64,000 nt of DNA, taken from Acetobacter sp. Lineage in GTDB: Bacteria > Pseudomonadota > Alphaproteobacteria > Acetobacterales > Acetobacteraceae. Position numbers and translations under genes: made by a program. Location: positions 27,892-91,891 of the forward strand of contig JAAYUA010000119.1 in NCBI GenBank assembly GCA_012517935.1, read 5' to 3'. The number at the start of each line of letters is the position of its first letter. The first letter of the stretch is position 1. The notes below the pieces were generated by a model. It made no database searches. It was not told the DNA's origin and worked only from the letters and a program-made list of their open reading frames with translations. Of the stretch, positions 1 to 64,000 are shown one piece after another.

Positions 1-189
1 TCTTATCTTGAGAAAATATTTAGGGAAGCAAGAGGCTTCTCTGCCTTGGAAATTATAAGACGGCTGACAGGATATGCGCATACGCCATATTTTGCACATC
101 TGCCGGAGGCCTTGAGTGGTGAGCGTCAGGCAGAAGCATTGTCTTTTGCATTGTCACTTTTGACTGAAGATCAGGTTTCAGGTGGGTAA
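1..189 (+). CDS. C-terminal fragment of an unknown protein, truncated by the window edge
   Basis: Frame 1 is open from base 1 to TAA at 187-189 (SYLEKIFREARGFSALEIIRRLTGYAHTPYF...QVSGG*). It overlaps the convergent PepSY gene by 12 bp. Confidence 0.5.
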   Translation, partial: SYLEKIFREARGFSALEIIRRLTGYAHTPYFAHLPEALSGERQAEALSFALSLLTEDQVSGG

Positions 190-1740
190 ATGCGTTGTCG
201 CTAACTGAGGAAAAGATTTGCTCATTTGTCGTTTCGCGAAAAATCCAAAACAGACGGTCTGAATAAGAGCAACCAGAAGAATACCCGTGGAGGATAAATC
301 TCCCTCATGCAACGCGCGCTTGAGAGCGATGGCAGCAAGCGCTCCGTTTGAACAGGTAAGAAATATCAGGAAGATAAAATTGCTTTTCTCGAGTGGAAAG
401 GTAAAGGATGCCGCAATAAACAATATGAAAACCGTATAATATATCAAAGATGAATCTGAAGAAGATATAGTTCCTGTTTGTGAGGCCGCAATGACAATAA
501 GAAGAGTTATTCCGGCAATGCATCCCGCGCAGCATCCAGAGGTCAGTCGCGCCAAAAACAATGTGCCGCGGGTGTCGGCACCTTTGCGTTGCCGAGATCT
601 GATCCAGAGGCGATTTCCGGTATAGAATAAGAAAGCTCCACCGAAACCAAGAATCAGATATCCCCATTTGACTATTGCACCACCGTAACTTCCGAAATGT
701 AGCGCAAAGAATGCGGTCAGAACTGCCATGCCACGAGACTGATGACCCGGAAGATACTCAGCCGACAGAATATGTCCGGTCATCGGGTCCAGAGTGGCAA
801 ATCCGCCTGTTGGTCCTCTCATGATAAAACGAGTGTCATGGCCGGTTACACGCAAGACCGGGCCTCCTCGACCTCCCCGCGCATGTTCGGCATATTCGAT
901 CGTGTCTGGAATGAATCCGGGTGCTTCCTGTGCCAATGAAGTAATGATTTTAGTCGGAATTAAAGGAAATCCGTTCGCGGGTGGAGGGGTAAAGGGCGTT
1001 ATGGGGCGCTCATGTCCTGGCATTTCATGATTTGTGGCAGGGGAGGCAAATAATTTCTGTTCGATGGCATAGATAGGTTCATGGAATGCAAAAACGACGG
1101 ATGTCAGCGCCATGACGAGATGAAAAGGGAGTGAGAAAAAACCAAATAGATTATGGATGTCGAGCCATGCCCGTTGTTCTGCGCCTTCAAGGCGAACAGC
1201 AAAGAGAGTTCGTTTCAGTGCGGGGAGGTAGACAATGACGCCTGAAACCAGAGCGAGAGCATAGGCAAGGGCGATGGTTCCCATGATGAGTGAGGCAGGG
1301 GCTTCGGTGAGGGGAAGTCCGACTTTCCGATGCAGGGTATCAATAAAAAAAGCAGTTCCCGAAGGGGGGCTGGTTATTGTGATCAGGCTTCCGTCTGCTG
1401 CCAGAGCTGCGGAGTTCATGACGGATGGTGCATGACCGCGATTATTTGCTTTTTCCGGCCACATCACGCGGCCTGGTTTCTGGCTATTGGGGTTCAGGAC
1501 AATTGTGTATGCCTTGCGTGCTTCGGGATGCGCGGCAAAAACCTTATTAAGAAGCTCCGGCGTCTGGTCAATCGGAACGGCCTTTGGAAGTGTGGAAACT
1601 GGCGTCAGCCAATTTTGTAGTGTCTGTTCAAACATGCTTACAGAACCAGCATAAAACGCGACGAACAGGAAAAGACCGGTAATGATTCCGGCCCAGCTAT
1701 GAACTTCGCGGTAAACGCGGACGATATCGGATCTGATCAT
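178..1740 (-). CDS. PepSY-associated TM helix domain protein (putative iron/siderophore reductase-type inner membrane protein)
   Basis: N-terminus MIRSDIVRVYREVHSWAGIITGLFLFVAFYAGS and WLDIHNLFGFFSLPFHLVMA are typical of the PepSY_TM family. Start 1740 gives an ATGA overlap with the upstream gene. Confidence 0.85.
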   Translation of the reverse strand: MIRSDIVRVYREVHSWAGIITGLFLFVAFYAGSVSMFEQTLQNWLTPVSTLPKAVPIDQTPELLNKVFAAHPEARKAYTIVLNPNSQKPGRVMWPEKANNRGHAPSVMNSAALAADGSLITITSPPSGTAFFIDTLHRKVGLPLTEAPASLIMGTIALAYALALVSGVIVYLPALKRTLFAVRLEGAEQRAWLDIHNLFGFFSLPFHLVMALTSVVFAFHEPIYAIEQKLFASPATNHEMPGHERPITPFTPPPANGFPLIPTKIITSLAQEAPGFIPDTIEYAEHARGGRGGPVLRVTGHDTRFIMRGPTGGFATLDPMTGHILSAEYLPGHQSRGMAVLTAFFALHFGSYGGAIVKWGYLILGFGGAFLFYTGNRLWIRSRQRKGADTRGTLFLARLTSGCCAGCIAGITLLIVIAASQTGTISSSDSSLIYYTVFILFIAASFTFPLEKSNFIFLIFLTCSNGALAAIALKRALHEGDLSSTGILLVALIQTVCFGFFAKRQMSKSFPQLATTHLPT

Positions 1741-2036
1741 GACAAACCAGCATGTTTGAGGAGGGCGAACAGCGCCCATAGGATAAGAGCGGACCCGCTA
1801 AGGATCAGCCATGCCCGCAGGCCGGATACGAACAGGAAGCAGCTACAGATGCATAGGGTCCAGATAAAGGCGGTGAGCCACATGAGTGCTTGTGAGGAAA
1901 TGGCCATGGGGCTGGCATTTGCCCCGCAGAGGGTGCCGGCAACAGCCAGGATAGCGGTGGATAGAAAAGCCCCGGCGATCACTCCGGCCGAAAGCTGCCC
2001 TCTCCAGTGTTGTATCGTCAGATTTCTGTCATTCAT
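1737..2036 (-). CDS. small 3-TM membrane protein, DUF3649-like, of the iron-uptake module
   Basis: 99 aa hydrophobic ORF, coupled by overlap to the genes on both sides in a TonB-receptor/PepSY operon. Confidence 0.65.
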   Translation of the reverse strand: MNDRNLTIQHWRGQLSAGVIAGAFLSTAILAVAGTLCGANASPMAISSQALMWLTAFIWTLCICSCFLFVSGLRAWLILSGSALILWALFALLKHAGLS

Positions 2037-2320
2037 TTTGAAGAACCGTTATGTTTAACAATAGAAATAACAAAAGGCAGAAGACTGCATGAAATCATTA
2101 GCAATACGATCACCATGAAGCAGGATGCTGCCTTACCTTTTGCGGAAAGAAAAAGAGAAAGGGAGATCAATAATGTTACGCATGCACCCATGAAATATAA
2201 GCGAGGTCTGGAGGATGTTTTGACGGCGATCTGCTTCGGAGAAGAGATGTAGAAAAGAATTCCGGCAAGGAGACTAAAAAAAGTGGCCACGCCGGAGAGG
2301 AAAGCGTTTTCTGTCACCAC
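2033..2320 (-). CDS. small membrane protein, DUF3325-like, of the iron-uptake module
   Basis: 95 aa, three hydrophobic segments, overlaps neighbours by 4-7 bp within the same operon. Confidence 0.65.
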   Translation of the reverse strand: MVTENAFLSGVATFFSLLAGILFYISSPKQIAVKTSSRPRLYFMGACVTLLISLSLFLSAKGKAASCFMVIVLLMISCSLLPFVISIVKHNGSSK

Positions 2321-4566
2321 CGGTATTCCAGCCTCATGGTCAGGCTTCGTCCTTGACCGTAATAGCAGGCAGAGACTGCCGTGCAGGTCGCGACAAAGCG
2401 CTTGTCAGCAATGTTTCGCATGTTGACCGAGAAAGAGAGGCCGTCATAAAGCGGATGCGCTTTTCCGACATCATAACGCAGGAACATGTCAAAAAGCGTG
2501 TATCCTGGAATTGAGAGAGTGTTTGCGGTATTCCCGTAACTGTGCCCGGTATAGCGGACTCCTCCACCAATCCCCATTCCCCGGAATGTGCCGTGCTGGA
2601 TGCGTTGATCAATGAAGAGAGATGCCATCCATTTTGGGGCCTGCGGCAGATAATTGCCAACCTGCTGACTATAGTTTGAACGCGTTATTTTGGGGTCGCT
2701 GCGTGTGCCTGTGAAAATGACTGCCATGTCCCAGGGAAGTGTTGCTCGCCCTTCGAGTTCGAGCCCACGTATGCGTCCTTGCCCGGTTTGAACAAGGCAT
2801 GTGGCTGTGCCACACATTTCTCCACCCGGAGATGGGGTTGTCATATTGTTTTGTTTGATCTGATAAGCCCCGAAGGTGATATAAATTGATTTCTTATATT
2901 GATAGCGTAGACCAGCCTCATACTGATCTCCTGTTGTTGGTTTAAATGGTGTGCCATCAAGAGACGTAGATGGGTCCGATACCTGAGGCTGAAATGAAGT
3001 GGCATAGCTGAAATATGGGGCCAGACCGAAATCAAACAGATAGACGGCGCCAGCTCTCCACGTAAGTTTCTGAGATTTTGTCACGTAGGTTTTTTGAGTC
3101 AAAATGTTCAGAGTGTCATCTGTTGCCCAGTCCTGACGTCCACCGACTGTTACGCGCAGCTTTTCGATTTTGATCTGATCCTGAAAATAAATCCCGTTTT
3201 GATGAGAAACGGTTCGGGTATAGACTTGTGGGGACATGTTGTCGGCATATCCCAGAGATCCTCTGGGAACAGGATCAAAAATATTCAGCGTTGGAAGAAC
3301 AAATGCTGAATTCACAAGATCCCGTGAGCTTTCCCAGTTTGTGTAGAAATAATCAGTACCGATAAGGAATGTATGCGCAACGGGACCCGTTTTGACGTGG
3401 CTTTCAGCTTGGGTGTCCATAGTAACACCCTGAGAGCGTCCTCGTCCCTCAACGGCCCTGCGGTTTACGGTTTCTCCCGGCACGCATCCGGCAAGCGTCG
3501 CTGGGCATTTGGCGAGTGTGTCTCCGGATAGTACGGTCGCTCTGTAAAGGTTATCGATGTAGGTATAGCGGGTGTTGTTGCGAATAGTCAGATATTGGCT
3601 GAAATAATGCTCCAGAAACGAGCCAAAGAGAGCCTGTGTACGGTTGAATTTATTCCAGTCAGGTTCACCTATATTTGCGTTGTTTTTGATGTAGCGTCCG
3701 TTGGATGGCAATAATGTTCCCGTCTGGGGAAGGAACTGGAAAGTGGATCCTCCTGCATCACGTTGATATTGGGCCAGAAGGGTCCATGAAGATTTATTGG
3801 CATAGTGCCATGTGAAACTGGGAGAAACGTAATAACGGCCATTGGTAACGTCATTGACCTGAGTTCCGCCATAACGTGCGACTGCGACCAGTCGTCCCTG
3901 AATTTTCCCGGAATGGTTCAGTTTTCCTGAGATGTCTCCGGCCAATTGCCCTTGCCAGTTTTCAAGTTCAGTGAAACCTGCGGTTTGCGCGAAGAAATCT
4001 CCGTGTGTTTTTTCCGTGGGTTTTTTGGTCGTCAGGTTGACGATACCTCCAGGCGCTGTCTGGCCGTAGAGCGCTCCGGATGGGCCTTTCAGGACTTCGA
4101 TCTGTTGAAGGGCAAACGGATCGAATGATGTGCGTGTCCACTGACCTCCGGAAGGCAGGCGCAAGCCATCAACAAAGTTATTATTTGAAGAAAAGCCCCC
4201 GGCACCAAAGCCCCTGACTGAAACTTCATCAACACGACTATCTATTCCTGAAGGTTCCGATTGAACACCAGCAGTATATGCCAGCGCATCGGCAATCGTC
4301 GGAGAGGCCCGCAACTCAATTTCATCCCGGGAAATAATAGATATTGTCTGAGGAGATTCTATGATTGGTGTTCGTGTTTTTGTTGAAGATGTTGCATGGG
4401 ACAGACCCGTTGCCGTGACATTGATGATTTCTGTCTTATCGTTGAATTTAGATGTTTTTTTATTTTTTGAATCCATTCTGTGTTCAGCCGCATGAGCGCG
4501 GGGGATTGAATATCCGGCAAGCATCACAGAGACGATAAATCGAACCAGAATGGGTGGTTGTTGCAT
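2314..4566 (-). CDS. TonB-dependent siderophore receptor
   Basis: Plug domain (TPIIESPQTISIISRDEIELRASPTIADALAYTAGV...VEVLKGPSGALYGQTAPGGIVNLTTKKP) and a C-terminal beta-barrel ending in an aromatic residue (LEYRW). Confidence 0.95.
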   Translation of the reverse strand: MQQPPILVRFIVSVMLAGYSIPRAHAAEHRMDSKNKKTSKFNDKTEIINVTATGLSHATSSTKTRTPIIESPQTISIISRDEIELRASPTIADALAYTAGVQSEPSGIDSRVDEVSVRGFGAGGFSSNNNFVDGLRLPSGGQWTRTSFDPFALQQIEVLKGPSGALYGQTAPGGIVNLTTKKPTEKTHGDFFAQTAGFTELENWQGQLAGDISGKLNHSGKIQGRLVAVARYGGTQVNDVTNGRYYVSPSFTWHYANKSSWTLLAQYQRDAGGSTFQFLPQTGTLLPSNGRYIKNNANIGEPDWNKFNRTQALFGSFLEHYFSQYLTIRNNTRYTYIDNLYRATVLSGDTLAKCPATLAGCVPGETVNRRAVEGRGRSQGVTMDTQAESHVKTGPVAHTFLIGTDYFYTNWESSRDLVNSAFVLPTLNIFDPVPRGSLGYADNMSPQVYTRTVSHQNGIYFQDQIKIEKLRVTVGGRQDWATDDTLNILTQKTYVTKSQKLTWRAGAVYLFDFGLAPYFSYATSFQPQVSDPSTSLDGTPFKPTTGDQYEAGLRYQYKKSIYITFGAYQIKQNNMTTPSPGGEMCGTATCLVQTGQGRIRGLELEGRATLPWDMAVIFTGTRSDPKITRSNYSQQVGNYLPQAPKWMASLFIDQRIQHGTFRGMGIGGGVRYTGHSYGNTANTLSIPGYTLFDMFLRYDVGKAHPLYDGLSFSVNMRNIADKRFVATCTAVSACYYGQGRSLTMRLEYRW

Positions 4567-4606
4567 GAATCATTTTCCGGGTGGCGAAGAACGAGGCGGT
4601 ATATCA

Positions 4607-4633
4607 TGCAATTAAGAATGAATGTCAATTGCA
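4607..4633. promoter_or_regulatory. candidate Fur operator upstream of the TonB siderophore receptor
   Basis: TGCAATT-aagaatgaatgtc-AATTGCA: perfect 7-bp inverted arms. The core GCAATTAAGAATGAATGTCAATTGC matches an idealised GCAAATGAGAATCATTCTCATTTGC at 19/25 positions by hand alignment. It lies about 40 bp upstream of the receptor start codon. Confidence 0.6.
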
Positions 4634-5092
4634 AATGGGTAAGGAAATGTTTTGTCATGTGTGTCCAAAATTTTCTGTCAGAAAATAAGGATCCACAAAA
4701 TCATATTATAATAGAGTAGGAATGATATTTTTATGGATTTTTGAGATATGTCTGTTTTACGCTGTTGTAACAGAGTCATTATGGGCGTGCGCATATGGGG
4801 GCCAGAATTGCATTGATGGAGATATATTCTGATTTAGAATAACATTATAAATATATGTAGATGAAATATAGAATATATGTATGTTTATTAACGTTACATG
4901 GTGACAGATATATAAATAAAAATTTTCTATATAATTTATTGCACAATATTTCTATCAATAATCATGTGTGCATCAAATAATTTCATTCATTAAATTTCTC
5001 CGGCAATGATGTTGACCTTTTTGGTTTTATTTCTGATCAGATGCATCCTGATTTTTCTATTATTAAGATAATCGCGGGAGTTTAAAGAGAGC

Positions 5093-7150
5093 GTGTCTGC
5101 GCAGACGCAACAAGGGCAATGGTGGCGGCCGGTTTTGCCCACGCTGCCGGTTTCCGTGTTCCCACCCGGCTGGGTCGGGTTTGTTCTTCGCACATGGATT
5201 TCGCTCAGCCTTGCACTTGCTGCGGCGTTCTGGTTGCAGATTGATGGTCCTTCCGGAGCTGCGGTCACGGTAATGATTCTTGCCCAGCCACTCCGGGGGC
5301 AAGCATTGTCCAAGGCGTTCTGGCGTCTTCTGGGAACTTTGGCCGGGATGCTGGCTTCGATTGCGCTGGTCGCTGCTTTTCCGCAGGAACGCTCAGTCTT
5401 TCTTCTTGGTGCAGCTCTGTGGATGGCGTTTTGCGCCTTTGTCGGTGTGATTGAGCGGAATTTTCGGTCCTATGGCACATTGCTGGCTGGATATACCGTC
5501 GCATTGGTCGCGCTTGGCAGCATGAACCGTCCGCAGGATGTGTTTGATGTTGCATTTGCTCGTGTCAGTTGTATCGGCATCGGGATTGGTGCAGTCGCCG
5601 TTGTGAATGTTGTCAGTGGCGCGCCGGAAGCATGGCGCGGTCTGGCGCGTGGCATGGACAGGATGGCCCGCCGAATTCGTTCTCTAGGACGAATGGCGCT
5701 CAGAGGTGAGGGGGTTCCTGATATGTGGGAGACCACGGGACTGGTCTCGGAAGTTCTCTCGCTCTTGACGCAGATTTCCTATGCCCGGATGGAGATTGAC
5801 CGGGCTCCCTTGCGGCTGGCCGGAGCGCAACGCGGAATTGTTGGCATGCTGGAGGTGATCGGATGCAGTCATGAGCTGGCGATCGCCAGAGGGGCTGGTC
5901 ACGTTTCTCCGCTGCTTCTGGAGCATGTCGAGAAATGGAAAGACCATAAAATCTCCAGAACTTCCCGCGAAAATATCATGTCTGTCATATGGCGGCAGAT
6001 CAGGCAGGAAGATCCTGATTTCAGACCGACGACATATGATGCTTATTTTCTGGAGAGGGCATCAGCTCTGATCAGCAATAATGTTCATATTTTTACAGGC
6101 ATGAATACGTTGCTGCATGGCGCACCGTTGCGCGACATGGAATTACGTGAAGAGCTTGGAAGTCACACTGACCTGATTTCAGCCCTGATCGCGGGATTTC
6201 GTGTTTTTATTGGCTTTGTTCTCGCAGCATTATTGTGTGTTGCTCTCGGTCAGCCTGATGATCGTATGGGACTTGCCCAGACAGCCTTGACGCTTGTGCT
6301 TGCAGCCACAGCGGTGGATACGGTCAAGTTCGGAACTGGCGCGTTGATAGGAATTCCTGCGGCCTCTCTGGTGGCGTCCGTGATGCATTTTTTCATTTTG
6401 CCACATGTTACAGATATGCCCGCCCTGATTTTGGTGTTTTTCCCGCTGGTCCTGATCTCATGCTTGGCGCTCATGAACGCAAAGCTTGGTGCGATCGCCT
6501 TCAATTTCGCAGTTTTCCTACCAGTGATTATCGGCCTTGATAATCACTATTCTATGGATCCGGTGGGGTTTGTGGACCGGTGTGTTTTCTATGTCATGTC
6601 GGCCGCTCTTTCTTTTATCATTCTGGTTCTTCTTTTGCCGTCCAAACCAAGATTTCAAAGAATGGAACTTGTGATTTCTTCGGGTCAGGATTTTGAAAGG
6701 CAGAGGTCCGGTCGTGGGGAGTTGATGGGACCAGAGCTTGTCGGACGTCTTTATGATCGCCTTTCAATGTTGCAGGCACGCAGCAGAAGGATCGTACGAA
6801 CAGGATCTTCTGCAAGGCATGTTTTTAATCGTGTGGCGGGTATTGAAGGTTTCACCATGACGATCGCGCGGCTTCGTTATGTTTTGGTTCAGGCGGAAAA
6901 ATGGCCACGCCTTGCAAAAGTTGCTCAGGATGCACGTCGGGAGCTTTTCGAGGAAAAATATGGGAACATGCAGGATCAGCTCACTCGCCATGCAATGATT
7001 TTCCTTCAGCTTTCAGAAAGCGGAGAGGAAGATGAAAGAGTGAGAGCCTTGACCTGTGTGGCGGGATTGCAAGCTGTTTCAGAAGCTTTTTTGCGGAATC
7101 ACAGGACGCTGACACATTATGGTCTTACAGTTCCCCGTGGAGCGGCATAA
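5093..7150 (+). CDS. FUSC family (AaeB-like) inner membrane efflux protein
   Basis: Two hydrophobic repeats (WISLSLALAAAFWLQIDGPSGAAVTVMILAQPLRGQALSKAFWRLLGTLAG). Followed by DUF1656 and HlyD genes, the classical aaeBXA-like order. GTG start. Confidence 0.9.
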   Translation: MSAQTQQGQWWRPVLPTLPVSVFPPGWVGFVLRTWISLSLALAAAFWLQIDGPSGAAVTVMILAQPLRGQALSKAFWRLLGTLAGMLASIALVAAFPQERSVFLLGAALWMAFCAFVGVIERNFRSYGTLLAGYTVALVALGSMNRPQDVFDVAFARVSCIGIGIGAVAVVNVVSGAPEAWRGLARGMDRMARRIRSLGRMALRGEGVPDMWETTGLVSEVLSLLTQISYARMEIDRAPLRLAGAQRGIVGMLEVIGCSHELAIARGAGHVSPLLLEHVEKWKDHKISRTSRENIMSVIWRQIRQEDPDFRPTTYDAYFLERASALISNNVHIFTGMNTLLHGAPLRDMELREELGSHTDLISALIAGFRVFIGFVLAALLCVALGQPDDRMGLAQTALTLVLAATAVDTVKFGTGALIGIPAASLVASVMHFFILPHVTDMPALILVFFPLVLISCLALMNAKLGAIAFNFAVFLPVIIGLDNHYSMDPVGFVDRCVFYVMSAALSFIILVLLLPSKPRFQRMELVISSGQDFERQRSGRGELMGPELVGRLYDRLSMLQARSRRIVRTGSSARHVFNRVAGIEGFTMTIARLRYVLVQAEKWPRLAKVAQDARRELFEEKYGNMQDQLTRHAMIFLQLSESGEEDERVRALTCVAGLQAVSEAFLRNHRTLTHYGLTVPRGAA

Positions 7151-7344
7151 TGAGGCAAGTCATTGATCTTGAAGGCGTTCTGGTTTCAGCCTTTGTGCTG
7201 AACATGGGGTTAGCGCTCGTAACCCTTGCGATCCTTCGATGGTTGTTAAGCAAATTCGATCTGTGGCGTTTTATCTGGAATCCACCACTGGCCCAGTTTG
7301 GTCTTTTGATCATTCTGATAGGCCTTTACACACTTATGATATAG
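7150..7344 (+). CDS. DUF1656 domain small membrane protein (AaeX-like)
   Basis: 64 aa, 2 TM, overlaps the FUSC gene, located between FUSC and HlyD genes. Confidence 0.85.
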   Translation: MRQVIDLEGVLVSAFVLNMGLALVTLAILRWLLSKFDLWRFIWNPPLAQFGLLIILIGLYTLMI

Positions 7345-7357
7345 AGGAGCGGGAATT

Positions 7358-8305
7358 TTGTTACCGCGTGCATTGCGCCTCATACGCTTATCCATGACAC
7401 TGGCCATTTTGGTGGTTGCGGCAGTCGTTGCCGTTGTTCTTTGGGATTATTACACGGCATCTCCGTGGACACGTAATGGTCAGGTACGTGCCCAGGTTGT
7501 GAATATTGCTCCGCGTGTTTCCGGACAGATCCAGAAAGTCAATGTGAAAGACAATCAATTCGTTCACTCCGGTGATGTCCTTTATGAAATTGATCCTTTT
7601 GATTTCAAGGTGGATCTTGAAGCAGCGCAGGCAAAAGTTGCTGAGGAAAAGGCCGATCTGGAATTCAGGCAGGCGCAGTTCATGCGACGTCAGGACATTC
7701 CGGGAATTGCAGTATCTGTTGAAGAAAAGCAGCAATTCAGAGCTGAAGCTGCTTTGGCGAAAGCCAGGTTTGATGCCGCAGAAGCGCAGTTGCGGCAGGC
7801 GCAGATCAATCTTGATCGCACCAAGGTCAGAAGCACTATCGACGGTTATGTAAACAATCTGACCATGTTGCCGGGAGATTATGCGACGGCAGGAAAACAG
7901 AACATTCAGATTGTGGATTCAGGTTCTTATTGGGTCGATGGATATTTTGAGGAAACCAAGCTCAAGCGTCTGCATATTGGGGAGCCGGTCCGGGTTGATC
8001 TGATGGGATATCATGATCCTGTTTTCGGACGCATAGAAAGTATTACACGAGGAATCGCAACAGATAATGCGGCTTTATCCACTCAGGGATTGCCGTCCGT
8101 TGATCCTGTTTATACCTGGGTTCGTCTGGCGCAGCGCGTTCCAGTACGCGTGAAGCTGGAGAAAATTCCTGACAACATAACACTTGTTGCCGGAACGACA
8201 GCGACGGTATCGATTGTCAGTGAAGAAGGTCGCCGTCATCATATGTCGACGAAAGACGCGCTGGAGCATTTAGGCGATGACCTGAGGCACATGACCGGAC
8301 GCTGA
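7358..8305 (+). CDS. HlyD family secretion/efflux periplasmic adaptor (AaeA-like)
   Basis: Single N-terminal TM, VNIAPRVSGQIQKVNVKDNQFVHSGDVLYEIDP biotinyl-lipoyl motif and coiled coil. TTG start. Confidence 0.9.
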   Translation: MLPRALRLIRLSMTLAILVVAAVVAVVLWDYYTASPWTRNGQVRAQVVNIAPRVSGQIQKVNVKDNQFVHSGDVLYEIDPFDFKVDLEAAQAKVAEEKADLEFRQAQFMRRQDIPGIAVSVEEKQQFRAEAALAKARFDAAEAQLRQAQINLDRTKVRSTIDGYVNNLTMLPGDYATAGKQNIQIVDSGSYWVDGYFEETKLKRLHIGEPVRVDLMGYHDPVFGRIESITRGIATDNAALSTQGLPSVDPVYTWVRLAQRVPVRVKLEKIPDNITLVAGTTATVSIVSEEGRRHHMSTKDALEHLGDDLRHMTGR

Positions 8306-8338
8306 CTTGCTGTCGGTGCCGGCCAATGTGCCATCAGA

Positions 8339-9877
8339 TTACTGGTGGATGCTGGCGGCGGTGATTTCGCCGGCAGGTGAAGGCGTGTGAAGTCCGCTAT
8401 ATTGCAGGACTCCAAAGGACATTGTCTCGTCAGGTGTTGGCAGAAGCTTGTCGTTCCATCCACCGCCAAGGGAACGGATGAGTCCGACAGTTGCCTGCTC
8501 GGCTCTTACCGCGACGCGAACTTCGGATATCCGTGCATCCAGAGCTGCTTCCTGAGCAACAATTGCATCAAGGTAGCTGGACAGACCGCCTCTATAGAGG
8601 GACATCGTCATGTCCTGCATCTGGATTGCCGTGCTGGCGGCACCCTGAAGGCGGATATCTTCTTCGTGAAGAAGTTTGACCCGGGACTGTTCGTTTTCCA
8701 CTTCACGGAATGCTGACAGGATCGTTGCGCGATATGTATCGCAGGTTTCCCGATAGGCAGACCATGAATATTGAAGGGCAGCTCGACGCATGCCGCCTTC
8801 AAAGATAGGCATGGAGGCTGTCGCGCCATAGCTCCACATGCTGTTTGCCAGTGTCGCCAGATTGAAACCACCAGCGTCAAAGCCACCATTCGCATTCAGC
8901 GAGATATGTGGATAAAACGCAGCGCGGGCGATACCGATGGATCGGTTGGCCTGAGCCATTTCCCTTTCTGCGGCTGAAATATCAGGTCTTCTCTGCAGCA
9001 GCTCGGATGGGATGCCCATGGGAATGGCAAGCTTCCGAAATGAGAATTCCGTTTGCGGCGCAATATGGAAATCTTCGGGAGGCGTGTTTGTCAGAACCGC
9101 GATGGCGTGTTCGGTGATTTCCCGTTGCGCCCGGACATCGAGTTCAGCAGCCTCAGCAACAAAAAGCCTGTTCTTGGCACGGGCAACATCAAGCTGCGGA
9201 GCCGCCTGATTCTGAAGCTGCGTTGTCGTCATTTCGACGGCTTTGCGATAGTAATTGACGGATTGGACATAAATTGCGTCCTGCGCATCATATCCGCGCA
9301 GTGCAATGTAATCTTCAGCCAGATCAGCTTCCAGACTCAGGCGAGCGCCTGCAAAATCGGCCGCTTTTTCCTGAGCGGCATATTTCTGCATCCGAACCTG
9401 ATTGCGGATTTCTGACCAGAAATCAGGCTCCCATGATGCCAGTCCACCATAGAAGGTGTCGCTGGCTGTTGTTGCTCCCTTGTAACGGAAAAGGGAGTCA
9501 TCGGATTGCTTATTGTCTGATGCACCAAATGCAATTCCAAAATGTGGAAGCAGGTCGGCACGTGCTTTCATGACCAGAGAGCGTGCCTGCTCGAAGCGTT
9601 CGGCAGCAGCTTTCAGGGTCGTGTTCTCCTTGACGGCCTTGTCTTCCAGATCGTTCAGAACCGGATCGTTCAGCATGGTCCACCAGTTCAGCGGAATCTG
9701 GTCGGCCGCCGGGTTGGCTTTGGCGAAGGGAGCCTGACCATTCCAGCTTGCGGGAACGATATAATGCGGTTTGACCTTTTCATAGGAAGGGGCAAGGTCA
9801 CAGCCGGAGAGTGTGAGGGCAGTCCCCAGTGCAGTGATGCACATGAGGCTGCGACGTATGGCGAGGTTTTTCGTCAT
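8339..9877 (-). CDS. RND efflux outer membrane lipoprotein (NodT/OprM family)
   Basis: Lipobox LTLSGC, then DLAPSYEKVKPHYIVPASW, LNDLEDKAVKENTTLKAAAERFEQAR and RPDISAAEREMAQANRSIGIARAAFYP motifs. Confidence 0.95.
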   Translation of the reverse strand: MTKNLAIRRSLMCITALGTALTLSGCDLAPSYEKVKPHYIVPASWNGQAPFAKANPAADQIPLNWWTMLNDPVLNDLEDKAVKENTTLKAAAERFEQARSLVMKARADLLPHFGIAFGASDNKQSDDSLFRYKGATTASDTFYGGLASWEPDFWSEIRNQVRMQKYAAQEKAADFAGARLSLEADLAEDYIALRGYDAQDAIYVQSVNYYRKAVEMTTTQLQNQAAPQLDVARAKNRLFVAEAAELDVRAQREITEHAIAVLTNTPPEDFHIAPQTEFSFRKLAIPMGIPSELLQRRPDISAAEREMAQANRSIGIARAAFYPHISLNANGGFDAGGFNLATLANSMWSYGATASMPIFEGGMRRAALQYSWSAYRETCDTYRATILSAFREVENEQSRVKLLHEEDIRLQGAASTAIQMQDMTMSLYRGGLSSYLDAIVAQEAALDARISEVRVAVRAEQATVGLIRSLGGGWNDKLLPTPDETMSFGVLQYSGLHTPSPAGEITAASIHQ

Positions 9878-11052
9878 CCTTCAATCTCCTCGTCCTCATT
9901 ATAGCCTTTCGCAGGAACGACAACGCGGACTTGCTGACCTTCGAGAAGATCGGCAGGTGGATTGCGGATGATTTTGTCATCTGCCTGCAGACCGGTCAGG
10001 ACGTCGGTATGTGTGTCAGCCATGCGTCCGGCCTGCACGGACTGGAAGTGAACCTTGTTGTCCTTATCAACAATAGCGACCTGCAATCCGGGTTCCTGGA
10101 AAACCAGAGTGGATGTCGGGATGTTCCATATTCCTTGTTCTGCTGGTGCAGTCAGGTTTACGGAGGCAAAGGTTCCCGGCCAGATCAGATGATCGGGATT
10201 ATCAACGATAAACTCGGTGACAGCTGTTCGTGTATTTGGATCATATCCTTTTGCGACTGTCAGGAAGTGTGCCTGGAAAACCCGTCCCGGAAACTGTGGG
10301 ATGGAAAGCGTGGCGGTCATTCCTGGTTTCAGAATATATGAAAAGCTTTCTGGAACAGACACAAACAGACGCAGTTTGTCCATTGATGAGACGGTGAACA
10401 TCTGCTGGGCATCATTGCCTGCACTATGTCCGCCACCCCCGGCGCTGACATAGTCGCCGACGTTGACATTACGTGATGTTACAAAACCATCAAAAGGAGC
10501 AACGATGGTTTTGAAGTTTTCCAGAGCGGTGAACTGATCAACCGTATGCTGGGCAGCCTGCATTTCTGCGTTGGCAGCTTTTTCGTTCGCATCAGCGACA
10601 GACACGGACTGTCCGGAGACTGCATTCGCCTTGGACATCGCATGCCAGCGATTGGCGCTGACGACTGCGAGGTTGTATTTCGCTTCCTTGGCGGCGAGAT
10701 CGGCTTTTGCCTGTGCATACTGCGCATCAAGGCTTGGTGCATTGATCTGGGCGAGAACATCGCCCGTTTTCACTTCTGCGCCGTAATCCTTGTCCCAGGA
10801 TTTCACATAACCGGATGCCTGAGGATAGATCGGCGCCTGGTACCAGGCATCGACCGTTCCCGGAAGCGTGAGAGAGACTGTCTTCGGGCCGGGTTTGGGC
10901 ATTGTGACCTCTACATCCGGAATGGAGTTGTAGGCAGTCACTTCCCGGACCTCATGCGCATTGTGCATGCGGGAGACGATTACATAGCCTGAGCCTAGCG
11001 CAAGTGCGCCCACGCAGACAGACAGGCTGAGATATTTACTTGCGCGGGCCAT
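9874..11052 (-). CDS. RND efflux periplasmic adaptor subunit
   Basis: LPGTVDAWYQAPIYPQASGYVKSWDKDYGAEVKTGDVLAQI; operon position between permease and OMF genes. Confidence 0.95.
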   Translation of the reverse strand: MARASKYLSLSVCVGALALGSGYVIVSRMHNAHEVREVTAYNSIPDVEVTMPKPGPKTVSLTLPGTVDAWYQAPIYPQASGYVKSWDKDYGAEVKTGDVLAQINAPSLDAQYAQAKADLAAKEAKYNLAVVSANRWHAMSKANAVSGQSVSVADANEKAANAEMQAAQHTVDQFTALENFKTIVAPFDGFVTSRNVNVGDYVSAGGGGHSAGNDAQQMFTVSSMDKLRLFVSVPESFSYILKPGMTATLSIPQFPGRVFQAHFLTVAKGYDPNTRTAVTEFIVDNPDHLIWPGTFASVNLTAPAEQGIWNIPTSTLVFQEPGLQVAIVDKDNKVHFQSVQAGRMADTHTDVLTGLQADDKIIRNPPADLLEGQQVRVVVPAKGYNEDEEIEG

Positions 11053-14000
11053 TACACAGTCTCCTTGCGGACAGTTTTGCGGCTGTAGAGGATTGCGTAG
11101 ACACAGGGGACAAAGAGGAGTGTCGAGATTGTCGCGACAATCAGGCCACCGATAACGGCTTTGCCCAAAGGTGCATTCTGGGAGTTACTGATGGACATCG
11201 GGACCATACCGACGATCATCGCAGAGGCAGTCATGAGCACCGGACGGATACGTCCATATCCGGCTTCCAGAGCTGCCTTGAGTGGCTGTCCGTGCAACTC
11301 CAGACGTTCCCGTGCATAGGACACGACAAGGATGGAGTTTGCAGTGGCAGTGCCCATGCACATGATGGCTCCGGTCAGCGCTGGCACGGACAGATGTGTG
11401 CGTGTCAGGAACAGGCTCCATGCAATGCCGGCAAGAGCGCCGGGCAGGGCGGAGATAATGATGAACGGATCAAGCCAGGACTGAAAGTTCACGACAATCA
11501 GGAGGTAGATCAGCACAATCGACACAACCAGACCGCCTGCCAGTTCCATATAAGCGGAACTCATTGTCGTAGCCTGACCTTCGATGTCGACGGCTGCGCC
11601 ACGTGGCACTTCGTTGCTTGATGCGGCAACCTGCTTGGCAACGCCATTCAGGACTGCCCCCAGATCTTTCCCTTCTGCGGAGACATAAATGTCGAACGCA
11701 GGCATGGAGTTATAGTGCGAGATTTCGCCCGGTGTACCGATTGCCTTGATCTGACTCATGGCGCCAAGAAGCTGGAGTGAGTCGCCTGACGGATTTCCAT
11801 CTCCCTTGTCGACAGGAATTGTCAGAAGATCGTTGTAATGTGTCAGTTGGTTCTGGGGCACATAGGTGTTCAGTGTGAAGGTCACACCCATTTTGGGGTC
11901 AAACCAGTATTGCGGATCGACCTGAGAACTGCCTGACAGTGTCATCAGTTCGTTATCAGCCAGATCGCCTTCATCGATGCCCGTTGCCTGCTCGAAGGTA
12001 CGATCACCTTCCACAAACAGGGTTGGGGTGCGCATGGTCTGCTGTAGGGATACGTCGGCTGCACCAGGAACCTTGCGGATCAGGTTAGCGAGCTTGACTG
12101 CATATTTATAGTTTTCACGCAGATCTGGACCGGCAACTTTCACGTCGATTGGTGCTGGTGATCCGAAGTTGAGGATTTTTGCAGTCAGATCAGCTGGCTG
12201 GAAGGTGAAGACCGTTCCGGGGAAGCTGGCTGACAGTCCGCGTCTGAGAATGGCACGGTAATCCCATACGGGGGAGGCATCGTTGCGCAGTGTTATGGTC
12301 AGGTCGCAGTCCTGAGCACCGAGCGTTGGTGTTGGAATGAATGCCTGATTGTGGGGACCTTCAGGAAGTCCACAATTGCTGATGATATCTTCCGTTTTCC
12401 CCTTGAGAAGCTGCTCGATCCTGTCACTGACCAGCGTTGCGGTGCGGTTGGTGACTTCGATACGGCTTCCCAGAGGAGCACGCATATGCATCTGCAACTG
12501 GCCGGATTTGACTTCGGGGAAGAAGTCACGTCCGGCGACGAAATAGAGGCCGCAGGAAAGAACGGACAGTCCCATGAAGGTGGCGACGAATTTCCCACGA
12601 TTGTCGATCAGGCGTTGCAGAAGCGCGCCATAGTTTTCGCGGAAAGTGGTGAATTTGCGTTCAAACCCTTTCTGAAAACGTGTGAAGGGATTGTTACCAT
12701 GAGGGAGAGCTTCGTGTTCCTGCCCGTGTGCACCCGGATGGACATGCCCCTGCAGCAGGAACTTGGCCATTGTCGGAACCAGTGTTCGCGACAGGATGAA
12801 GGAAGCCACCATGGCGAAAATGATCGCTTCTGCCATTGGCATGAACAGCCAGCCGGCAACGCCGTCCAGACTGAAAAGCGGTAGCCAGACGATACAGATA
12901 CATGTTGTTGAAACGAAGGTCGGGATCACGATCTGGTTCGCAGCATCGATGATCGCCGTTTCTAGCTCTTTCCCCATTTCAAGATGTGTATCGATATTTT
13001 CGATCATCACGGTCGCATCATCGACCAGAATACCGACGGCCAGAGCCAACCCGCCCAATGTCATGACATTGATGGTCTGTCCTGCCCAGCCAAGTCCGAT
13101 GATGGAGCAGAGGATGGCGAGGGGGATGGAGGTTGCGATGATGACGGTTGGGCGCCAGGAGCCAAGGAAGAGCAGGACGACGAGTCCGGTCAGGATGGCT
13201 GCGGTGATCATTTCGCGCATAACGTCGTGGATTGAGTCTTTCACAAATCCGGACGCATCGCTGATGATGCTGATTTTTACGCCTGCTGGCAGAACCGCCT
13301 GAAGACGGGGCAGCATTTTTTTTACGCCATCAACGACATCAAGAGTTGAAGCTTCACCGCTTTTCATGACGACCATGATGACGGCCTGACGACCCTTGAC
13401 CAGAACACTGTTCGTCTGGGGATGTCCGCCACGATATACGTCTGCGACATCGTGAACATATACGACCGCGTTTCCAATACGTTTGATCGGAATGTTGGCA
13501 ATATCTTCCAGGGTTCGCGGTGTGGCGTTTGTCTGGACCATCCAGTCTGTCGGACCGATTTTCTGGTCACCGGCAGGGCGGACGATATTTTGTCGGTCAA
13601 GGGCGTTCTGGACGTCCATGGCTGACATATGATGTGCCTGAAGCTGCTGCTGATTGAGCGCCACCATGACAAAGCTGTCCATACCACCATAGGGATGGGG
13701 AACGACGGCTCCGGGAATGGTCACAAGAAGAGAGCGGATACGGATGAATGCCAGTTTGAAAAGATCAGACGGAGTGAGTGTGTCTGACGTCAGTTTCAGG
13801 GTGACAACCGGGACCGAGGAGGCTTCCAGACGCATGATCATCGGTGCAGCGATATGTTCGGGAAGCTGCTGCAGGACGGTCTGGGAAATTGCGGTGACGT
13901 CTGCTTCCGCAGCGCCAATATCCGTGCCGGGCTGGAAGTATATTTTTACGATACCACGGCCGTAATAGGAATCCGCCTCCATGTGCTGGATGCCCTCAAC

Positions 14001-14225
14001 CGTGGAGGTCACACCCTGCTCGAAGTTGTACATGATACGTCCGGCAAACTCTTCCGGAAGCATGCCGGAATAGGACCAGACCACCGCGATCGCAGGGATC
14101 TTGATGTTCGGGAAAACGTCCGTTGGTGTTTTTCTTATTGAGAGAATTCCAAGCATCACAATAAGAATTGAGAGAACCACGAACGTGTAAGGCCGCCGCA
14201 AAGCGGTGACTACGATAGCATTCAT
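11052..14225 (-). CDS. RND efflux permease (AcrB/HAE1-like)
   Basis: 1057 aa; TM4 GILVDDATVMIENI with the Asp pair; PTDVFPNIKIPAIAVVWSYSGMLPEE; 12-TM pattern. Confidence 0.95.
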   Translation of the reverse strand: MNAIVVTALRRPYTFVVLSILIVMLGILSIRKTPTDVFPNIKIPAIAVVWSYSGMLPEEFAGRIMYNFEQGVTSTVEGIQHMEADSYYGRGIVKIYFQPGTDIGAAEADVTAISQTVLQQLPEHIAAPMIMRLEASSVPVVTLKLTSDTLTPSDLFKLAFIRIRSLLVTIPGAVVPHPYGGMDSFVMVALNQQQLQAHHMSAMDVQNALDRQNIVRPAGDQKIGPTDWMVQTNATPRTLEDIANIPIKRIGNAVVYVHDVADVYRGGHPQTNSVLVKGRQAVIMVVMKSGEASTLDVVDGVKKMLPRLQAVLPAGVKISIISDASGFVKDSIHDVMREMITAAILTGLVVLLFLGSWRPTVIIATSIPLAILCSIIGLGWAGQTINVMTLGGLALAVGILVDDATVMIENIDTHLEMGKELETAIIDAANQIVIPTFVSTTCICIVWLPLFSLDGVAGWLFMPMAEAIIFAMVASFILSRTLVPTMAKFLLQGHVHPGAHGQEHEALPHGNNPFTRFQKGFERKFTTFRENYGALLQRLIDNRGKFVATFMGLSVLSCGLYFVAGRDFFPEVKSGQLQMHMRAPLGSRIEVTNRTATLVSDRIEQLLKGKTEDIISNCGLPEGPHNQAFIPTPTLGAQDCDLTITLRNDASPVWDYRAILRRGLSASFPGTVFTFQPADLTAKILNFGSPAPIDVKVAGPDLRENYKYAVKLANLIRKVPGAADVSLQQTMRTPTLFVEGDRTFEQATGIDEGDLADNELMTLSGSSQVDPQYWFDPKMGVTFTLNTYVPQNQLTHYNDLLTIPVDKGDGNPSGDSLQLLGAMSQIKAIGTPGEISHYNSMPAFDIYVSAEGKDLGAVLNGVAKQVAASSNEVPRGAAVDIEGQATTMSSAYMELAGGLVVSIVLIYLLIVVNFQSWLDPFIIISALPGALAGIAWSLFLTRTHLSVPALTGAIMCMGTATANSILVVSYARERLELHGQPLKAALEAGYGRIRPVLMTASAMIVGMVPMSISNSQNAPLGKAVIGGLIVATISTLLFVPCVYAILYSRKTVRKETV

Positions 14226-14595
14226 CGATCTGCCTTACATGTGAATAACTATAGGGTCATGAGCGGCGGTTCTGGATGGCTGACGTGATGGGTGGAGATA
14301 TGGCTACCCATCTCAGGCATCAGCCGCTAGACATGTTTTGAAATAAATCAAACTTGTGGATAGGCGATATGAAAATATTTTTTAAAAGGGGGAACTCTGG
14401 GCGATTGATCTGTCCTCTTGTTGATTTTATTGAATAAAAATTCAACTTTCAGTGAGGTCTCTGGATCGCGAAGAGGCTGTCAAGCCGTGGTGTGAATATA
14501 TACAGACATGAAATGAAATATAAATTCCATGTCTGGGTGATGATTCATTACGTCCTGCAAGAGCACGCAGTCGTCGCAGGACATCTTAAAGAAGG

Positions 14596-15360
14596 TCAGA
14601 GAGTCCAGTCGTTTTGATCTGACGCTTTCGGCTCTTCATTCTCTTGTTTGGGGACGGACACGCTTCCGACGCCGTTGATTGTTTTATCGAGAATTTTCGG
14701 TTGTTGTGTCAATTTTACGCTGCCGGCTCCATCAATGGAGATATGAGCCCGATCTGACGGGCCAGCCTTGACGCTGCCTGCTCCATCCATCGTGAGATCA
14801 AGATTTGCAATCGTCATCGCGGACAGGTTGACGGATGCGGCGCCATTGATCGTGACGGCAACAGTCTCGACATGACCACTGCCTTTAACACTGCCTGCGC
14901 CATTGATTGTCAGATTGAGAGAGTCCCGGTCATAATCCTGCAACGTCAGGGCATTGAAACCATTCAGAACGATGTTCTCGAGTGTTGAAGACGTGATGTT
15001 GATGGTTGCGGAGTTATGTCTGGATGACCAGCTCAGGAATTTCTTGCCGAGATGCGTGTCGTCAACTTCAAGATTGTTGTCCTTGATGATCAGATGATTG
15101 ACGAGTGTTTCAGGTCCGCTGACTGTGATTTCCGGCGTGTCACCTTTGCGAATGATGATCGTGCCGGGAATGGCGATGGCAATCATCTTGCTGTCGTTCC
15201 ACGGGATATGTCGGATCACAGCGGGGCTCGCACTTTCATCGTTCTCGTCCCACAGATTGACGGACGAAAAACTGACAGGTCCGCGCCATGCGGCAAGTGT
15301 GAAGCTGAGCATGGAAACGATCGCGCTTCCTGCGGCCAGTGTGGCGATGCGGCGGATCAT
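14596..15360 (-). CDS. DUF2807/GIN domain protein with repeated NGAGSV motifs
   Basis: TINGAGSVKGSGHVETVAVTINGAASVNLS...DGAGSVKAG...DGAGSVKLT...NGVGSVSV beta-helix-like repeats; N-terminal signal anchor. Confidence 0.8.
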   Translation of the reverse strand: MIRRIATLAAGSAIVSMLSFTLAAWRGPVSFSSVNLWDENDESASPAVIRHIPWNDSKMIAIAIPGTIIIRKGDTPEITVSGPETLVNHLIIKDNNLEVDDTHLGKKFLSWSSRHNSATINITSSTLENIVLNGFNALTLQDYDRDSLNLTINGAGSVKGSGHVETVAVTINGAASVNLSAMTIANLDLTMDGAGSVKAGPSDRAHISIDGAGSVKLTQQPKILDKTINGVGSVSVPKQENEEPKASDQNDWTL

Positions 15361-15962
15361 GCCAGAGTTTCCTTTCCGACTGCGTGGGGTGGTGGAGCAA
15401 TCAGGCGATAATGTGCGCGTCCGTACTGTATGAGCAGATTGATGATGCCGATGATGAACAGCAGGCTGAAGGTCGCTGCAGACAATCCGCCGCTGGCCAG
15501 GGACAGGCTGATCAGGACATTCTGAAGCCAGTCAGCGTTCAAAATGTCGGCCCCGAGCAGGGCGAAAGGCAGCATGATGCACCCGGCCAGACATATCGCG
15601 GTGCTGGCGATGATGACGGCGATGACCATGATGCCGACAAACAGAAGAACTGGCAGGACGACGAGAAGATCGAGTGTTGCCAGACCGATAATGCCGAATA
15701 TGGCGCGGAGTGCGGATTCAAGGCTGCGCTTGTCTTCCCACTGGCGCACGCCTGCTTCGGCACGGAGTTCTCGCGCCAGGCGGGAGGGATCTCCGAGAGA
15801 CGTCGCGATGTCTCTTTCCGATCGTCCGGCGGCAATCCCGGATTCAAAGTGCGCCTCATATTCGGCAATGGTGTCGTCAATGAAATCGCGAGGGAGCCCT
15901 CTCAGGCCAGAACGCAGTCTGGACATGAAAATGTCGCGATCCGAGTGGGAATTATTCATCAA
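15357..15962 (-). CDS. DUF1700 (HAAS domain) membrane protein
   Basis: FMSRLRSGLRGLPRDFIDDTIAEYEAHFESGIAAGRSERDIATSLGDPSRLARELRAEA followed by TM helices; adjacent to PadR. Confidence 0.85.
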   Translation of the reverse strand: MMNNSHSDRDIFMSRLRSGLRGLPRDFIDDTIAEYEAHFESGIAAGRSERDIATSLGDPSRLARELRAEAGVRQWEDKRSLESALRAIFGIIGLATLDLLVVLPVLLFVGIMVIAVIIASTAICLAGCIMLPFALLGADILNADWLQNVLISLSLASGGLSAATFSLLFIIGIINLLIQYGRAHYRLIAPPPHAVGKETLA

Positions 15963-16354
15963 GCGTCGTTCCTGACTGCTTTGCTGACGGTGATTGTTTT
16001 CTGATCCGAAGATGCGCCGGGAGGCGCGTCATCAGAAGCCGGACGAAGAAGGGCCGAGACCGCCGATGCGAAGCTTTCCCACGCTGTTCTCTGTGCTGTG
16101 AGACTGCTGCGACCCAGATCGGTCAGGCTGTAATATTTCCTTGGTGGTCCGGAAGGAGATTCAACAAAATACGTTGATACGATTCCATCTTTCTGCATCC
16201 TTCTCATTAGTGGATATATGGTACCTTCTCCCATGCCGATGGCTTCGGAGAGTTGGCTTGCAATGTCGTAACCATAGGAATCAGCGCGGGCCAGAACGGC
16301 CATGACGCAGAGTTCCAGTACGCCTTTTTTGAACTGAACGAGATTGGGTTCCAC
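15959..16354 (-). CDS. PadR family transcriptional regulator
   Basis: LVQFKKGVLELCVMAVLARADSYGYDIASQLSEAIGMGEGTIYPLMRRMQKDGIV...GPPRKYYSLTDLGR. Confidence 0.95.
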   Translation of the reverse strand: MEPNLVQFKKGVLELCVMAVLARADSYGYDIASQLSEAIGMGEGTIYPLMRRMQKDGIVSTYFVESPSGPPRKYYSLTDLGRSSLTAQRTAWESFASAVSALLRPASDDAPPGASSDQKTITVSKAVRNDA

Positions 16355-16514
16355 GGTTGCGGGGTGCTCCGGGCTCTGTGTGCGTCCTATGATTGTCTAT
16401 CGGAAGGTTCCTTGCATTGCAAGGTACCATTTTATGAAAAATATTCTGCGGATGTGATCGTCGAGGAAAGACTGTCTCTCGACGGAAGGTGACTGGCTTT
16501 TGTATGATCCGCAC

Positions 16515-17522
16515 ATGATTATCGTCACCGGCGGAGCCGGCTTCATAGGTTCATGTCTTGTTGCTGCTCTTTCCGCGCGTGGGCTGGTGCCCGTCGTGGT
16601 GGACAGGCTGCGTTCAGATGGGAAGTGGCGCAATCTTCGTCACCATCCTCCGGCGCAGATCGTGCAGCCGGAAGATCTGGATGCTTTCCTTGCAACTGCG
16701 GAGGATGTGGAAGCGATTTTCCATCTTGGTGCAGTCAGTGCGACGACCGCGCGTGATGGTGATCTGGTCTGGAAATCCAATGTTGAGCTTTCCCAGAAGC
16801 TCTGGCGTTTCTGCGCAAAGACCGGTGCGCGGCTCATATATGCTTCTTCCGCAGCCACTTATGGAGCGGCAGATAAGCCGGACGAGTTTCATGATGGTCT
16901 GACAAATCTTGAACGTCTGGAGCCGATGAATCTTTACGGCTGGTCCAAGCATGCCTTTGATCTATGGGCGCGGGCAGAGGTTGAGGCTGGGGCTGCTCCG
17001 CCGCAATGGGCCGGTCTGAAATTTTTCAATGTTTATGGTCCGGGTGAATATCACAAAGGATCAATGATCTCTGTCGTGAAGGTCAAATATGATGAAGTGG
17101 CGGCGGGAAATCCTGCACGTCTTTTCCGTTCTGACCGTTCTGATCTTGCCGATGGTGCGCAGGCCCGGGATTTCGTCTGGGTTGGGGATGTCGTCGATGT
17201 CATGTTGTGGCTTTACGACAACCGGACTGTGAGTGGCTTGTTCAATCTCGGGACTGGTGTTGCGCGCAGCTATCTGGATCTGGCGCATGCAGTGTGTGAC
17301 GCTGCCGGAAGACCGCGTGAAGTCAATTTCATCGATATGCCCGCCGCGCTGAAAGGGCAGTATCAGTCTTATACCTGTGCCGACATGACCCAGCTCAGGG
17401 TTGCGGGTTATTCACGGACATTTACGTCTCTTGAAGATGGAATCAGGGATTATATTCGCGGTTATCTTATGCCGGGATGTGATCCCTGGGTGAAGGGCTG
17501 GCCGTTAAAGACTGTCGATTAA
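16515..17522 (+). CDS. hldD: ADP-L-glycero-D-manno-heptose 6-epimerase
   Basis: MIIVTGGAGFIGSCLVAAL, HLGAVSATTARDGD, YGWSKHAFDLW and LKFFNVYGPGEYHKGSM. Confidence 0.93.
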   Translation: MIIVTGGAGFIGSCLVAALSARGLVPVVVDRLRSDGKWRNLRHHPPAQIVQPEDLDAFLATAEDVEAIFHLGAVSATTARDGDLVWKSNVELSQKLWRFCAKTGARLIYASSAATYGAADKPDEFHDGLTNLERLEPMNLYGWSKHAFDLWARAEVEAGAAPPQWAGLKFFNVYGPGEYHKGSMISVVKVKYDEVAAGNPARLFRSDRSDLADGAQARDFVWVGDVVDVMLWLYDNRTVSGLFNLGTGVARSYLDLAHAVCDAAGRPREVNFIDMPAALKGQYQSYTCADMTQLRVAGYSRTFTSLEDGIRDYIRGYLMPGCDPWVKGWPLKTVD

Positions 17523-18235
17523 CTGTCCCCGGCGCTGTCCCATGATACCGAAATGATGTCCGGATGCCCACTGAGTGGGCTGAGACAGGTCGTCAGGGCG
17601 TCACTGTTATTGGCAGAAGGGGCAAGGCGTATCTGAACCGCGATCGTGTCTTCGTCTTTTCTGACGAAGGATGTGCTGTCGATCCGGAATCCGGCTTGTT
17701 GAAGGTCGTGGTCCAGTTTTGAAGACACAGTCTGTGCTGCCCCGTCATGTATGGACATACGGATCATAAAGCCGGCTTCCGGGTTTTGGGACTGAGCAGG
17801 CAGGCGGTCCACGATCTGCACGACGCTGCGCAGGACAGTATTTCCCGCGATGATGAAAAAAGTCAGAAGCCCAGCTTCAGCCAGCATATCGCTGCCTGTG
17901 CAGGCACCGACCGCGGCGGAACACCACAACGTTGCTGCGGTGTTCAGTCCGCGGACATTGGCACCCTCCCGGATGATTGCACCAGCGCCCAGAAATCCGA
18001 TGCCGGAGACGACGTAGGCAATGACGCGCAGGGATTGAACGTCTCCCCCGAGCCTTTGTGCCAGATCGACGAAGGCGGCTCCTCCGAGAGCGACGAGTGC
18101 ATTGGTGCGAAGACCCGCGCTGCGCTGTCTGTATTGTCGCTCGGCCCCGATCAGGGGGCCGAAAACAAAAGCGGCCAGAAGGCTGACGCTGCTGTCACCG
18201 AAAGATTGCAGATTGAAAGTTTCGATGAAGCGCAT
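17519..18235 (-). CDS. MgtC/SapB family membrane protein
   Basis: FGPLIGAERQYRQRSAGLRTNALVALGGAAFVDL and GIGFLGAGAIIREGANVRGLNTAATLWCSAAVG. Confidence 0.93.
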   Translation of the reverse strand: MRFIETFNLQSFGDSSVSLLAAFVFGPLIGAERQYRQRSAGLRTNALVALGGAAFVDLAQRLGGDVQSLRVIAYVVSGIGFLGAGAIIREGANVRGLNTAATLWCSAAVGACTGSDMLAEAGLLTFFIIAGNTVLRSVVQIVDRLPAQSQNPEAGFMIRMSIHDGAAQTVSSKLDHDLQQAGFRIDSTSFVRKDEDTIAVQIRLAPSANNSDALTTCLSPLSGHPDIISVSWDSAGDS

Positions 18236-18390
18236 GATTTATCCGGACAGCCTGAAAGCAGGAATGACGTTCAGGTTACGGATTTTCGAAGTGGGTCTCA
18301 ATGTTGCGTGTGAAGTATTATAATAAGTTCACACAAGATTATCTGTCAGCTGTTGTGATGCTTCATTTGAATGATGTTTAATCTCTTTTC

Positions 18391-19293
18391 TCACAAACGG
18401 CGAATGCACCGAAACCCGATATGCGAAGTGGGGCTGTCAATCGGCTGGGGATAGCGTGCGGCAGGACGATAGCGCTGGCAGTACTCCGGTGCGCATAGAT
18501 GCGACCCCCCTTTGATCACTCGACGAGGGGAAAGGGGAGTTCCTGCATCGCTTGCTGTGCGGGGTGCGCAGCAGCCGGATCGGGGTTCAGTCACATTCAG
18601 ACTGAACCAGTCCGCGGTCCATTCCCAGACATTTCCGATCATGTCGTGCAGGCCAAAGTCGTTGGCGGGGAAGCTGCCGACGGGTGATGTGCGGAACTCT
18701 CCCGCTGGTTTGGCGCTTTTCCAGGGGAACTGGCCTTGCCAGGTGTTGGCCATGATGCGGCCATCGGGCTCGCGCACATCGCCCCAGGCAAACTCCTTGC
18801 TTTCAAGGCCGCCCCGTGCAGCATATTCCCATTCATTTTCTGTCGGGAGCATTTTGCCTGCCCAGTCTGCATAAGCCTGTGCATCAGACGGTGCGATATG
18901 CACGACGGGGTGGGTCGGCCGATGGTCGATATTGCTGTCCGGTCCTTCCGGATGTCGCCAGTTTGCCCCGAAGATGAAGCGCCACCAAATGGGATGCATC
19001 AACGGCACAGGCCCGGACGGTGGACTGAAAACCAATGATCCAGCTATGGCGCGTTCAGGAGGCATGCCGGGATAATCTGCTGGATCAGGCGGGATTTCGG
19101 CCAGGGTTACATGGCCGGTTTCATGAATGAATCTTGAAAATTCTTCGTTGGTAACAGGGGTTGTGTCGATCATGAAATCAGAGACTTCCACCCTGCGGAC
19201 TGGTGCTTCTTCCGGATAATGGTGGTCAGATCCCATCAGAAAGGAACCACCTTTGATGTGCATCATCGGGATGTTGGACGCTGATGCGGTCAT
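18391..19293 (-). CDS. formylglycine-generating enzyme (SUMF1/FGE family)
   Basis: MHIKGGSFLMGS, GNVWEWTADW and C-terminal KGGSHLCAPEYCQRYRPAAR...IGFRCIRRL containing both redox cysteines. Confidence 0.93.
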   Translation of the reverse strand: MTASASNIPMMHIKGGSFLMGSDHHYPEEAPVRRVEVSDFMIDTTPVTNEEFSRFIHETGHVTLAEIPPDPADYPGMPPERAIAGSLVFSPPSGPVPLMHPIWWRFIFGANWRHPEGPDSNIDHRPTHPVVHIAPSDAQAYADWAGKMLPTENEWEYAARGGLESKEFAWGDVREPDGRIMANTWQGQFPWKSAKPAGEFRTSPVGSFPANDFGLHDMIGNVWEWTADWFSLNVTEPRSGCCAPRTASDAGTPLSPRRVIKGGSHLCAPEYCQRYRPAARYPQPIDSPTSHIGFRCIRRL

Positions 19294-19379
19294 GTTGCCC
19301 CTCTGCGGCTGGTTGACACTGTGTTAATTTACCGGAACGATCTCGGCGCGTCATTTTTCGAAGAGCAGGAACATTTATT

Positions 19380-20903
19380 ATGGCACGCGGTCTGTCCAGG
19401 CGGAGTTTTTTTGCGGCAGGCGCTGCGCTGTCAAGCGGTGTTATCTCTGTGCCTAAGGCTATGGCAGCTGTTTCAAGCCCTGTGCATGATGCCGCTTTCT
19501 GGCGGGAAAAGCGTCCCAATATCCTGTTTCTGCTTGCAGATGACTGGTCCTGGACCGGGGCCAACATGCATGATGATCTGATGCTCAAGGTGCCGACATA
19601 TCGACGTCTCTGTGCAGAAGGAGTGCGGTTTTCCAATGCATTTGTAGCATGCCCATCGTGTTCCGCTTCACGTGCGTCGATCCTGACGGGACAATGGCCG
19701 TGGGAACTGGAAGATGGGGCAAATCTGGCTGGAACGCTGGATTCAAGATTCCAAGTCTACCCGGAGTTGCTGGAGCATAGTGGCTATTTCGTTGGCATGA
19801 CCCGCAAGGGCTGGGCGCCGGGGCAACTGGCGCCCGGGCATCGAACCCAGAATCCGGCAGGGCAGTCCTATGTGGATTTTGCAGCTTTTCTGAAGCAGCG
19901 ACCAGATGGCGCGCCGTTCTGCTTCTGGTTTGGCAGCCATGACCCTCATCGTCCTTATGAAATTGATCGTGGGGTGAAATCCGGCATTGATCCATCGGCA
20001 ATGAAAGTGCCGCCTTATCTGCCGGATGCTCCTGAAGTTCGTGGTGACATGGCGGATTATGCGTTTGGTGTTGAACGGTTCAATCGGGAAGCAGGGGAAC
20101 TGATTGCCCAGTTGGATGCGATAGGGGAGTTGGAAAATACATTCATTGTCATGACCGGAGACAATGGATGGCCATTTCCACGGGGCAAGGCATCACTTTA
20201 TGATTCCGGCATTCATGTGCCCTTCGTCGTGCGATGGGGCGGGATTGAAGAGCCGGGTCGGACCGTGGATGCAATTATCAGCACGACAGATCTGGCACCA
20301 ACCTTTCTGACGCTTGCTGGCGTGGCAATCCCGCACGATATGGTCGGAGTCAGTCTGTTGCCATGGCTCGACAAGGAAGGAAAACTTCCCGAGCGTGATT
20401 ACACTCTTGCGGGAATGGAACGTCATATGGATGTGCGCCAGACAATCGGCTGGGGATATCCGATGCGTGCCCTGCGGACGAAGGATTTCCTTTATATCCG
20501 TAATTTCGAACCTTCCCGCATGCCTGCCGGAGTACCAAGCGTCCATCCGCAAACCCGTGAATCTTTCACGAACAATGTTTATGCCGGATATGGCGATATC
20601 GATCAGGGACGCGCCAAGGCCTATATCACGACCCATCAGAATGACCCGGCCGTGCGTCCCTTTTTCGATCGTGCAACAGCCTTGCGTCCGGCGCAGGAAC
20701 TCTACCGTATTACCGATGACCCTTACGACATGAAAAACCTGGCATTTGACCCGGCTTTCAAGACCGTTCTGAACAAAATGGATGCTCAATTGACTGCCGA
20801 ACTGAAAGCATCTCATGATCCGCGGATCGAGGGACATGGCGCATTGTTTGATCATTACCCGACTTATAACGATCCCGGATTCAAGCGGCCGGATGTCATT
20901 TGA
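19380..20903 (+). CDS. type I sulfatase with Tat signal peptide
   Basis: Twin-arginine leader LSRRSFFAAGAAL; PNILFLLADDWSWTGANMHDD; FGly motif CSASRASILTG (C-x-A-x-R-x4-T-G); MTGDNGWPFPRGKASLYDSGIHVPFVVRW. Confidence 0.95.
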   Translation: MARGLSRRSFFAAGAALSSGVISVPKAMAAVSSPVHDAAFWREKRPNILFLLADDWSWTGANMHDDLMLKVPTYRRLCAEGVRFSNAFVACPSCSASRASILTGQWPWELEDGANLAGTLDSRFQVYPELLEHSGYFVGMTRKGWAPGQLAPGHRTQNPAGQSYVDFAAFLKQRPDGAPFCFWFGSHDPHRPYEIDRGVKSGIDPSAMKVPPYLPDAPEVRGDMADYAFGVERFNREAGELIAQLDAIGELENTFIVMTGDNGWPFPRGKASLYDSGIHVPFVVRWGGIEEPGRTVDAIISTTDLAPTFLTLAGVAIPHDMVGVSLLPWLDKEGKLPERDYTLAGMERHMDVRQTIGWGYPMRALRTKDFLYIRNFEPSRMPAGVPSVHPQTRESFTNNVYAGYGDIDQGRAKAYITTHQNDPAVRPFFDRATALRPAQELYRITDDPYDMKNLAFDPAFKTVLNKMDAQLTAELKASHDPRIEGHGALFDHYPTYNDPGFKRPDVI

Positions 20904-21185
20904 TCACGATCTAAAGTGTCTGTAGATACAGTTTTCTTGAATCTTTAGGGAGTTTTCCGGCGATGGCGTGCGGTGCCATTGCCAGAGCTCTATCAAGCTG
21001 CCCGGGTGCAGCCTGATGGTTTGTAAATGCGAACTTCAGATCGCGGAAATTCACGTCCGTGTTGTCATTTTTAATGGATTCACAGCCTTCGGAATGTCAT
21101 TCGCGAAGGCTGTCTGGTGAATATCAGATTGCAGAAACCGGCGTTACGTCAAACATCTGAATTCTGCTTCAAACATTCCTTTTCC

Positions 21186-23396
21186 TCAGAATGTCGCGGA
21201 CAGACTCATGTTGAATGAACGTCCCATACCGGGCAAGGCACCCAGCATATCGGTGATTCCGGCTTTATAATCACCGATCGAAAGCCCTCCAAGCGGCAGG
21301 TAGTATTTCTGATCAAGCAGATTATCAATACTTGCATTCAGGGTCAGCATACGCCAGCGGTAGCTGCCGCCAATACCAAAGAGGGCATAACCCGGGGTTC
21401 GTGGCTCGTTTCTGATCCAGTCAATAGTGTTCTTTGATTTTACGAGTGTTACCTCGGCATAACCGGACCAGTTCTCCCATGTTTCATGCAGGGAAATGCG
21501 TCCATTCGCGGGCATCTGGTGATAAAGCCCGGAGTGCGTGACCTTATCCTGTCCCCGGACCCAGTTGATGTTCGCAATCAGCTCACCGCGTCCCCATGAT
21601 GGCGTATCCCACAGACGCTTCGATGCATTGGCATTAATGCCATAGGACTGGGCGTTGTGGTTTGCAAAGGTGAGTTTTGAAAGATTGTTGGATAGAGATC
21701 CTGTTCTGTAAACATTAATGTAATTATGTGTATATGTATAGAACGGTTGAATTTTTACGCTCCATGATCGGTGGCTTGCATCATGCGCGTCGAGTGTAAA
21801 ACTGACAGTGTTGGCAATTTCAGGGCGTAAATTGAGGTTCCCAGTATAGCCATTGCCATCACCGAACCAGTTGACCATTGATGTTGTCATGTTGCCTGTG
21901 CCCCAGGCATAACGTTCATAGATATTGGGTGAACGTGTTTTACGGGCATAGCCTCCTTCGATCGAGAAAGTCTCCAGAGGCTGCCATTTTCCCGTTGCTG
22001 TGACATCAAAATTTATATCGGTTCGACCGCGCTGTGCTGCATTGAAAGCCTGTGCCGACATCGCATCGGACATGTTCATCATGCCGGTCCATGAATAGGG
22101 TGAAACGGTGCCCGTATTCATCATGACAATATCATTGCGAAGCCCCAGTTGGGTGCTGAATGTCGGCGTCCATTGTGCATCCCATTCAATGAACTGACCG
22201 AGAACGTTCCGATGGCCATTATTGATGTTGTGAAACGTATTTGGTCCCATCATCATGCTGCCCTGCAAAGGTGGCCACCAGTCATTCAGACCATTGTAAT
22301 CGAATGAATTTCCAACTTTCAGAGTGTGTTTCCGTCCAAGAGGAATGGTTGCCTTTATGGAATAAGATACGTTGCGGGCATCTGTATTCATGGGCATGCC
22401 GGTCGTAGGCGTGTGTCCACCCTTGTCATTCATCATGTTCATCACATGATCGACGCGTTGCCAGGAACCACGGACTTCCAGCATGCCCCAGTCGAAATCG
22501 CCGGTATATTTTCCGTTCACGAAGGTCGAGCGATTGTTGGTCATGTCCATATACTGGTTCGCGAATCCCTCATAAGGGATATCCTGCTGCCCAACAGTTA
22601 CGGTGAATTGGTGATTATCTTTCCTGAAGCCGGCGGTAATGGCCTGATTGAAGGACAGATAGCTGGTTGAACGGACCTGCCTGCTGTTGCTGCCACCCGT
22701 ATGATAGTTGCTGGCATGAGCATAAGAGCCACTCCAGCGCAGGCTGAACATGTCATTGGCGACTGTTACGGACCCGGATGCTCCGGATGCCCCTCCGTTG
22801 CTGCGGTAGGTTCCGGTGGCGCGACCGGTGACGAGAATTTTTCCGGGTGCCGCAAACTGGGGATCGCGTCGTTTGACCTCGATCGTTCCGCCAATACTGT
22901 CACCGCCGACACTGACTGGCGTTATGCCCGGAATGGCAACGACTTCGGAAATCATGTCCGGATCGATATAGGACATCGCCGGGTTCATATGGTTCGGGCA
23001 TGCGGATGGAATGCGCATGCCGTCGATGGTTGTCGCCAGACGATCATCCGCCATTCCGTTCATGACAGGAAGCGCGGAGACGCCTCCTGCTGAATAGGTG
23101 CTGTATCCGAGAGTGTTCTTCAGGAGATCCGCAGCGTCATGATCTGTGGTTTGTCTGACCCGGCTTCCAAGAACGACAATATTCTCGTCTTCAGTGCTTT
23201 CGAGATGTTCAGTCGATGTCTTGAGTGATGAGGATGCGGTTGTGGTTTGCACACCGCTACTGGCTGCCTGGGCCTTGCTGGAGCAGAGAGCTGTCGAGCT
23301 GGCAAGGAGAGTCAGGAGAGTGGTTGCCGTGATGATTTGACGTCTGGCGAAGGGCGCGTGGGTACGCTCATCACCTTTGAGAGCATGGAATGACAT
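21186..23396 (-). CDS. TonB-dependent copper receptor (OprC-like)
   Basis: MADDRLATTIDGMRIPSACPNHMNPAMSYIDPDMI resembles the copper-receptor signature; Met/His-rich segments; C-terminal LSATF. Confidence 0.88.
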   Translation of the reverse strand: MSFHALKGDERTHAPFARRQIITATTLLTLLASSTALCSSKAQAASSGVQTTTASSSLKTSTEHLESTEDENIVVLGSRVRQTTDHDAADLLKNTLGYSTYSAGGVSALPVMNGMADDRLATTIDGMRIPSACPNHMNPAMSYIDPDMISEVVAIPGITPVSVGGDSIGGTIEVKRRDPQFAAPGKILVTGRATGTYRSNGGASGASGSVTVANDMFSLRWSGSYAHASNYHTGGSNSRQVRSTSYLSFNQAITAGFRKDNHQFTVTVGQQDIPYEGFANQYMDMTNNRSTFVNGKYTGDFDWGMLEVRGSWQRVDHVMNMMNDKGGHTPTTGMPMNTDARNVSYSIKATIPLGRKHTLKVGNSFDYNGLNDWWPPLQGSMMMGPNTFHNINNGHRNVLGQFIEWDAQWTPTFSTQLGLRNDIVMMNTGTVSPYSWTGMMNMSDAMSAQAFNAAQRGRTDINFDVTATGKWQPLETFSIEGGYARKTRSPNIYERYAWGTGNMTTSMVNWFGDGNGYTGNLNLRPEIANTVSFTLDAHDASHRSWSVKIQPFYTYTHNYINVYRTGSLSNNLSKLTFANHNAQSYGINANASKRLWDTPSWGRGELIANINWVRGQDKVTHSGLYHQMPANGRISLHETWENWSGYAEVTLVKSKNTIDWIRNEPRTPGYALFGIGGSYRWRMLTLNASIDNLLDQKYYLPLGGLSIGDYKAGITDMLGALPGMGRSFNMSLSATF

Positions 23397-23503
23397 GAAG
23401 CCTGATCCTGGGCTGTAAGGTCTTGAACAGCCGACAGGAAAGACATCGCAAAAGATTTTCTGGCTCGAAAAGAGTCAGAACTGAAGGATAAAGATGCGCG
23501 CGC

Positions 23504-23980
23504 TCAGCCTGCCGGCGTGGATGATACAGGCATTATGGCTGGAGGGGCGCGTGCCGGAGGCAGGCCATTCGCTTGCTCGACAGGTGGCGCGCGTGGCTGG
23601 ACCGCGGAAAAAAAGGTTTCCGTGAGAAGGATGGAGATGGAAAGAGGCGCAATGTGACTGCCCAGAATAATGACCGGCAGATGCAGCAGGGGGCAGAGAG
23701 GGCACCCTTCGCCATCGGGCGAGAAAGGTGTCTTATGGTGCGAGTGATGGTGCCCCATCATCATCGCGGAATTTGAAGCATCGTGTTCGTCAGCCGTGCA
23801 TGCGGCCTGCAGGGACGATGAGATGCACAGACCCGTAAGCCTGTGGATTGTATGTCCTGGCAGTTCTCCCGGCATGGTGTTGCCTTGCAGCAGCAGCAGC
23901 CCGATAAATCCGGGAAGAGTGAAGGCGACAATCAGCCAGCGAAGAAAATGCCGGGTCGCACGATGAGAAGGCGGATGCAT
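23504..23980 (-). CDS. DUF2946-like His/Met-rich small protein, probably copper-associated
   Basis: Signal/TM N-terminus, MMMGHHHSHH and GCPLCPLLH motifs; directly upstream of the copper receptor on the same strand. Confidence 0.65.
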   Translation of the reverse strand: MHPPSHRATRHFLRWLIVAFTLPGFIGLLLLQGNTMPGELPGHTIHRLTGLCISSSLQAACTADEHDASNSAMMMGHHHSHHKTPFSPDGEGCPLCPLLHLPVIILGSHIAPLSISILLTETFFSAVQPRAPPVEQANGLPPARAPPAIMPVSSTPAG

Positions 23981-24093
23981 AAGGACGATATCATGGTCCT
24001 GAAGATTTGTTCTTTTATGAGTTTTGAAAATCCGGCTGTCAAATATTCATGAGGAATAGAAGGAAAATTTCAGCTTTGCAGCAGGAGCATGCA

Positions 24094-25569
24094 TTACGAA
24101 GCCGTGGTGTGCCCATTTGGTAGCCTTGCACTTTCCGGGATCTGTTTTCGTGCAAGAATGAAATAAACCACACCTCCGACTGTGACGCCGATAAACCACG
24201 ACAGGGATGTCACGATGGACAGGGATGGGAACAGCAGCCCGAGAGAGGCGGCGAGACCACCGATGAGGAAAGCCGGGACCCCGCCATGTCCCCAGCCTGA
24301 CTGTCCGGCATAGCATCCGTTTTTTCTGTAAAGATCATGAATCCGCAGTTGCTGGCGTCGGATCAGATAAAAATCGGCTATCATGATGCCTGTGACCGGT
24401 CCGAGGAGACCTGAAACGATATCAAGCACGTGATAGATATTATCAGCGTGATCGAACCAGAGCCATGGTGCGGTAAAAACGCCAAGAAGAAGCACCAGAC
24501 GGCTTGCTCTGCTGAAATTCAGATGGCGCGGCATGAGATTGATAAGGTCATAGGCGGCGGGCATGATATTCGCCACGACATTTACTGACAGGGTGGCGAG
24601 CACAATAGTTGCCCCACCGAACACTGTGATGATGGGATGATTGAGCGCCAGAAGAAGCTTCACAGGATTCCAGATTGGATGACCAAAGATCAGGACTGTG
24701 GCTGATGTGGTGATGATGCTCATCGGGGTGAATATCAAGGCTGTCAGAGGCAATCCGATGGCTTGCCCCAGAACCTGATCGCGTTCTGAACGGACAAAAC
24801 GGGTCAGATCGGGAATATTCACGGCAAAAGTAGCCCAGATGCCAATCATGCCGGTGACAGCCAGAGCGAAAGCTTTCCAGAAGGCGGCTCCATGCAGGCT
24901 GGAAGGTTGTGCGAACAAGGGCCCCGGACCGTGACCAACCTTCAGAGCCCACAGGGTCGCCATCAAGCCAACGATGATGACCAGCGGTCCGGCAAGAAGT
25001 TCAAAATTGCGGATTCTGTGAACGCCATGGTTGGAAACCCAGGCATGGAGCGCCCAGACCAGAGCCATTGCTCCCCACATATGGGCCTGCATTCCGGCGA
25101 AAGAGCCTGAGAAGGTGGTCCAAATGGGCAGGACGGTTCCAAGAATGGCGTCAGTGGCCTGCGCAGCAGCATATGACTGTATCGAGAACCAGAAGATTCC
25201 ACAGAAACCTCGCAGCAACACGGGAAGCTGCGCTCCGACCGGCCCGAAGGAAGAACGGATCAGCACGCAGAAGGGAACGCCATATTTCGTGCCAGCCTTG
25301 GCATTGAGCCACATTGCGGCAAATAGGACAGCATATCCTGTGGCAACGACTTCCAGACATTCCACGGCGGAAAAGCCCAGAGCCATCAGGCCGGAGGCGG
25401 CTTCATAGACGACGATATTGTGAACCATCCCCATCCAGACCGTCGCCATATTGATCCATGACCAATCGCGTTTTCCTGGTGGCACCGGGGCGAGATCTTC
25501 ATTGATCAGGTCCGGATCGGCATCTGGGTAGAAGGGAGTATGGTGTGGCAGAGGGGATGAAGTGGTCAT
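24094..25569 (-). CDS. NCS1 family nucleobase:cation symporter (cytosine/allantoin/hydantoin type)
   Basis: NEDLAPVPPGKRDWSWINMATVWMGMVHNIVVYEAASGLMALGFS and GVPFCVLIRSSFGPVGAQLPVLLRGFCGIFWFSIQ. Confidence 0.93.
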   Translation of the reverse strand: MTTSSPLPHHTPFYPDADPDLINEDLAPVPPGKRDWSWINMATVWMGMVHNIVVYEAASGLMALGFSAVECLEVVATGYAVLFAAMWLNAKAGTKYGVPFCVLIRSSFGPVGAQLPVLLRGFCGIFWFSIQSYAAAQATDAILGTVLPIWTTFSGSFAGMQAHMWGAMALVWALHAWVSNHGVHRIRNFELLAGPLVIIVGLMATLWALKVGHGPGPLFAQPSSLHGAAFWKAFALAVTGMIGIWATFAVNIPDLTRFVRSERDQVLGQAIGLPLTALIFTPMSIITTSATVLIFGHPIWNPVKLLLALNHPIITVFGGATIVLATLSVNVVANIMPAAYDLINLMPRHLNFSRASRLVLLLGVFTAPWLWFDHADNIYHVLDIVSGLLGPVTGIMIADFYLIRRQQLRIHDLYRKNGCYAGQSGWGHGGVPAFLIGGLAASLGLLFPSLSIVTSLSWFIGVTVGGVVYFILARKQIPESARLPNGHTTAS

Positions 25570-25809
25570 GGGGCACCGGTAAAAATCTGTCGCCATCATG
25601 CCTTATCAGAATGAATATGAAACGATTTTTTTATCATCCTGTTGATGCTGCTCCGCGTACCTTGATGATGCTTCTGGCTCATAGCTGATATGATGAATGT
25701 ATTGAGATGCTGATCCTGCCTGAAAGTCGCTGATAAGGACGTCACCTGGGTGGCGCTTCGGACAGCGATGCTTCAGAAGTCTGCACTGGGTTGTCGTGGA
25801 ACGATTTTC

Positions 25810-27639
25810 ATGAGCGAAACGTCTGTAACACTTCTGCTTGTTGCCGGTTGGAAAACTCTGGAAATGGGAGTGGATGACGCACTTCGGAAATCCGGTTTTT
25901 CCGTTCTCGTGGCTGCGAATGCCTGTGAAGCGATGGAAATTCTGGAGCAGGGGCTTCCAGACCTCGTTATTGCAGACGAGCATCCCGCTGGGATGAGCGC
26001 GGTTCAGCTGGCAACCAGATTGCGTCTTACCTCGGGGGCGCCATTTCTGCTTCTGACTGATTCTGTTGGGCTGGAACGCGAACAGGAAAAGCTGGCGCTT
26101 GGGATTGATGCCTGCATCCCGGTTTCGACGGACATCTTCCTGCTCAAGCTTCGCATCGATGCATTGTTGCGAGAAACGGTTGAAGCACGGGATATTCTAA
26201 GGTCGCGGGTGTTCCGGCGTCCCGTTGTGACAGTCCTGACCGGAAGCAAGGCAGAACATTCAGACATATCTGTTTTCGTGGAGACGTTGCGTAATGCCGG
26301 AGAAATCGTTGATCTGAAGCCGATCGAAAAGCTTTCCGAAGCTACGATAATGACGTCCGATTGCATTGTCATCGATCTGACGGATATGGCCATTTCGGGT
26401 GTCGAAATCTGTCGTCAACTGGATAAGCTGCGACGGGGTGGCGGCGAAAGGCAGAGCGTTTCGTCTGTGCGTCTGATGGCTATTGTGCCGGAAGGAGAAG
26501 TGTATGGGGCGGGAGATGTTCAGCTCTATGCTGCCGGTGTTGATGAGTGTCTGAAAGTCGGTGTGGACCCACATCTTTTTTGCAGCCGTTTGCAGGCGCT
26601 GCTGCGTCGAAAAATTGTTCTCGATGAAATTCAGTTGGTCGATTCAGAGCGTTTGGCGTGTGAGACGGCATTGGAGAATGTCCGCGCCAAGGCCGCTTTG
26701 GCTGAAGCATTGGAAGCGGCCAACGGAGATCTCGCGGATGTTAATAAGAAACTGATAGATGCCCAGTCGCAGCTCGTTCAGTCAGCCAAGATGGCATCTC
26801 TGGGAGAGCTGGTGGCTGGCATTGCTCACGAGTTCAATAATCCGCTCGCTTTTGTTGTTGCGCATGGCGACACGATTTCACGCTGTCTTCTGGGGGCGTT
26901 GGACAGTCTTGAGCAGGGGGAAAAGGACGAAGCCTTCAGTTTGTTGCGCAAGGCTGTGGACAGGCAGAACTCTTCGGCCGTCGGACTTGAGAGGATGAGA
27001 GACCTTGTGAACAGTCTCCGCAGTTTTTCACGACTTGATGAAGGAAGGTTCGAATATCTGGATGTGCCTGATGCAATCAGGACCGTCCTTGCACTTCTGG
27101 GGCCGAAGCTTGATCTGGGGATTGAAGTGGTCTGTGATTTTCAGGCCCCGCAGCATCTCCGATGTCAGGTTGGTCTGATCCATCAGGTGCTGATGAACAT
27201 TATCAGCAACGCGGCCGATGCTCTTCTTGCGCCTGCCCGTGTCGGAATGCATGCGAAATCCTGGCCGGAACAGGTGTCAATCGGTGGCGGAAGCGCCGAA
27301 GGCAGGCAGAAAGCAGAAGGCCCACGGATTACTGTCACAACGCGTGTAGGGCGTGAGGTCTCTGGCAGAGATGAAGAGGCGTATATTTTCGAAGTTACGG
27401 ATAATGGCCCAGGTGTTCCTCTGATCATGAGGGAGCGGGTTTTTGAGCCGTTTTTCACGACGAAACCTGTTGGAAGCGGCACAGGGCTGGGGCTTGCGAC
27501 TGCATATGGGATTGTGCAGGCCCATCGTGGCGCGATACGGATAGGGGACGCACCAGGTGGTGGTGCACAATTTACCGTTACGGTTCCTGTAAGCGGTGAT
27601 GTTGCAGTATCAGAGCCGGAGTATGTAACGGATGTTTGA
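25810..27639 (+). CDS. cytoplasmic sensor histidine kinase with two N-terminal receiver-like domains
   Basis: HisKA MASLGELVAGIAHEFNNPLAFV; HATPase DNGPGVPLIMRERVFEPFFTTKPVGSGTGLGLATAYGIV; receiver-like domains before it; no TM segment. Confidence 0.9.
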   Translation: MSETSVTLLLVAGWKTLEMGVDDALRKSGFSVLVAANACEAMEILEQGLPDLVIADEHPAGMSAVQLATRLRLTSGAPFLLLTDSVGLEREQEKLALGIDACIPVSTDIFLLKLRIDALLRETVEARDILRSRVFRRPVVTVLTGSKAEHSDISVFVETLRNAGEIVDLKPIEKLSEATIMTSDCIVIDLTDMAISGVEICRQLDKLRRGGGERQSVSSVRLMAIVPEGEVYGAGDVQLYAAGVDECLKVGVDPHLFCSRLQALLRRKIVLDEIQLVDSERLACETALENVRAKAALAEALEAANGDLADVNKKLIDAQSQLVQSAKMASLGELVAGIAHEFNNPLAFVVAHGDTISRCLLGALDSLEQGEKDEAFSLLRKAVDRQNSSAVGLERMRDLVNSLRSFSRLDEGRFEYLDVPDAIRTVLALLGPKLDLGIEVVCDFQAPQHLRCQVGLIHQVLMNIISNAADALLAPARVGMHAKSWPEQVSIGGGSAEGRQKAEGPRITVTTRVGREVSGRDEEAYIFEVTDNGPGVPLIMRERVFEPFFTTKPVGSGTGLGLATAYGIVQAHRGAIRIGDAPGGGAQFTVTVPVSGDVAVSEPEYVTDV

Positions 27640-29578
27640 CCGGGTTGTCAGTGGAATGTCCGTGGGATCGGCTGATCGTCCTGTCGTCCTTATTGTCGAT
27701 GATGAACCCGAAATTCTGACAGCCCTGAATGACAGTCTGGGCGAGGAATTTGATGTTATCGAAGCCAGTTCGGGTCGGCAGGCATTGGATCTTCTGGTTC
27801 AGAAAAACGATGTTGCCGTCATCATCTCAGACCAGAAAATGCGTGGAATGTCCGGTGACGAATTCCTGGTCGAGGCACGGAAATTGACCGATTCCGGGAC
27901 AATTCTTCTTACAGGATATGCAGATTTCAATACCGTAGTTTCGGCCATGAATCGTGGTTCGGTGATGTTTTATGTCGCCAAGCCATGGGTCCCGGCAGGC
28001 TTGCGCGGCATGGTGAGGGAGGCAGCCGCGGCATTTCACACACGTCGGGAGCTTGTGACAGAGCGGGCGCTTCTTAAGGGTGTTTTTGATAATCTTCCAG
28101 TAGGTCTGGCATTTTGTGATTCAGATGATCGCATCATACGCTTGAATACGCATGCAGCGGACTCGTTGGGACATTCAGTTGAAGAGTGTCTGGGCCATCG
28201 GGAAATCGATCTGGTGACTGGTGCGCGTCATGATGTGGCAGAAGAAGCGGACCCGGAATTTCAGTTGCAGGGCAAGGTTTCCCGTCTTTTCCGTTTTTCT
28301 GATTCCGAAGGGGTGGAACGCTGGCACCGCCTGACCCGGACACGCCTCCCGGATGCCTCAGGGCAGGAAGTCGGTCTGTCTGTTCTGATTGATCAGGACG
28401 TGAGCGACCTGATGGAAATGGAGCAGCGTTTACGCCAGGCTGACAAAATGCAGGCGATTGGGACGTTGGCCGGTGGCATCGCTCATGATTTCAACAATCT
28501 TCTGACTGCCATCATTGGTTCTCTGGATCTTGCGACCGACATGGCGCCTTCCATGGACCCGGCTGTGTCCCGGTTGTTGGAAAATGCGGTGACGGCCGCA
28601 CGGCGCGGCGCTTTACTCACGCGCAAGCTGCTCGATTTCAGCAGGCCTCGCGATGTCAGTCGTCGCCCTGTGAATGTTCCTGATCTTCTGCTCCAGATTC
28701 AGGGGCTGTTGACGCAGGCGGTCAGTCATCGCGGGAGAAAGGGACAGAGCGACATTGTTGTCGAACTGATGCCATTTCCTGATGACCTGCCTCATGCCTC
28801 CACAGACCCGGCGCAACTTGAGCTTGCATTGATTAATTTATGTATGAACGCGCGGGAGGCTCAGCCCGATGGTGGTGAAATTACGATTTCCGTTGCGCGG
28901 GGTGTGATCAAGGACGCGGAACCGGGCGCCTTGTTGAAAACCGGGGACTACCTTGTTCTGACGGTGCGGGATCGTGGTGTCGGGATGTCGCAGGACATGC
29001 TGTCACGTATTTTCGAGCCGTTTTTTACGACAAAGGCGATGGGGGGAGGAATTGGTCTGGGCCTGCCCATGATTTATGGCTTCGTGCGTCGCAATGGTGG
29101 TGATGTCCGTGTCAGCAGCCGTCCCGGAGCCGGCACCAAGTTTGAGCTTTGGCTGCCCGCCGCCGAAGAAGGTTTGCAAATGCCGACAAAGACGTCGGAT
29201 ATTGTCGAAGACATTGCTCATGAGGGCGGCAGGAAGGCTATTCTTGTTGTCGATGATGATCAGGCTGTTGGTGCCGTTACCGAAGGTTTTCTTGTTCGTG
29301 CTGGCTTGAATGTTGTCAGATGTGATAGCGGCCAGAAAGCGCTGGATATTGTTCAGGAGCGGCCCGATATCGGTTTTGTTGTGATGGATCTTCTGATGCC
29401 GGGCATGAATGGAGATGAGTGCGCCAGGCGTATGTCGGAAATCAGGAGTGATCTGAAAATCCTGTTTGTGACCGGGTTTGCCGACCGTGCCGTCCTGCCT
29501 GCAGGGGCGCGGGTGATTGGCAAACCCTTCACAAAAGATGTTCTGCTGACCGGCTTGCGTGAAGCGATGGAGAGCTGA
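27632..29578 (+). CDS. hybrid histidine kinase (receiver-PAS-HisKA-HATPase-receiver)
   Basis: VLIVDDEPEILTAL...ISDQKMRGMSG...YVAKPW; PAS region; IGTLAGGIAHDFNNLLTAIIG; GLGLPMIYGFVRRNGG; C-terminal VVDDDQ...MDLLMPGMNG...IGKPF. Confidence 0.95.
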   Translation: MFDRVVSGMSVGSADRPVVLIVDDEPEILTALNDSLGEEFDVIEASSGRQALDLLVQKNDVAVIISDQKMRGMSGDEFLVEARKLTDSGTILLTGYADFNTVVSAMNRGSVMFYVAKPWVPAGLRGMVREAAAAFHTRRELVTERALLKGVFDNLPVGLAFCDSDDRIIRLNTHAADSLGHSVEECLGHREIDLVTGARHDVAEEADPEFQLQGKVSRLFRFSDSEGVERWHRLTRTRLPDASGQEVGLSVLIDQDVSDLMEMEQRLRQADKMQAIGTLAGGIAHDFNNLLTAIIGSLDLATDMAPSMDPAVSRLLENAVTAARRGALLTRKLLDFSRPRDVSRRPVNVPDLLLQIQGLLTQAVSHRGRKGQSDIVVELMPFPDDLPHASTDPAQLELALINLCMNAREAQPDGGEITISVARGVIKDAEPGALLKTGDYLVLTVRDRGVGMSQDMLSRIFEPFFTTKAMGGGIGLGLPMIYGFVRRNGGDVRVSSRPGAGTKFELWLPAAEEGLQMPTKTSDIVEDIAHEGGRKAILVVDDDQAVGAVTEGFLVRAGLNVVRCDSGQKALDIVQERPDIGFVVMDLLMPGMNGDECARRMSEIRSDLKILFVTGFADRAVLPAGARVIGKPFTKDVLLTGLREAMES

Positions 29579-29587
29579 ACAAAAGGA

Positions 29588-29995
29588 TTAGTTGCGGAAG
29601 AGCGGTTGTGACATGTTCTGGCCCGGCTTTTTCCCGGACAGTTTTATTTCAGCCGTGTTTTCTGAAATGAGCGTGAAAGTAACGTTCATGTTACCATCCT
29701 TGTCGGTCGCGCTCCAAAGTTTTTTCTTGTCGTCGTATTTGAGCAGATACTGGCTCTGCTGACCTTTCTGCAGATAGGTCGGGAGTGTCAGTGTGACTGG
29801 GCCCGTAGCGGAAACAGTGCTGTCAGCCGTGACAGTGGTGGCGGGCAGCCCCATGGATGCCCATGAGCCAATCAGTTCTTTCGCTGTGGCGGTATAGGCG
29901 GGTGCTGTGGTGGTGGCTGCATGCAGCGAAGGAGAAACTGCTGCTGAAGAGAGTGCCAGCCCCATAATGGTCATAAAAAGGCGAAAGTGGTTCAT
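29588..29995 (-). CDS. hypothetical secreted protein
   Basis: Signal peptide MNHFRLFMTIMGLALSSAAVSPSLHA; start chosen at 29995 rather than the longer ORF. Confidence 0.65.
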   Translation of the reverse strand: MNHFRLFMTIMGLALSSAAVSPSLHAATTTAPAYTATAKELIGSWASMGLPATTVTADSTVSATGPVTLTLPTYLQKGQQSQYLLKYDDKKKLWSATDKDGNMNVTFTLISENTAEIKLSGKKPGQNMSQPLFRN

Positions 29996-30151
29996 GACTG
30001 GATGTCTCCATTCCAATGAAATGATATGGTCTTCAGATACTTCATTGTCCGTCAGTGGGACAGGGGCCGAGATCTCTTCTTGAGAGTTGCTTCTGGTTCC
30101 TTCATTGTGGTGTTGATCATAAACGGGCAATTACAACGTCTGTGAAACGAA

Positions 30152-30850
30152 ATGGTGGGAAATCAGGAGATGGCGAAGTCGGCTGCGGCTGAGCAGAAGT
30201 CTGGTGCGATGCGTGGATTGGGTATTCGGGAAAAAAACCGTCAGGAAACGCAAGCGCGTCTGATTGTTGCAGCGATGCGCCTTCTGTCCGAGCGTGGTTA
30301 TGAAAGCGTAACGGTTGATGATATTGCCGGGGATGCTGGCGTTTCGCGTCGTACGTTGTTTCGCTATTTCCCAGGGAAAGACGAAATCGTTCTCGCATGG
30401 ACGCAGGGAATGACAGGCGTTCTGGCTGAAACAATTCGTGCAACGCCATCGTCGGTAGATGCGCGCGAAGCGATGATCCGGTCTTTTGAGGCTGTGATAC
30501 CGCGCATGGCTTCCAGTCGTCGGGAGGCTTTTGCGTTTGTCAGTCTGATTGAAAAGACACCAGCTCTGCTGCCAGTCAGTCTTCGCAAATATGCACAATG
30601 GGAAGATAGTCTTGCGGAAGCGCTGCAATTGCGACTGGAGGGGACGGAGGAAGAGCGTCGTCTCGGCTCGCGCGTGATGGCCCGTTCGGGGATTGCAGCT
30701 TTCCGGACTGCTTTGGATGAATGGCTGACGTTGCGTGGTCGTCCAGTGCTTGATGATGTTCTTCGGAGAACATTTCACCTGCAGAGCAGAACGTTATGCG
30801 CACAGCATACAATGTGTGAAGAAGAGCCGATTAAGTCGAAAGCCGCTTGA
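30152..30850 (+). CDS. TetR/AcrR family transcriptional regulator
   Basis: ETQARLIVAAMRLLSERGYESVTVDDIAGDAGVSRRTLFRYFPGKDEIV. Confidence 0.95.
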   Translation: MVGNQEMAKSAAAEQKSGAMRGLGIREKNRQETQARLIVAAMRLLSERGYESVTVDDIAGDAGVSRRTLFRYFPGKDEIVLAWTQGMTGVLAETIRATPSSVDAREAMIRSFEAVIPRMASSRREAFAFVSLIEKTPALLPVSLRKYAQWEDSLAEALQLRLEGTEEERRLGSRVMARSGIAAFRTALDEWLTLRGRPVLDDVLRRTFHLQSRTLCAQHTMCEEEPIKSKAA

Positions 30851-30878
30851 AAGAGCGACTTTCGTCCATGGCATGATG

Positions 30879-31508
30879 TCAGATCTGGACGATCGACGAG
30901 AAATCGAAATGCTCGCCTTCCGGATTTTCCCCGATTCGAAGCATCGTGTCTGAAAGCATTCGGTGCGGTGGAACTGGCAGGTTGTAGGGGGCTGGAACAC
31001 CCTTGAAAACGCGCCCTGCCAGATCAAACTTCGAGCCATGACATGGGCAGAGGAAAGTGCGCACAGCAGGATCACCGCTGCCGCCGATCATGGTGGGGAT
31101 ACATCCGAGATGTGTGCAGACACCGACCAGAACGCTATATTCAGGCTTCAGTGAGCGATGCCAGTTTGTTGCGTAGGGCGGTTGCTGAACGATCAGTGAG
31201 TCCGGGTCGCGCAGTTTGCTGACTAATTCCGGAGATTTCAGTTTGGCAAGGGCTTCGGGTGGCCGGTTGGTGATGAAAACCGGGCTGCCACGCCACATGA
31301 CGGTGATCTGCTGCCCCGGTGCGATTGCGGTGAGATCGACATCCACCGGAGCATGAGCCGCAGTGTCATCCGGGGGTGTCAGTGTTTCCAGAAAGGGCCA
31401 GGCGAGAGCGCAGCCGCCGGCAACCGCAGTGGTTATGGTCACTACGGTCAGCACATCACGTCTGGAGGTGGATGAACCGCGTGCGGGCGTCGAGGCAGGG
31501 CTTGTCAT
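30879..31508 (-). CDS. petA: Rieske iron-sulfur subunit of ubiquinol-cytochrome c reductase
   Basis: Tat-like [16 protein letters not shown]...[28 protein letters not shown]. Confidence 0.95.
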
Positions 31509-31598
31509 GATCTGATTTTTTCGGCCGAACGATTGTAGTGCGGAATGAATTGTTGCGATGCAACTCTAGCTTTCACAGGCGGCTTTCGCAACAGCAGC

Positions 31599-32051
31599 TC
31601 ATGGCAGGGGATGAAAGGTTCCCGGGCTTCCCTGATCAGTCAGAATCTGACGGGCTGCACGGTGGACCTGAAGTGCAAAAAGCTTTGTCAGGGAACCGTC
31701 AGGTTTTGGGCATGACTTGGAATGTTTTTCCATGACATCAATGTTTGCTGTCCCGGCGACATTCTCGTCACCAACCACATTGACGATGAACAAAAGGCAG
31801 TTAGCGGGAACATCTGTCATGCCGTTGCTTGTCACAACCGTGCGCAAGTGCTGGATCAGAGCGCTGTCGTTAAACCAGCTCATGTCATTGAAAGTGTAGT
31901 GATCCACGAGCTTTTCGGGAAGTTTCGACTTTGCGACATAGAGTGAGAGCGCGATCAGAGGAAGAACCATCAGAAGGCGTCGGACAACATGCTGGCGCAA
32001 AGTCCGTTTCGGACGTTGTCCGGGAGTGGAACCGCTTCGCAGACGTATCAT
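31599..32051 (-). CDS. hypothetical membrane-anchored protein
   Basis: 150 aa, N-terminal TM VVRRLLMVLPLIALSLYVA; start codon abuts the zwf stop codon. Confidence 0.6.
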   Translation of the reverse strand: MIRLRSGSTPGQRPKRTLRQHVVRRLLMVLPLIALSLYVAKSKLPEKLVDHYTFNDMSWFNDSALIQHLRTVVTSNGMTDVPANCLLFIVNVVGDENVAGTANIDVMEKHSKSCPKPDGSLTKLFALQVHRAARQILTDQGSPGTFHPLP

Positions 32052-33518
32052 TCAATCCATATCCTCATGCCAGGAGAAGCCGTCACGCTTGAGCAGCTCT
32101 CCGGATGACGCCGGTCCCCAGTTACCTGCATGGTAGGTTTCCAGAGGACGAAGGCCCTGTTGCCACCCTTCGAGGATGGGTTCAACCCATTCCCATGATG
32201 CGACCACCTCATCCCGGCGAATGAACATGACCGGGTCTCCCTGAACCGTATCCATCAGGAGATGTTCATAGGAATCGGGATAACGGGTGCGGAATGCGTC
32301 CGAGAAAGACACATCAAGCGCAGCCTCGCGCAGTTCGAAACCGTCATGGTCCGGGTCTTTTGCAGACACGACAAAGGAAATACCTTCATCTGGCTGGATA
32401 CGGATCACCAGACGTCCCGGTCTGGGTGGCTTTGTGAAGATTGGCCAGGGCTGTGGGCGGAACTGCACCACAATCTCACTGGTTTTCTTGGGCAAACGCT
32501 TGCCAGTTCTCAGATAGAAAGGGACACCCGCCCAACGAGGTGTCCGAATTTCGGTCCGGAGTGCGACAAATGTTTCCGTGTCGCTCTCTCTGCTTCCCAA
32601 ATCCTCCAGATAGCCATCTACGGGTTCGCCATTGATCTGGCCTTCAATGTAACGTGCCCGAACCGTGTTTTCGGTGACATCTTCCGGTGTGAAAGGCTTG
32701 AGAGCCCGCAGCATCTTGAGCTTTTCGTTCCTCAGATCGGAGGCCTGAAAAGTGATGGGTGGCTCCATCGTAATGACTGCAAGAACCTGAAGAAGATGAT
32801 TCTGGACCATATCGCGCAAGGCGCCTGAAACGTCGTAATAAGGTCCGCGACTGCCGACGCCGACTGTTTCTGCTGCTGTGATCTGGACGTGAGAGATGGT
32901 GTTGCAGTTCCAGGAACGCTCGATCATCGGATTGGCGAAACGCAATGCCAGTAGATTCTGGACGGTTTCCTTGCCCAGATAATGGTCGATCCGGAAAATG
33001 GCATGCTCCGGGAAGAAGCGGGCAATGTTCCTGTTGATCTCCTCCGCGCTCTTGAGATCAGTCCCGATCGGTTTTTCCAGAACGATTCTGCTCTTCTGTG
33101 TGATCAGATTCTGGGAATAGAAAGATTCTGCGGCTTGGGTGTAGAGGTCAGGGGCTGTGGCGATATAAAAAACGCGAATGCGGGAGGTATCTGACAGGCG
33201 GGAGATAAGCTCTGACCAGTCTGCCTGTGCGTGCGTCGCATCAAGATGCACATAATCCAGCAGTTTCAGGAAGGCGGAGAGTGTGGTTTCACACAAGGTC
33301 TCAGGCGGCAGAAAGCCACGAAGAGCCTGCTCGCTTTTATCCCGATACTGTTCAGGCGTCATCAAGGCGCGCGCAAGGCCGATGATGCGTGCATTGTCAG
33401 GGATCTGGCCTGCCCGAAAGCGTTGATAGAATGCAGGCAGAAGCTTACGCATGGTAAGATCGCCAGTGCCACCGACGATGACGAAATCGAAGGGAGCAAC
33501 CTGAACGACTTCAGACAT
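32052..33518 (-). CDS. zwf: glucose-6-phosphate dehydrogenase
   Basis: FVIVGGTGDLTMRKLLPAFY, RIDHYLGKETVQNLLALRFAN and VPFYLRTGKRLPKKTSEIVVQF. Confidence 0.97.
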   Translation of the reverse strand: MSEVVQVAPFDFVIVGGTGDLTMRKLLPAFYQRFRAGQIPDNARIIGLARALMTPEQYRDKSEQALRGFLPPETLCETTLSAFLKLLDYVHLDATHAQADWSELISRLSDTSRIRVFYIATAPDLYTQAAESFYSQNLITQKSRIVLEKPIGTDLKSAEEINRNIARFFPEHAIFRIDHYLGKETVQNLLALRFANPMIERSWNCNTISHVQITAAETVGVGSRGPYYDVSGALRDMVQNHLLQVLAVITMEPPITFQASDLRNEKLKMLRALKPFTPEDVTENTVRARYIEGQINGEPVDGYLEDLGSRESDTETFVALRTEIRTPRWAGVPFYLRTGKRLPKKTSEIVVQFRPQPWPIFTKPPRPGRLVIRIQPDEGISFVVSAKDPDHDGFELREAALDVSFSDAFRTRYPDSYEHLLMDTVQGDPVMFIRRDEVVASWEWVEPILEGWQQGLRPLETYHAGNWGPASSGELLKRDGFSWHEDMD

Positions 33519-33787
33519 GAGAGGATACTCCTGGCTCGGAAGGGCATAATGGCAACGCAGGAAACGCTGTGGATGTTTCCCGGAGTGATTTAGTCTGTCG
33601 GATGCGGCTCATCCTGCTCATCTGTCAAGGTTAGATGGACGGGTTGGTCTGAAATTGGAGACATCCATAATTGACCCGCGCAAAAGGGTGGGGGATAAGC
33701 CCCGGCTTCATGTAGTGATCTGTCATGGCACCGATGAGTGCGATGTTTTCGCTGCGGAAGAGCAGGGATCAAGAGGAGGTTTCGGGG

Positions 33788-34060
33788 ATGGATAGCGATA
33801 CGTTTTCAGGGAATGATGACGCAGCTGTCGGAGGAATTGCTGCGGATCGTCTGCGCAGCATTATCGAACGTGTCGAACGTCTTGAAGAAGAGCGTAAAGC
33901 TCTGGCCGGGGATATCAAGGATATTTTTTCAGAAGCCAAATCTGCCGGGTTTGATGTGAAGGTGATCCGTCAGATCATTCGCCTCAGAAAGCAGGAGCCA
34001 GCAGAGGTTGAGGAGCAGGAAACGCTTCTGGATATTTATCGCCGCGCTCTTGGCATGTAA
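33788..34060 (+). CDS. gapR: DUF2312/GapR family nucleoid-associated protein
   Basis: AADRLRSIIERVERLEEERKALAGDIKDIFSEAKSAGFDVKVIRQIIRLRKQ...EEQETLLDIYRRALGM. Confidence 0.9.
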   Translation: MDSDTFSGNDDAAVGGIAADRLRSIIERVERLEEERKALAGDIKDIFSEAKSAGFDVKVIRQIIRLRKQEPAEVEEQETLLDIYRRALGM

Positions 34061-34101
34061 TATTGATGTGCGGGCGGCAGTGGCTGCCCGACATTATCAA
34101 T

Positions 34102-34140
34102 GGGGCGATCGTTGGATAAACGATCGCCCCATTTGTTTTT
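34102..34140 (+). terminator. rho-independent terminator of gapR
   Basis: GGGGCGATCGTT-GGATA-AACGATCGCCCC perfect 12-bp stem followed by ATTTGTTTTT. Confidence 0.88.
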
Positions 34141-34141
34141 A

Positions 34142-35431
34142 TCAGTGACTATAGATCGGGAATTTTGCGCAGAGTGCACGAACACGTTCGTGAACAGCAT
34201 TCTCGACTTCAGGATTACCTTCACCGCCTGAAGCGGCAAGGGCGGTCAGAACTTCGTCAATCATCTCACCGACCTGGCGGAACTCATCCTCACGGAAACC
34301 ACGGGCTGTGGCGGCCGGGCTGCCAAGACGAATGCCCGATGTAATGGCCGGTTTGGCCGGGTCAAAAGGAACTGCGTTCTTATTGGCCGTGATGCCAGCA
34401 CGTTCCAGAGCCTGTTCAGCAGCTTTGCCTGTGACGTTCTTCGGGCGAAGGTCGACCAGAAGAAGGTGACTGTCGGTGCCGCCTGTGACCAGATCGAAAC
34501 CACGTTCGACAAGCACTTCACCCAGAACGCGGGCATTGTTTGCCACGGCTTTCTGATATTCTTTGAATTCTGGCTGCAGAGCTTCACCAAAGGCGACAGC
34601 TTTGGCGGCAATGACATGCATCAGCGGTCCGCCCTGCAATCCCGGGAAGACGGCGGAGTTGATTTTCTTTGCCAGATCCGCATCGTTGGTGAGGATCAGT
34701 CCGCCACGCGGTCCACGCAGTGTTTTGTGGGTCGTGCTGGTGACGATATCGGCATGGGGCACGGGGCTTGGGTAGAGCCCGGCAGCGACCAGTCCGGCGA
34801 AATGAGCCATATCGACCATCAGGCGGGCACCGACTTCATCGGCAATGCGGCGGAAGCGCGCAAAATCGATGATGCGGGGATAGGCGGAACCACCGGCGAC
34901 AATCAGTTTCGGCTTGGTTTCGCGGGCCAGACGCTCCATTTCCTCGTAGTCCAGTTCGCCATTTTCGCGACGAACGCCGTACTGAACGGCATTGAACCAT
35001 TTCCCGGAATAGTTCGGGGCAGCGCCATGGGTCAGATGGCCACCAGCGGCAAGGCTCATGCCCAGAACAGTGTCTCCGGGGACGACCGTCGCCATGAAGG
35101 CGGCTTGGTTCGCATTGGCACCGGAGTGGGGTTGCACGTTTGCAAATTCTGCGCCGAAAATCTTTTTGGCCCGTTCAATGGCGAGGACTTCGACTTTGTC
35201 GACCTCTACGCATCCGCCATAGTAACGGCGACCCGGATAGCCTTCGGCATATTTGTTGGTCAGTACGCTGCCCTGGGCTTCCAGAACGGCTGCTGACACA
35301 ATGTTTTCGCTGGCGATCAGTTCGATGCCATCTTTCTGCCGGACGAATTCACCGCGAATGGCCGCAGCCACATCCGGATCCACGTCGCTGACGGGAGCGT
35401 TAAAGAAGCGATGCAGATCCGTCTCACTCAC
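34142..35431 (-). CDS. glyA: serine hydroxymethyltransferase
   Basis: [40 protein letters not shown] and [18 protein letters not shown]. Confidence 0.98.
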
Positions 35432-35642
35432 GGCTGGTCTCCTGTAAAATCAATCCTGGAGGCTTCCGGCCAATATCAGCGTTGATGGAAAGAGTGCCGA
35501 TTTGGTGACGATGACCGAATGCCGGAGGCAATCATGCCTCTTGCAATGCTCTTTAACGTAGCTTCTCAATAGGCCCAAGACCTGAGCAAGGGGGTTTTCT
35601 TACGTAATGTGTGATAAGTGGCGCAAAACTGATCATTGATAT

Positions 35643-37100
35643 GTGGGAGCTGTAATGGCCGGAGCGAGTGAACTGTTTAGACGCAAGGCTATTGATGCCC
35701 CTGCTGGTCCGGAGAAACTGAAGCGGGTGCTCGGCAGTGGGCATCTGATTGCGTTGGGGATTGGATGCACGATTGGGGCGGGGCTTTTTTCCCTGACAGG
35801 CATCGCTGCAGCTGAAAACGCAGGGCCAGCGGTGGTTCTGTCATATATCATAGCAGCCATCGCATGTGGTTTCGCGGCGCTCTGTTACAGCGAACTGGCA
35901 AGCATGATCCCTGTTTCCGGGAGTGCTTATACCTATGCCTATGTCGCTTTTGGTGAGTTCGTAGCGTGGATTATCGGCTGGGATCTGGTGCTGGAATATA
36001 CGGTCGGGGCAGCCACGGTTTCGGTCAGTTGGTCGAGTTATGTGACGTCGCTTCTGGCCGGTCATGGCATTACCTTTTCTCCTCGTCTGACGGCGTCTCC
36101 CTTTGAAACAGTGACGCTGGCGGATGGGAGCGTGGTCCATGGTATCGCCAATCTGCCGGCGGTTCTCATCATAGTGTTTATTTCCCTGCTTCTGATTCGG
36201 GGTGTTTCAGAGTCCGCCCGGGTCAATGCGGCAATCGTGGTGATCAAACTGGCTGTGATTGCTGCCGTGATCTGCTTTGGGCTGCCATATGTCAGCATGG
36301 CAAATTACCACCCGTTTATTCCCGACAACACAGGGACATTTGGCCATTTCGGCTGGTCCGGAATCATGAGGGCTGCGGGAACTGTTTTCTTTGCTTATAT
36401 TGGCTTTGATGCGGTTTCGACTGCTGCACAGGAAACCCGAAATCCTTCACGCGATATGCCGATCGGGATCATTGGCAGTCTTGTTGTGTGTGTGACCGTT
36501 TATGTCGCATTTTCTCTCGTTCTGACCGGAATCGTAAATTACCACGACATGATTGGTGATGCGGCTCCGGTTGCGACAGCGATTGACCGGACGCCGTTCG
36601 GCTGGCTGAAGATATTGGTCAAGCTGGGCATTGTTTGTGGCTTCACGTCTGTTCTTCTGGTGCTGCTGATGGGGCAGAGCCGCGTATTCTTCGCAATGTC
36701 GCGAGATGGCCTTCTGCCCGCGATTTTCAGTCGCACGCACCGGCGTTTTCAAACGCCGTGGCTGTCAAATCTGTTTTTCATGTGCCTTACCAGCATGCTG
36801 TGCGCATTCCTGCCGATTTCGGAACTGGGCCATATGACCTCAATCGGCACACTGCTAGCGTTTCTGCTTGTTTGCGCCGGGGTGATCGTGTTGCGTCGAA
36901 CGGCGCCTGAGCAGGTACGTCGTTTCAAGGTGCCGGGCGGAGATATTATTCCCAGCCTTGGCATCCTGTCCTGTCTGGTCGTGATGTTATCACTTGATGT
37001 TCTGACCTGGGTTCGTCTGGTTGTGTGGTTGGTGATCGGCCTGGTCATCTATTTTGCCTATTCGCGGCATCATAGTCTCGAAGCCAAAAAAGCCCCCTGA
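35643..37100 (+). CDS. APC family amino acid permease (cationic amino acid transporter type)
   Basis: LKRVLGSGHLIALGIGCTIGAGLFSLTGIAA and PVSGSAYTYAYVAFGEFVAWIIGWDLVLEY. Confidence 0.95.
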   Translation: MGAVMAGASELFRRKAIDAPAGPEKLKRVLGSGHLIALGIGCTIGAGLFSLTGIAAAENAGPAVVLSYIIAAIACGFAALCYSELASMIPVSGSAYTYAYVAFGEFVAWIIGWDLVLEYTVGAATVSVSWSSYVTSLLAGHGITFSPRLTASPFETVTLADGSVVHGIANLPAVLIIVFISLLLIRGVSESARVNAAIVVIKLAVIAAVICFGLPYVSMANYHPFIPDNTGTFGHFGWSGIMRAAGTVFFAYIGFDAVSTAAQETRNPSRDMPIGIIGSLVVCVTVYVAFSLVLTGIVNYHDMIGDAAPVATAIDRTPFGWLKILVKLGIVCGFTSVLLVLLMGQSRVFFAMSRDGLLPAIFSRTHRRFQTPWLSNLFFMCLTSMLCAFLPISELGHMTSIGTLLAFLLVCAGVIVLRRTAPEQVRRFKVPGGDIIPSLGILSCLVVMLSLDVLTWVRLVVWLVIGLVIYFAYSRHHSLEAKKAP

Positions 37101-37103
37101 AAT

Positions 37104-38189
37104 TTAACGCAAGGGGGGAGGTGTGTGTGCTGGTGGTCTGGTCACTTTCCAGACCCAGGCAATGATTGCTGCAACCGCCTGAAAATATTCATAGGGAATT
37201 TCCGTATCTTCGGGCACGGTATAGAGAGCTCTTGCCAGAGGCGGATTGGGAACGATTGGAATTTTTTCCTCTCCGGCCAGCTTCCTGATGCGTGCTGCGA
37301 GTTCGTCCACGCCTTTGGCGACAACGATCGGTGCTTTTCCGCTTCCTTCTTCATAAGCCAGCGCAACAGCATAATGGGTTGGATTTGTGACGATAACGGT
37401 CGCTTTCTTGACTGATTCTTTCAATCTTCGACGCGAGGCACGCAGGCGGAGTTGTTTCATCCGCCCCTTGATGTGGGGATTGCCATCCGTGTCCTTTGTT
37501 TCTTCGCGGATGTCGTGACGACTCATGCGTAAATTCTGAAGACGATGATAACGGGTCCATGCTTCATCAAGAATAGCAATGATGCATTGCACCGCGAGCA
37601 CGGACCATATGGCTTTGGTGCCATATGAGTAGAGATTTTGGGTTAATATCAGGGAAGACCACGACGTTGCATCCGGGGCGTGCATGACGATGTCGCGGAT
37701 GATGCCGTAGAGAGGAATGCTGAAGCAGATCAGCTTCGCCAATGCTTTGATAGTATCAATCAGTGTTGTGACACTGAAAAAGCGTTTTATCCCTTTCAGG
37801 GGATTGAGGCGCGTCAGATCCGGGATGAGTGCTTGTCCACGGATCAGAAAGCCGGATTGCAGCAGTGAGGTGAAGAGGCTGCCGACAATCGTTGCCCCGA
37901 TGATGGGCAGGGCCATCGTCGTAAAAGATGTCAGAAGCATGTGAAAGACAGGAGAGAGTATATGCTCTGCTCCGGAAATATCTCCACTATGTTCCATGAA
38001 GGCTTGCATGTCCCGGACAAAGCGCCCCGCGCTGGAGGGCAATGTCATGACGATGCATAAAGTGGCGCAGGCAAGTCCGGAAAGAAGATGTATTTCCTTC
38101 GATTGGGCTATGTTTCCTTCTTCTCTCGCCCGATCAAGGCGTCGCCCTGTCGGTGCTTCCGTGCGGTCGCCTGAATCACTTTCCGCCAT
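37104..38189 (-). CDS. flhB: flagellar biosynthesis protein FlhB
   Basis: SGDRTEAPTGRRLDRAREEGNIAQSKE and VIVTNPTHYAVALAYEEGSGKAPIVVAKG (NPTH autocleavage motif). Confidence 0.97.
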   Translation of the reverse strand: MAESDSGDRTEAPTGRRLDRAREEGNIAQSKEIHLLSGLACATLCIVMTLPSSAGRFVRDMQAFMEHSGDISGAEHILSPVFHMLLTSFTTMALPIIGATIVGSLFTSLLQSGFLIRGQALIPDLTRLNPLKGIKRFFSVTTLIDTIKALAKLICFSIPLYGIIRDIVMHAPDATSWSSLILTQNLYSYGTKAIWSVLAVQCIIAILDEAWTRYHRLQNLRMSRHDIREETKDTDGNPHIKGRMKQLRLRASRRRLKESVKKATVIVTNPTHYAVALAYEEGSGKAPIVVAKGVDELAARIRKLAGEEKIPIVPNPPLARALYTVPEDTEIPYEYFQAVAAIIAWVWKVTRPPAHTPPPLR

Positions 38190-38195
38190 ATTCGA

Positions 38196-38987
38196 TTAAA
38201 GCCCCGGCAAAGCAGAAAGTGCAGCGCTGACGGCTTCGTTCCAGCGCGAAAGAATGCTGCGGATAAAAAGAGATAGCAGGAAAATTCCACTCAACATCTG
38301 CGCTGGCATGCCAAGAGAGTAAACCTGCATGGCTGGCGCAAAGCGGTTCAGAAGACCCAGAAAGGCTGGCCATAATGTGCCAATCAGAATGAAGGGCGAT
38401 GCCATTTGACAAGCCAGCAGAAAATTTTCCGACGTCATGCGCAAAATGGCTTCAGCAGCATTGTTTGTTGGGAAAATATGGCCTGGTGGAAAATGTGTGT
38501 AACTCCCCACCAGCGCCGACAGGGGAAGAGCATATAATGCTGGGGCAAACATGAGAACGCCGATACACAGCATGCCCAATCGACTTAAGGCTGTGCTTTG
38601 AGCTCCAAGTTCCGGGTCTGGCTGAATAACGCTTGCCAATCCGACCATGGTGGCGATGATTTGCATGGCGACTGGAAGTGAAAAGCAGATCAGTCGGCAG
38701 ATCCATCCAAGGGTCAGGCCGCATAAAACTTCACCGGCCAGGGTCACCAGCATTGCTGATGGGTTTCCAAGGGTATTTTCGGGCAAAGATGCAAAAAAAG
38801 AAGAACAGGAAGGGAAAAGCAGAATGCTGAGTGCTACGACCAGTCCTGCGCGGACGATTTGCGGAGAAGAACTATTGCCCAGCCCAGGTAATGGTAAAAC
38901 ACACCCGGAAACACGGCAGAGAATAGCAAGAAAGATGAAAGCTTTTTCCGGAAGATGATCCGTCAGAGTCAGAAGGTCTTCATTCAT
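38196..38987 (-). CDS. fliR: flagellar biosynthesis protein FliR
   Basis: Hydrophobic export protein between flhB and fliQ; AGEVLCGLTLGWICRLICFSLPVAMQIIATMVG. Confidence 0.93.
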   Translation of the reverse strand: MNEDLLTLTDHLPEKAFIFLAILCRVSGCVLPLPGLGNSSSPQIVRAGLVVALSILLFPSCSSFFASLPENTLGNPSAMLVTLAGEVLCGLTLGWICRLICFSLPVAMQIIATMVGLASVIQPDPELGAQSTALSRLGMLCIGVLMFAPALYALPLSALVGSYTHFPPGHIFPTNNAAEAILRMTSENFLLACQMASPFILIGTLWPAFLGLLNRFAPAMQVYSLGMPAQMLSGIFLLSLFIRSILSRWNEAVSAALSALPGL

Positions 38988-39256
38988 GACATGCCCGCGA
39001 CGATCAGGTCGTCAAAGATGTGATGGGCATAATCCAGAAGGGAGGAATACATGAATGATCCGGCAATAAACAGCGCCGTCATGGAAGCAAAGAATTTTGG
39101 AAGGAACGCCAGTGTGCTTTCGCTGATCTGCGTTACGGTTTGAAAGACGGAGATGGCCAGTCCGGCGAGGAGTGCAGATATTAATGAAGGCGCTCCGATT
39201 TTCACGGCAGTGAAGAGCGTCTCACGCAGGATGGCAGCGATATCAAGAGTGTGCAT
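38984..39256 (-). CDS. fliQ: flagellar biosynthesis protein FliQ
   Basis: ETLFTAVKIGAPSLISALLAGLAISVFQTVTQISESTLAFLPKFFA. Confidence 0.95.
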   Translation of the reverse strand: MHTLDIAAILRETLFTAVKIGAPSLISALLAGLAISVFQTVTQISESTLAFLPKFFASMTALFIAGSFMYSSLLDYAHHIFDDLIVAGMS

Positions 39257-39328
39257 GGTGAAGCACCTGAAAGAAAGGACAGCTTGATATCGCCGGAGTG
39301 AGGTTAAAATCGTATGAAAATTTCCAAT

Positions 39329-39631
39329 CTAAACGGACATTTTCATTATTTCTTGATACGACTGAACCATCTTTTCACGCAGGGCGGTCGCTGTTTGTAA
39401 TGTCGTTTGCGCTTCAGCAACAGATGTGACGATATCTGTCAGGTTTCCATGACCGGAAAGTCCCTGTGCGGTTTTTTCTTCTGCCGTATGACCGGTTTTT
39501 ATCGCATCATGCAGGGCATTTTCAAAAACGTCTCCAAAGCTGTCATTCTGCTCTGCTGCTGATAGGTTTCCCAGTGTTTTTTCATATGCAGATGAAGCGG
39601 TGATGGAATTGGCGGAGGATGATATTTTCAT
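39329..39631 (-). CDS. fliE: flagellar hook-basal body protein FliE
   Basis: LTDIVTSVAEAQTTLQTATALREKMVQSYQEIMKMSV C-terminal signature. Confidence 0.93.
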   Translation of the reverse strand: MKISSSANSITASSAYEKTLGNLSAAEQNDSFGDVFENALHDAIKTGHTAEEKTAQGLSGHGNLTDIVTSVAEAQTTLQTATALREKMVQSYQEIMKMSV

Positions 39632-40035
39632 TTCAGGATATCAATCGTGCGGTTGAGCATTGATCGGGTTGTCTGAAGCGTATTCAGATTGGCTTCATAG
39701 GAACGCTGTGCTTCATGGGCGTCCATGACTTCGATGACGGTCTTTACATTGGGAGTTTTGACATATCCTTTAGTATCTGCGGCAGGATTTGATGGATCAT
39801 AGCGCGTTTCAAACGCGGACATGTCATGGCCCACCTTGCTGAGCTGAACTGTTTCCTGCCCGGTTGATCTGTCGATAACATTTTTGAACGTGACAGTTTT
39901 GCGGCGATAGGGATCTGCCCCGGGACTGGATCCGGTGGTGCCTTGGTTGGCGATATTTTCAGATACAATACGCAGGCGCTGCGATTGTGCTTCCATTCCT
40001 GCTGCGGAAATATTCAAAGATCCTGTGAGGTCCAT
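39628..40035 (-). CDS. flgC: flagellar basal-body rod protein FlgC
   Basis: DLTGSLNISAAGMEAQSQRLRIVSENIANQGTTG and VIEVMDAHEAQRSYEANLNTLQTTRSMLNRTIDILK; start set at 40035. Confidence 0.95.
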   Translation of the reverse strand: MDLTGSLNISAAGMEAQSQRLRIVSENIANQGTTGSSPGADPYRRKTVTFKNVIDRSTGQETVQLSKVGHDMSAFETRYDPSNPAADTKGYVKTPNVKTVIEVMDAHEAQRSYEANLNTLQTTRSMLNRTIDILK

Positions 40036-40049
40036 GGTATTTTCCCGTT

Positions 40050-40448
40050 TCAGCGTCCGATGACTGTGGAAAACATGTTGCGCCATGAAGAATAAACGCT
40101 GGCGGCAAATTTTTGCTGATCGCTGTTGTCGGCGATTTTTTCCATTTGTGCTTCAAGGGCGACGTTGTTTCCGTTGAGCGATTTTTCTTCCGTGCGCTCC
40201 TGAATGGTGTTTGCAGACCCCATTGTGCCGGGAAGATGATCTGCGGATGTGATCTCAAGGGAGATATTGAATTGATTGAGAGCATTATCGAAAGATGGTG
40301 TATCTTTTGATGTGTAGTTGGGCGTGTCGGCATTGGCTACATTCGACGCCAGAACCTGCTGGCGGTTTTGCAGCCATGACATGCGTCGTTCGGCCAGGCC
40401 AAGAATATCAGTTCCGCTGGAAGAATTTGCGATATCGGCGTTGCGCAT
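40050..40448 (-). CDS. flgB: flagellar basal-body rod protein FlgB
   Basis: AERRMSWLQNRQQVLASNVANADTPNYTSKD. Confidence 0.94.
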   Translation of the reverse strand: MRNADIANSSSGTDILGLAERRMSWLQNRQQVLASNVANADTPNYTSKDTPSFDNALNQFNISLEITSADHLPGTMGSANTIQERTEEKSLNGNNVALEAQMEKIADNSDQQKFAASVYSSWRNMFSTVIGR

Positions 40449-40629
40449 GGAATCTTTCGGATCTGTTCGCTGATGTCCTGATTATTGCAGGTGAATGTAA
40501 CTATAAAATTAAAATACACATTATTAACTAACATGATTTTTTGAGAGATATTAACAGTAAATCAATCATTCCGCAGATAAATAGAAAAATGAACGAATAT
40601 TTTATTTCGAATAAATCGGATGAAATTTC

Positions 40630-40932
40630 ATGCGTCTGATCGATCTTCTGACTTCTCTGGCTGCTTTGGCTGCTGTTGTTGCGTTAATTTTTCTTGTCCG
40701 GCGGGGTGGAGATGTATTGAACAAAGTCCGTGGGCGCAGCCCGTCGGGTAATATTCTCTCTGTCAAGGAAACGCTTTTTCTCGATCAAAGGCACAGGCTG
40801 ACTCTTGTGGAGTGTGACGGTCGCAGGGTTCTGTTGTTAACAGGAGGATCGTCCGATGTTGTCGTCGGCTGGCTGCCTTCCGGTTCTGCTCCGGTTTCGA
40901 TCTCTGAAGATTGGGGTGGATGCGAATCATGA
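40630..40932 (+). CDS. FliO-like flagellar biosynthesis protein
   Basis: Single TM then VKETLFLDQRHRLTLVECDGRRVLLLTGGSSDVVVGWL; overlaps fliP. Confidence 0.8.
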   Translation: MRLIDLLTSLAALAAVVALIFLVRRGGDVLNKVRGRSPSGNILSVKETLFLDQRHRLTLVECDGRRVLLLTGGSSDVVVGWLPSGSAPVSISEDWGGCES

Positions 40933-41717
40933 AACATTCAACTCTGAAATTCAGCGATTTTAGAAAGGGTTTTCCAATTCGGAAAAGTATTTTTCTGACG
41001 CTTTTCTTTCTGTGTCTTGTGTTCAGCCCCTTTGACCTGCATGCTCAATCCGTCAATCTGGATATGGGCAGCAGCAGTCCGGGAAGCACCGCGCGTCTCA
41101 TACAGCTTTCGGCTCTGATTACGGTTCTTTCTCTCGCTCCCAGTCTTCTGGTGATGGTCACAGCCTTTACGCGGATTATTGTTGTTCTGTCGTTATTGCG
41201 CAGCGCCATAGGGGCGCAGGGAACCCCACCGAATCCCGTTCTGATAGGCTTGGCTCTTTTTCTGACTCTATTCGTGATGCAGCCGGTGCTGGATCAATCA
41301 TGGACGCAGGGTATTGCTCCGATGATGGACGGCAAAATTGGAGAAATGGAGGGAATTCGGGCTGCCGCTGAGCCTTTCCGTGGGTTTATGCTTCGTAATG
41401 TTCGAAGCGAAGATATGCATGTTTTTCAAAATCTGGCGCATGTGCCGGAATCCGCTTCGGCTGCGGAAACGCCATGGAGGGTTCTGACGCCTGCTTTCAT
41501 GGTTGGGGAGTTGCGGCGTGGATTTGAAATGGGCTTTTTGCTTTGCCTGCCATTTCTGGTGATTGATCTGGTGGTTTCGACTGTTCTGATGAGTTTGGGC
41601 ATGATGATGCTGCCACCAGCAACGATATCGCTACCGTTCAAACTCATATTCTTTGTGATGGTCGATGGATGGCAGCTTGTCGCGGGCAGTCTGGTGCGAA
41701 GCTTTGGCGGGGGGTAG
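40911..41717 (+). CDS. fliP: flagellar biosynthesis protein FliP
   Basis: APSLLVMVTAFTRIIVVLSLLRSAIGAQGTPPNPVLIGLALFLTLFVMQP and PFKLIFFVMVDGWQLVAGSLVRSF; start may be 40923 or 40929. Confidence 0.97.
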   Translation: MGWMRIMKHSTLKFSDFRKGFPIRKSIFLTLFFLCLVFSPFDLHAQSVNLDMGSSSPGSTARLIQLSALITVLSLAPSLLVMVTAFTRIIVVLSLLRSAIGAQGTPPNPVLIGLALFLTLFVMQPVLDQSWTQGIAPMMDGKIGEMEGIRAAAEPFRGFMLRNVRSEDMHVFQNLAHVPESASAAETPWRVLTPAFMVGELRRGFEMGFLLCLPFLVIDLVVSTVLMSLGMMMLPPATISLPFKLIFFVMVDGWQLVAGSLVRSFGGG

Positions 41718-41724
41718 GTGTTTT

Positions 41725-41753
41725 CCGGGATTACTGTCGTTCAGTAATCCCGG
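41725..41753. other. perfect 12-bp hairpin between convergent fliP and the GGT-like gene
   Basis: CCGGGATTACTG-tcgtt-CAGTAATCCCGG; no U-tract on either side. Confidence 0.6.
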
Positions 41754-41760
41754 AGAAAAT

Positions 41761-43239
41761 TCAATTCGCGGGAATGGCGTAACCCGCTCCACGGGGGTCG
41801 GTCCATCCACCGCACCGGCTTCCCTTGCCGTCGGAGCAGACAATGGCGTTCACGCGCCCATCTGGCGTGGCGGGTGAAATTTTGGGTTCTTTGCCTGCTG
41901 CTGCGGGAACCAGTGCTATTGCGGCAGCATCTGCGGCTTGGTTCTGGCCCGAAGCCGTGACGGCTGCACGGAATGAAGATTTGTCGTCATGCACAATGGC
42001 AGCACTCAGGAGCGGCAACGGACGACGGAGTGGAGAAGCTCCGAGCACGATGCCGCTTGATCCTGCGATGCGTCCTGTTCCGAACAGGTTGTCCATCGTG
42101 AGTGCGCAGGCAACGGCGCCGCCCTTGCGATCATAAACGGCGAAGGAAGTCGATGCAGGCAGATTGCCCAGAGGCGTTCCGGATGTAGGAACCGTGCCGG
42201 AATTCAGGAGTTTCTGGGCATCCTGCTGCGGATTGGAGCGCCATGCTGCAACGGCGTCGCGCGCCAGATCAGGCGCGGCATGTCCGCTGATGTCAGCGCG
42301 ATAGGCAACAGCCATTCCGAAGCCGCCATCAGCAGGTGGCGGCAGGAAGGAGATATCACGACCGTCTATCCGCAATGTCAGAGGCATTGCCTCAGATGGC
42401 ACTGTTGTCCGAAGCGCTGCGGAGGTCAGACCACTTCCGCTCGCCGGAGCGTTGTCAACGAGCAATCGTGCCAGAGCGCCGGTATAGAGGTCTCCAGGAC
42501 CTGCTGAGCGCATACGTTGAATTGTTCCCGCCAGACGACGCTGACGGAGGAGATCGCCAGCCTGCAGCACACTGCCATCAGGACGACCGAAAATAAGACG
42601 TGCTTCCTTGTCTGCAAGCAGGGGAGCCTGCACTTCAGCAAGATCCGCAGCCAGCAGCGAACCGACGGAAACACCATCGCTTGCGAGTTGGAGTGCCGGA
42701 CGTAGCGTGTCTGAGAACTCAACGCTGCCATAATGCAGATGCATCAGGAAAAGCCCACGGGTCAGCATGGGCACAGACGCTGGCCGATCAGCATCGGCAG
42801 ATGTCGACGTGTCGCTGCCTTTGGCTGGCAGGAACAGATAAGCCTTTCCTGCGCGATCGCCCGGTTTCCATGCAAGGCATGCTCCGCCGGAACCCAGCGA
42901 CGCGCGGGATGGAAGGGTTACTGAAAGAGCGAAGCCAAGCGCGGCGGCGGCATCTGCGGCGTTGCCGCCACGTGCCAGAACGTCGTGGGCGGCAAGTGCG
43001 GCGATGGGTTCATCTGCGACGACCGTGCCGACATATCCCTGACTTTTTTCATGGCCTGCACTGAAAATCGACAAGGGGTCGGACAGGATTTTTGCACTGT
43101 TTCCGCATCCGGTCAGCAGGCCGCTGATAGCGCCAGCCATGACAATCTGACGCCCTGAGTGACGGATGGCAGAGAAGACTGGCCGGAGGACAGGAAGGGC
43201 GCCGGCCGCATGGGTCGGAGAGAGCTTCGTATGACGCAC
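41761..43239 (-). CDS. gamma-glutamyltransferase-like lipoprotein (divergent catalytic site)
   Basis: DVLARGGNAADAAAALGFALSVTLPSRASLGSGGACLAW and STSFAVYDRKGGAVACALTMDNLFGTGRIAGSSGIVL; lipobox GLLTGC. Confidence 0.85.
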   Translation of the reverse strand: MRHTKLSPTHAAGALPVLRPVFSAIRHSGRQIVMAGAISGLLTGCGNSAKILSDPLSIFSAGHEKSQGYVGTVVADEPIAALAAHDVLARGGNAADAAAALGFALSVTLPSRASLGSGGACLAWKPGDRAGKAYLFLPAKGSDTSTSADADRPASVPMLTRGLFLMHLHYGSVEFSDTLRPALQLASDGVSVGSLLAADLAEVQAPLLADKEARLIFGRPDGSVLQAGDLLRQRRLAGTIQRMRSAGPGDLYTGALARLLVDNAPASGSGLTSAALRTTVPSEAMPLTLRIDGRDISFLPPPADGGFGMAVAYRADISGHAAPDLARDAVAAWRSNPQQDAQKLLNSGTVPTSGTPLGNLPASTSFAVYDRKGGAVACALTMDNLFGTGRIAGSSGIVLGASPLRRPLPLLSAAIVHDDKSSFRAAVTASGQNQAADAAAIALVPAAAGKEPKISPATPDGRVNAIVCSDGKGSRCGGWTDPRGAGYAIPAN

Positions 43240-43436
43240 GCCGTCTTTTCTCCATCGATCTGAATTGGTGGCTTTGGGGCCACTATAATGGTCTGAAATG
43301 GATTAGCCGCCTTCTTGTCCGCCAGCAATGGCTGAGAGTTGGAGAGATGTGTCTACATCGGAAAAACGCTGAATGTTCTGTCATTCCCGATTGACAGTAT
43401 TCACATGGGAGCAGGCGTGCTTTAGGCTCCTGAACC

Positions 43437-44210
43437 ATGACCCAGCCTTCTGTTTTCACGGCTTTGCGCCGCATTGGTTCTGTCCTCATGATTTGTGCCG
43501 CATTTGGTGCATCGATCGCGAGCGGGCGAGCCGAGACATCAGCCTTCACGGCGCAGCAGCGTCTGGAAATCGTGAATATTCTTCGCGATGCGCTGAAAAA
43601 TGATCCGACGATCCTGGCGGACGCCATAGAATCCTTGAAGGCTCAGGGAGAAAATCGGCAGAAGGCCGAGGCTCTGAAGGTTGTTGCCCGTGAACGTGCC
43701 CGTTTGGGACGCAGCAACACTGATGTCGTGTTGGGCAACAGGAATGGCACGCTGGAGGTTGTGGAATTTTACGATCCGCGCTGCCCCTATTGCCGCAAGG
43801 TTCTTTCAGACATTGATGCGATCGTAGCATCTGAGCCGGATTTGCGCCTTGTCGAAAAAGTTGTTCCCGTTCTGGGAAGCGCCAGTCGACTGGAAGCCAA
43901 GGCTCTGGTCGCTGCTGAAAAGCAGAATGGATATATCCGGCTGCAAAAAGTTCTGATGGAAGACAGCCAGAAGCCCAGCATTGAGCGGATCAAGGAGCTT
44001 GCTCATTCCGTGGGGCTGAATGCAGACCGTCTTGAGAAAGATATGGACAGTCCGGACGTTGACGCCGCGATTCACGAGAACATGGTCCTTGCACAGGAAA
44101 TCGGCCTTGAGGGTACACCGACCTTTGTTGTCGGTGATCGTCAGATTATTCCCGGTGCAGTGTCGAAAGAAGACCTGCTCAAGGTTATCGACTCTTTAAA
44201 GAAGCATTGA
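43437..44210 (+). CDS. DsbA family thiol:disulfide oxidoreductase
   Basis: VVEFYDPRCPYCRKVLSDIDAI and QEIGLEGTPTFVVGDRQIIPGA; N-terminal signal sequence. Confidence 0.93.
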   Translation: MTQPSVFTALRRIGSVLMICAAFGASIASGRAETSAFTAQQRLEIVNILRDALKNDPTILADAIESLKAQGENRQKAEALKVVARERARLGRSNTDVVLGNRNGTLEVVEFYDPRCPYCRKVLSDIDAIVASEPDLRLVEKVVPVLGSASRLEAKALVAAEKQNGYIRLQKVLMEDSQKPSIERIKELAHSVGLNADRLEKDMDSPDVDAAIHENMVLAQEIGLEGTPTFVVGDRQIIPGAVSKEDLLKVIDSLKKH

Positions 44211-44327
44211 CGTCGAGCGGGCTTGACAGCTTCCGGCGGTCGGGCTTTCTCCGGGCGACATATGTGAAAGCGCTGCAGACATTATATGCAGCGCATAATC
44301 GAATTCAGATCAGGCAAGGGCAGAAGC

Positions 44328-46142
44328 ATGCATCCTTATCGTACCCATAGCTGTGCGGCGCTACGGGCTGGTGACGCCGGGACTACCGTGCGTCTCTCGG
44401 GTTGGGTGCACAGCAAGCGCGACCACGGCGGCCTGCTTTTTATCGATCTTCGCGATCATACAGGCATCACGCAGATTGTTATTCCAGCGGGTTCTTCTGT
44501 TCTGGCTCTGGCTGAATCAACCCGCGTTGAAAGCGTCGTTACAGTCACGGGTGAAGTTGTCCTGCGTGATGATGCGACACGCAATCCTAATCTGGATACG
44601 GGTGATATCGAGATTCGTGCGGCAGAATTTCTGGTGCAGTCTGCTGCTGCTGTTCTGCCGTTTCAGGTGGCTGGTCAGGAATCCTACCCTGAAGATCTGC
44701 GACTGAAATATCGCTATATCGATCTGCGGCGCGAGAAAGTCCGCAAGAACATGATGCTGCGCTCTCAGGTGATTACCAGCCTGCGTCGTCGCATGATCGA
44801 CCTTGGCTTCACGGAGTTCCAGACACCGATCCTGACGGCTTCATCACCTGAAGGCGCTCGTGACTTTCTTGTTCCGGCGCGGCTGCATCCTGGAAAATTC
44901 TACGCACTTCCTCAGGCTCCGCAGCAGTTCAAGCAGTTGGCGATGGTCGGTGGTCTGGACCGTTATTTCCAGATTGCACCCTGTTTCCGCGATGAGGCCG
45001 CCCGTGCGGATCGCTCTCCAGGTGAGTTTTACCAGCTCGATTTTGAGATGGCATTCGTCACGCAGGAAGAAGTCTTCGCGACACTTGAGCCCGTCATGGA
45101 AGGTATTTTCCGTGAATTTGGCAATGGTCGCTCGGTCAGCCCGGCGCCTTTCCGTCGGATTCCCTATACCGAGGCAATGGCGGTTTACGGCTCTGACAAA
45201 CCGGATCTGCGCAATCCGCTGCTGATTTCTGATGTGACTGAAGCTTTTGAGAATTCAGGCTTCGGGCTGTTTGCAAAAATTGCTGCGAATGGTGGCCGCA
45301 TCCGTGCAATCCCTGCGCCGGGTGCCGGAGATAAGCCACGCGGATTCTTCGATAAGCTGAATAACTGGGCGCGTGAGAACGGTGCCGGCGGTTTGGGCTA
45401 TATCGTGTTTGAAGCCGAAGGCGGAAAAGGGCCGATTGCCAAGAATCTTGAAGCAGAGCGTGTTCTGGCAATCCGTGAAAAGATGGGTCTGTCCGATGGT
45501 GATGCCGTCTTCTTTGCGGCCGGTCCGGAGGCAGAAGTTGCCAAGTTCGCGGGTCTGGTTCGCACGAAAATTGCGACTGAGCTGAATTTGATCGAGGAGA
45601 ACCGCTTCGAGTTCTGCTGGATCATCGATTTCCCGATGTATGAACTGAATGAAGAAACCGGGAAGGTCGATTTCTCGCACAATCCGTTCTCAATGCCTCA
45701 GGGTGGACTGGATGCGCTGAATTCGCAGGATCCGCTGACCATCAAGGCTTATCAGTATGATATCGTCTGCAATGGTGTTGAGCTGTCGTCTGGTGCGATC
45801 CGTAACCATCTTCCTGAAGTGATGATCCGGGCTTTCGAAATTGCCGGTTATCCGGAGTCTGAAGTCGAGGCTCGCTTTGGCGGCATGCTGAATGCGTTCC
45901 GTTATGGCGCACCGCCGCATGGAGGCTCCGCGCCGGGCGTTGATCGTATGGTCATGCTGCTGGCGGATGAGCCGAATATTCGTGAAGTGACTCTGTTCCC
46001 GCTGAATCAGCAGGGCGAAGATCTGATGATGGGTGCGCCGCTGCCAGTTGAGCCCGCCCGTCTGAAGGAACTGTCTTTGGCGCTCAATCTGCCCAAGCCG
46101 AAACCGTCGATCTCCTCGACGCCGGATGCGGCCAAAGAATAA
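44328..46142 (+). CDS. aspS: aspartyl-tRNA synthetase
   Basis: [51 protein letters not shown] and [44 protein letters not shown]. Confidence 0.98.
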
Positions 46143-46364
46143 TTTTGGCTCTTCCTGTTCCCCGGCTCATATGCCGGGAACGACAGGCTGCTTGCAGTGC
46201 GAATTTTTGTTGAACCTCTTTATCTTTCGGGAGAGACCGAAAGATGGCGGAGGAAGTGCCTTATCAGCGGTCAGTTTCTCAATGGTATGAGACTACTGAC
46301 AGAGCATGGAGCGGATGCCGCGCCATCATCAGGATGGCGGCGCGGCGCTTATAAACTCAGTGTC

Positions 46365-46847
46365 TCAGGCGTCAGCAGGACGCATCTTGACGATGCGATC
46401 GGGGTCCTGAACGACGCCACCACCACCTGAACCTTTCTTGATTTTATCGATCAGGTCCATGCCTTCCGTGACTTCACCGACAATGGTGTACTGACCATCA
46501 AGGTGAGGGGCGGGCTCGAACATGATGAAGAACTGGCTGTTTGCGCTGTTCGGATCCATCGTGCGGGCCATGCCGATTGTGCCACGCAGGAATTTCGCAG
46601 CGTTCGTGAACTCGGCCTTCAGATCAGGAAGCTTGCTACCGCCCGTGCCTGTGCCGGTCGGATCGCCGCCCTGTGCCATAAAGCCCGGAATCACGCGATG
46701 GAACGGCACGTTGTCGTAGAAACCCTCTGCGGACAGGGTGCGCAGACGTTCGGCTGCCAGAGGAGCAATGTCCGGACGCAGACGGATGACAACCTTGCCG
46801 GACGCAAGATCCATATGCAGCATGTCGCTCTTGTTTTCTTCAGACAT
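46365..46847 (-). CDS. ppiB: peptidyl-prolyl cis-trans isomerase (cyclophilin)
   Basis: FYDNVPFHRVIPGFMAQGGDPTGTGTGGS and GTIGMARTMDPNSANSQFFIMFEP. Confidence 0.95.
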   Translation of the reverse strand: MSEENKSDMLHMDLASGKVVIRLRPDIAPLAAERLRTLSAEGFYDNVPFHRVIPGFMAQGGDPTGTGTGGSKLPDLKAEFTNAAKFLRGTIGMARTMDPNSANSQFFIMFEPAPHLDGQYTIVGEVTEGMDLIDKIKKGSGGGGVVQDPDRIVKMRPADA

Positions 46848-47009
46848 AGTTCAATCCAATGAAGTTGTTACAGGTTGGCGTCTCTGCGGTTGTTGAACCG
46901 GGAGAAGGCATCCCTGAGCTTTCTTTCCGCCGACCTTGTTATGTGTCGGAGCAAAGAGAAAACGATCCCCGATTCATTGCAGAGAATGAAAAGGGATCAG
47001 AAACGTTTA

Positions 47010-47519
47010 TCACTTTCCCAACGCAGCGCGAACCCGCGAGCAGGCTTCGGGAGGGGCAAAAGCTGAAATATCGCCTCCACAAGTGGCGATTTCCCTGACC
47101 AGTCGGGAGGAAATGGACTGTGTTTCATGTCGGGCGAGAAGGAATACGGTTTCGATATCCGGGGCAAGGCGGCTGTTGACGTCCGTCATCTGCCATTCGT
47201 AATCGAAGTCGGTGCCTCCGCGTAATCCACGCACAATGACGGATGCTCCGGCCTGTCGGACGGCATCAATCAGCAAGCCGGAGAAAGGCTGCACATCAAT
47301 AATTATGCCGGTTTCGTTGCTGATGTGTGAGACCGCTTCCTGAACGCAGGCCACACGGTCCGCCAGACACAGAAGAGGATTTTTCCCAGTGTTTTGGGCG
47401 ACGCCGATGATGAGACGTCCAACAAATCTTGCGCTTCGGCGCACGATATCCAGATGTCCCCAGGTCACAGGATCAAATGTGCCTGGGTAGAATCCGGTAA
47501 CCGGACGATGTTGGGACAT
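47010..47519 (-). CDS. coaD: pantetheine-phosphate adenylyltransferase
   Basis: GFYPGTFDPVTWGHLDIVRRSARFVGRLIIGVA and FDYEWQMTDVNSRLAPDIETVFLLA. Confidence 0.97.
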   Translation of the reverse strand: MSQHRPVTGFYPGTFDPVTWGHLDIVRRSARFVGRLIIGVAQNTGKNPLLCLADRVACVQEAVSHISNETGIIIDVQPFSGLLIDAVRQAGASVIVRGLRGGTDFDYEWQMTDVNSRLAPDIETVFLLARHETQSISSRLVREIATCGGDISAFAPPEACSRVRAALGK

Positions 47520-47549
47520 CAGTCCGGCTCCTTCTGGGACAATGAAGCC

Positions 47550-50321
47550 TTACGCATTGCCTGTTTCAGGTGTTGCGGCGGGTTCTTCATCGCCATCTTC
47601 ATCATCCATGACGGGGAATATGCTCGTCACGGATTCCGTGTCATTCAGACGGAACAGGGTCACTCCGCTGGCCTGACGAGACATGATGCGGATCTGATCG
47701 ACCGGAACACGGATCAGGCGTCCGGCATCCGTGACCAGCATGACATCTGTTCCGGCCATGACGGGGAGAGTGGCGATCACCTCCGAGCCGCGCTTGCTGG
47801 CCGAGAATGTCATGTTGTTGATGCCCTGACCGCCACGACCACTGACGCGGTAGTCATAGGCGGAGGAGCGGCGACCATATCCTGCATCGCTGACCGTAAG
47901 GAGGATCTCTTCCTTGAACTCCATTTCGGCAAAGCGTTCGGCGGAAAGAGTGGTGTCGGAGCCGATATCCTCATCCGCATCAGGGATAATGACTTCAGCA
48001 TCGGCTTCCGCTTCCGCAGCATTTTCAGCGCGACGTTTTGCGTTGGCCATCTTGAGATAGGCCACACGTTCGTCAGGCGTTGCTTCGGCATGATTCAGGA
48101 TGCAGAGACTGTTGACCTCGTCTCCCGGTGCCAGACGGATGCCGCGCACGCCGGAAGAACCACGCCCTGCGAACACGCGCAATGTATCGTCCGTGATCTG
48201 GAAGCGGATGCTGCGGGCCTTGCGTGTGGCAAGGAAAACGTCCTGACCTTCATGACAGGTTGCGACACCGATCAGACGATCCCCTTCATCCAGTTTCATG
48301 GCGATCAGGCCGGAAGAGCGGATGTTCCGGAAATCGCTCAGCCTGTTTCGGCGCACATTTCCGCTGGCCGTGCCAAATACGAGGTGCAGCGCTTCCCACA
48401 GGCTCTCATCCTGAGGAAGAGGCAGAACTGCGGTAATACTGTCGGAACCAAGGTCAGGGAGCAGATTGACAAGGGCGCGACCCTTGGCCGTCGGACTGGC
48501 CTCTGGCAGGCGCCAGACCTTCTCACGATAGGCTTTGCCGCCTGACGAGAAGAACAGAACCCATTGGTGGGTGTGGGCGTTGAAGGAGCGGATGATGATA
48601 TCATCTCCGCGCCGACCTGCGGCTGTGCGGCCACGTCCACCACGGTTTTGTGCACGGAAGACGTCGAGAGGCGTGCGCTTGATGAAACCGTCACGGGTGA
48701 TGGTGACGACCATCTGTCCTGGTTCGATCAGGCTTTCATCATCCTGATCTCCGGCATAATCGGCAATTTCCGTCATGCGCGGGGTCGCTATTTCAGCCCG
48801 GGCAACGGCCAATTCTTGACGCATGACTTCCATGCGACGGACATGGCTGCCGATAATGTCCAGAAGATCTTGGATTTTTACGGCGACTTCGGAAAGTTCG
48901 CCGTGAATTTTCTCGCGCTCCAGACCTGTCAGGCGTTGCAGGCGTAATTCCAGAATGCCGCGGGCCTGTGCTTCCGTCAGATGGACCTTGCCATCCATGA
49001 CGACATTGCCTTCGTCATGGATCAGGGCCAGCAGAGGCTCAACTTCTTCAGCGTCCCATTCGGCGGCCATCAGGGATTCACGTGCAGTCGCCGTGTCTGG
49101 AGCCGAACGGATGAGGGCAATGACGGCGTCAATGTTGGCGACGGCGATCACCAGACCGACCAGCAGATGTCCACGGTCGCGAGCTTTGTTCAGATCAAAG
49201 CGGGCGCGACGCAGAATGACTTCTTCACGGAATGCGATGAAGGAGGACAGAACCTCAATCAGTCCCATCAGCTTTGGCTGACCGCCGTTCAGCGCCAGCA
49301 TGTTGACGCCGAAGGAGGTCTGAAGCTGGGTATAACGCCACAGATGGTTCAGAACGACTTCAGGTGTGGCATCGCGCTTGAGTTCGATCACGACGCGCAT
49401 TCCTGAGCGATCGGATTCGTCACGGATGTCGGAAATGCCTTCGATCTGCTTGTTGCGCACCAGTTCGGCGATGCGTTCCTGCAGGGTGGCCTTGTTCACC
49501 TGATAGGGAATTTCGTTGATGATGATGGCGCGGCGATCCTTACGGATCTCCTCGATTTCCGCTCTTGCCCGGACGATGATGGAGCCACGTCCGGTTGCAT
49601 AGGCGGAGCGAATGCCAGAGCGCCCAAGGATGATGCCGCCGGTCGGGAAGTCCGGACCGGGCACGATATCCATCAGTTCTTCGAGCGAGATATCCGGATT
49701 GGCGATCATGGCCAATGTCGCGTCGATAATCTCGGCCGGATTATGCGTCGGGATATTGGTCGCCATACCGACGGCAATACCGGTCGCGCCGTTGATCAGC
49801 AGGTTGGGGAAAGCTGCCGGGAGAACCTGGGGTTCTTCTTCGGTTTCGTCATAGTTCGGCTGGAAATCGACCGTATCACGATCAATATCGTCCAGCAGGA
49901 AGGAGGAAGCTTTCGCCAGACGCGCTTCGGTGTATCGCATGGCGGCGGGGCTGTCGCCATCAACGGACCCGAAGTTGCCCTGACCATCGATCAGGCGAAC
50001 GCGCATCGACCAGGACTGCGCCATGCGCACCATGGCGTCATAGATGGAGGAGTCACCGTGCGGGTGATATTTACCCATGACGTCACCGACCGCGCGGGCC
50101 GATTTGCGATAGGGTTTATCGGCCGTGAAGCCGCTCTCCCGCATGGCGTAAAGAATGCGTCGGTGGACCGGCTTCAGGCCGTCCCGCACATCAGGAAGTG
50201 CGCGGGAGACGATGACCGACATCGCGTAAGCAAGGTAAGAGGAGCGCATTTCCTCTTCGATGGTCACCGGCACGAGGTCGGAGGAAGAGGGCGGAATCGG
50301 CTGGTCAGTGGTCTCGGTCAA
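47550..50321 (-). CDS. gyrA: DNA gyrase subunit A
   Basis: [54 protein letters not shown], a GyrA-box-like QNRGGRG and 923 aa length. Confidence 0.97.
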
Positions 50322-50467
50322 GGTCAGTCCGTCATCTCGTGGTCGTGTGCCCCTCGGGTGAGGGTGACAAGCCAGGAAAGGATAGCACAGGCTGTGCCGG
50401 CATCCTAACCCTGTCAGCTGTTTGTCTGGAAAATATCAGCGCAACTGCTGCATATCCTTGCCAGAGA

Positions 50468-51217
50468 TTACTCCAGAAAAGCTGCAACTCTGCCGATATC
50501 TGCAATTTCACCAAGAACAGATGTGCCATGCGGGACATATATCGTCCCGGTCAGGGAGCCCGTGGTGACAATATCTCCGGCTTTCAGTGGGATGCCTCTC
50601 TGGCAGGCATGATTGGCAAGCCAGGCAAGAAGACGCAGCACATCGCCGGGAGGGGGCGTTATCACGCTGTTGAAAGCCGTTTTTCCATCGATAGCCAGGC
50701 GAACGTCGGCCTGCTCGAATGTGTGGGAACGCCAGTCTGGCAGTGCTGGCCCTACGATCAGGGCTCCATGATTCTGCTGATCGGCAAAATGGAGCAGAGG
50801 ATGTTGGCTGTTTGGTTCTGCAAAGCGCGTGTCCAGAATTTCGAGAACCGTGTGAACTGAGGTCACGGCGTCCAGAATGTCTGCGCGTGTATAGATCCTG
50901 CTGGAATCGTTCAGGGTGCTGCCAAGACGAAAAGCCAGTTCCACTTCCACGCCGAGAAAGCGGCAGGTAGAGGCAGGAAGGGTATCCCCTTCAGTGAAAA
51001 TACTTGCAGCATGGAGGGGGGCTGCTGCCGGTGTAGCTGAGCTGCTTGATGCGCCAACTTTCCAGCCACAGACAGGACCGAGGTCGTGGGCGACGATGTC
51101 CTGCACATGATAGGCTTCGGTCTCGTTGAGTGGAGCTATCAGGGTGTCTTCTGGCGAAAAATTTTTCCCGCGCCGCAGGTCGAGTAGCTGGCGGGCAAGA
51201 GTATTGACGTTGGACAA
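50468..51217 (-). CDS. 2-keto-4-pentenoate hydratase / fumarylacetoacetate hydrolase family protein
   Basis: EAYHVQDIVAHDLGPVCGWKVGASS, VEVELAFRLG and LKAGDIVTTGSLTGTIYV. Confidence 0.88.
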   Translation of the reverse strand: MSNVNTLARQLLDLRRGKNFSPEDTLIAPLNETEAYHVQDIVAHDLGPVCGWKVGASSSSATPAAAPLHAASIFTEGDTLPASTCRFLGVEVELAFRLGSTLNDSSRIYTRADILDAVTSVHTVLEILDTRFAEPNSQHPLLHFADQQNHGALIVGPALPDWRSHTFEQADVRLAIDGKTAFNSVITPPPGDVLRLLAWLANHACQRGIPLKAGDIVTTGSLTGTIYVPHGTSVLGEIADIGRVAAFLE

Positions 51218-51287
51218 GGACTATTCTCCAGCAACTCAGGACAGCCGTGGCCCGGATGTCTGCCTGTATTCATCTGTTCGGGGCAGG

Positions 51288-51758
51288 TTACCACGCCGTT
51301 TCAATATTGTAGCGGGGGCGTGAGGGTCCGGGATCGGCGCTTTTGTCCCAAGCGCTCCACTCCCATCCCGGATGTTGGCGGTTTTCTGCGAGCATGGCCT
51401 CTGTGGGCTGTGTGGAGGGTGCTTTGTTTTTCTGTGTAATGTTCCAGGCGTTCCACGCAGCCTGATCGCCCATATAGACACAGCCACAGCCAAGTTTGTC
51501 GGCAAAAAGATAAATGGGGCCTCGATCGCTGTCCCTGTAGGTAAGCTCTCCTTCAGGAAGAAGGTTCATAAGTTCGTAACGGGCCGTTGTGTTCGCCGGG
51601 TGGGCCGTGAAGCCTGCGCGTGCCAGTTTGAGGTCCGTGCGCAGCAGTCCGGAGGCCGGTGAACAGGCGGTCAGGGACATGATGATGATTGTTATTGGTG
51701 CGGCGGTGGAAAAGAAGATCGCCGAAAGGAATCTATTGTGCGGAAGTGTCTTGGCCAA
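51288..51758 (-). CDS. hypothetical lipoprotein
   Basis: TTG start at 51758 gives MAKTLPHNRFLSAIFFSTAAPITIIIMSLTAC, a signal peptide with lipobox; the longer ATG ORF would overlap parC. Confidence 0.65.
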   Translation of the reverse strand: MAKTLPHNRFLSAIFFSTAAPITIIIMSLTACSPASGLLRTDLKLARAGFTAHPANTTARYELMNLLPEGELTYRDSDRGPIYLFADKLGCGCVYMGDQAAWNAWNITQKNKAPSTQPTEAMLAENRQHPGWEWSAWDKSADPGPSRPRYNIETAW

Positions 51759-51802
51759 GTGAGGGGCTCTCCGGTATGTGTTCCAGCCATGGAGAGCATG
51801 AG

Positions 51803-54013
<2,211 letters not shown>

Positions 54014-54081
54014 GCGCTTTGACGAACACTGATGGACAGGGGATGCGGAGTGGATTTTTTCACTTCGCGCTGTTCTGAACT

Positions 54082-55824
54082 TTGAATGTTTTCTTCCTGT
54101 TTCTTTTAGTGTTTGCAGCCTTGCTGCCGACTGTGCCGTTGCTTGCATGTCGTTTGGGTATAATTTCCCGGACATCTCTGCTGCCTGAAATTCTGATACC
54201 GGCTGCATGGGCCGTTTCAGGATTTTGCGCCGTTATTGCCGGAGGCTTCGGAATGGAGCTGTATCCGGGTGGCGTGATTGCTGGCGATCAGGTGGCTTGG
54301 CTGTTTGTGAGCGTCATCTCTCTTGTCGCGGGAGTATTTCCGGACCGTCGGGCAGGCATTACTGTTCCCTGGTGTGCGGCGCTGCTTGCAAGCCTTGCGC
54401 AGACACCGGCTGCACTGGCGCTTTCCACCGGAGTGGCATTGCTGTCGAGCCGGACGGAAAATGCATTGGACCGGAGTTGTTCGTTTATACTGGCAGTAGC
54501 CTGCGTTACGCCGTCATTTCTGATGAGTGGTCTTTGTCTGGCAAGTGTGATTTTTCTGGCCGGACGAGGGAAATCCAGCGAAGGCAGAACCCTTCTGTCC
54601 TGTGTTCTCGTGATGATGGTTGCTGTCCGGGTTTTCTGTTTTCATACAGTCATATCGGGTGATTTTCTGTCGGGTTTGTGTTTGGCGGGCATTGCAACGG
54701 TTCTCTCCATCATGCTGTGTCTTCTGTCGTTGCGCGCCACGGGAATAAAGCAGTCTCTCGCGGCATTGGCTGCCTGTGGAACAGAATTGCTGCTTGTTGG
54801 CATCGCTCTTGCTGAAGTCGCCCGAGCTGGCGACATGCCGCTGACGGCGCGTGCCGCATTTTCCGCTGTTTTCACAGGATTGACGGCTGGATTGCCGCTT
54901 GTCGCTCTTGCCATGTCAGCGGGTGCTGTTGCTTCGTGGTTGTATGGATCGGATCGTCTGACGCGACTGGGTGCAGTGCAACAGGTGATGCCGCGTCTGT
55001 CGCTGCTTCTCGGTCTGGGACTTTTTTCTCTCAGCTGTTTGCCGCCGTCAGGGATGTTCACGGCGCTCTGGCTGGAGGCGCAGGTCCTTTTGCTGCTGCC
55101 TGCGGATGGCAGTCTTCTCACCATTCTTCCCTGGCGCATTCTGCTGGCGACGCAAGGTCTTGCCTTGGGGTTGGCAGCTCTGGCTGCCTGCCGAGTGGGT
55201 ATTGCTCTGTTTGGCGGATCAGCACCGGATCAACAGCAAGGTGAAATAGCCATTTCTTCTCCGCCGGGCGTCATCATGGTGCCTTTCGTTGTTGTCACGG
55301 TTCTCTGTCTGTTGTTGTCCTTCTTTCCCGGTTTGGTGCTGCACTGGCAGTCAGCTCTGCTTGCACGGATGGCGGGTGGAGAGAGCACGTCTGCTCATTG
55401 GCTGTTTTTGCAGTCGCCTGATGGTCTGTCGATCTGGTCTCCTGAGGCGGTTGGCGGGGTGTTGCTGTGCGCTGCAGCTCTGGTCCTTGGAATACGGCGA
55501 GGATTGAAGCATTATCAGAGCGAAGATGAGGCAACCAATCGTCCGGCAGATGTCTGGAATGGTGGATATGCAGCTGAGAGCAATGTTTCGATGCGTATGC
55601 CGCCCGGTATCGCGTTGTTGTTGCTCGAGTCTGTTGTTTCGGAAGATTTTCAAATTACGTATAAAACTATACGTAATCGTATGTGGAACAATCTGTGCTC
55701 TCTGTATTTTTCCAGTTTCCATAAAGTTTTGTCATATATATTGAATGGGCAGAATATTCTCCCGGTTATGTTCGCGGTGCTTGCTCTGTGCCTCATTATT
55801 GCTGCGCTATGGGGAGGAAATTGA
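54082..55824 (+). CDS. HyfB-like (NuoL/M/N-type) membrane subunit of a hydrogenase-4/Complex-I-related complex
   Basis: Multi-TM protein with the degenerate antiporter-like segment LGAVQQVMPRLSLLLGLGLFSLSCLPPSGMFTALWLEAQVL; first gene of the operon; TTG start. Confidence 0.8.
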   Translation: MNVFFLFLLVFAALLPTVPLLACRLGIISRTSLLPEILIPAAWAVSGFCAVIAGGFGMELYPGGVIAGDQVAWLFVSVISLVAGVFPDRRAGITVPWCAALLASLAQTPAALALSTGVALLSSRTENALDRSCSFILAVACVTPSFLMSGLCLASVIFLAGRGKSSEGRTLLSCVLVMMVAVRVFCFHTVISGDFLSGLCLAGIATVLSIMLCLLSLRATGIKQSLAALAACGTELLLVGIALAEVARAGDMPLTARAAFSAVFTGLTAGLPLVALAMSAGAVASWLYGSDRLTRLGAVQQVMPRLSLLLGLGLFSLSCLPPSGMFTALWLEAQVLLLLPADGSLLTILPWRILLATQGLALGLAALAACRVGIALFGGSAPDQQQGEIAISSPPGVIMVPFVVVTVLCLLLSFFPGLVLHWQSALLARMAGGESTSAHWLFLQSPDGLSIWSPEAVGGVLLCAAALVLGIRRGLKHYQSEDEATNRPADVWNGGYAAESNVSMRMPPGIALLLLESVVSEDFQITYKTIRNRMWNNLCSLYFSSFHKVLSYILNGQNILPVMFAVLALCLIIAALWGGN

Positions 55825-56718
55825 ATGACCGATTTCCTGAACTTCATCATTCTGATGGCGCGACATTTGTTCGGTGTCATTGTGCTGTTGTCTTGCGCGC
55901 CTTTGGCAACTGGATTTTTTGAGTGTGTCAAAAAATATTTTGAAGGGAAAAATTATTTTCCGATTACTGAGCGTTTTCATCTGTATCGGCACCTGATGGG
56001 GATCGACGAGAGTAAGCGAGTGTTTCTGCCTGTTGTGATTTTTGTCCTTTCCTTGGCAATCGCTTTTCTTCTGCCTGTCATTGCGGCCGATGTTCCGGGG
56101 CGAATTGTCGATTTTCCTGGATTATGTGCACTCTTTATCCTGGCGAGGGGGCTTCTTGCCGTTGCGGGTCTTCAGCGCAACTTGTCAGGTCCATTTTCTG
56201 GCGGGCAGTTTGCCATGGTGGACGTTGTTCGTCTTTCGGGTGCTGTTCTCGCCATGCCAGTCATTTATCTGGTGACTGGAGTGTTTTCTGGTGGCGGTTC
56301 AACATTGTTTTCCGCATCAGGCGCGGTGGCACCAGCCATTCTTGCAAGTGCTGCATTGCTGGCGGTTGGGGATCAAAGTCCCATCAAAAACGATCATTTT
56401 TCTAACTATTCATCTGGTGATCGCGCTCTTCTGCTTGTTTCATCTGACATGATATTCATGATGTGGATTATTCTTTGTATTCACAATGTGATTGAAAGAA
56501 TCCTCGTATCTCCGGGGGCGTATTATTTTCATCAGAGTGTGGTGTTTGGCATATCGATTGCAATATCGATGATCGCCATACTTTCACTCATGGCTTTGAT
56601 GTCTCTACCATCGGTTCCCATAATCCGGCGAACGCGTAATATGGCTGGCGCAGCCATGCTGCTGGCCGTGATGAGCATGGTCTTTGCTTCCGTTCAGACG
56701 TCGGCGGGCCTTCCATGA
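55825..56718 (+). CDS. HyfC-like (NuoH-type) membrane subunit
   Basis: LATGFFECVKKYFEGKNYFPITERFHLYRHLMG and GLLAVAGLQRNLSGPFSGGQFAMVDVVRL; stop TGA directly followed by ATG. Confidence 0.75.
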   Translation: MTDFLNFIILMARHLFGVIVLLSCAPLATGFFECVKKYFEGKNYFPITERFHLYRHLMGIDESKRVFLPVVIFVLSLAIAFLLPVIAADVPGRIVDFPGLCALFILARGLLAVAGLQRNLSGPFSGGQFAMVDVVRLSGAVLAMPVIYLVTGVFSGGGSTLFSASGAVAPAILASAALLAVGDQSPIKNDHFSNYSSGDRALLLVSSDMIFMMWIILCIHNVIERILVSPGAYYFHQSVVFGISIAISMIAILSLMALMSLPSVPIIRRTRNMAGAAMLLAVMSMVFASVQTSAGLP

Positions 56719-57305
56719 CGCCGTTATTCGTTGCCGTGCCGCTCTTTGCTGTGTTCGCATTGATCGGAGGTTCATGGCTGCTTGCCCTTCTGGGGATAGG
56801 GATAGCGATTGATCTTCTTTTTCTCAGGATGGCGGGGAATATTGGTGCATATCCTGTCATCAATATTTACGTCGCTGCGGGTTTGATTTTGTTTGGGTCA
56901 TTCATTTCCGCGGTTTTCCTGTCTGGATTGATGAATGAACACAGGCGGTCCGGACGGCTTGTTGTCGCATCTTTGACCTCGGTGCTGCTTGTTGTGATGC
57001 TGGCAGGAGATCGTCTGCTCACTGGCCAGGAAGAGGGGTGGTTTACCGGAATGATGCTCCTCTGCATCGGGTTGTCAGCTCTAGCTGTGGCCCCGGCGGC
57101 GGAACGTCTGGCCGTTTCCATCTTCATAAGCTTGTCCGGTTTTGTCATGATTTCCGCATTTTCAATGGGGTTTTATCATTTCCTCATGATGGGATTGTCA
57201 TGTCTGACGTGCGGGATTCTGACCGTCATGTTTACGCGACGTCTGTCTCTACCGGCTCATGTTTTCGCATCTTCTGATCATGGGGCAGAGGGAGGATTTC
57301 TGTGA
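56715..57305 (+). CDS. HyfE-like (NuoK-type) membrane subunit
   Basis: 196 aa multi-TM protein; ATGA overlap with the preceding gene; position in a hyf-like operon. Confidence 0.65.
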   Translation: MTPLFVAVPLFAVFALIGGSWLLALLGIGIAIDLLFLRMAGNIGAYPVINIYVAAGLILFGSFISAVFLSGLMNEHRRSGRLVVASLTSVLLVVMLAGDRLLTGQEEGWFTGMMLLCIGLSALAVAPAAERLAVSIFISLSGFVMISAFSMGFYHFLMMGLSCLTCGILTVMFTRRLSLPAHVFASSDHGAEGGFL

Positions 57306-58420
57306 GTCTGGCAGCAATCTCCACCCGGACGGCCTTAATATGGCCTGTGCTGTGTTTGCTGGTCACGTCTGTCGGTGTTTTTCTCAAGGGGAACGCCTAT
57401 GGTCGTCTGGCGGGAATAGGTGCGGGCTTGCTGGGGGCTGTGCTGGCCCTTGTTTTTCTGGCCACCGGAATATTATTCGGTATTTCCGTGGGGAAAGGTT
57501 CAATCTTACTCCCTGTCGGCTGGTTATTGCTGTCCTTGTTGTCGCTTCCTCTTTCTCTTTCGTTTTCCTCCCAATTTGAAAATATTCTGAAAGGGAAAGC
57601 AGACCGGAAATTCTTTTTGCCTGTTTTGGGTGGCGCAATTCTGATTGTGATCAGCACGCAGGCTCTTGTTGTCGATGATCCTGTTTTTGCTCTGGTGCTT
57701 CTGCTGGTGATTCAATTATTGGCCGCATGGGAACTGGGGCAGAGAAAAGGCTGGGCCGGAGCGGGGCTGGAGCGTTTGCATGCGTTGGTCGCTGGTGGAG
57801 GGCTTCTTTTACTGGCGCTTGTTCTGGTGTCATCACCATGGTCTGGGAGTGATGAAAGCATCAATGAGCACAGGGTTCTGCTTCTCGCTGAAAGTCTTTT
57901 TTGTGGAGCAGGTTTGTCGATTTTATCTGGCCTCGTTCCCGGCACTTCTTTGACTTTTTCTGTCCAGAAGGATTTTTTTCCAGATTTATTGCGAAAACTG
58001 GCTTTATTTCTTCCATTGGTCACATCAGGAAGCTGGATGGCGATTTGTGGTAATGCCGCAGGTGGTGTTCTTATTTTCTCTGGATGCCTTCTGATCTTGA
58101 AACAGATTATTTCCGGATCTTCAGATAGAAAAACAAAAGGCGGAAAAATCGGGTTTGCGGCCATTGCCGCGGGATTAAATGATCCGATAGCAACTGCATT
58201 GATCCTGTCGGATATTTGCATTTCAGGAAATCAGTTTTTTGAATCTGAAAGAAAATTTCTGAGAATCATAAAATTGATGGGATATTGTTTATCCAGCGCT
58301 GGTCTGCTGTTCCTGCTTGTGGATGTGTCGTCATATTCACTGATGCTTTCATTCATTGTTCTTGTTTTTATTATTTTTCTCTCAGAAATTCTGAAATATC
58401 CAGAGTTCGACAATGAGTGA
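57302..58420 (+). CDS. HyfF-like (NuoL/M/N-type) membrane subunit, short and divergent
   Basis: 372 aa multi-TM protein; GTGA overlap with the preceding gene; assignment is mainly positional. Confidence 0.6.
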   Translation: MSLAAISTRTALIWPVLCLLVTSVGVFLKGNAYGRLAGIGAGLLGAVLALVFLATGILFGISVGKGSILLPVGWLLLSLLSLPLSLSFSSQFENILKGKADRKFFLPVLGGAILIVISTQALVVDDPVFALVLLLVIQLLAAWELGQRKGWAGAGLERLHALVAGGGLLLLALVLVSSPWSGSDESINEHRVLLLAESLFCGAGLSILSGLVPGTSLTFSVQKDFFPDLLRKLALFLPLVTSGSWMAICGNAAGGVLIFSGCLLILKQIISGSSDRKTKGGKIGFAAIAAGLNDPIATALILSDICISGNQFFESERKFLRIIKLMGYCLSSAGLLFLLVDVSSYSLMLSFIVLVFIIFLSEILKYPEFDNE

Positions 58421-59996
58421 TTCATATCGTCTTCCTGCAACCGTTGTTTCTTCCGGGAAAAAGTTACGCTCGGTAAAAGAAATTATTTGTCAGGGAGAAA
58501 AGACATCTCCGTCCTGGGCATATCTTCTCGGGGAATATGAATGGCGTTCTCTGGGCGAGGTTCTTGAGGAAGAACGTTACCTTTTTTCAGGTCTGTGGTG
58601 CGATGGACAGCGTATTCTAGCCCTTTTCCGATGGAGAAGCGGAGAAGTTCTGATGGCTGTTCATGTTCCGGAAGGCCCGCGATATCCCGCTTTATCGACA
58701 ACGGTTCCAGCTGCTTTGCCATTTGAGCGGGTTATCCGGGATCTTTATGGTTTCGAAGCGATGGGTGCCGAGGATATGCGTCCTCTCATTAATCGCGGTG
58801 CCTGGCCTGTTTCATGGCCGCTGGCTCTCAGGCCGGGCCTTGCAGGATGCGAGGAGGACGATTTCGAAGTTAGGCTTTTCTCTGACGACGATCGTGAATT
58901 TCTGCTGATTTCTGGCCCTGCATCAGGTGCTTCAGAAGCGTCAGCGCTGTTCAGGCAGAGTGTATCCGATCTGAAAGTTTCCGGGTCGGAAACGATCCGT
59001 GGTTTTACGCACAGAGGCATTGCTGCACGCATGATGGGAGCCTCTCTGGAAGAGGCTGTTGTTCTTGCCGGGCGTATTGCAGCCTCTGCGGTGGTTGCTC
59101 ATCAATGGACATTCTGTGCAGCAGTCGAACAGATATCGGGCTTTCAGATCAGTGAATCCGCACTTCTGGTGAGAGCAGTTTTTGCAGAAATAGAACGTAT
59201 ATTGTCGCATTTTCGGATTTTGGCGCGTGTCGCGCGATATGCGGATGCCGGATTGCCCGCACAACGAATGTCTGAGGCCCGAGAAGCTGTATTGCAGGTC
59301 TTTTCGGAGTGCATGGGGCGTCGCTCCCTGATGGATATGGTAGTTTTGGGAGGTGTGAATATTCCATCGCCGGACATAGAGGATGATGTCGCCCGTATCG
59401 GTATTATTCATGATCTTGCAAAGAATATTGCCGATCTTGTCGATGAGTCATTATTCGTTCTGCGACCTCTCTGGCAGAGTTATCCGGGTCTGCTCGTGCG
59501 TTTGCGGGGGCTTGGGCCTGTTTGCTCTGAAGATGTGATGGTGAGGGGAGTGACGGGGCCGGTAGCTCGCGCTTCGGGTTTGGGAAGGGATCTGCGCAGT
59601 CAGGCCTCCCCATGGGTGAATGCTGGCATGCAGGTGCAGTCACAGAGGGAAGGGGATGTCGTTGCCCGTTGCCGACAGTTGTTTGCGGAGTGTCAGGAAA
59701 GCGCACGTCTTCTGAATCTGTTTGCGGAGCGTTTGACGCATGTTTCTGCGGATGTGCCTTTGCGACACATATTCCATCCTGAAAATGGCTGGGGACATGC
59801 CGTAACTGAAGGGCCTGCGGGTGTTGTGGAGGTTGTGCTTCATCTGAAAGAAGGAAGACCAGCTTCTGTAATGATGCGTGATCCGTCTGTGGAACTCATC
59901 CCACTGGCGGATCGGGCATTGAAAGGCGTGATGCCGGAAGATATTGCAGCGGTTCGGAACTCCTTTGGTTTTTCAATATCTGCGGCGGATATGTGA
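58413..59996 (+). CDS. HyfG-like fused NuoC-NuoD large subunit lacking NiFe-binding cysteines
   Basis: NuoC-like PAALPFERVIRDLYGFEAMGAEDMRPLINRGAWPVSWPL; NuoD/HyfG-like GFTHRGIAARMMGASLEEAVVLAGRIAASAVVAHQWTFCAAVEQISG; C-terminus NSFGFSISAADM. Confidence 0.85.
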   Translation: MSDSYRLPATVVSSGKKLRSVKEIICQGEKTSPSWAYLLGEYEWRSLGEVLEEERYLFSGLWCDGQRILALFRWRSGEVLMAVHVPEGPRYPALSTTVPAALPFERVIRDLYGFEAMGAEDMRPLINRGAWPVSWPLALRPGLAGCEEDDFEVRLFSDDDREFLLISGPASGASEASALFRQSVSDLKVSGSETIRGFTHRGIAARMMGASLEEAVVLAGRIAASAVVAHQWTFCAAVEQISGFQISESALLVRAVFAEIERILSHFRILARVARYADAGLPAQRMSEAREAVLQVFSECMGRRSLMDMVVLGGVNIPSPDIEDDVARIGIIHDLAKNIADLVDESLFVLRPLWQSYPGLLVRLRGLGPVCSEDVMVRGVTGPVARASGLGRDLRSQASPWVNAGMQVQSQREGDVVARCRQLFAECQESARLLNLFAERLTHVSADVPLRHIFHPENGWGHAVTEGPAGVVEVVLHLKEGRPASVMMRDPSVELIPLADRALKGVMPEDIAAVRNSFGFSISAADM

Positions 59997-60012
59997 AAAG
60001 GCTCCATGCACC

Positions 60013-60498
60013 ATGATGAAGATACGGGCATTGCTGACCGGGTTGCATGAAGGCGTGTTTCCACGGCTCCCCGAGGTTTCACGCGGAAAGGGGGAGTTTT
60101 CTCTCTTTCATGTCGATGCGGGTGGATGCGATGGTTGCGCGATGGAGATCGAAAGCCTGCGCTATGGTGGCTGGAACCCGGAAAAATATGGTCTTCATTT
60201 TCATGAGACACCGACCAGTGCTGATTTTCTTCTGATAACCGGTGTTTGCACGCACGCCATGATGCCTGTGGTGCGAGCCGCATGGGCGGCAATGGCCCGG
60301 CCCGCGGGCCTGATTGCGGCGGGTGCGTGTGCGATGGATGGCGGACCATTTCAGAGAAATTATGCAACATTGCCGGGCCTGAGAGGGAGCGTCACACCCT
60401 CTCTGGAAATTCCGGGTTGCCCGGTCTCGCCGGGTGATTTCCTGTCGGCTCTCTCCACGCTACTCGGCAACGGAGGTTCATCCGCTCAGGAAGGATGA
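60013..60498 (+). CDS. HyfI/NuoB-like [4Fe-4S] small subunit
   Basis: FHVDAGGCDGCAMEIESL (CxxC), AAGACAMDGG and IPGCPVSPGDFL: all four cluster-ligand cysteine positions present. Confidence 0.88.
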   Translation: MMKIRALLTGLHEGVFPRLPEVSRGKGEFSLFHVDAGGCDGCAMEIESLRYGGWNPEKYGLHFHETPTSADFLLITGVCTHAMMPVVRAAWAAMARPAGLIAAGACAMDGGPFQRNYATLPGLRGSVTPSLEIPGCPVSPGDFLSALSTLLGNGGSSAQEG

Positions 60499-61433
60499 GA
60501 GTCTTTCGTTGGGGCCAGAATTTCCGGTTGCTCATCCGGAAATTCCTGCATCTCCTCTGCCGCGCGGCGCAGACGGTGAAAGCTGCGACGGCTGAAGGGA
60601 AGCATGGCGATATAGATCACGCCCGCTGCTGCCAGAGCGCCCCAGGGATCAGCGACGAGGGCCACGGCATAACACACTGTGCCAAGCATGAGTGGCAGGA
60701 CGAAGCGGGCAGGGACCTTGAAATTCTTGAAGGACCAGACAGGCAGTGTGGACACAAGCAGCAACGCTGTGCCTGAGAGAGTCAAAGCATTTAGCATTGG
60801 CTGGTGGCTGAACTCCTCAATGGGAGCATAGCCCAGAGTATCGGCTTCAAGGCCGAGAAACAGAGGAAACAGCGCCAGACCAGCTCCGGCAGGTGCGGGA
60901 ACGCCAGTGAAGAAATTACTGGCATAGCGCGGACGTTCATCCTGATCGTCCAGCCCTGCATTGAAGCGGGCAAGTCTGAGCGACATGCACACTGTGAACA
61001 TCAGGCACGGGAGGAAGGCGTAGCGTCCGGCGTTCTGCAATGACCACAGATAGAGAATGAATGAAGGCGCAACGCCAAAGCAGCAGAAGTCGGACAGGCT
61101 GTCGAACTCTGCTCCAAAGCGGGTGGAACCGCGCAGAAAACGGGCGATACGACCATCAAGACCGTCAATCACAGCTGAAATCAGCAGTGCTATTGCGGCG
61201 TAACGGAACTTCCCTTCCAGACCAAAACGCATCGCCAGCAGCCCGGAACACAGACCGATCATGGTCAGGAGATTGGGGATGAGGCGATTGAACGAAGGTC
61301 CCCGGACCCTGTTTCGGGGCAGCCGTTTCAATCTGGGGCGCGGGCGTTGTCGAGGAAGCGTCACCGAGGGAAAGCCTCTCGAAAGTGGCAGGATATCATG
61401 CGCTGAGAATAGCCATGACGGTTTCGCCGCCAA
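60486..61433 (-). CDS. pssA: CDP-diacylglycerol--serine O-phosphatidyltransferase
   Basis: IDGLDGRIARFLRGSTRFGAEFDSLSDFCCFGVAPSFILY (CDP-alcohol phosphatidyltransferase motif); start uncertain. Confidence 0.95.
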   Translation of the reverse strand: MAAKPSWLFSAHDILPLSRGFPSVTLPRQRPRPRLKRLPRNRVRGPSFNRLIPNLLTMIGLCSGLLAMRFGLEGKFRYAAIALLISAVIDGLDGRIARFLRGSTRFGAEFDSLSDFCCFGVAPSFILYLWSLQNAGRYAFLPCLMFTVCMSLRLARFNAGLDDQDERPRYASNFFTGVPAPAGAGLALFPLFLGLEADTLGYAPIEEFSHQPMLNALTLSGTALLLVSTLPVWSFKNFKVPARFVLPLMLGTVCYAVALVADPWGALAAAGVIYIAMLPFSRRSFHRLRRAAEEMQEFPDEQPEILAPTKDSHPS

Positions 61434-62127
61434 TCATTGTCTGTCCGACTTCGACTGTGGGAACAACACCGGGTGGCAGGTAAAGATCGGTGCGCGAGCC
61501 AAAGCGGATCAGACCGAAACGCTCACCGGCTTCCAGTTTTGTTGTCGGAGTGACCGAGCAGACGATACGGCGTGCAATCAGACCGGCGATCTGCACCACT
61601 GCGACCATGCGGCCATCAGGCAGTGTGATCGACATGGCATTGCGTTCATTTTCTTCGGACGCTTTGTCCAGACTGGCGTTCAGGAAGCGACCGGGGTGAT
61701 AGGCAATGCGGGTGACCGTGCCTGCGACCGGAGAGCGGTTGACGTGCACATCAAGCACGGAGAGGAATGTGGCGATTCGCCAGACGGGTGTTTCACCCAT
61801 ACCGAGTTCTGTTGGTGGAGCGACCTTTTCGATCGACACGATCCGCCCATCCGCCGGGGCGACGGCAACGTCTTCCCGCATTGGGGGAACTCTTTCGGGG
61901 TCACGAAAGAAATAGACGCAGAAACCGAAGAAAGCACCAGTCAGGCCACTGAGGCGACGGAGGTGCTTGCATTTCAGCTTGCGGCCCAGACTCCAGGCGA
62001 CAGCGGTAGCAGCCCCTGAAGCCAGAAGGAAAGGGCGTGCTTCCCGATGGGGGGGAGCAAGAACAAGACGGATGGAAGCAATGAGCGACATGGATATTTT
62101 TCTTACGGCTTTCTGTGCCGGAATCAA
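61396..62127 (-). CDS. psd: phosphatidylserine decarboxylase
   Basis: FFRDPERVPPMREDVAVAPADGRIV, FLSVLDVHVNRSPVAGTVTRIAYHPGRFLNA and RFGSRTDLYLP autocleavage region; start may be 62091. Confidence 0.95.
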   Translation of the reverse strand: MIPAQKAVRKISMSLIASIRLVLAPPHREARPFLLASGAATAVAWSLGRKLKCKHLRRLSGLTGAFFGFCVYFFRDPERVPPMREDVAVAPADGRIVSIEKVAPPTELGMGETPVWRIATFLSVLDVHVNRSPVAGTVTRIAYHPGRFLNASLDKASEENERNAMSITLPDGRMVAVVQIAGLIARRIVCSVTPTTKLEAGERFGLIRFGSRTDLYLPPGVVPTVEVGQTMIGGETVMAILSA

Positions 62128-62217
62128 GCGTTCTCCATTCTCACGTATGGCAGTTCTGTGTGGCAGGTGGTGTGATGAGTCTTGCGCGGATGCCGGGTTT
62201 CAGGTGATGAGCGCGTC

Positions 62218-62928
62218 ATGATCGTGATCCGCTCCCTCGTTTTTCTGATATGTGCATTCATCCTGACTTTTCTGATGGGGGTCGTCGCCATCCCTGTCAG
62301 ACTGGTTTTCAAGAGGTCAGCGCTGGCCTATGCGCGTCTTTGGTGCCGCCTGTTGCTCAGGATGCTGCATGTGATCTGCGGCATTGATTACAGGGTGGTC
62401 GGATATGAACTTCTGCCGAAAGAAGGGCCGTTCCTGATTGCGTCCCAGCATCAATCGGCTTTTGACACGCTTCTTTGGATGACCCTGTTGCCGGCGCCTG
62501 CCTATGTCATGAAGGAAGAACTGACGAAGATTCCTCTGGTCGGTCCGATGTTGCTGCTGACGGGCATGATGCCTGTGGAGCGCTCGGCCGGGGCGAAGGC
62601 GCTTCGTTCCCTGTTGAAAGTTACGGATCAGGCTGTGGCCGCCGGAAGACAGATCATTATTTTCCCGGAAGGCACGCGCGTGCCATGGGGGCAGAAAGAG
62701 CCGCTCAAGCCCGGTGTAGCAGCGATGGCGCGTCATTCTGGTCTGCCATTGTTTCCCGTCGCGACCGATTCCGGTCGTTTCTGGGGCAGGGCTGCGTTTC
62801 TGAAATATCCGGGGACCATTTCCGTTGTTGTCTGCCCTGCTGTCTCGGGAAGGGACCGTGCGGCTCTTCTTGGTGACATCGAAGGGGCATGGTCGAAGGG
62901 GCAGGAACGCATTGCATCCGGCATCTGA
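62218..62928 (+). CDS. plsC: 1-acyl-sn-glycerol-3-phosphate acyltransferase
   Basis: LIASQHQSAFDTLLW (HxxxxD-like), IIIFPEGTRVPWGQKEPLKPGVAAMA. Confidence 0.93.
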   Translation: MIVIRSLVFLICAFILTFLMGVVAIPVRLVFKRSALAYARLWCRLLLRMLHVICGIDYRVVGYELLPKEGPFLIASQHQSAFDTLLWMTLLPAPAYVMKEELTKIPLVGPMLLLTGMMPVERSAGAKALRSLLKVTDQAVAAGRQIIIFPEGTRVPWGQKEPLKPGVAAMARHSGLPLFPVATDSGRFWGRAAFLKYPGTISVVVCPAVSGRDRAALLGDIEGAWSKGQERIASGI

Positions 62929-63278
62929 CGGATAACCGCTGATTTTATGAGTTATCTACAGTTTCTGGGGATAACTCTGGGGATGCAGGCTGGAACTGTT
63001 TCGACTTTTCGTGGATGGACAGATGGGAATGTGTCCATTGGCGATCATGTTCCACTCTCCGCAAGGGGAAGGTATCAATATGCAATGTCTTCTGCATTTC
63101 TGTTTCTAAAGTCGAAGAGACGGTTTTTCTCTCTTTTGTCTGAAATAAATCTAACAGATTATTTCTGTAATATTTGAGTATATTTCAAAAAATTCATGTA
63201 AATTCCGTTCTGTGGATAAAATATCGTGCAGCGCGCATCGCGATGTCATTCTGGAGGTCGGGCAGTTTGCATGAGAAC

Positions 63279-64000
63279 ATGAATATGAGCGCTGCGTCTG
63301 TCCGCTTTCCCTTCTGTGCGTCGCTGTGTCGCATGAAGAACGTACTTCTCACTGTATGTGTCGCTTTGATCGTCTATGCAGGATTATGCTCTGCCGCGAG
63401 AGTGACACTGCGACGTGTTTTCTCGACTTTATCATCTGTTTCACACCTTCCGGATGGCCGTCCTGGTCATGTGTCGTGGAAAGATGTTGTGTGGCAGGGT
63501 GGTTGGAGTGAGCGTGCGTTTATATTGCAAATGCCCCAACTTCTTTTGGAGTTCGGGCAAGGAGCAGCACTGACTGTCAGAAGTGACAGGCTGCGTGTCT
63601 CGGTCTCGTTTCTACATCCATTAACGCCGGTGTTCGGTGAAGGGGATGGGCAATATATTTTGGCGCTGGGGGCTGAGGGCAATCCGTCCGAGGTCGCGGC
63701 CCTGACGTTACGCGGAGCTTACGCAAAGCTGATGCATGGGCAGATTCAGGCCTATGCGCGGGAAGGAAGCGTCAGGCTGATGAAGATTGCAGGGGTGGGA
63801 CAGTCTGTTTCCGTGCCCCTGCGTGATGTCGTTCTGAAACTTCAGTCCGATTGCGGGAGCTGGTGGTCATCTCAGGCTTCATTATGTTCCGGGTTTCTTG
63901 CGATTGATCAGGTCTTGCTGCCGGATTCCGTGCCGGGGGTCAGAAATGTGCGGCAGCTCACGTTTGCTGCATCATTCCAGTCCGCTGATGGCAAAGGAAA
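63279..64000 (+). CDS. DUF2125-like hypothetical exported protein, truncated by the window end
   Basis: Open frame from ATG 63279 (in frame with 63285 and 63333) to the window end; signal-like MKNVLLTVCVALIVYAGLCSAA then VSWKDVVWQGGWSERAFILQMPQLLLEFGQGAALTVRSDRLRVSVSFLHP. Confidence 0.65.
   Translation, partial: MNMSAASVRFPFCASLCRMKNVLLTVCVALIVYAGLCSAARVTLRRVFSTLSSVSHLPDGRPGHVSWKDVVWQGGWSERAFILQMPQLLLEFGQGAALTVRSDRLRVSVSFLHPLTPVFGEGDGQYILALGAEGNPSEVAALTLRGAYAKLMHGQIQAYAREGSVRLMKIAGVGQSVSVPLRDVVLKLQSDCGSWWSSQASLCSGFLAIDQVLLPDSVPGVRNVRQLTFAASFQSADGKG

Follow-up and report, generated by a model that had tools for sequence, protein, structure and literature searches.

We found that a six-gene operon in a 64,000-nucleotide stretch of Acetobacter DNA (the window) is, judged by its sequence, not an ordinary energy-converting-hydrogenase-related (Ehr) complex but a stripped form of one. 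Its job in acetic acid bacteria is probably neither hydrogen metabolism nor proton pumping. By published definition, Ehr complexes are homologous to group 4 hydrogenase subunits and lack the NiFe ligands (PMC6349859, PMC10284858), and both hold for the window operon. Ehr complexes without NiFe ligands have been reported (PMC6349859, PMC10284858, PMC12342949, PMC7894505, PMC6688271). The class is already known, and the stripped form is a variant that we did not find described in the open-licence literature. In those papers we found no description of the operon in acetic acid bacteria; a screen in G. oxydans does not mention a hydrogenase or hyf gene.

Subunit homology and predicted folds

The operon (54082-60498, forward strand) consists of six coupled genes homologous to HyfB-C-E-F-G-I. 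They are joined by TGA/ATG at 55822-55827, ATGA at 56715, GTGA at 57302 and an 8-bp overlap at 58413-58420. This order and coupling had been proposed in a preliminary description of the sequence, and both ORF coordinates and homology tests bore them out. Its feature list was also correct; the loss of membrane-arm residues described below had escaped it. Because relatives start there, the first codon of HyfI is probably ATG 60013 or 60016 and not TTG 59944, from which its residue numbers (C62, C65, C129, C159) are counted.

Table 1. Features of the stripped operon and its convergent neighbour in the window
Feature	Position	Strand	Remarks
HyfB/NuoL-like membrane subunit	54082..55824	+	580 aa
HyfC/NuoH-like membrane subunit	55825..56718	+	297 aa
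HyfE/NuoK-like membrane subunit	56715..57305	+	196 aa
HyfF-like antiporter-type subunit	57302..58420	+	372 aa
HyfG large subunit	58413..59996	+	527 aa, NuoC+NuoD-like fold, NiFe ligands absent
Ser171 of HyfG, at GPxH histidine position	58923..58925	+	
Former L1 motif of HyfG, RIAASAVVAHQ	59073..59105	+	
Former L2 motif of HyfG, SFGFSISAADM	59961..59993	+	C-terminus
HyfI small subunit	60013..60498	+	ORF open from 59944
CDGC, HyfI [4Fe-4S] cysteines C62 and C65	60127..60138	+	
Third HyfI [4Fe-4S] cysteine, C129	60328..60330	+	
Fourth HyfI [4Fe-4S] cysteine, C159	60418..60420	+	
pssA homologue	60486..61433	-	Convergent with hyfI, overlaps hyfI 3' end; named from sequence, not from a family search

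HyfG matched Pfam Complex1_49kDa (6.9e-19), HyfI matched Pfam Oxidored_q6 (5e-18) and HyfB matched NCBIfam hyfB at 4.5e-14, under that model's curated cut-off. As single sequences, HyfC, HyfE and HyfF had no family matches in Pfam or NCBIfam. Profiles of the window's clade were then compared with those of canonical Hyf subunits in two rounds, and the probabilities against the respective counterparts were 99.6 (HyfB), 99.6 (HyfC), 94.8 (HyfE), 96.7 (HyfF), 100 (HyfG) and 100 (HyfI). Non-matching controls stayed below 1%, except for HyfB against HyfF, which are paralogues. The HyfF comparison first gave 5%, and reached 96.7% (E-value 4.6e-10) with larger member sets that included the intermediates described below. 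By profile, HyfB and HyfF are homologues of Mrp antiporter-like membrane subunits, as in other Ehr complexes; the antiporter fold of HyfF is putative. Predicted helix numbers of the membrane subunits were similar to those of their homologues.

HyfG is predicted to be well folded although the NiFe ligands are absent: its AlphaFold2 model (pLDDT 80.5, pTM 0.85) was closest, among PDB structures, to the formate hydrogenlyase subunit HycE (7z0s chain E, TM 0.79). The HyfF model was of low confidence (pLDDT 65, pTM 0.42); its top Foldseek matches were mostly NuoL/ND5 chains, all with E >= 0.12, and the HyfF profile had no match among PDB sequences.

The former NiFe site

Aligned with E. coli HycE/HyfG, the large subunit reads RIAASAVVAH for RVCGICGFAH and SFGFSISAADM for SLDPCYSCTDR. 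It thus has AASA for CGIC and SISA for CYSC, as the preliminary description had read both sites. That description had also named CxxC pairs elsewhere in HyfG as a finding that would overturn its reading; no CxxC occurs anywhere in the protein, and an L1 or L2 pair was kept in none of 45 stripped HyfG sequences. Maturation genes, none of which the preliminary description had found in the window, were followed through HypD, the only one searched: the window genome (G000) as a whole lacks it, as do 32 of 41 genomes of the genus. In the window genome, no protein scored over the cut-off as a NiFe hydrogenase large subunit. The two CxxC pairs and the maturation machinery that mark group 4 [NiFe]-hydrogenases, the latter judged by HypD, are therefore lacking, and the hydrogenase reading was rejected. 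Nine of the 41 Acetobacter genomes do carry HypD (G002, G005, G006, G012, G016, G021, G306, G309, G310), and some of these may encode a genuine NiFe hydrogenase elsewhere.

The six-gene operons of Azospirillum, Rhizobium and other genera of the family have SGDSTVAH and NCSYSG[HV]DL at the former NiFe ligands. The Acidithiobacillus motifs SGD[TS].. and SYSGHDL are close to these (PMC6002666), and such signature residues (PMC6002666) are no formal criterion of the Ehr class. In an alignment-free search, the L1 signature (SGDSTVAH) was found in 0/47 stripped loci versus 9/10 canonical loci, and the L2 signature (NCSYSG[HV]DL) in 0/47 versus 10/10. The L1 region accordingly takes three forms, RIAASAVVAHQ in the window, RVCGICGFAHS in HycE and R.SGDSTVAH in canonical Ehr, as does the L2 region (SFGFSISAADM, SLDPCYSCTDR and SFNCSYSG[HV]DL, respectively). 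The GPxH column holds His in 12 of 12 canonical Ehr sequences and in HycE/HyfG, and Ser171 in the window HyfG; among 45 stripped HyfG sequences, His was not one of the four commonest residues there. The quinone-site His and Tyr of NuoD correspond to Ser171 and an Ala in HyfG.

The membrane arm

The losses extend to the membrane subunits. HyfB lacks the TM5 Glu, the TM7-8 motif K..G..PLH.W..H and the TM12 motif NH..FK, and has 580 residues versus 672-686 in E. coli, Azospirillum and Rhizobium. From HyfF the TM5 Glu and the K..GL.PLHAW and HS.TK motifs are gone, and its length is 372 residues versus 477-526 in canonical relatives. The conserved loop DNPATHLELTMVHEAMVLEYSG of HyfC is deleted or substituted, and HyfE has lost the conserved Glu of ENG. 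Few of the charged or polar residues of canonical membrane subunits remain conserved in the stripped form, and no invariant charged residue was found in HyfF across 20 sequences. The split between canonical and stripped loci in these motifs was consistent over 62 loci. Pfam recognised three ordinary antiporter-type subunits in the window genome and neither HyfB nor HyfF.

The alignment-free pattern search served as a check for an alignment artefact behind the motif loss, and in it the TM7-8 antiporter motif occurred in 0/47 stripped versus 10/10 canonical loci. Only the longer patterns discriminate in this search; short ones, such as CxxC and the TM12 pattern, find chance matches elsewhere in the loci. 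The absence of ion pumping by the known route is well supported by these sequence comparisons, though protons could move through other residues, invisible to sequence motifs. With the Ehr-site motifs, the GPxH His and the Lys/His/Glu translocation motifs all lost, the question of which ion the stripped complex couples to is probably misplaced. The preliminary description of an Ehr-like membrane redox complex therefore holds as regards a non-hydrogenase of the Ehr kind; the coupled redox/ion pump that it implied is not supported, the motifs having been lost.

In loci L121-L133, whose genera lack Complex I, hyfC is preceded by an even shorter gene (about 430-490 aa), which only a profile comparison connects with stripped HyfB.

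Origin and distribution of the stripped form

Loci were extracted in two passes with iterated profiles, two HyfG trees were built, and 47 loci of the window's clade were compared with 10-12 canonical Ehr loci. The labels canonical, stripped and intermediate were set after the motif table had been viewed, so that the alignment-free contrasts above describe groups that are partly motif-defined. The whole-protein tree supports the grouping independently, with the motif columns left in during tree building. Three loci (L125, L135, L139) were intermediate in the first tree and stripped in the second, having been relabelled after the first tree and their motifs had placed them there.

In the tree of 41 HyfG sequences the stripped form makes up one clade with support 100/100, and hence has a single origin. 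Canonical Ehr forms the background of the tree, the stripped clade is nested inside the family's Ehr, and the intermediates lie just outside it. Five intermediate loci (L106, L107, L109, L117, L141), which branch off close to the stripped clade's base, have lost the canonical motifs in part; it is possible that they represent a stepwise loss series.

Of 49 genomes of the genus, 47 gave a HyfI homologue (E <= 1e-15); the two misses are a genome that is 68% complete and G012, in which the operon is nevertheless present. The operon is intact across the genus, also in genomes of 1.5-2 Mb. HyfG homologues were found in 120 of 150 family genomes from 102 genera, a count that includes canonical forms, as only the fetched loci were classified. 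In two cases hyfG is split: L055/L165 (Acetobacter okinawensis JCM 25146), where other ORFs of L055 are split too, and L056 (G010). These are either pseudogenes or assembly errors.

Where the flank is long enough, almost every stripped locus stands tail-to-tail with pssA-psd (L135 is an exception and L129 is cut), and this convergence was absent from every canonical or intermediate locus compared. As a conserved neighbour, pssA would be a putative member of the system at most.

The window genome encodes a separate NuoD. In eight complete genomes the stripped operon encodes the sole Complex1_49kDa protein, and because it persists in these genomes without Complex I, the idea that it is a Complex I accessory was rejected.

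Retained residues and selection

The preliminary description had taken the four Cys of the small subunit as cluster ligands. We located them at C62, C65, C129 and C159 of HyfI and found all four [4Fe-4S] cysteines kept in 44 of 44 stripped HyfI sequences. About 50 HyfG positions are conserved in stripped and canonical forms alike, including H200, R221, E259, E261, R262, R304, D393 and R395. Most pairs of Acetobacter loci gave dN/dS of 0.03-0.2, with higher values where some pairs are close or evolve faster (at most 0.44, L162 versus L167). The stripped operon evolves mostly under purifying selection.

In genus g116 of the same family (L108 in G140, L168 in G194, L169 in G195), three of the four [4Fe-4S] cysteines are gone from HyfI and the operon is kept. 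The HyfI ORFs lie near 10074-10700, 10264-10890 and 9813-10439, respectively, and show the sequences GGG[SG]AC, GDG and PGSPP and a HyfI dN/dS of 0.37-0.51. The g116 complex may have no redox role, and the loss of these cysteines while the operon persists makes a non-redox role conceivable more widely.

Discussion

In comparison with known systems, canonical Ehr is nearest: it has the same six subunits in the same order, no NiFe ligands, the four HyfI cysteines and no ferredoxin-type subunit in the operon. The window's clade differs from it in having neither SGDSTVAH nor NCSYSG[HV]DL, no GPxH His and no ion-translocation motifs, and in its shorter HyfB and HyfF. The E. coli group 4 [NiFe]-hydrogenases Hyf and Hyc share homologous HyfB, C, E, F, G and I, and HycE is closest to HyfG in fold, whereas the window complex lacks the L1/L2 cysteines, its operon has no HyfA, HyfD, HyfH or HyfJ, and its genome no HypD. 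Complex I (NuoB, NuoC, NuoD, NuoH, NuoK, NuoL) resembles it in the HyfG and HyfI fold and in the cluster site; unlike Complex I, the window operon has no NADH-oxidising subunits, no GPxH His and no NuoD Tyr at the L1 position.

Since the cluster ligands are retained, a redox role is indicated, and for this reason we favour, at about even probability, a membrane-anchored, non-pumping electron relay or redox sensor with a single cluster. The HyfG-HyfI pair would sit on a membrane base of HyfB, C, E and F and would take or give single electrons via one [4Fe-4S] cluster. Electrons would be transferred without ion translocation, the complex acting as a relay or as a redox sensor held at the membrane, with a partner presumably encoded away from the operon. 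More tentatively, a complex of the Complex I superfamily that neither pumps ions nor performs catalysis at a NiFe or quinone site might have been retained throughout acetic acid bacteria as a membrane-anchored [4Fe-4S] redox sensor or a scaffold; if so, it would be a new use of Complex I architecture.

The loss of catalytic and pumping residues would also suit a repurposed scaffold or assembly platform, in which shape and cluster survive purely for stability and the complex organises other membrane proteins or the synthesis of lipids. We regard this as rather unlikely. The tail-to-tail position with pssA-psd, shared by almost all stripped loci of sufficient flank length and by none of the canonical or intermediate ones, and the loss of three cluster cysteines in g116 speak for it, but the adjacency of convergent genes can last without a functional link, and the cysteines are invariant in stripped HyfI. 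A working energy-coupled Ehr, in which oxidation of a cytoplasmic donor drives ion pumping, has been proposed in print for Ehr in general (PMC6349859) and would agree with the homology and similar helix numbers of the membrane subunits. For Ehr, the papers we read contain no demonstration of redox activity coupled to ion translocation. Such a pump is improbable here: HyfB and HyfF are without their TM5, TM7-8 and TM12 motifs, the HyfC loop and the HyfE Glu are missing, and HyfF has no invariant charged residue.

Fast divergence, motif loss and the split hyfG of two assemblies (G005, G010) might be taken as signs of a decaying, functionless remnant. This is very improbable for an operon that is intact across the genus, including genomes of 1.5-2 Mb, retained over many genera and with dN/dS well under 1. 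We give least credence to a formate-linked complex, which would serve a formate dehydrogenase as electron-transfer base, an idea put forward for Ehr of Geobacter and others. Ehr subunits do increase on formate in Geobacter sulfurreducens (PMC7894505), and an FDH-Ehr has been proposed (PMC6349859). However, there is no FDH gene beside the operon, the small genomes G012 and G016 keep the operon with just weak Fdh-alpha matches, and Fdh-alpha was over the cut-off in 0 of 41 Acetobacter genomes, leaving a canonical formate dehydrogenase partner unsupported.

Ehr complexes are widespread, and a clade that has dropped both active-site signature and pumping motifs, with the cluster site kept under selection, sets the parts of the complex apart; the family also includes intermediate stages of motif loss. 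If these bacteria need the stripped Ehr, it cannot be for hydrogenase activity and is hardly likely to be for ion pumping. In a 2026 paper the Ehr of Geobacter is described as nonfunctional for want of NiFe ligands (PMC13194489); purifying selection on the stripped Ehr argues against equating the absence of these ligands with loss of function in general.
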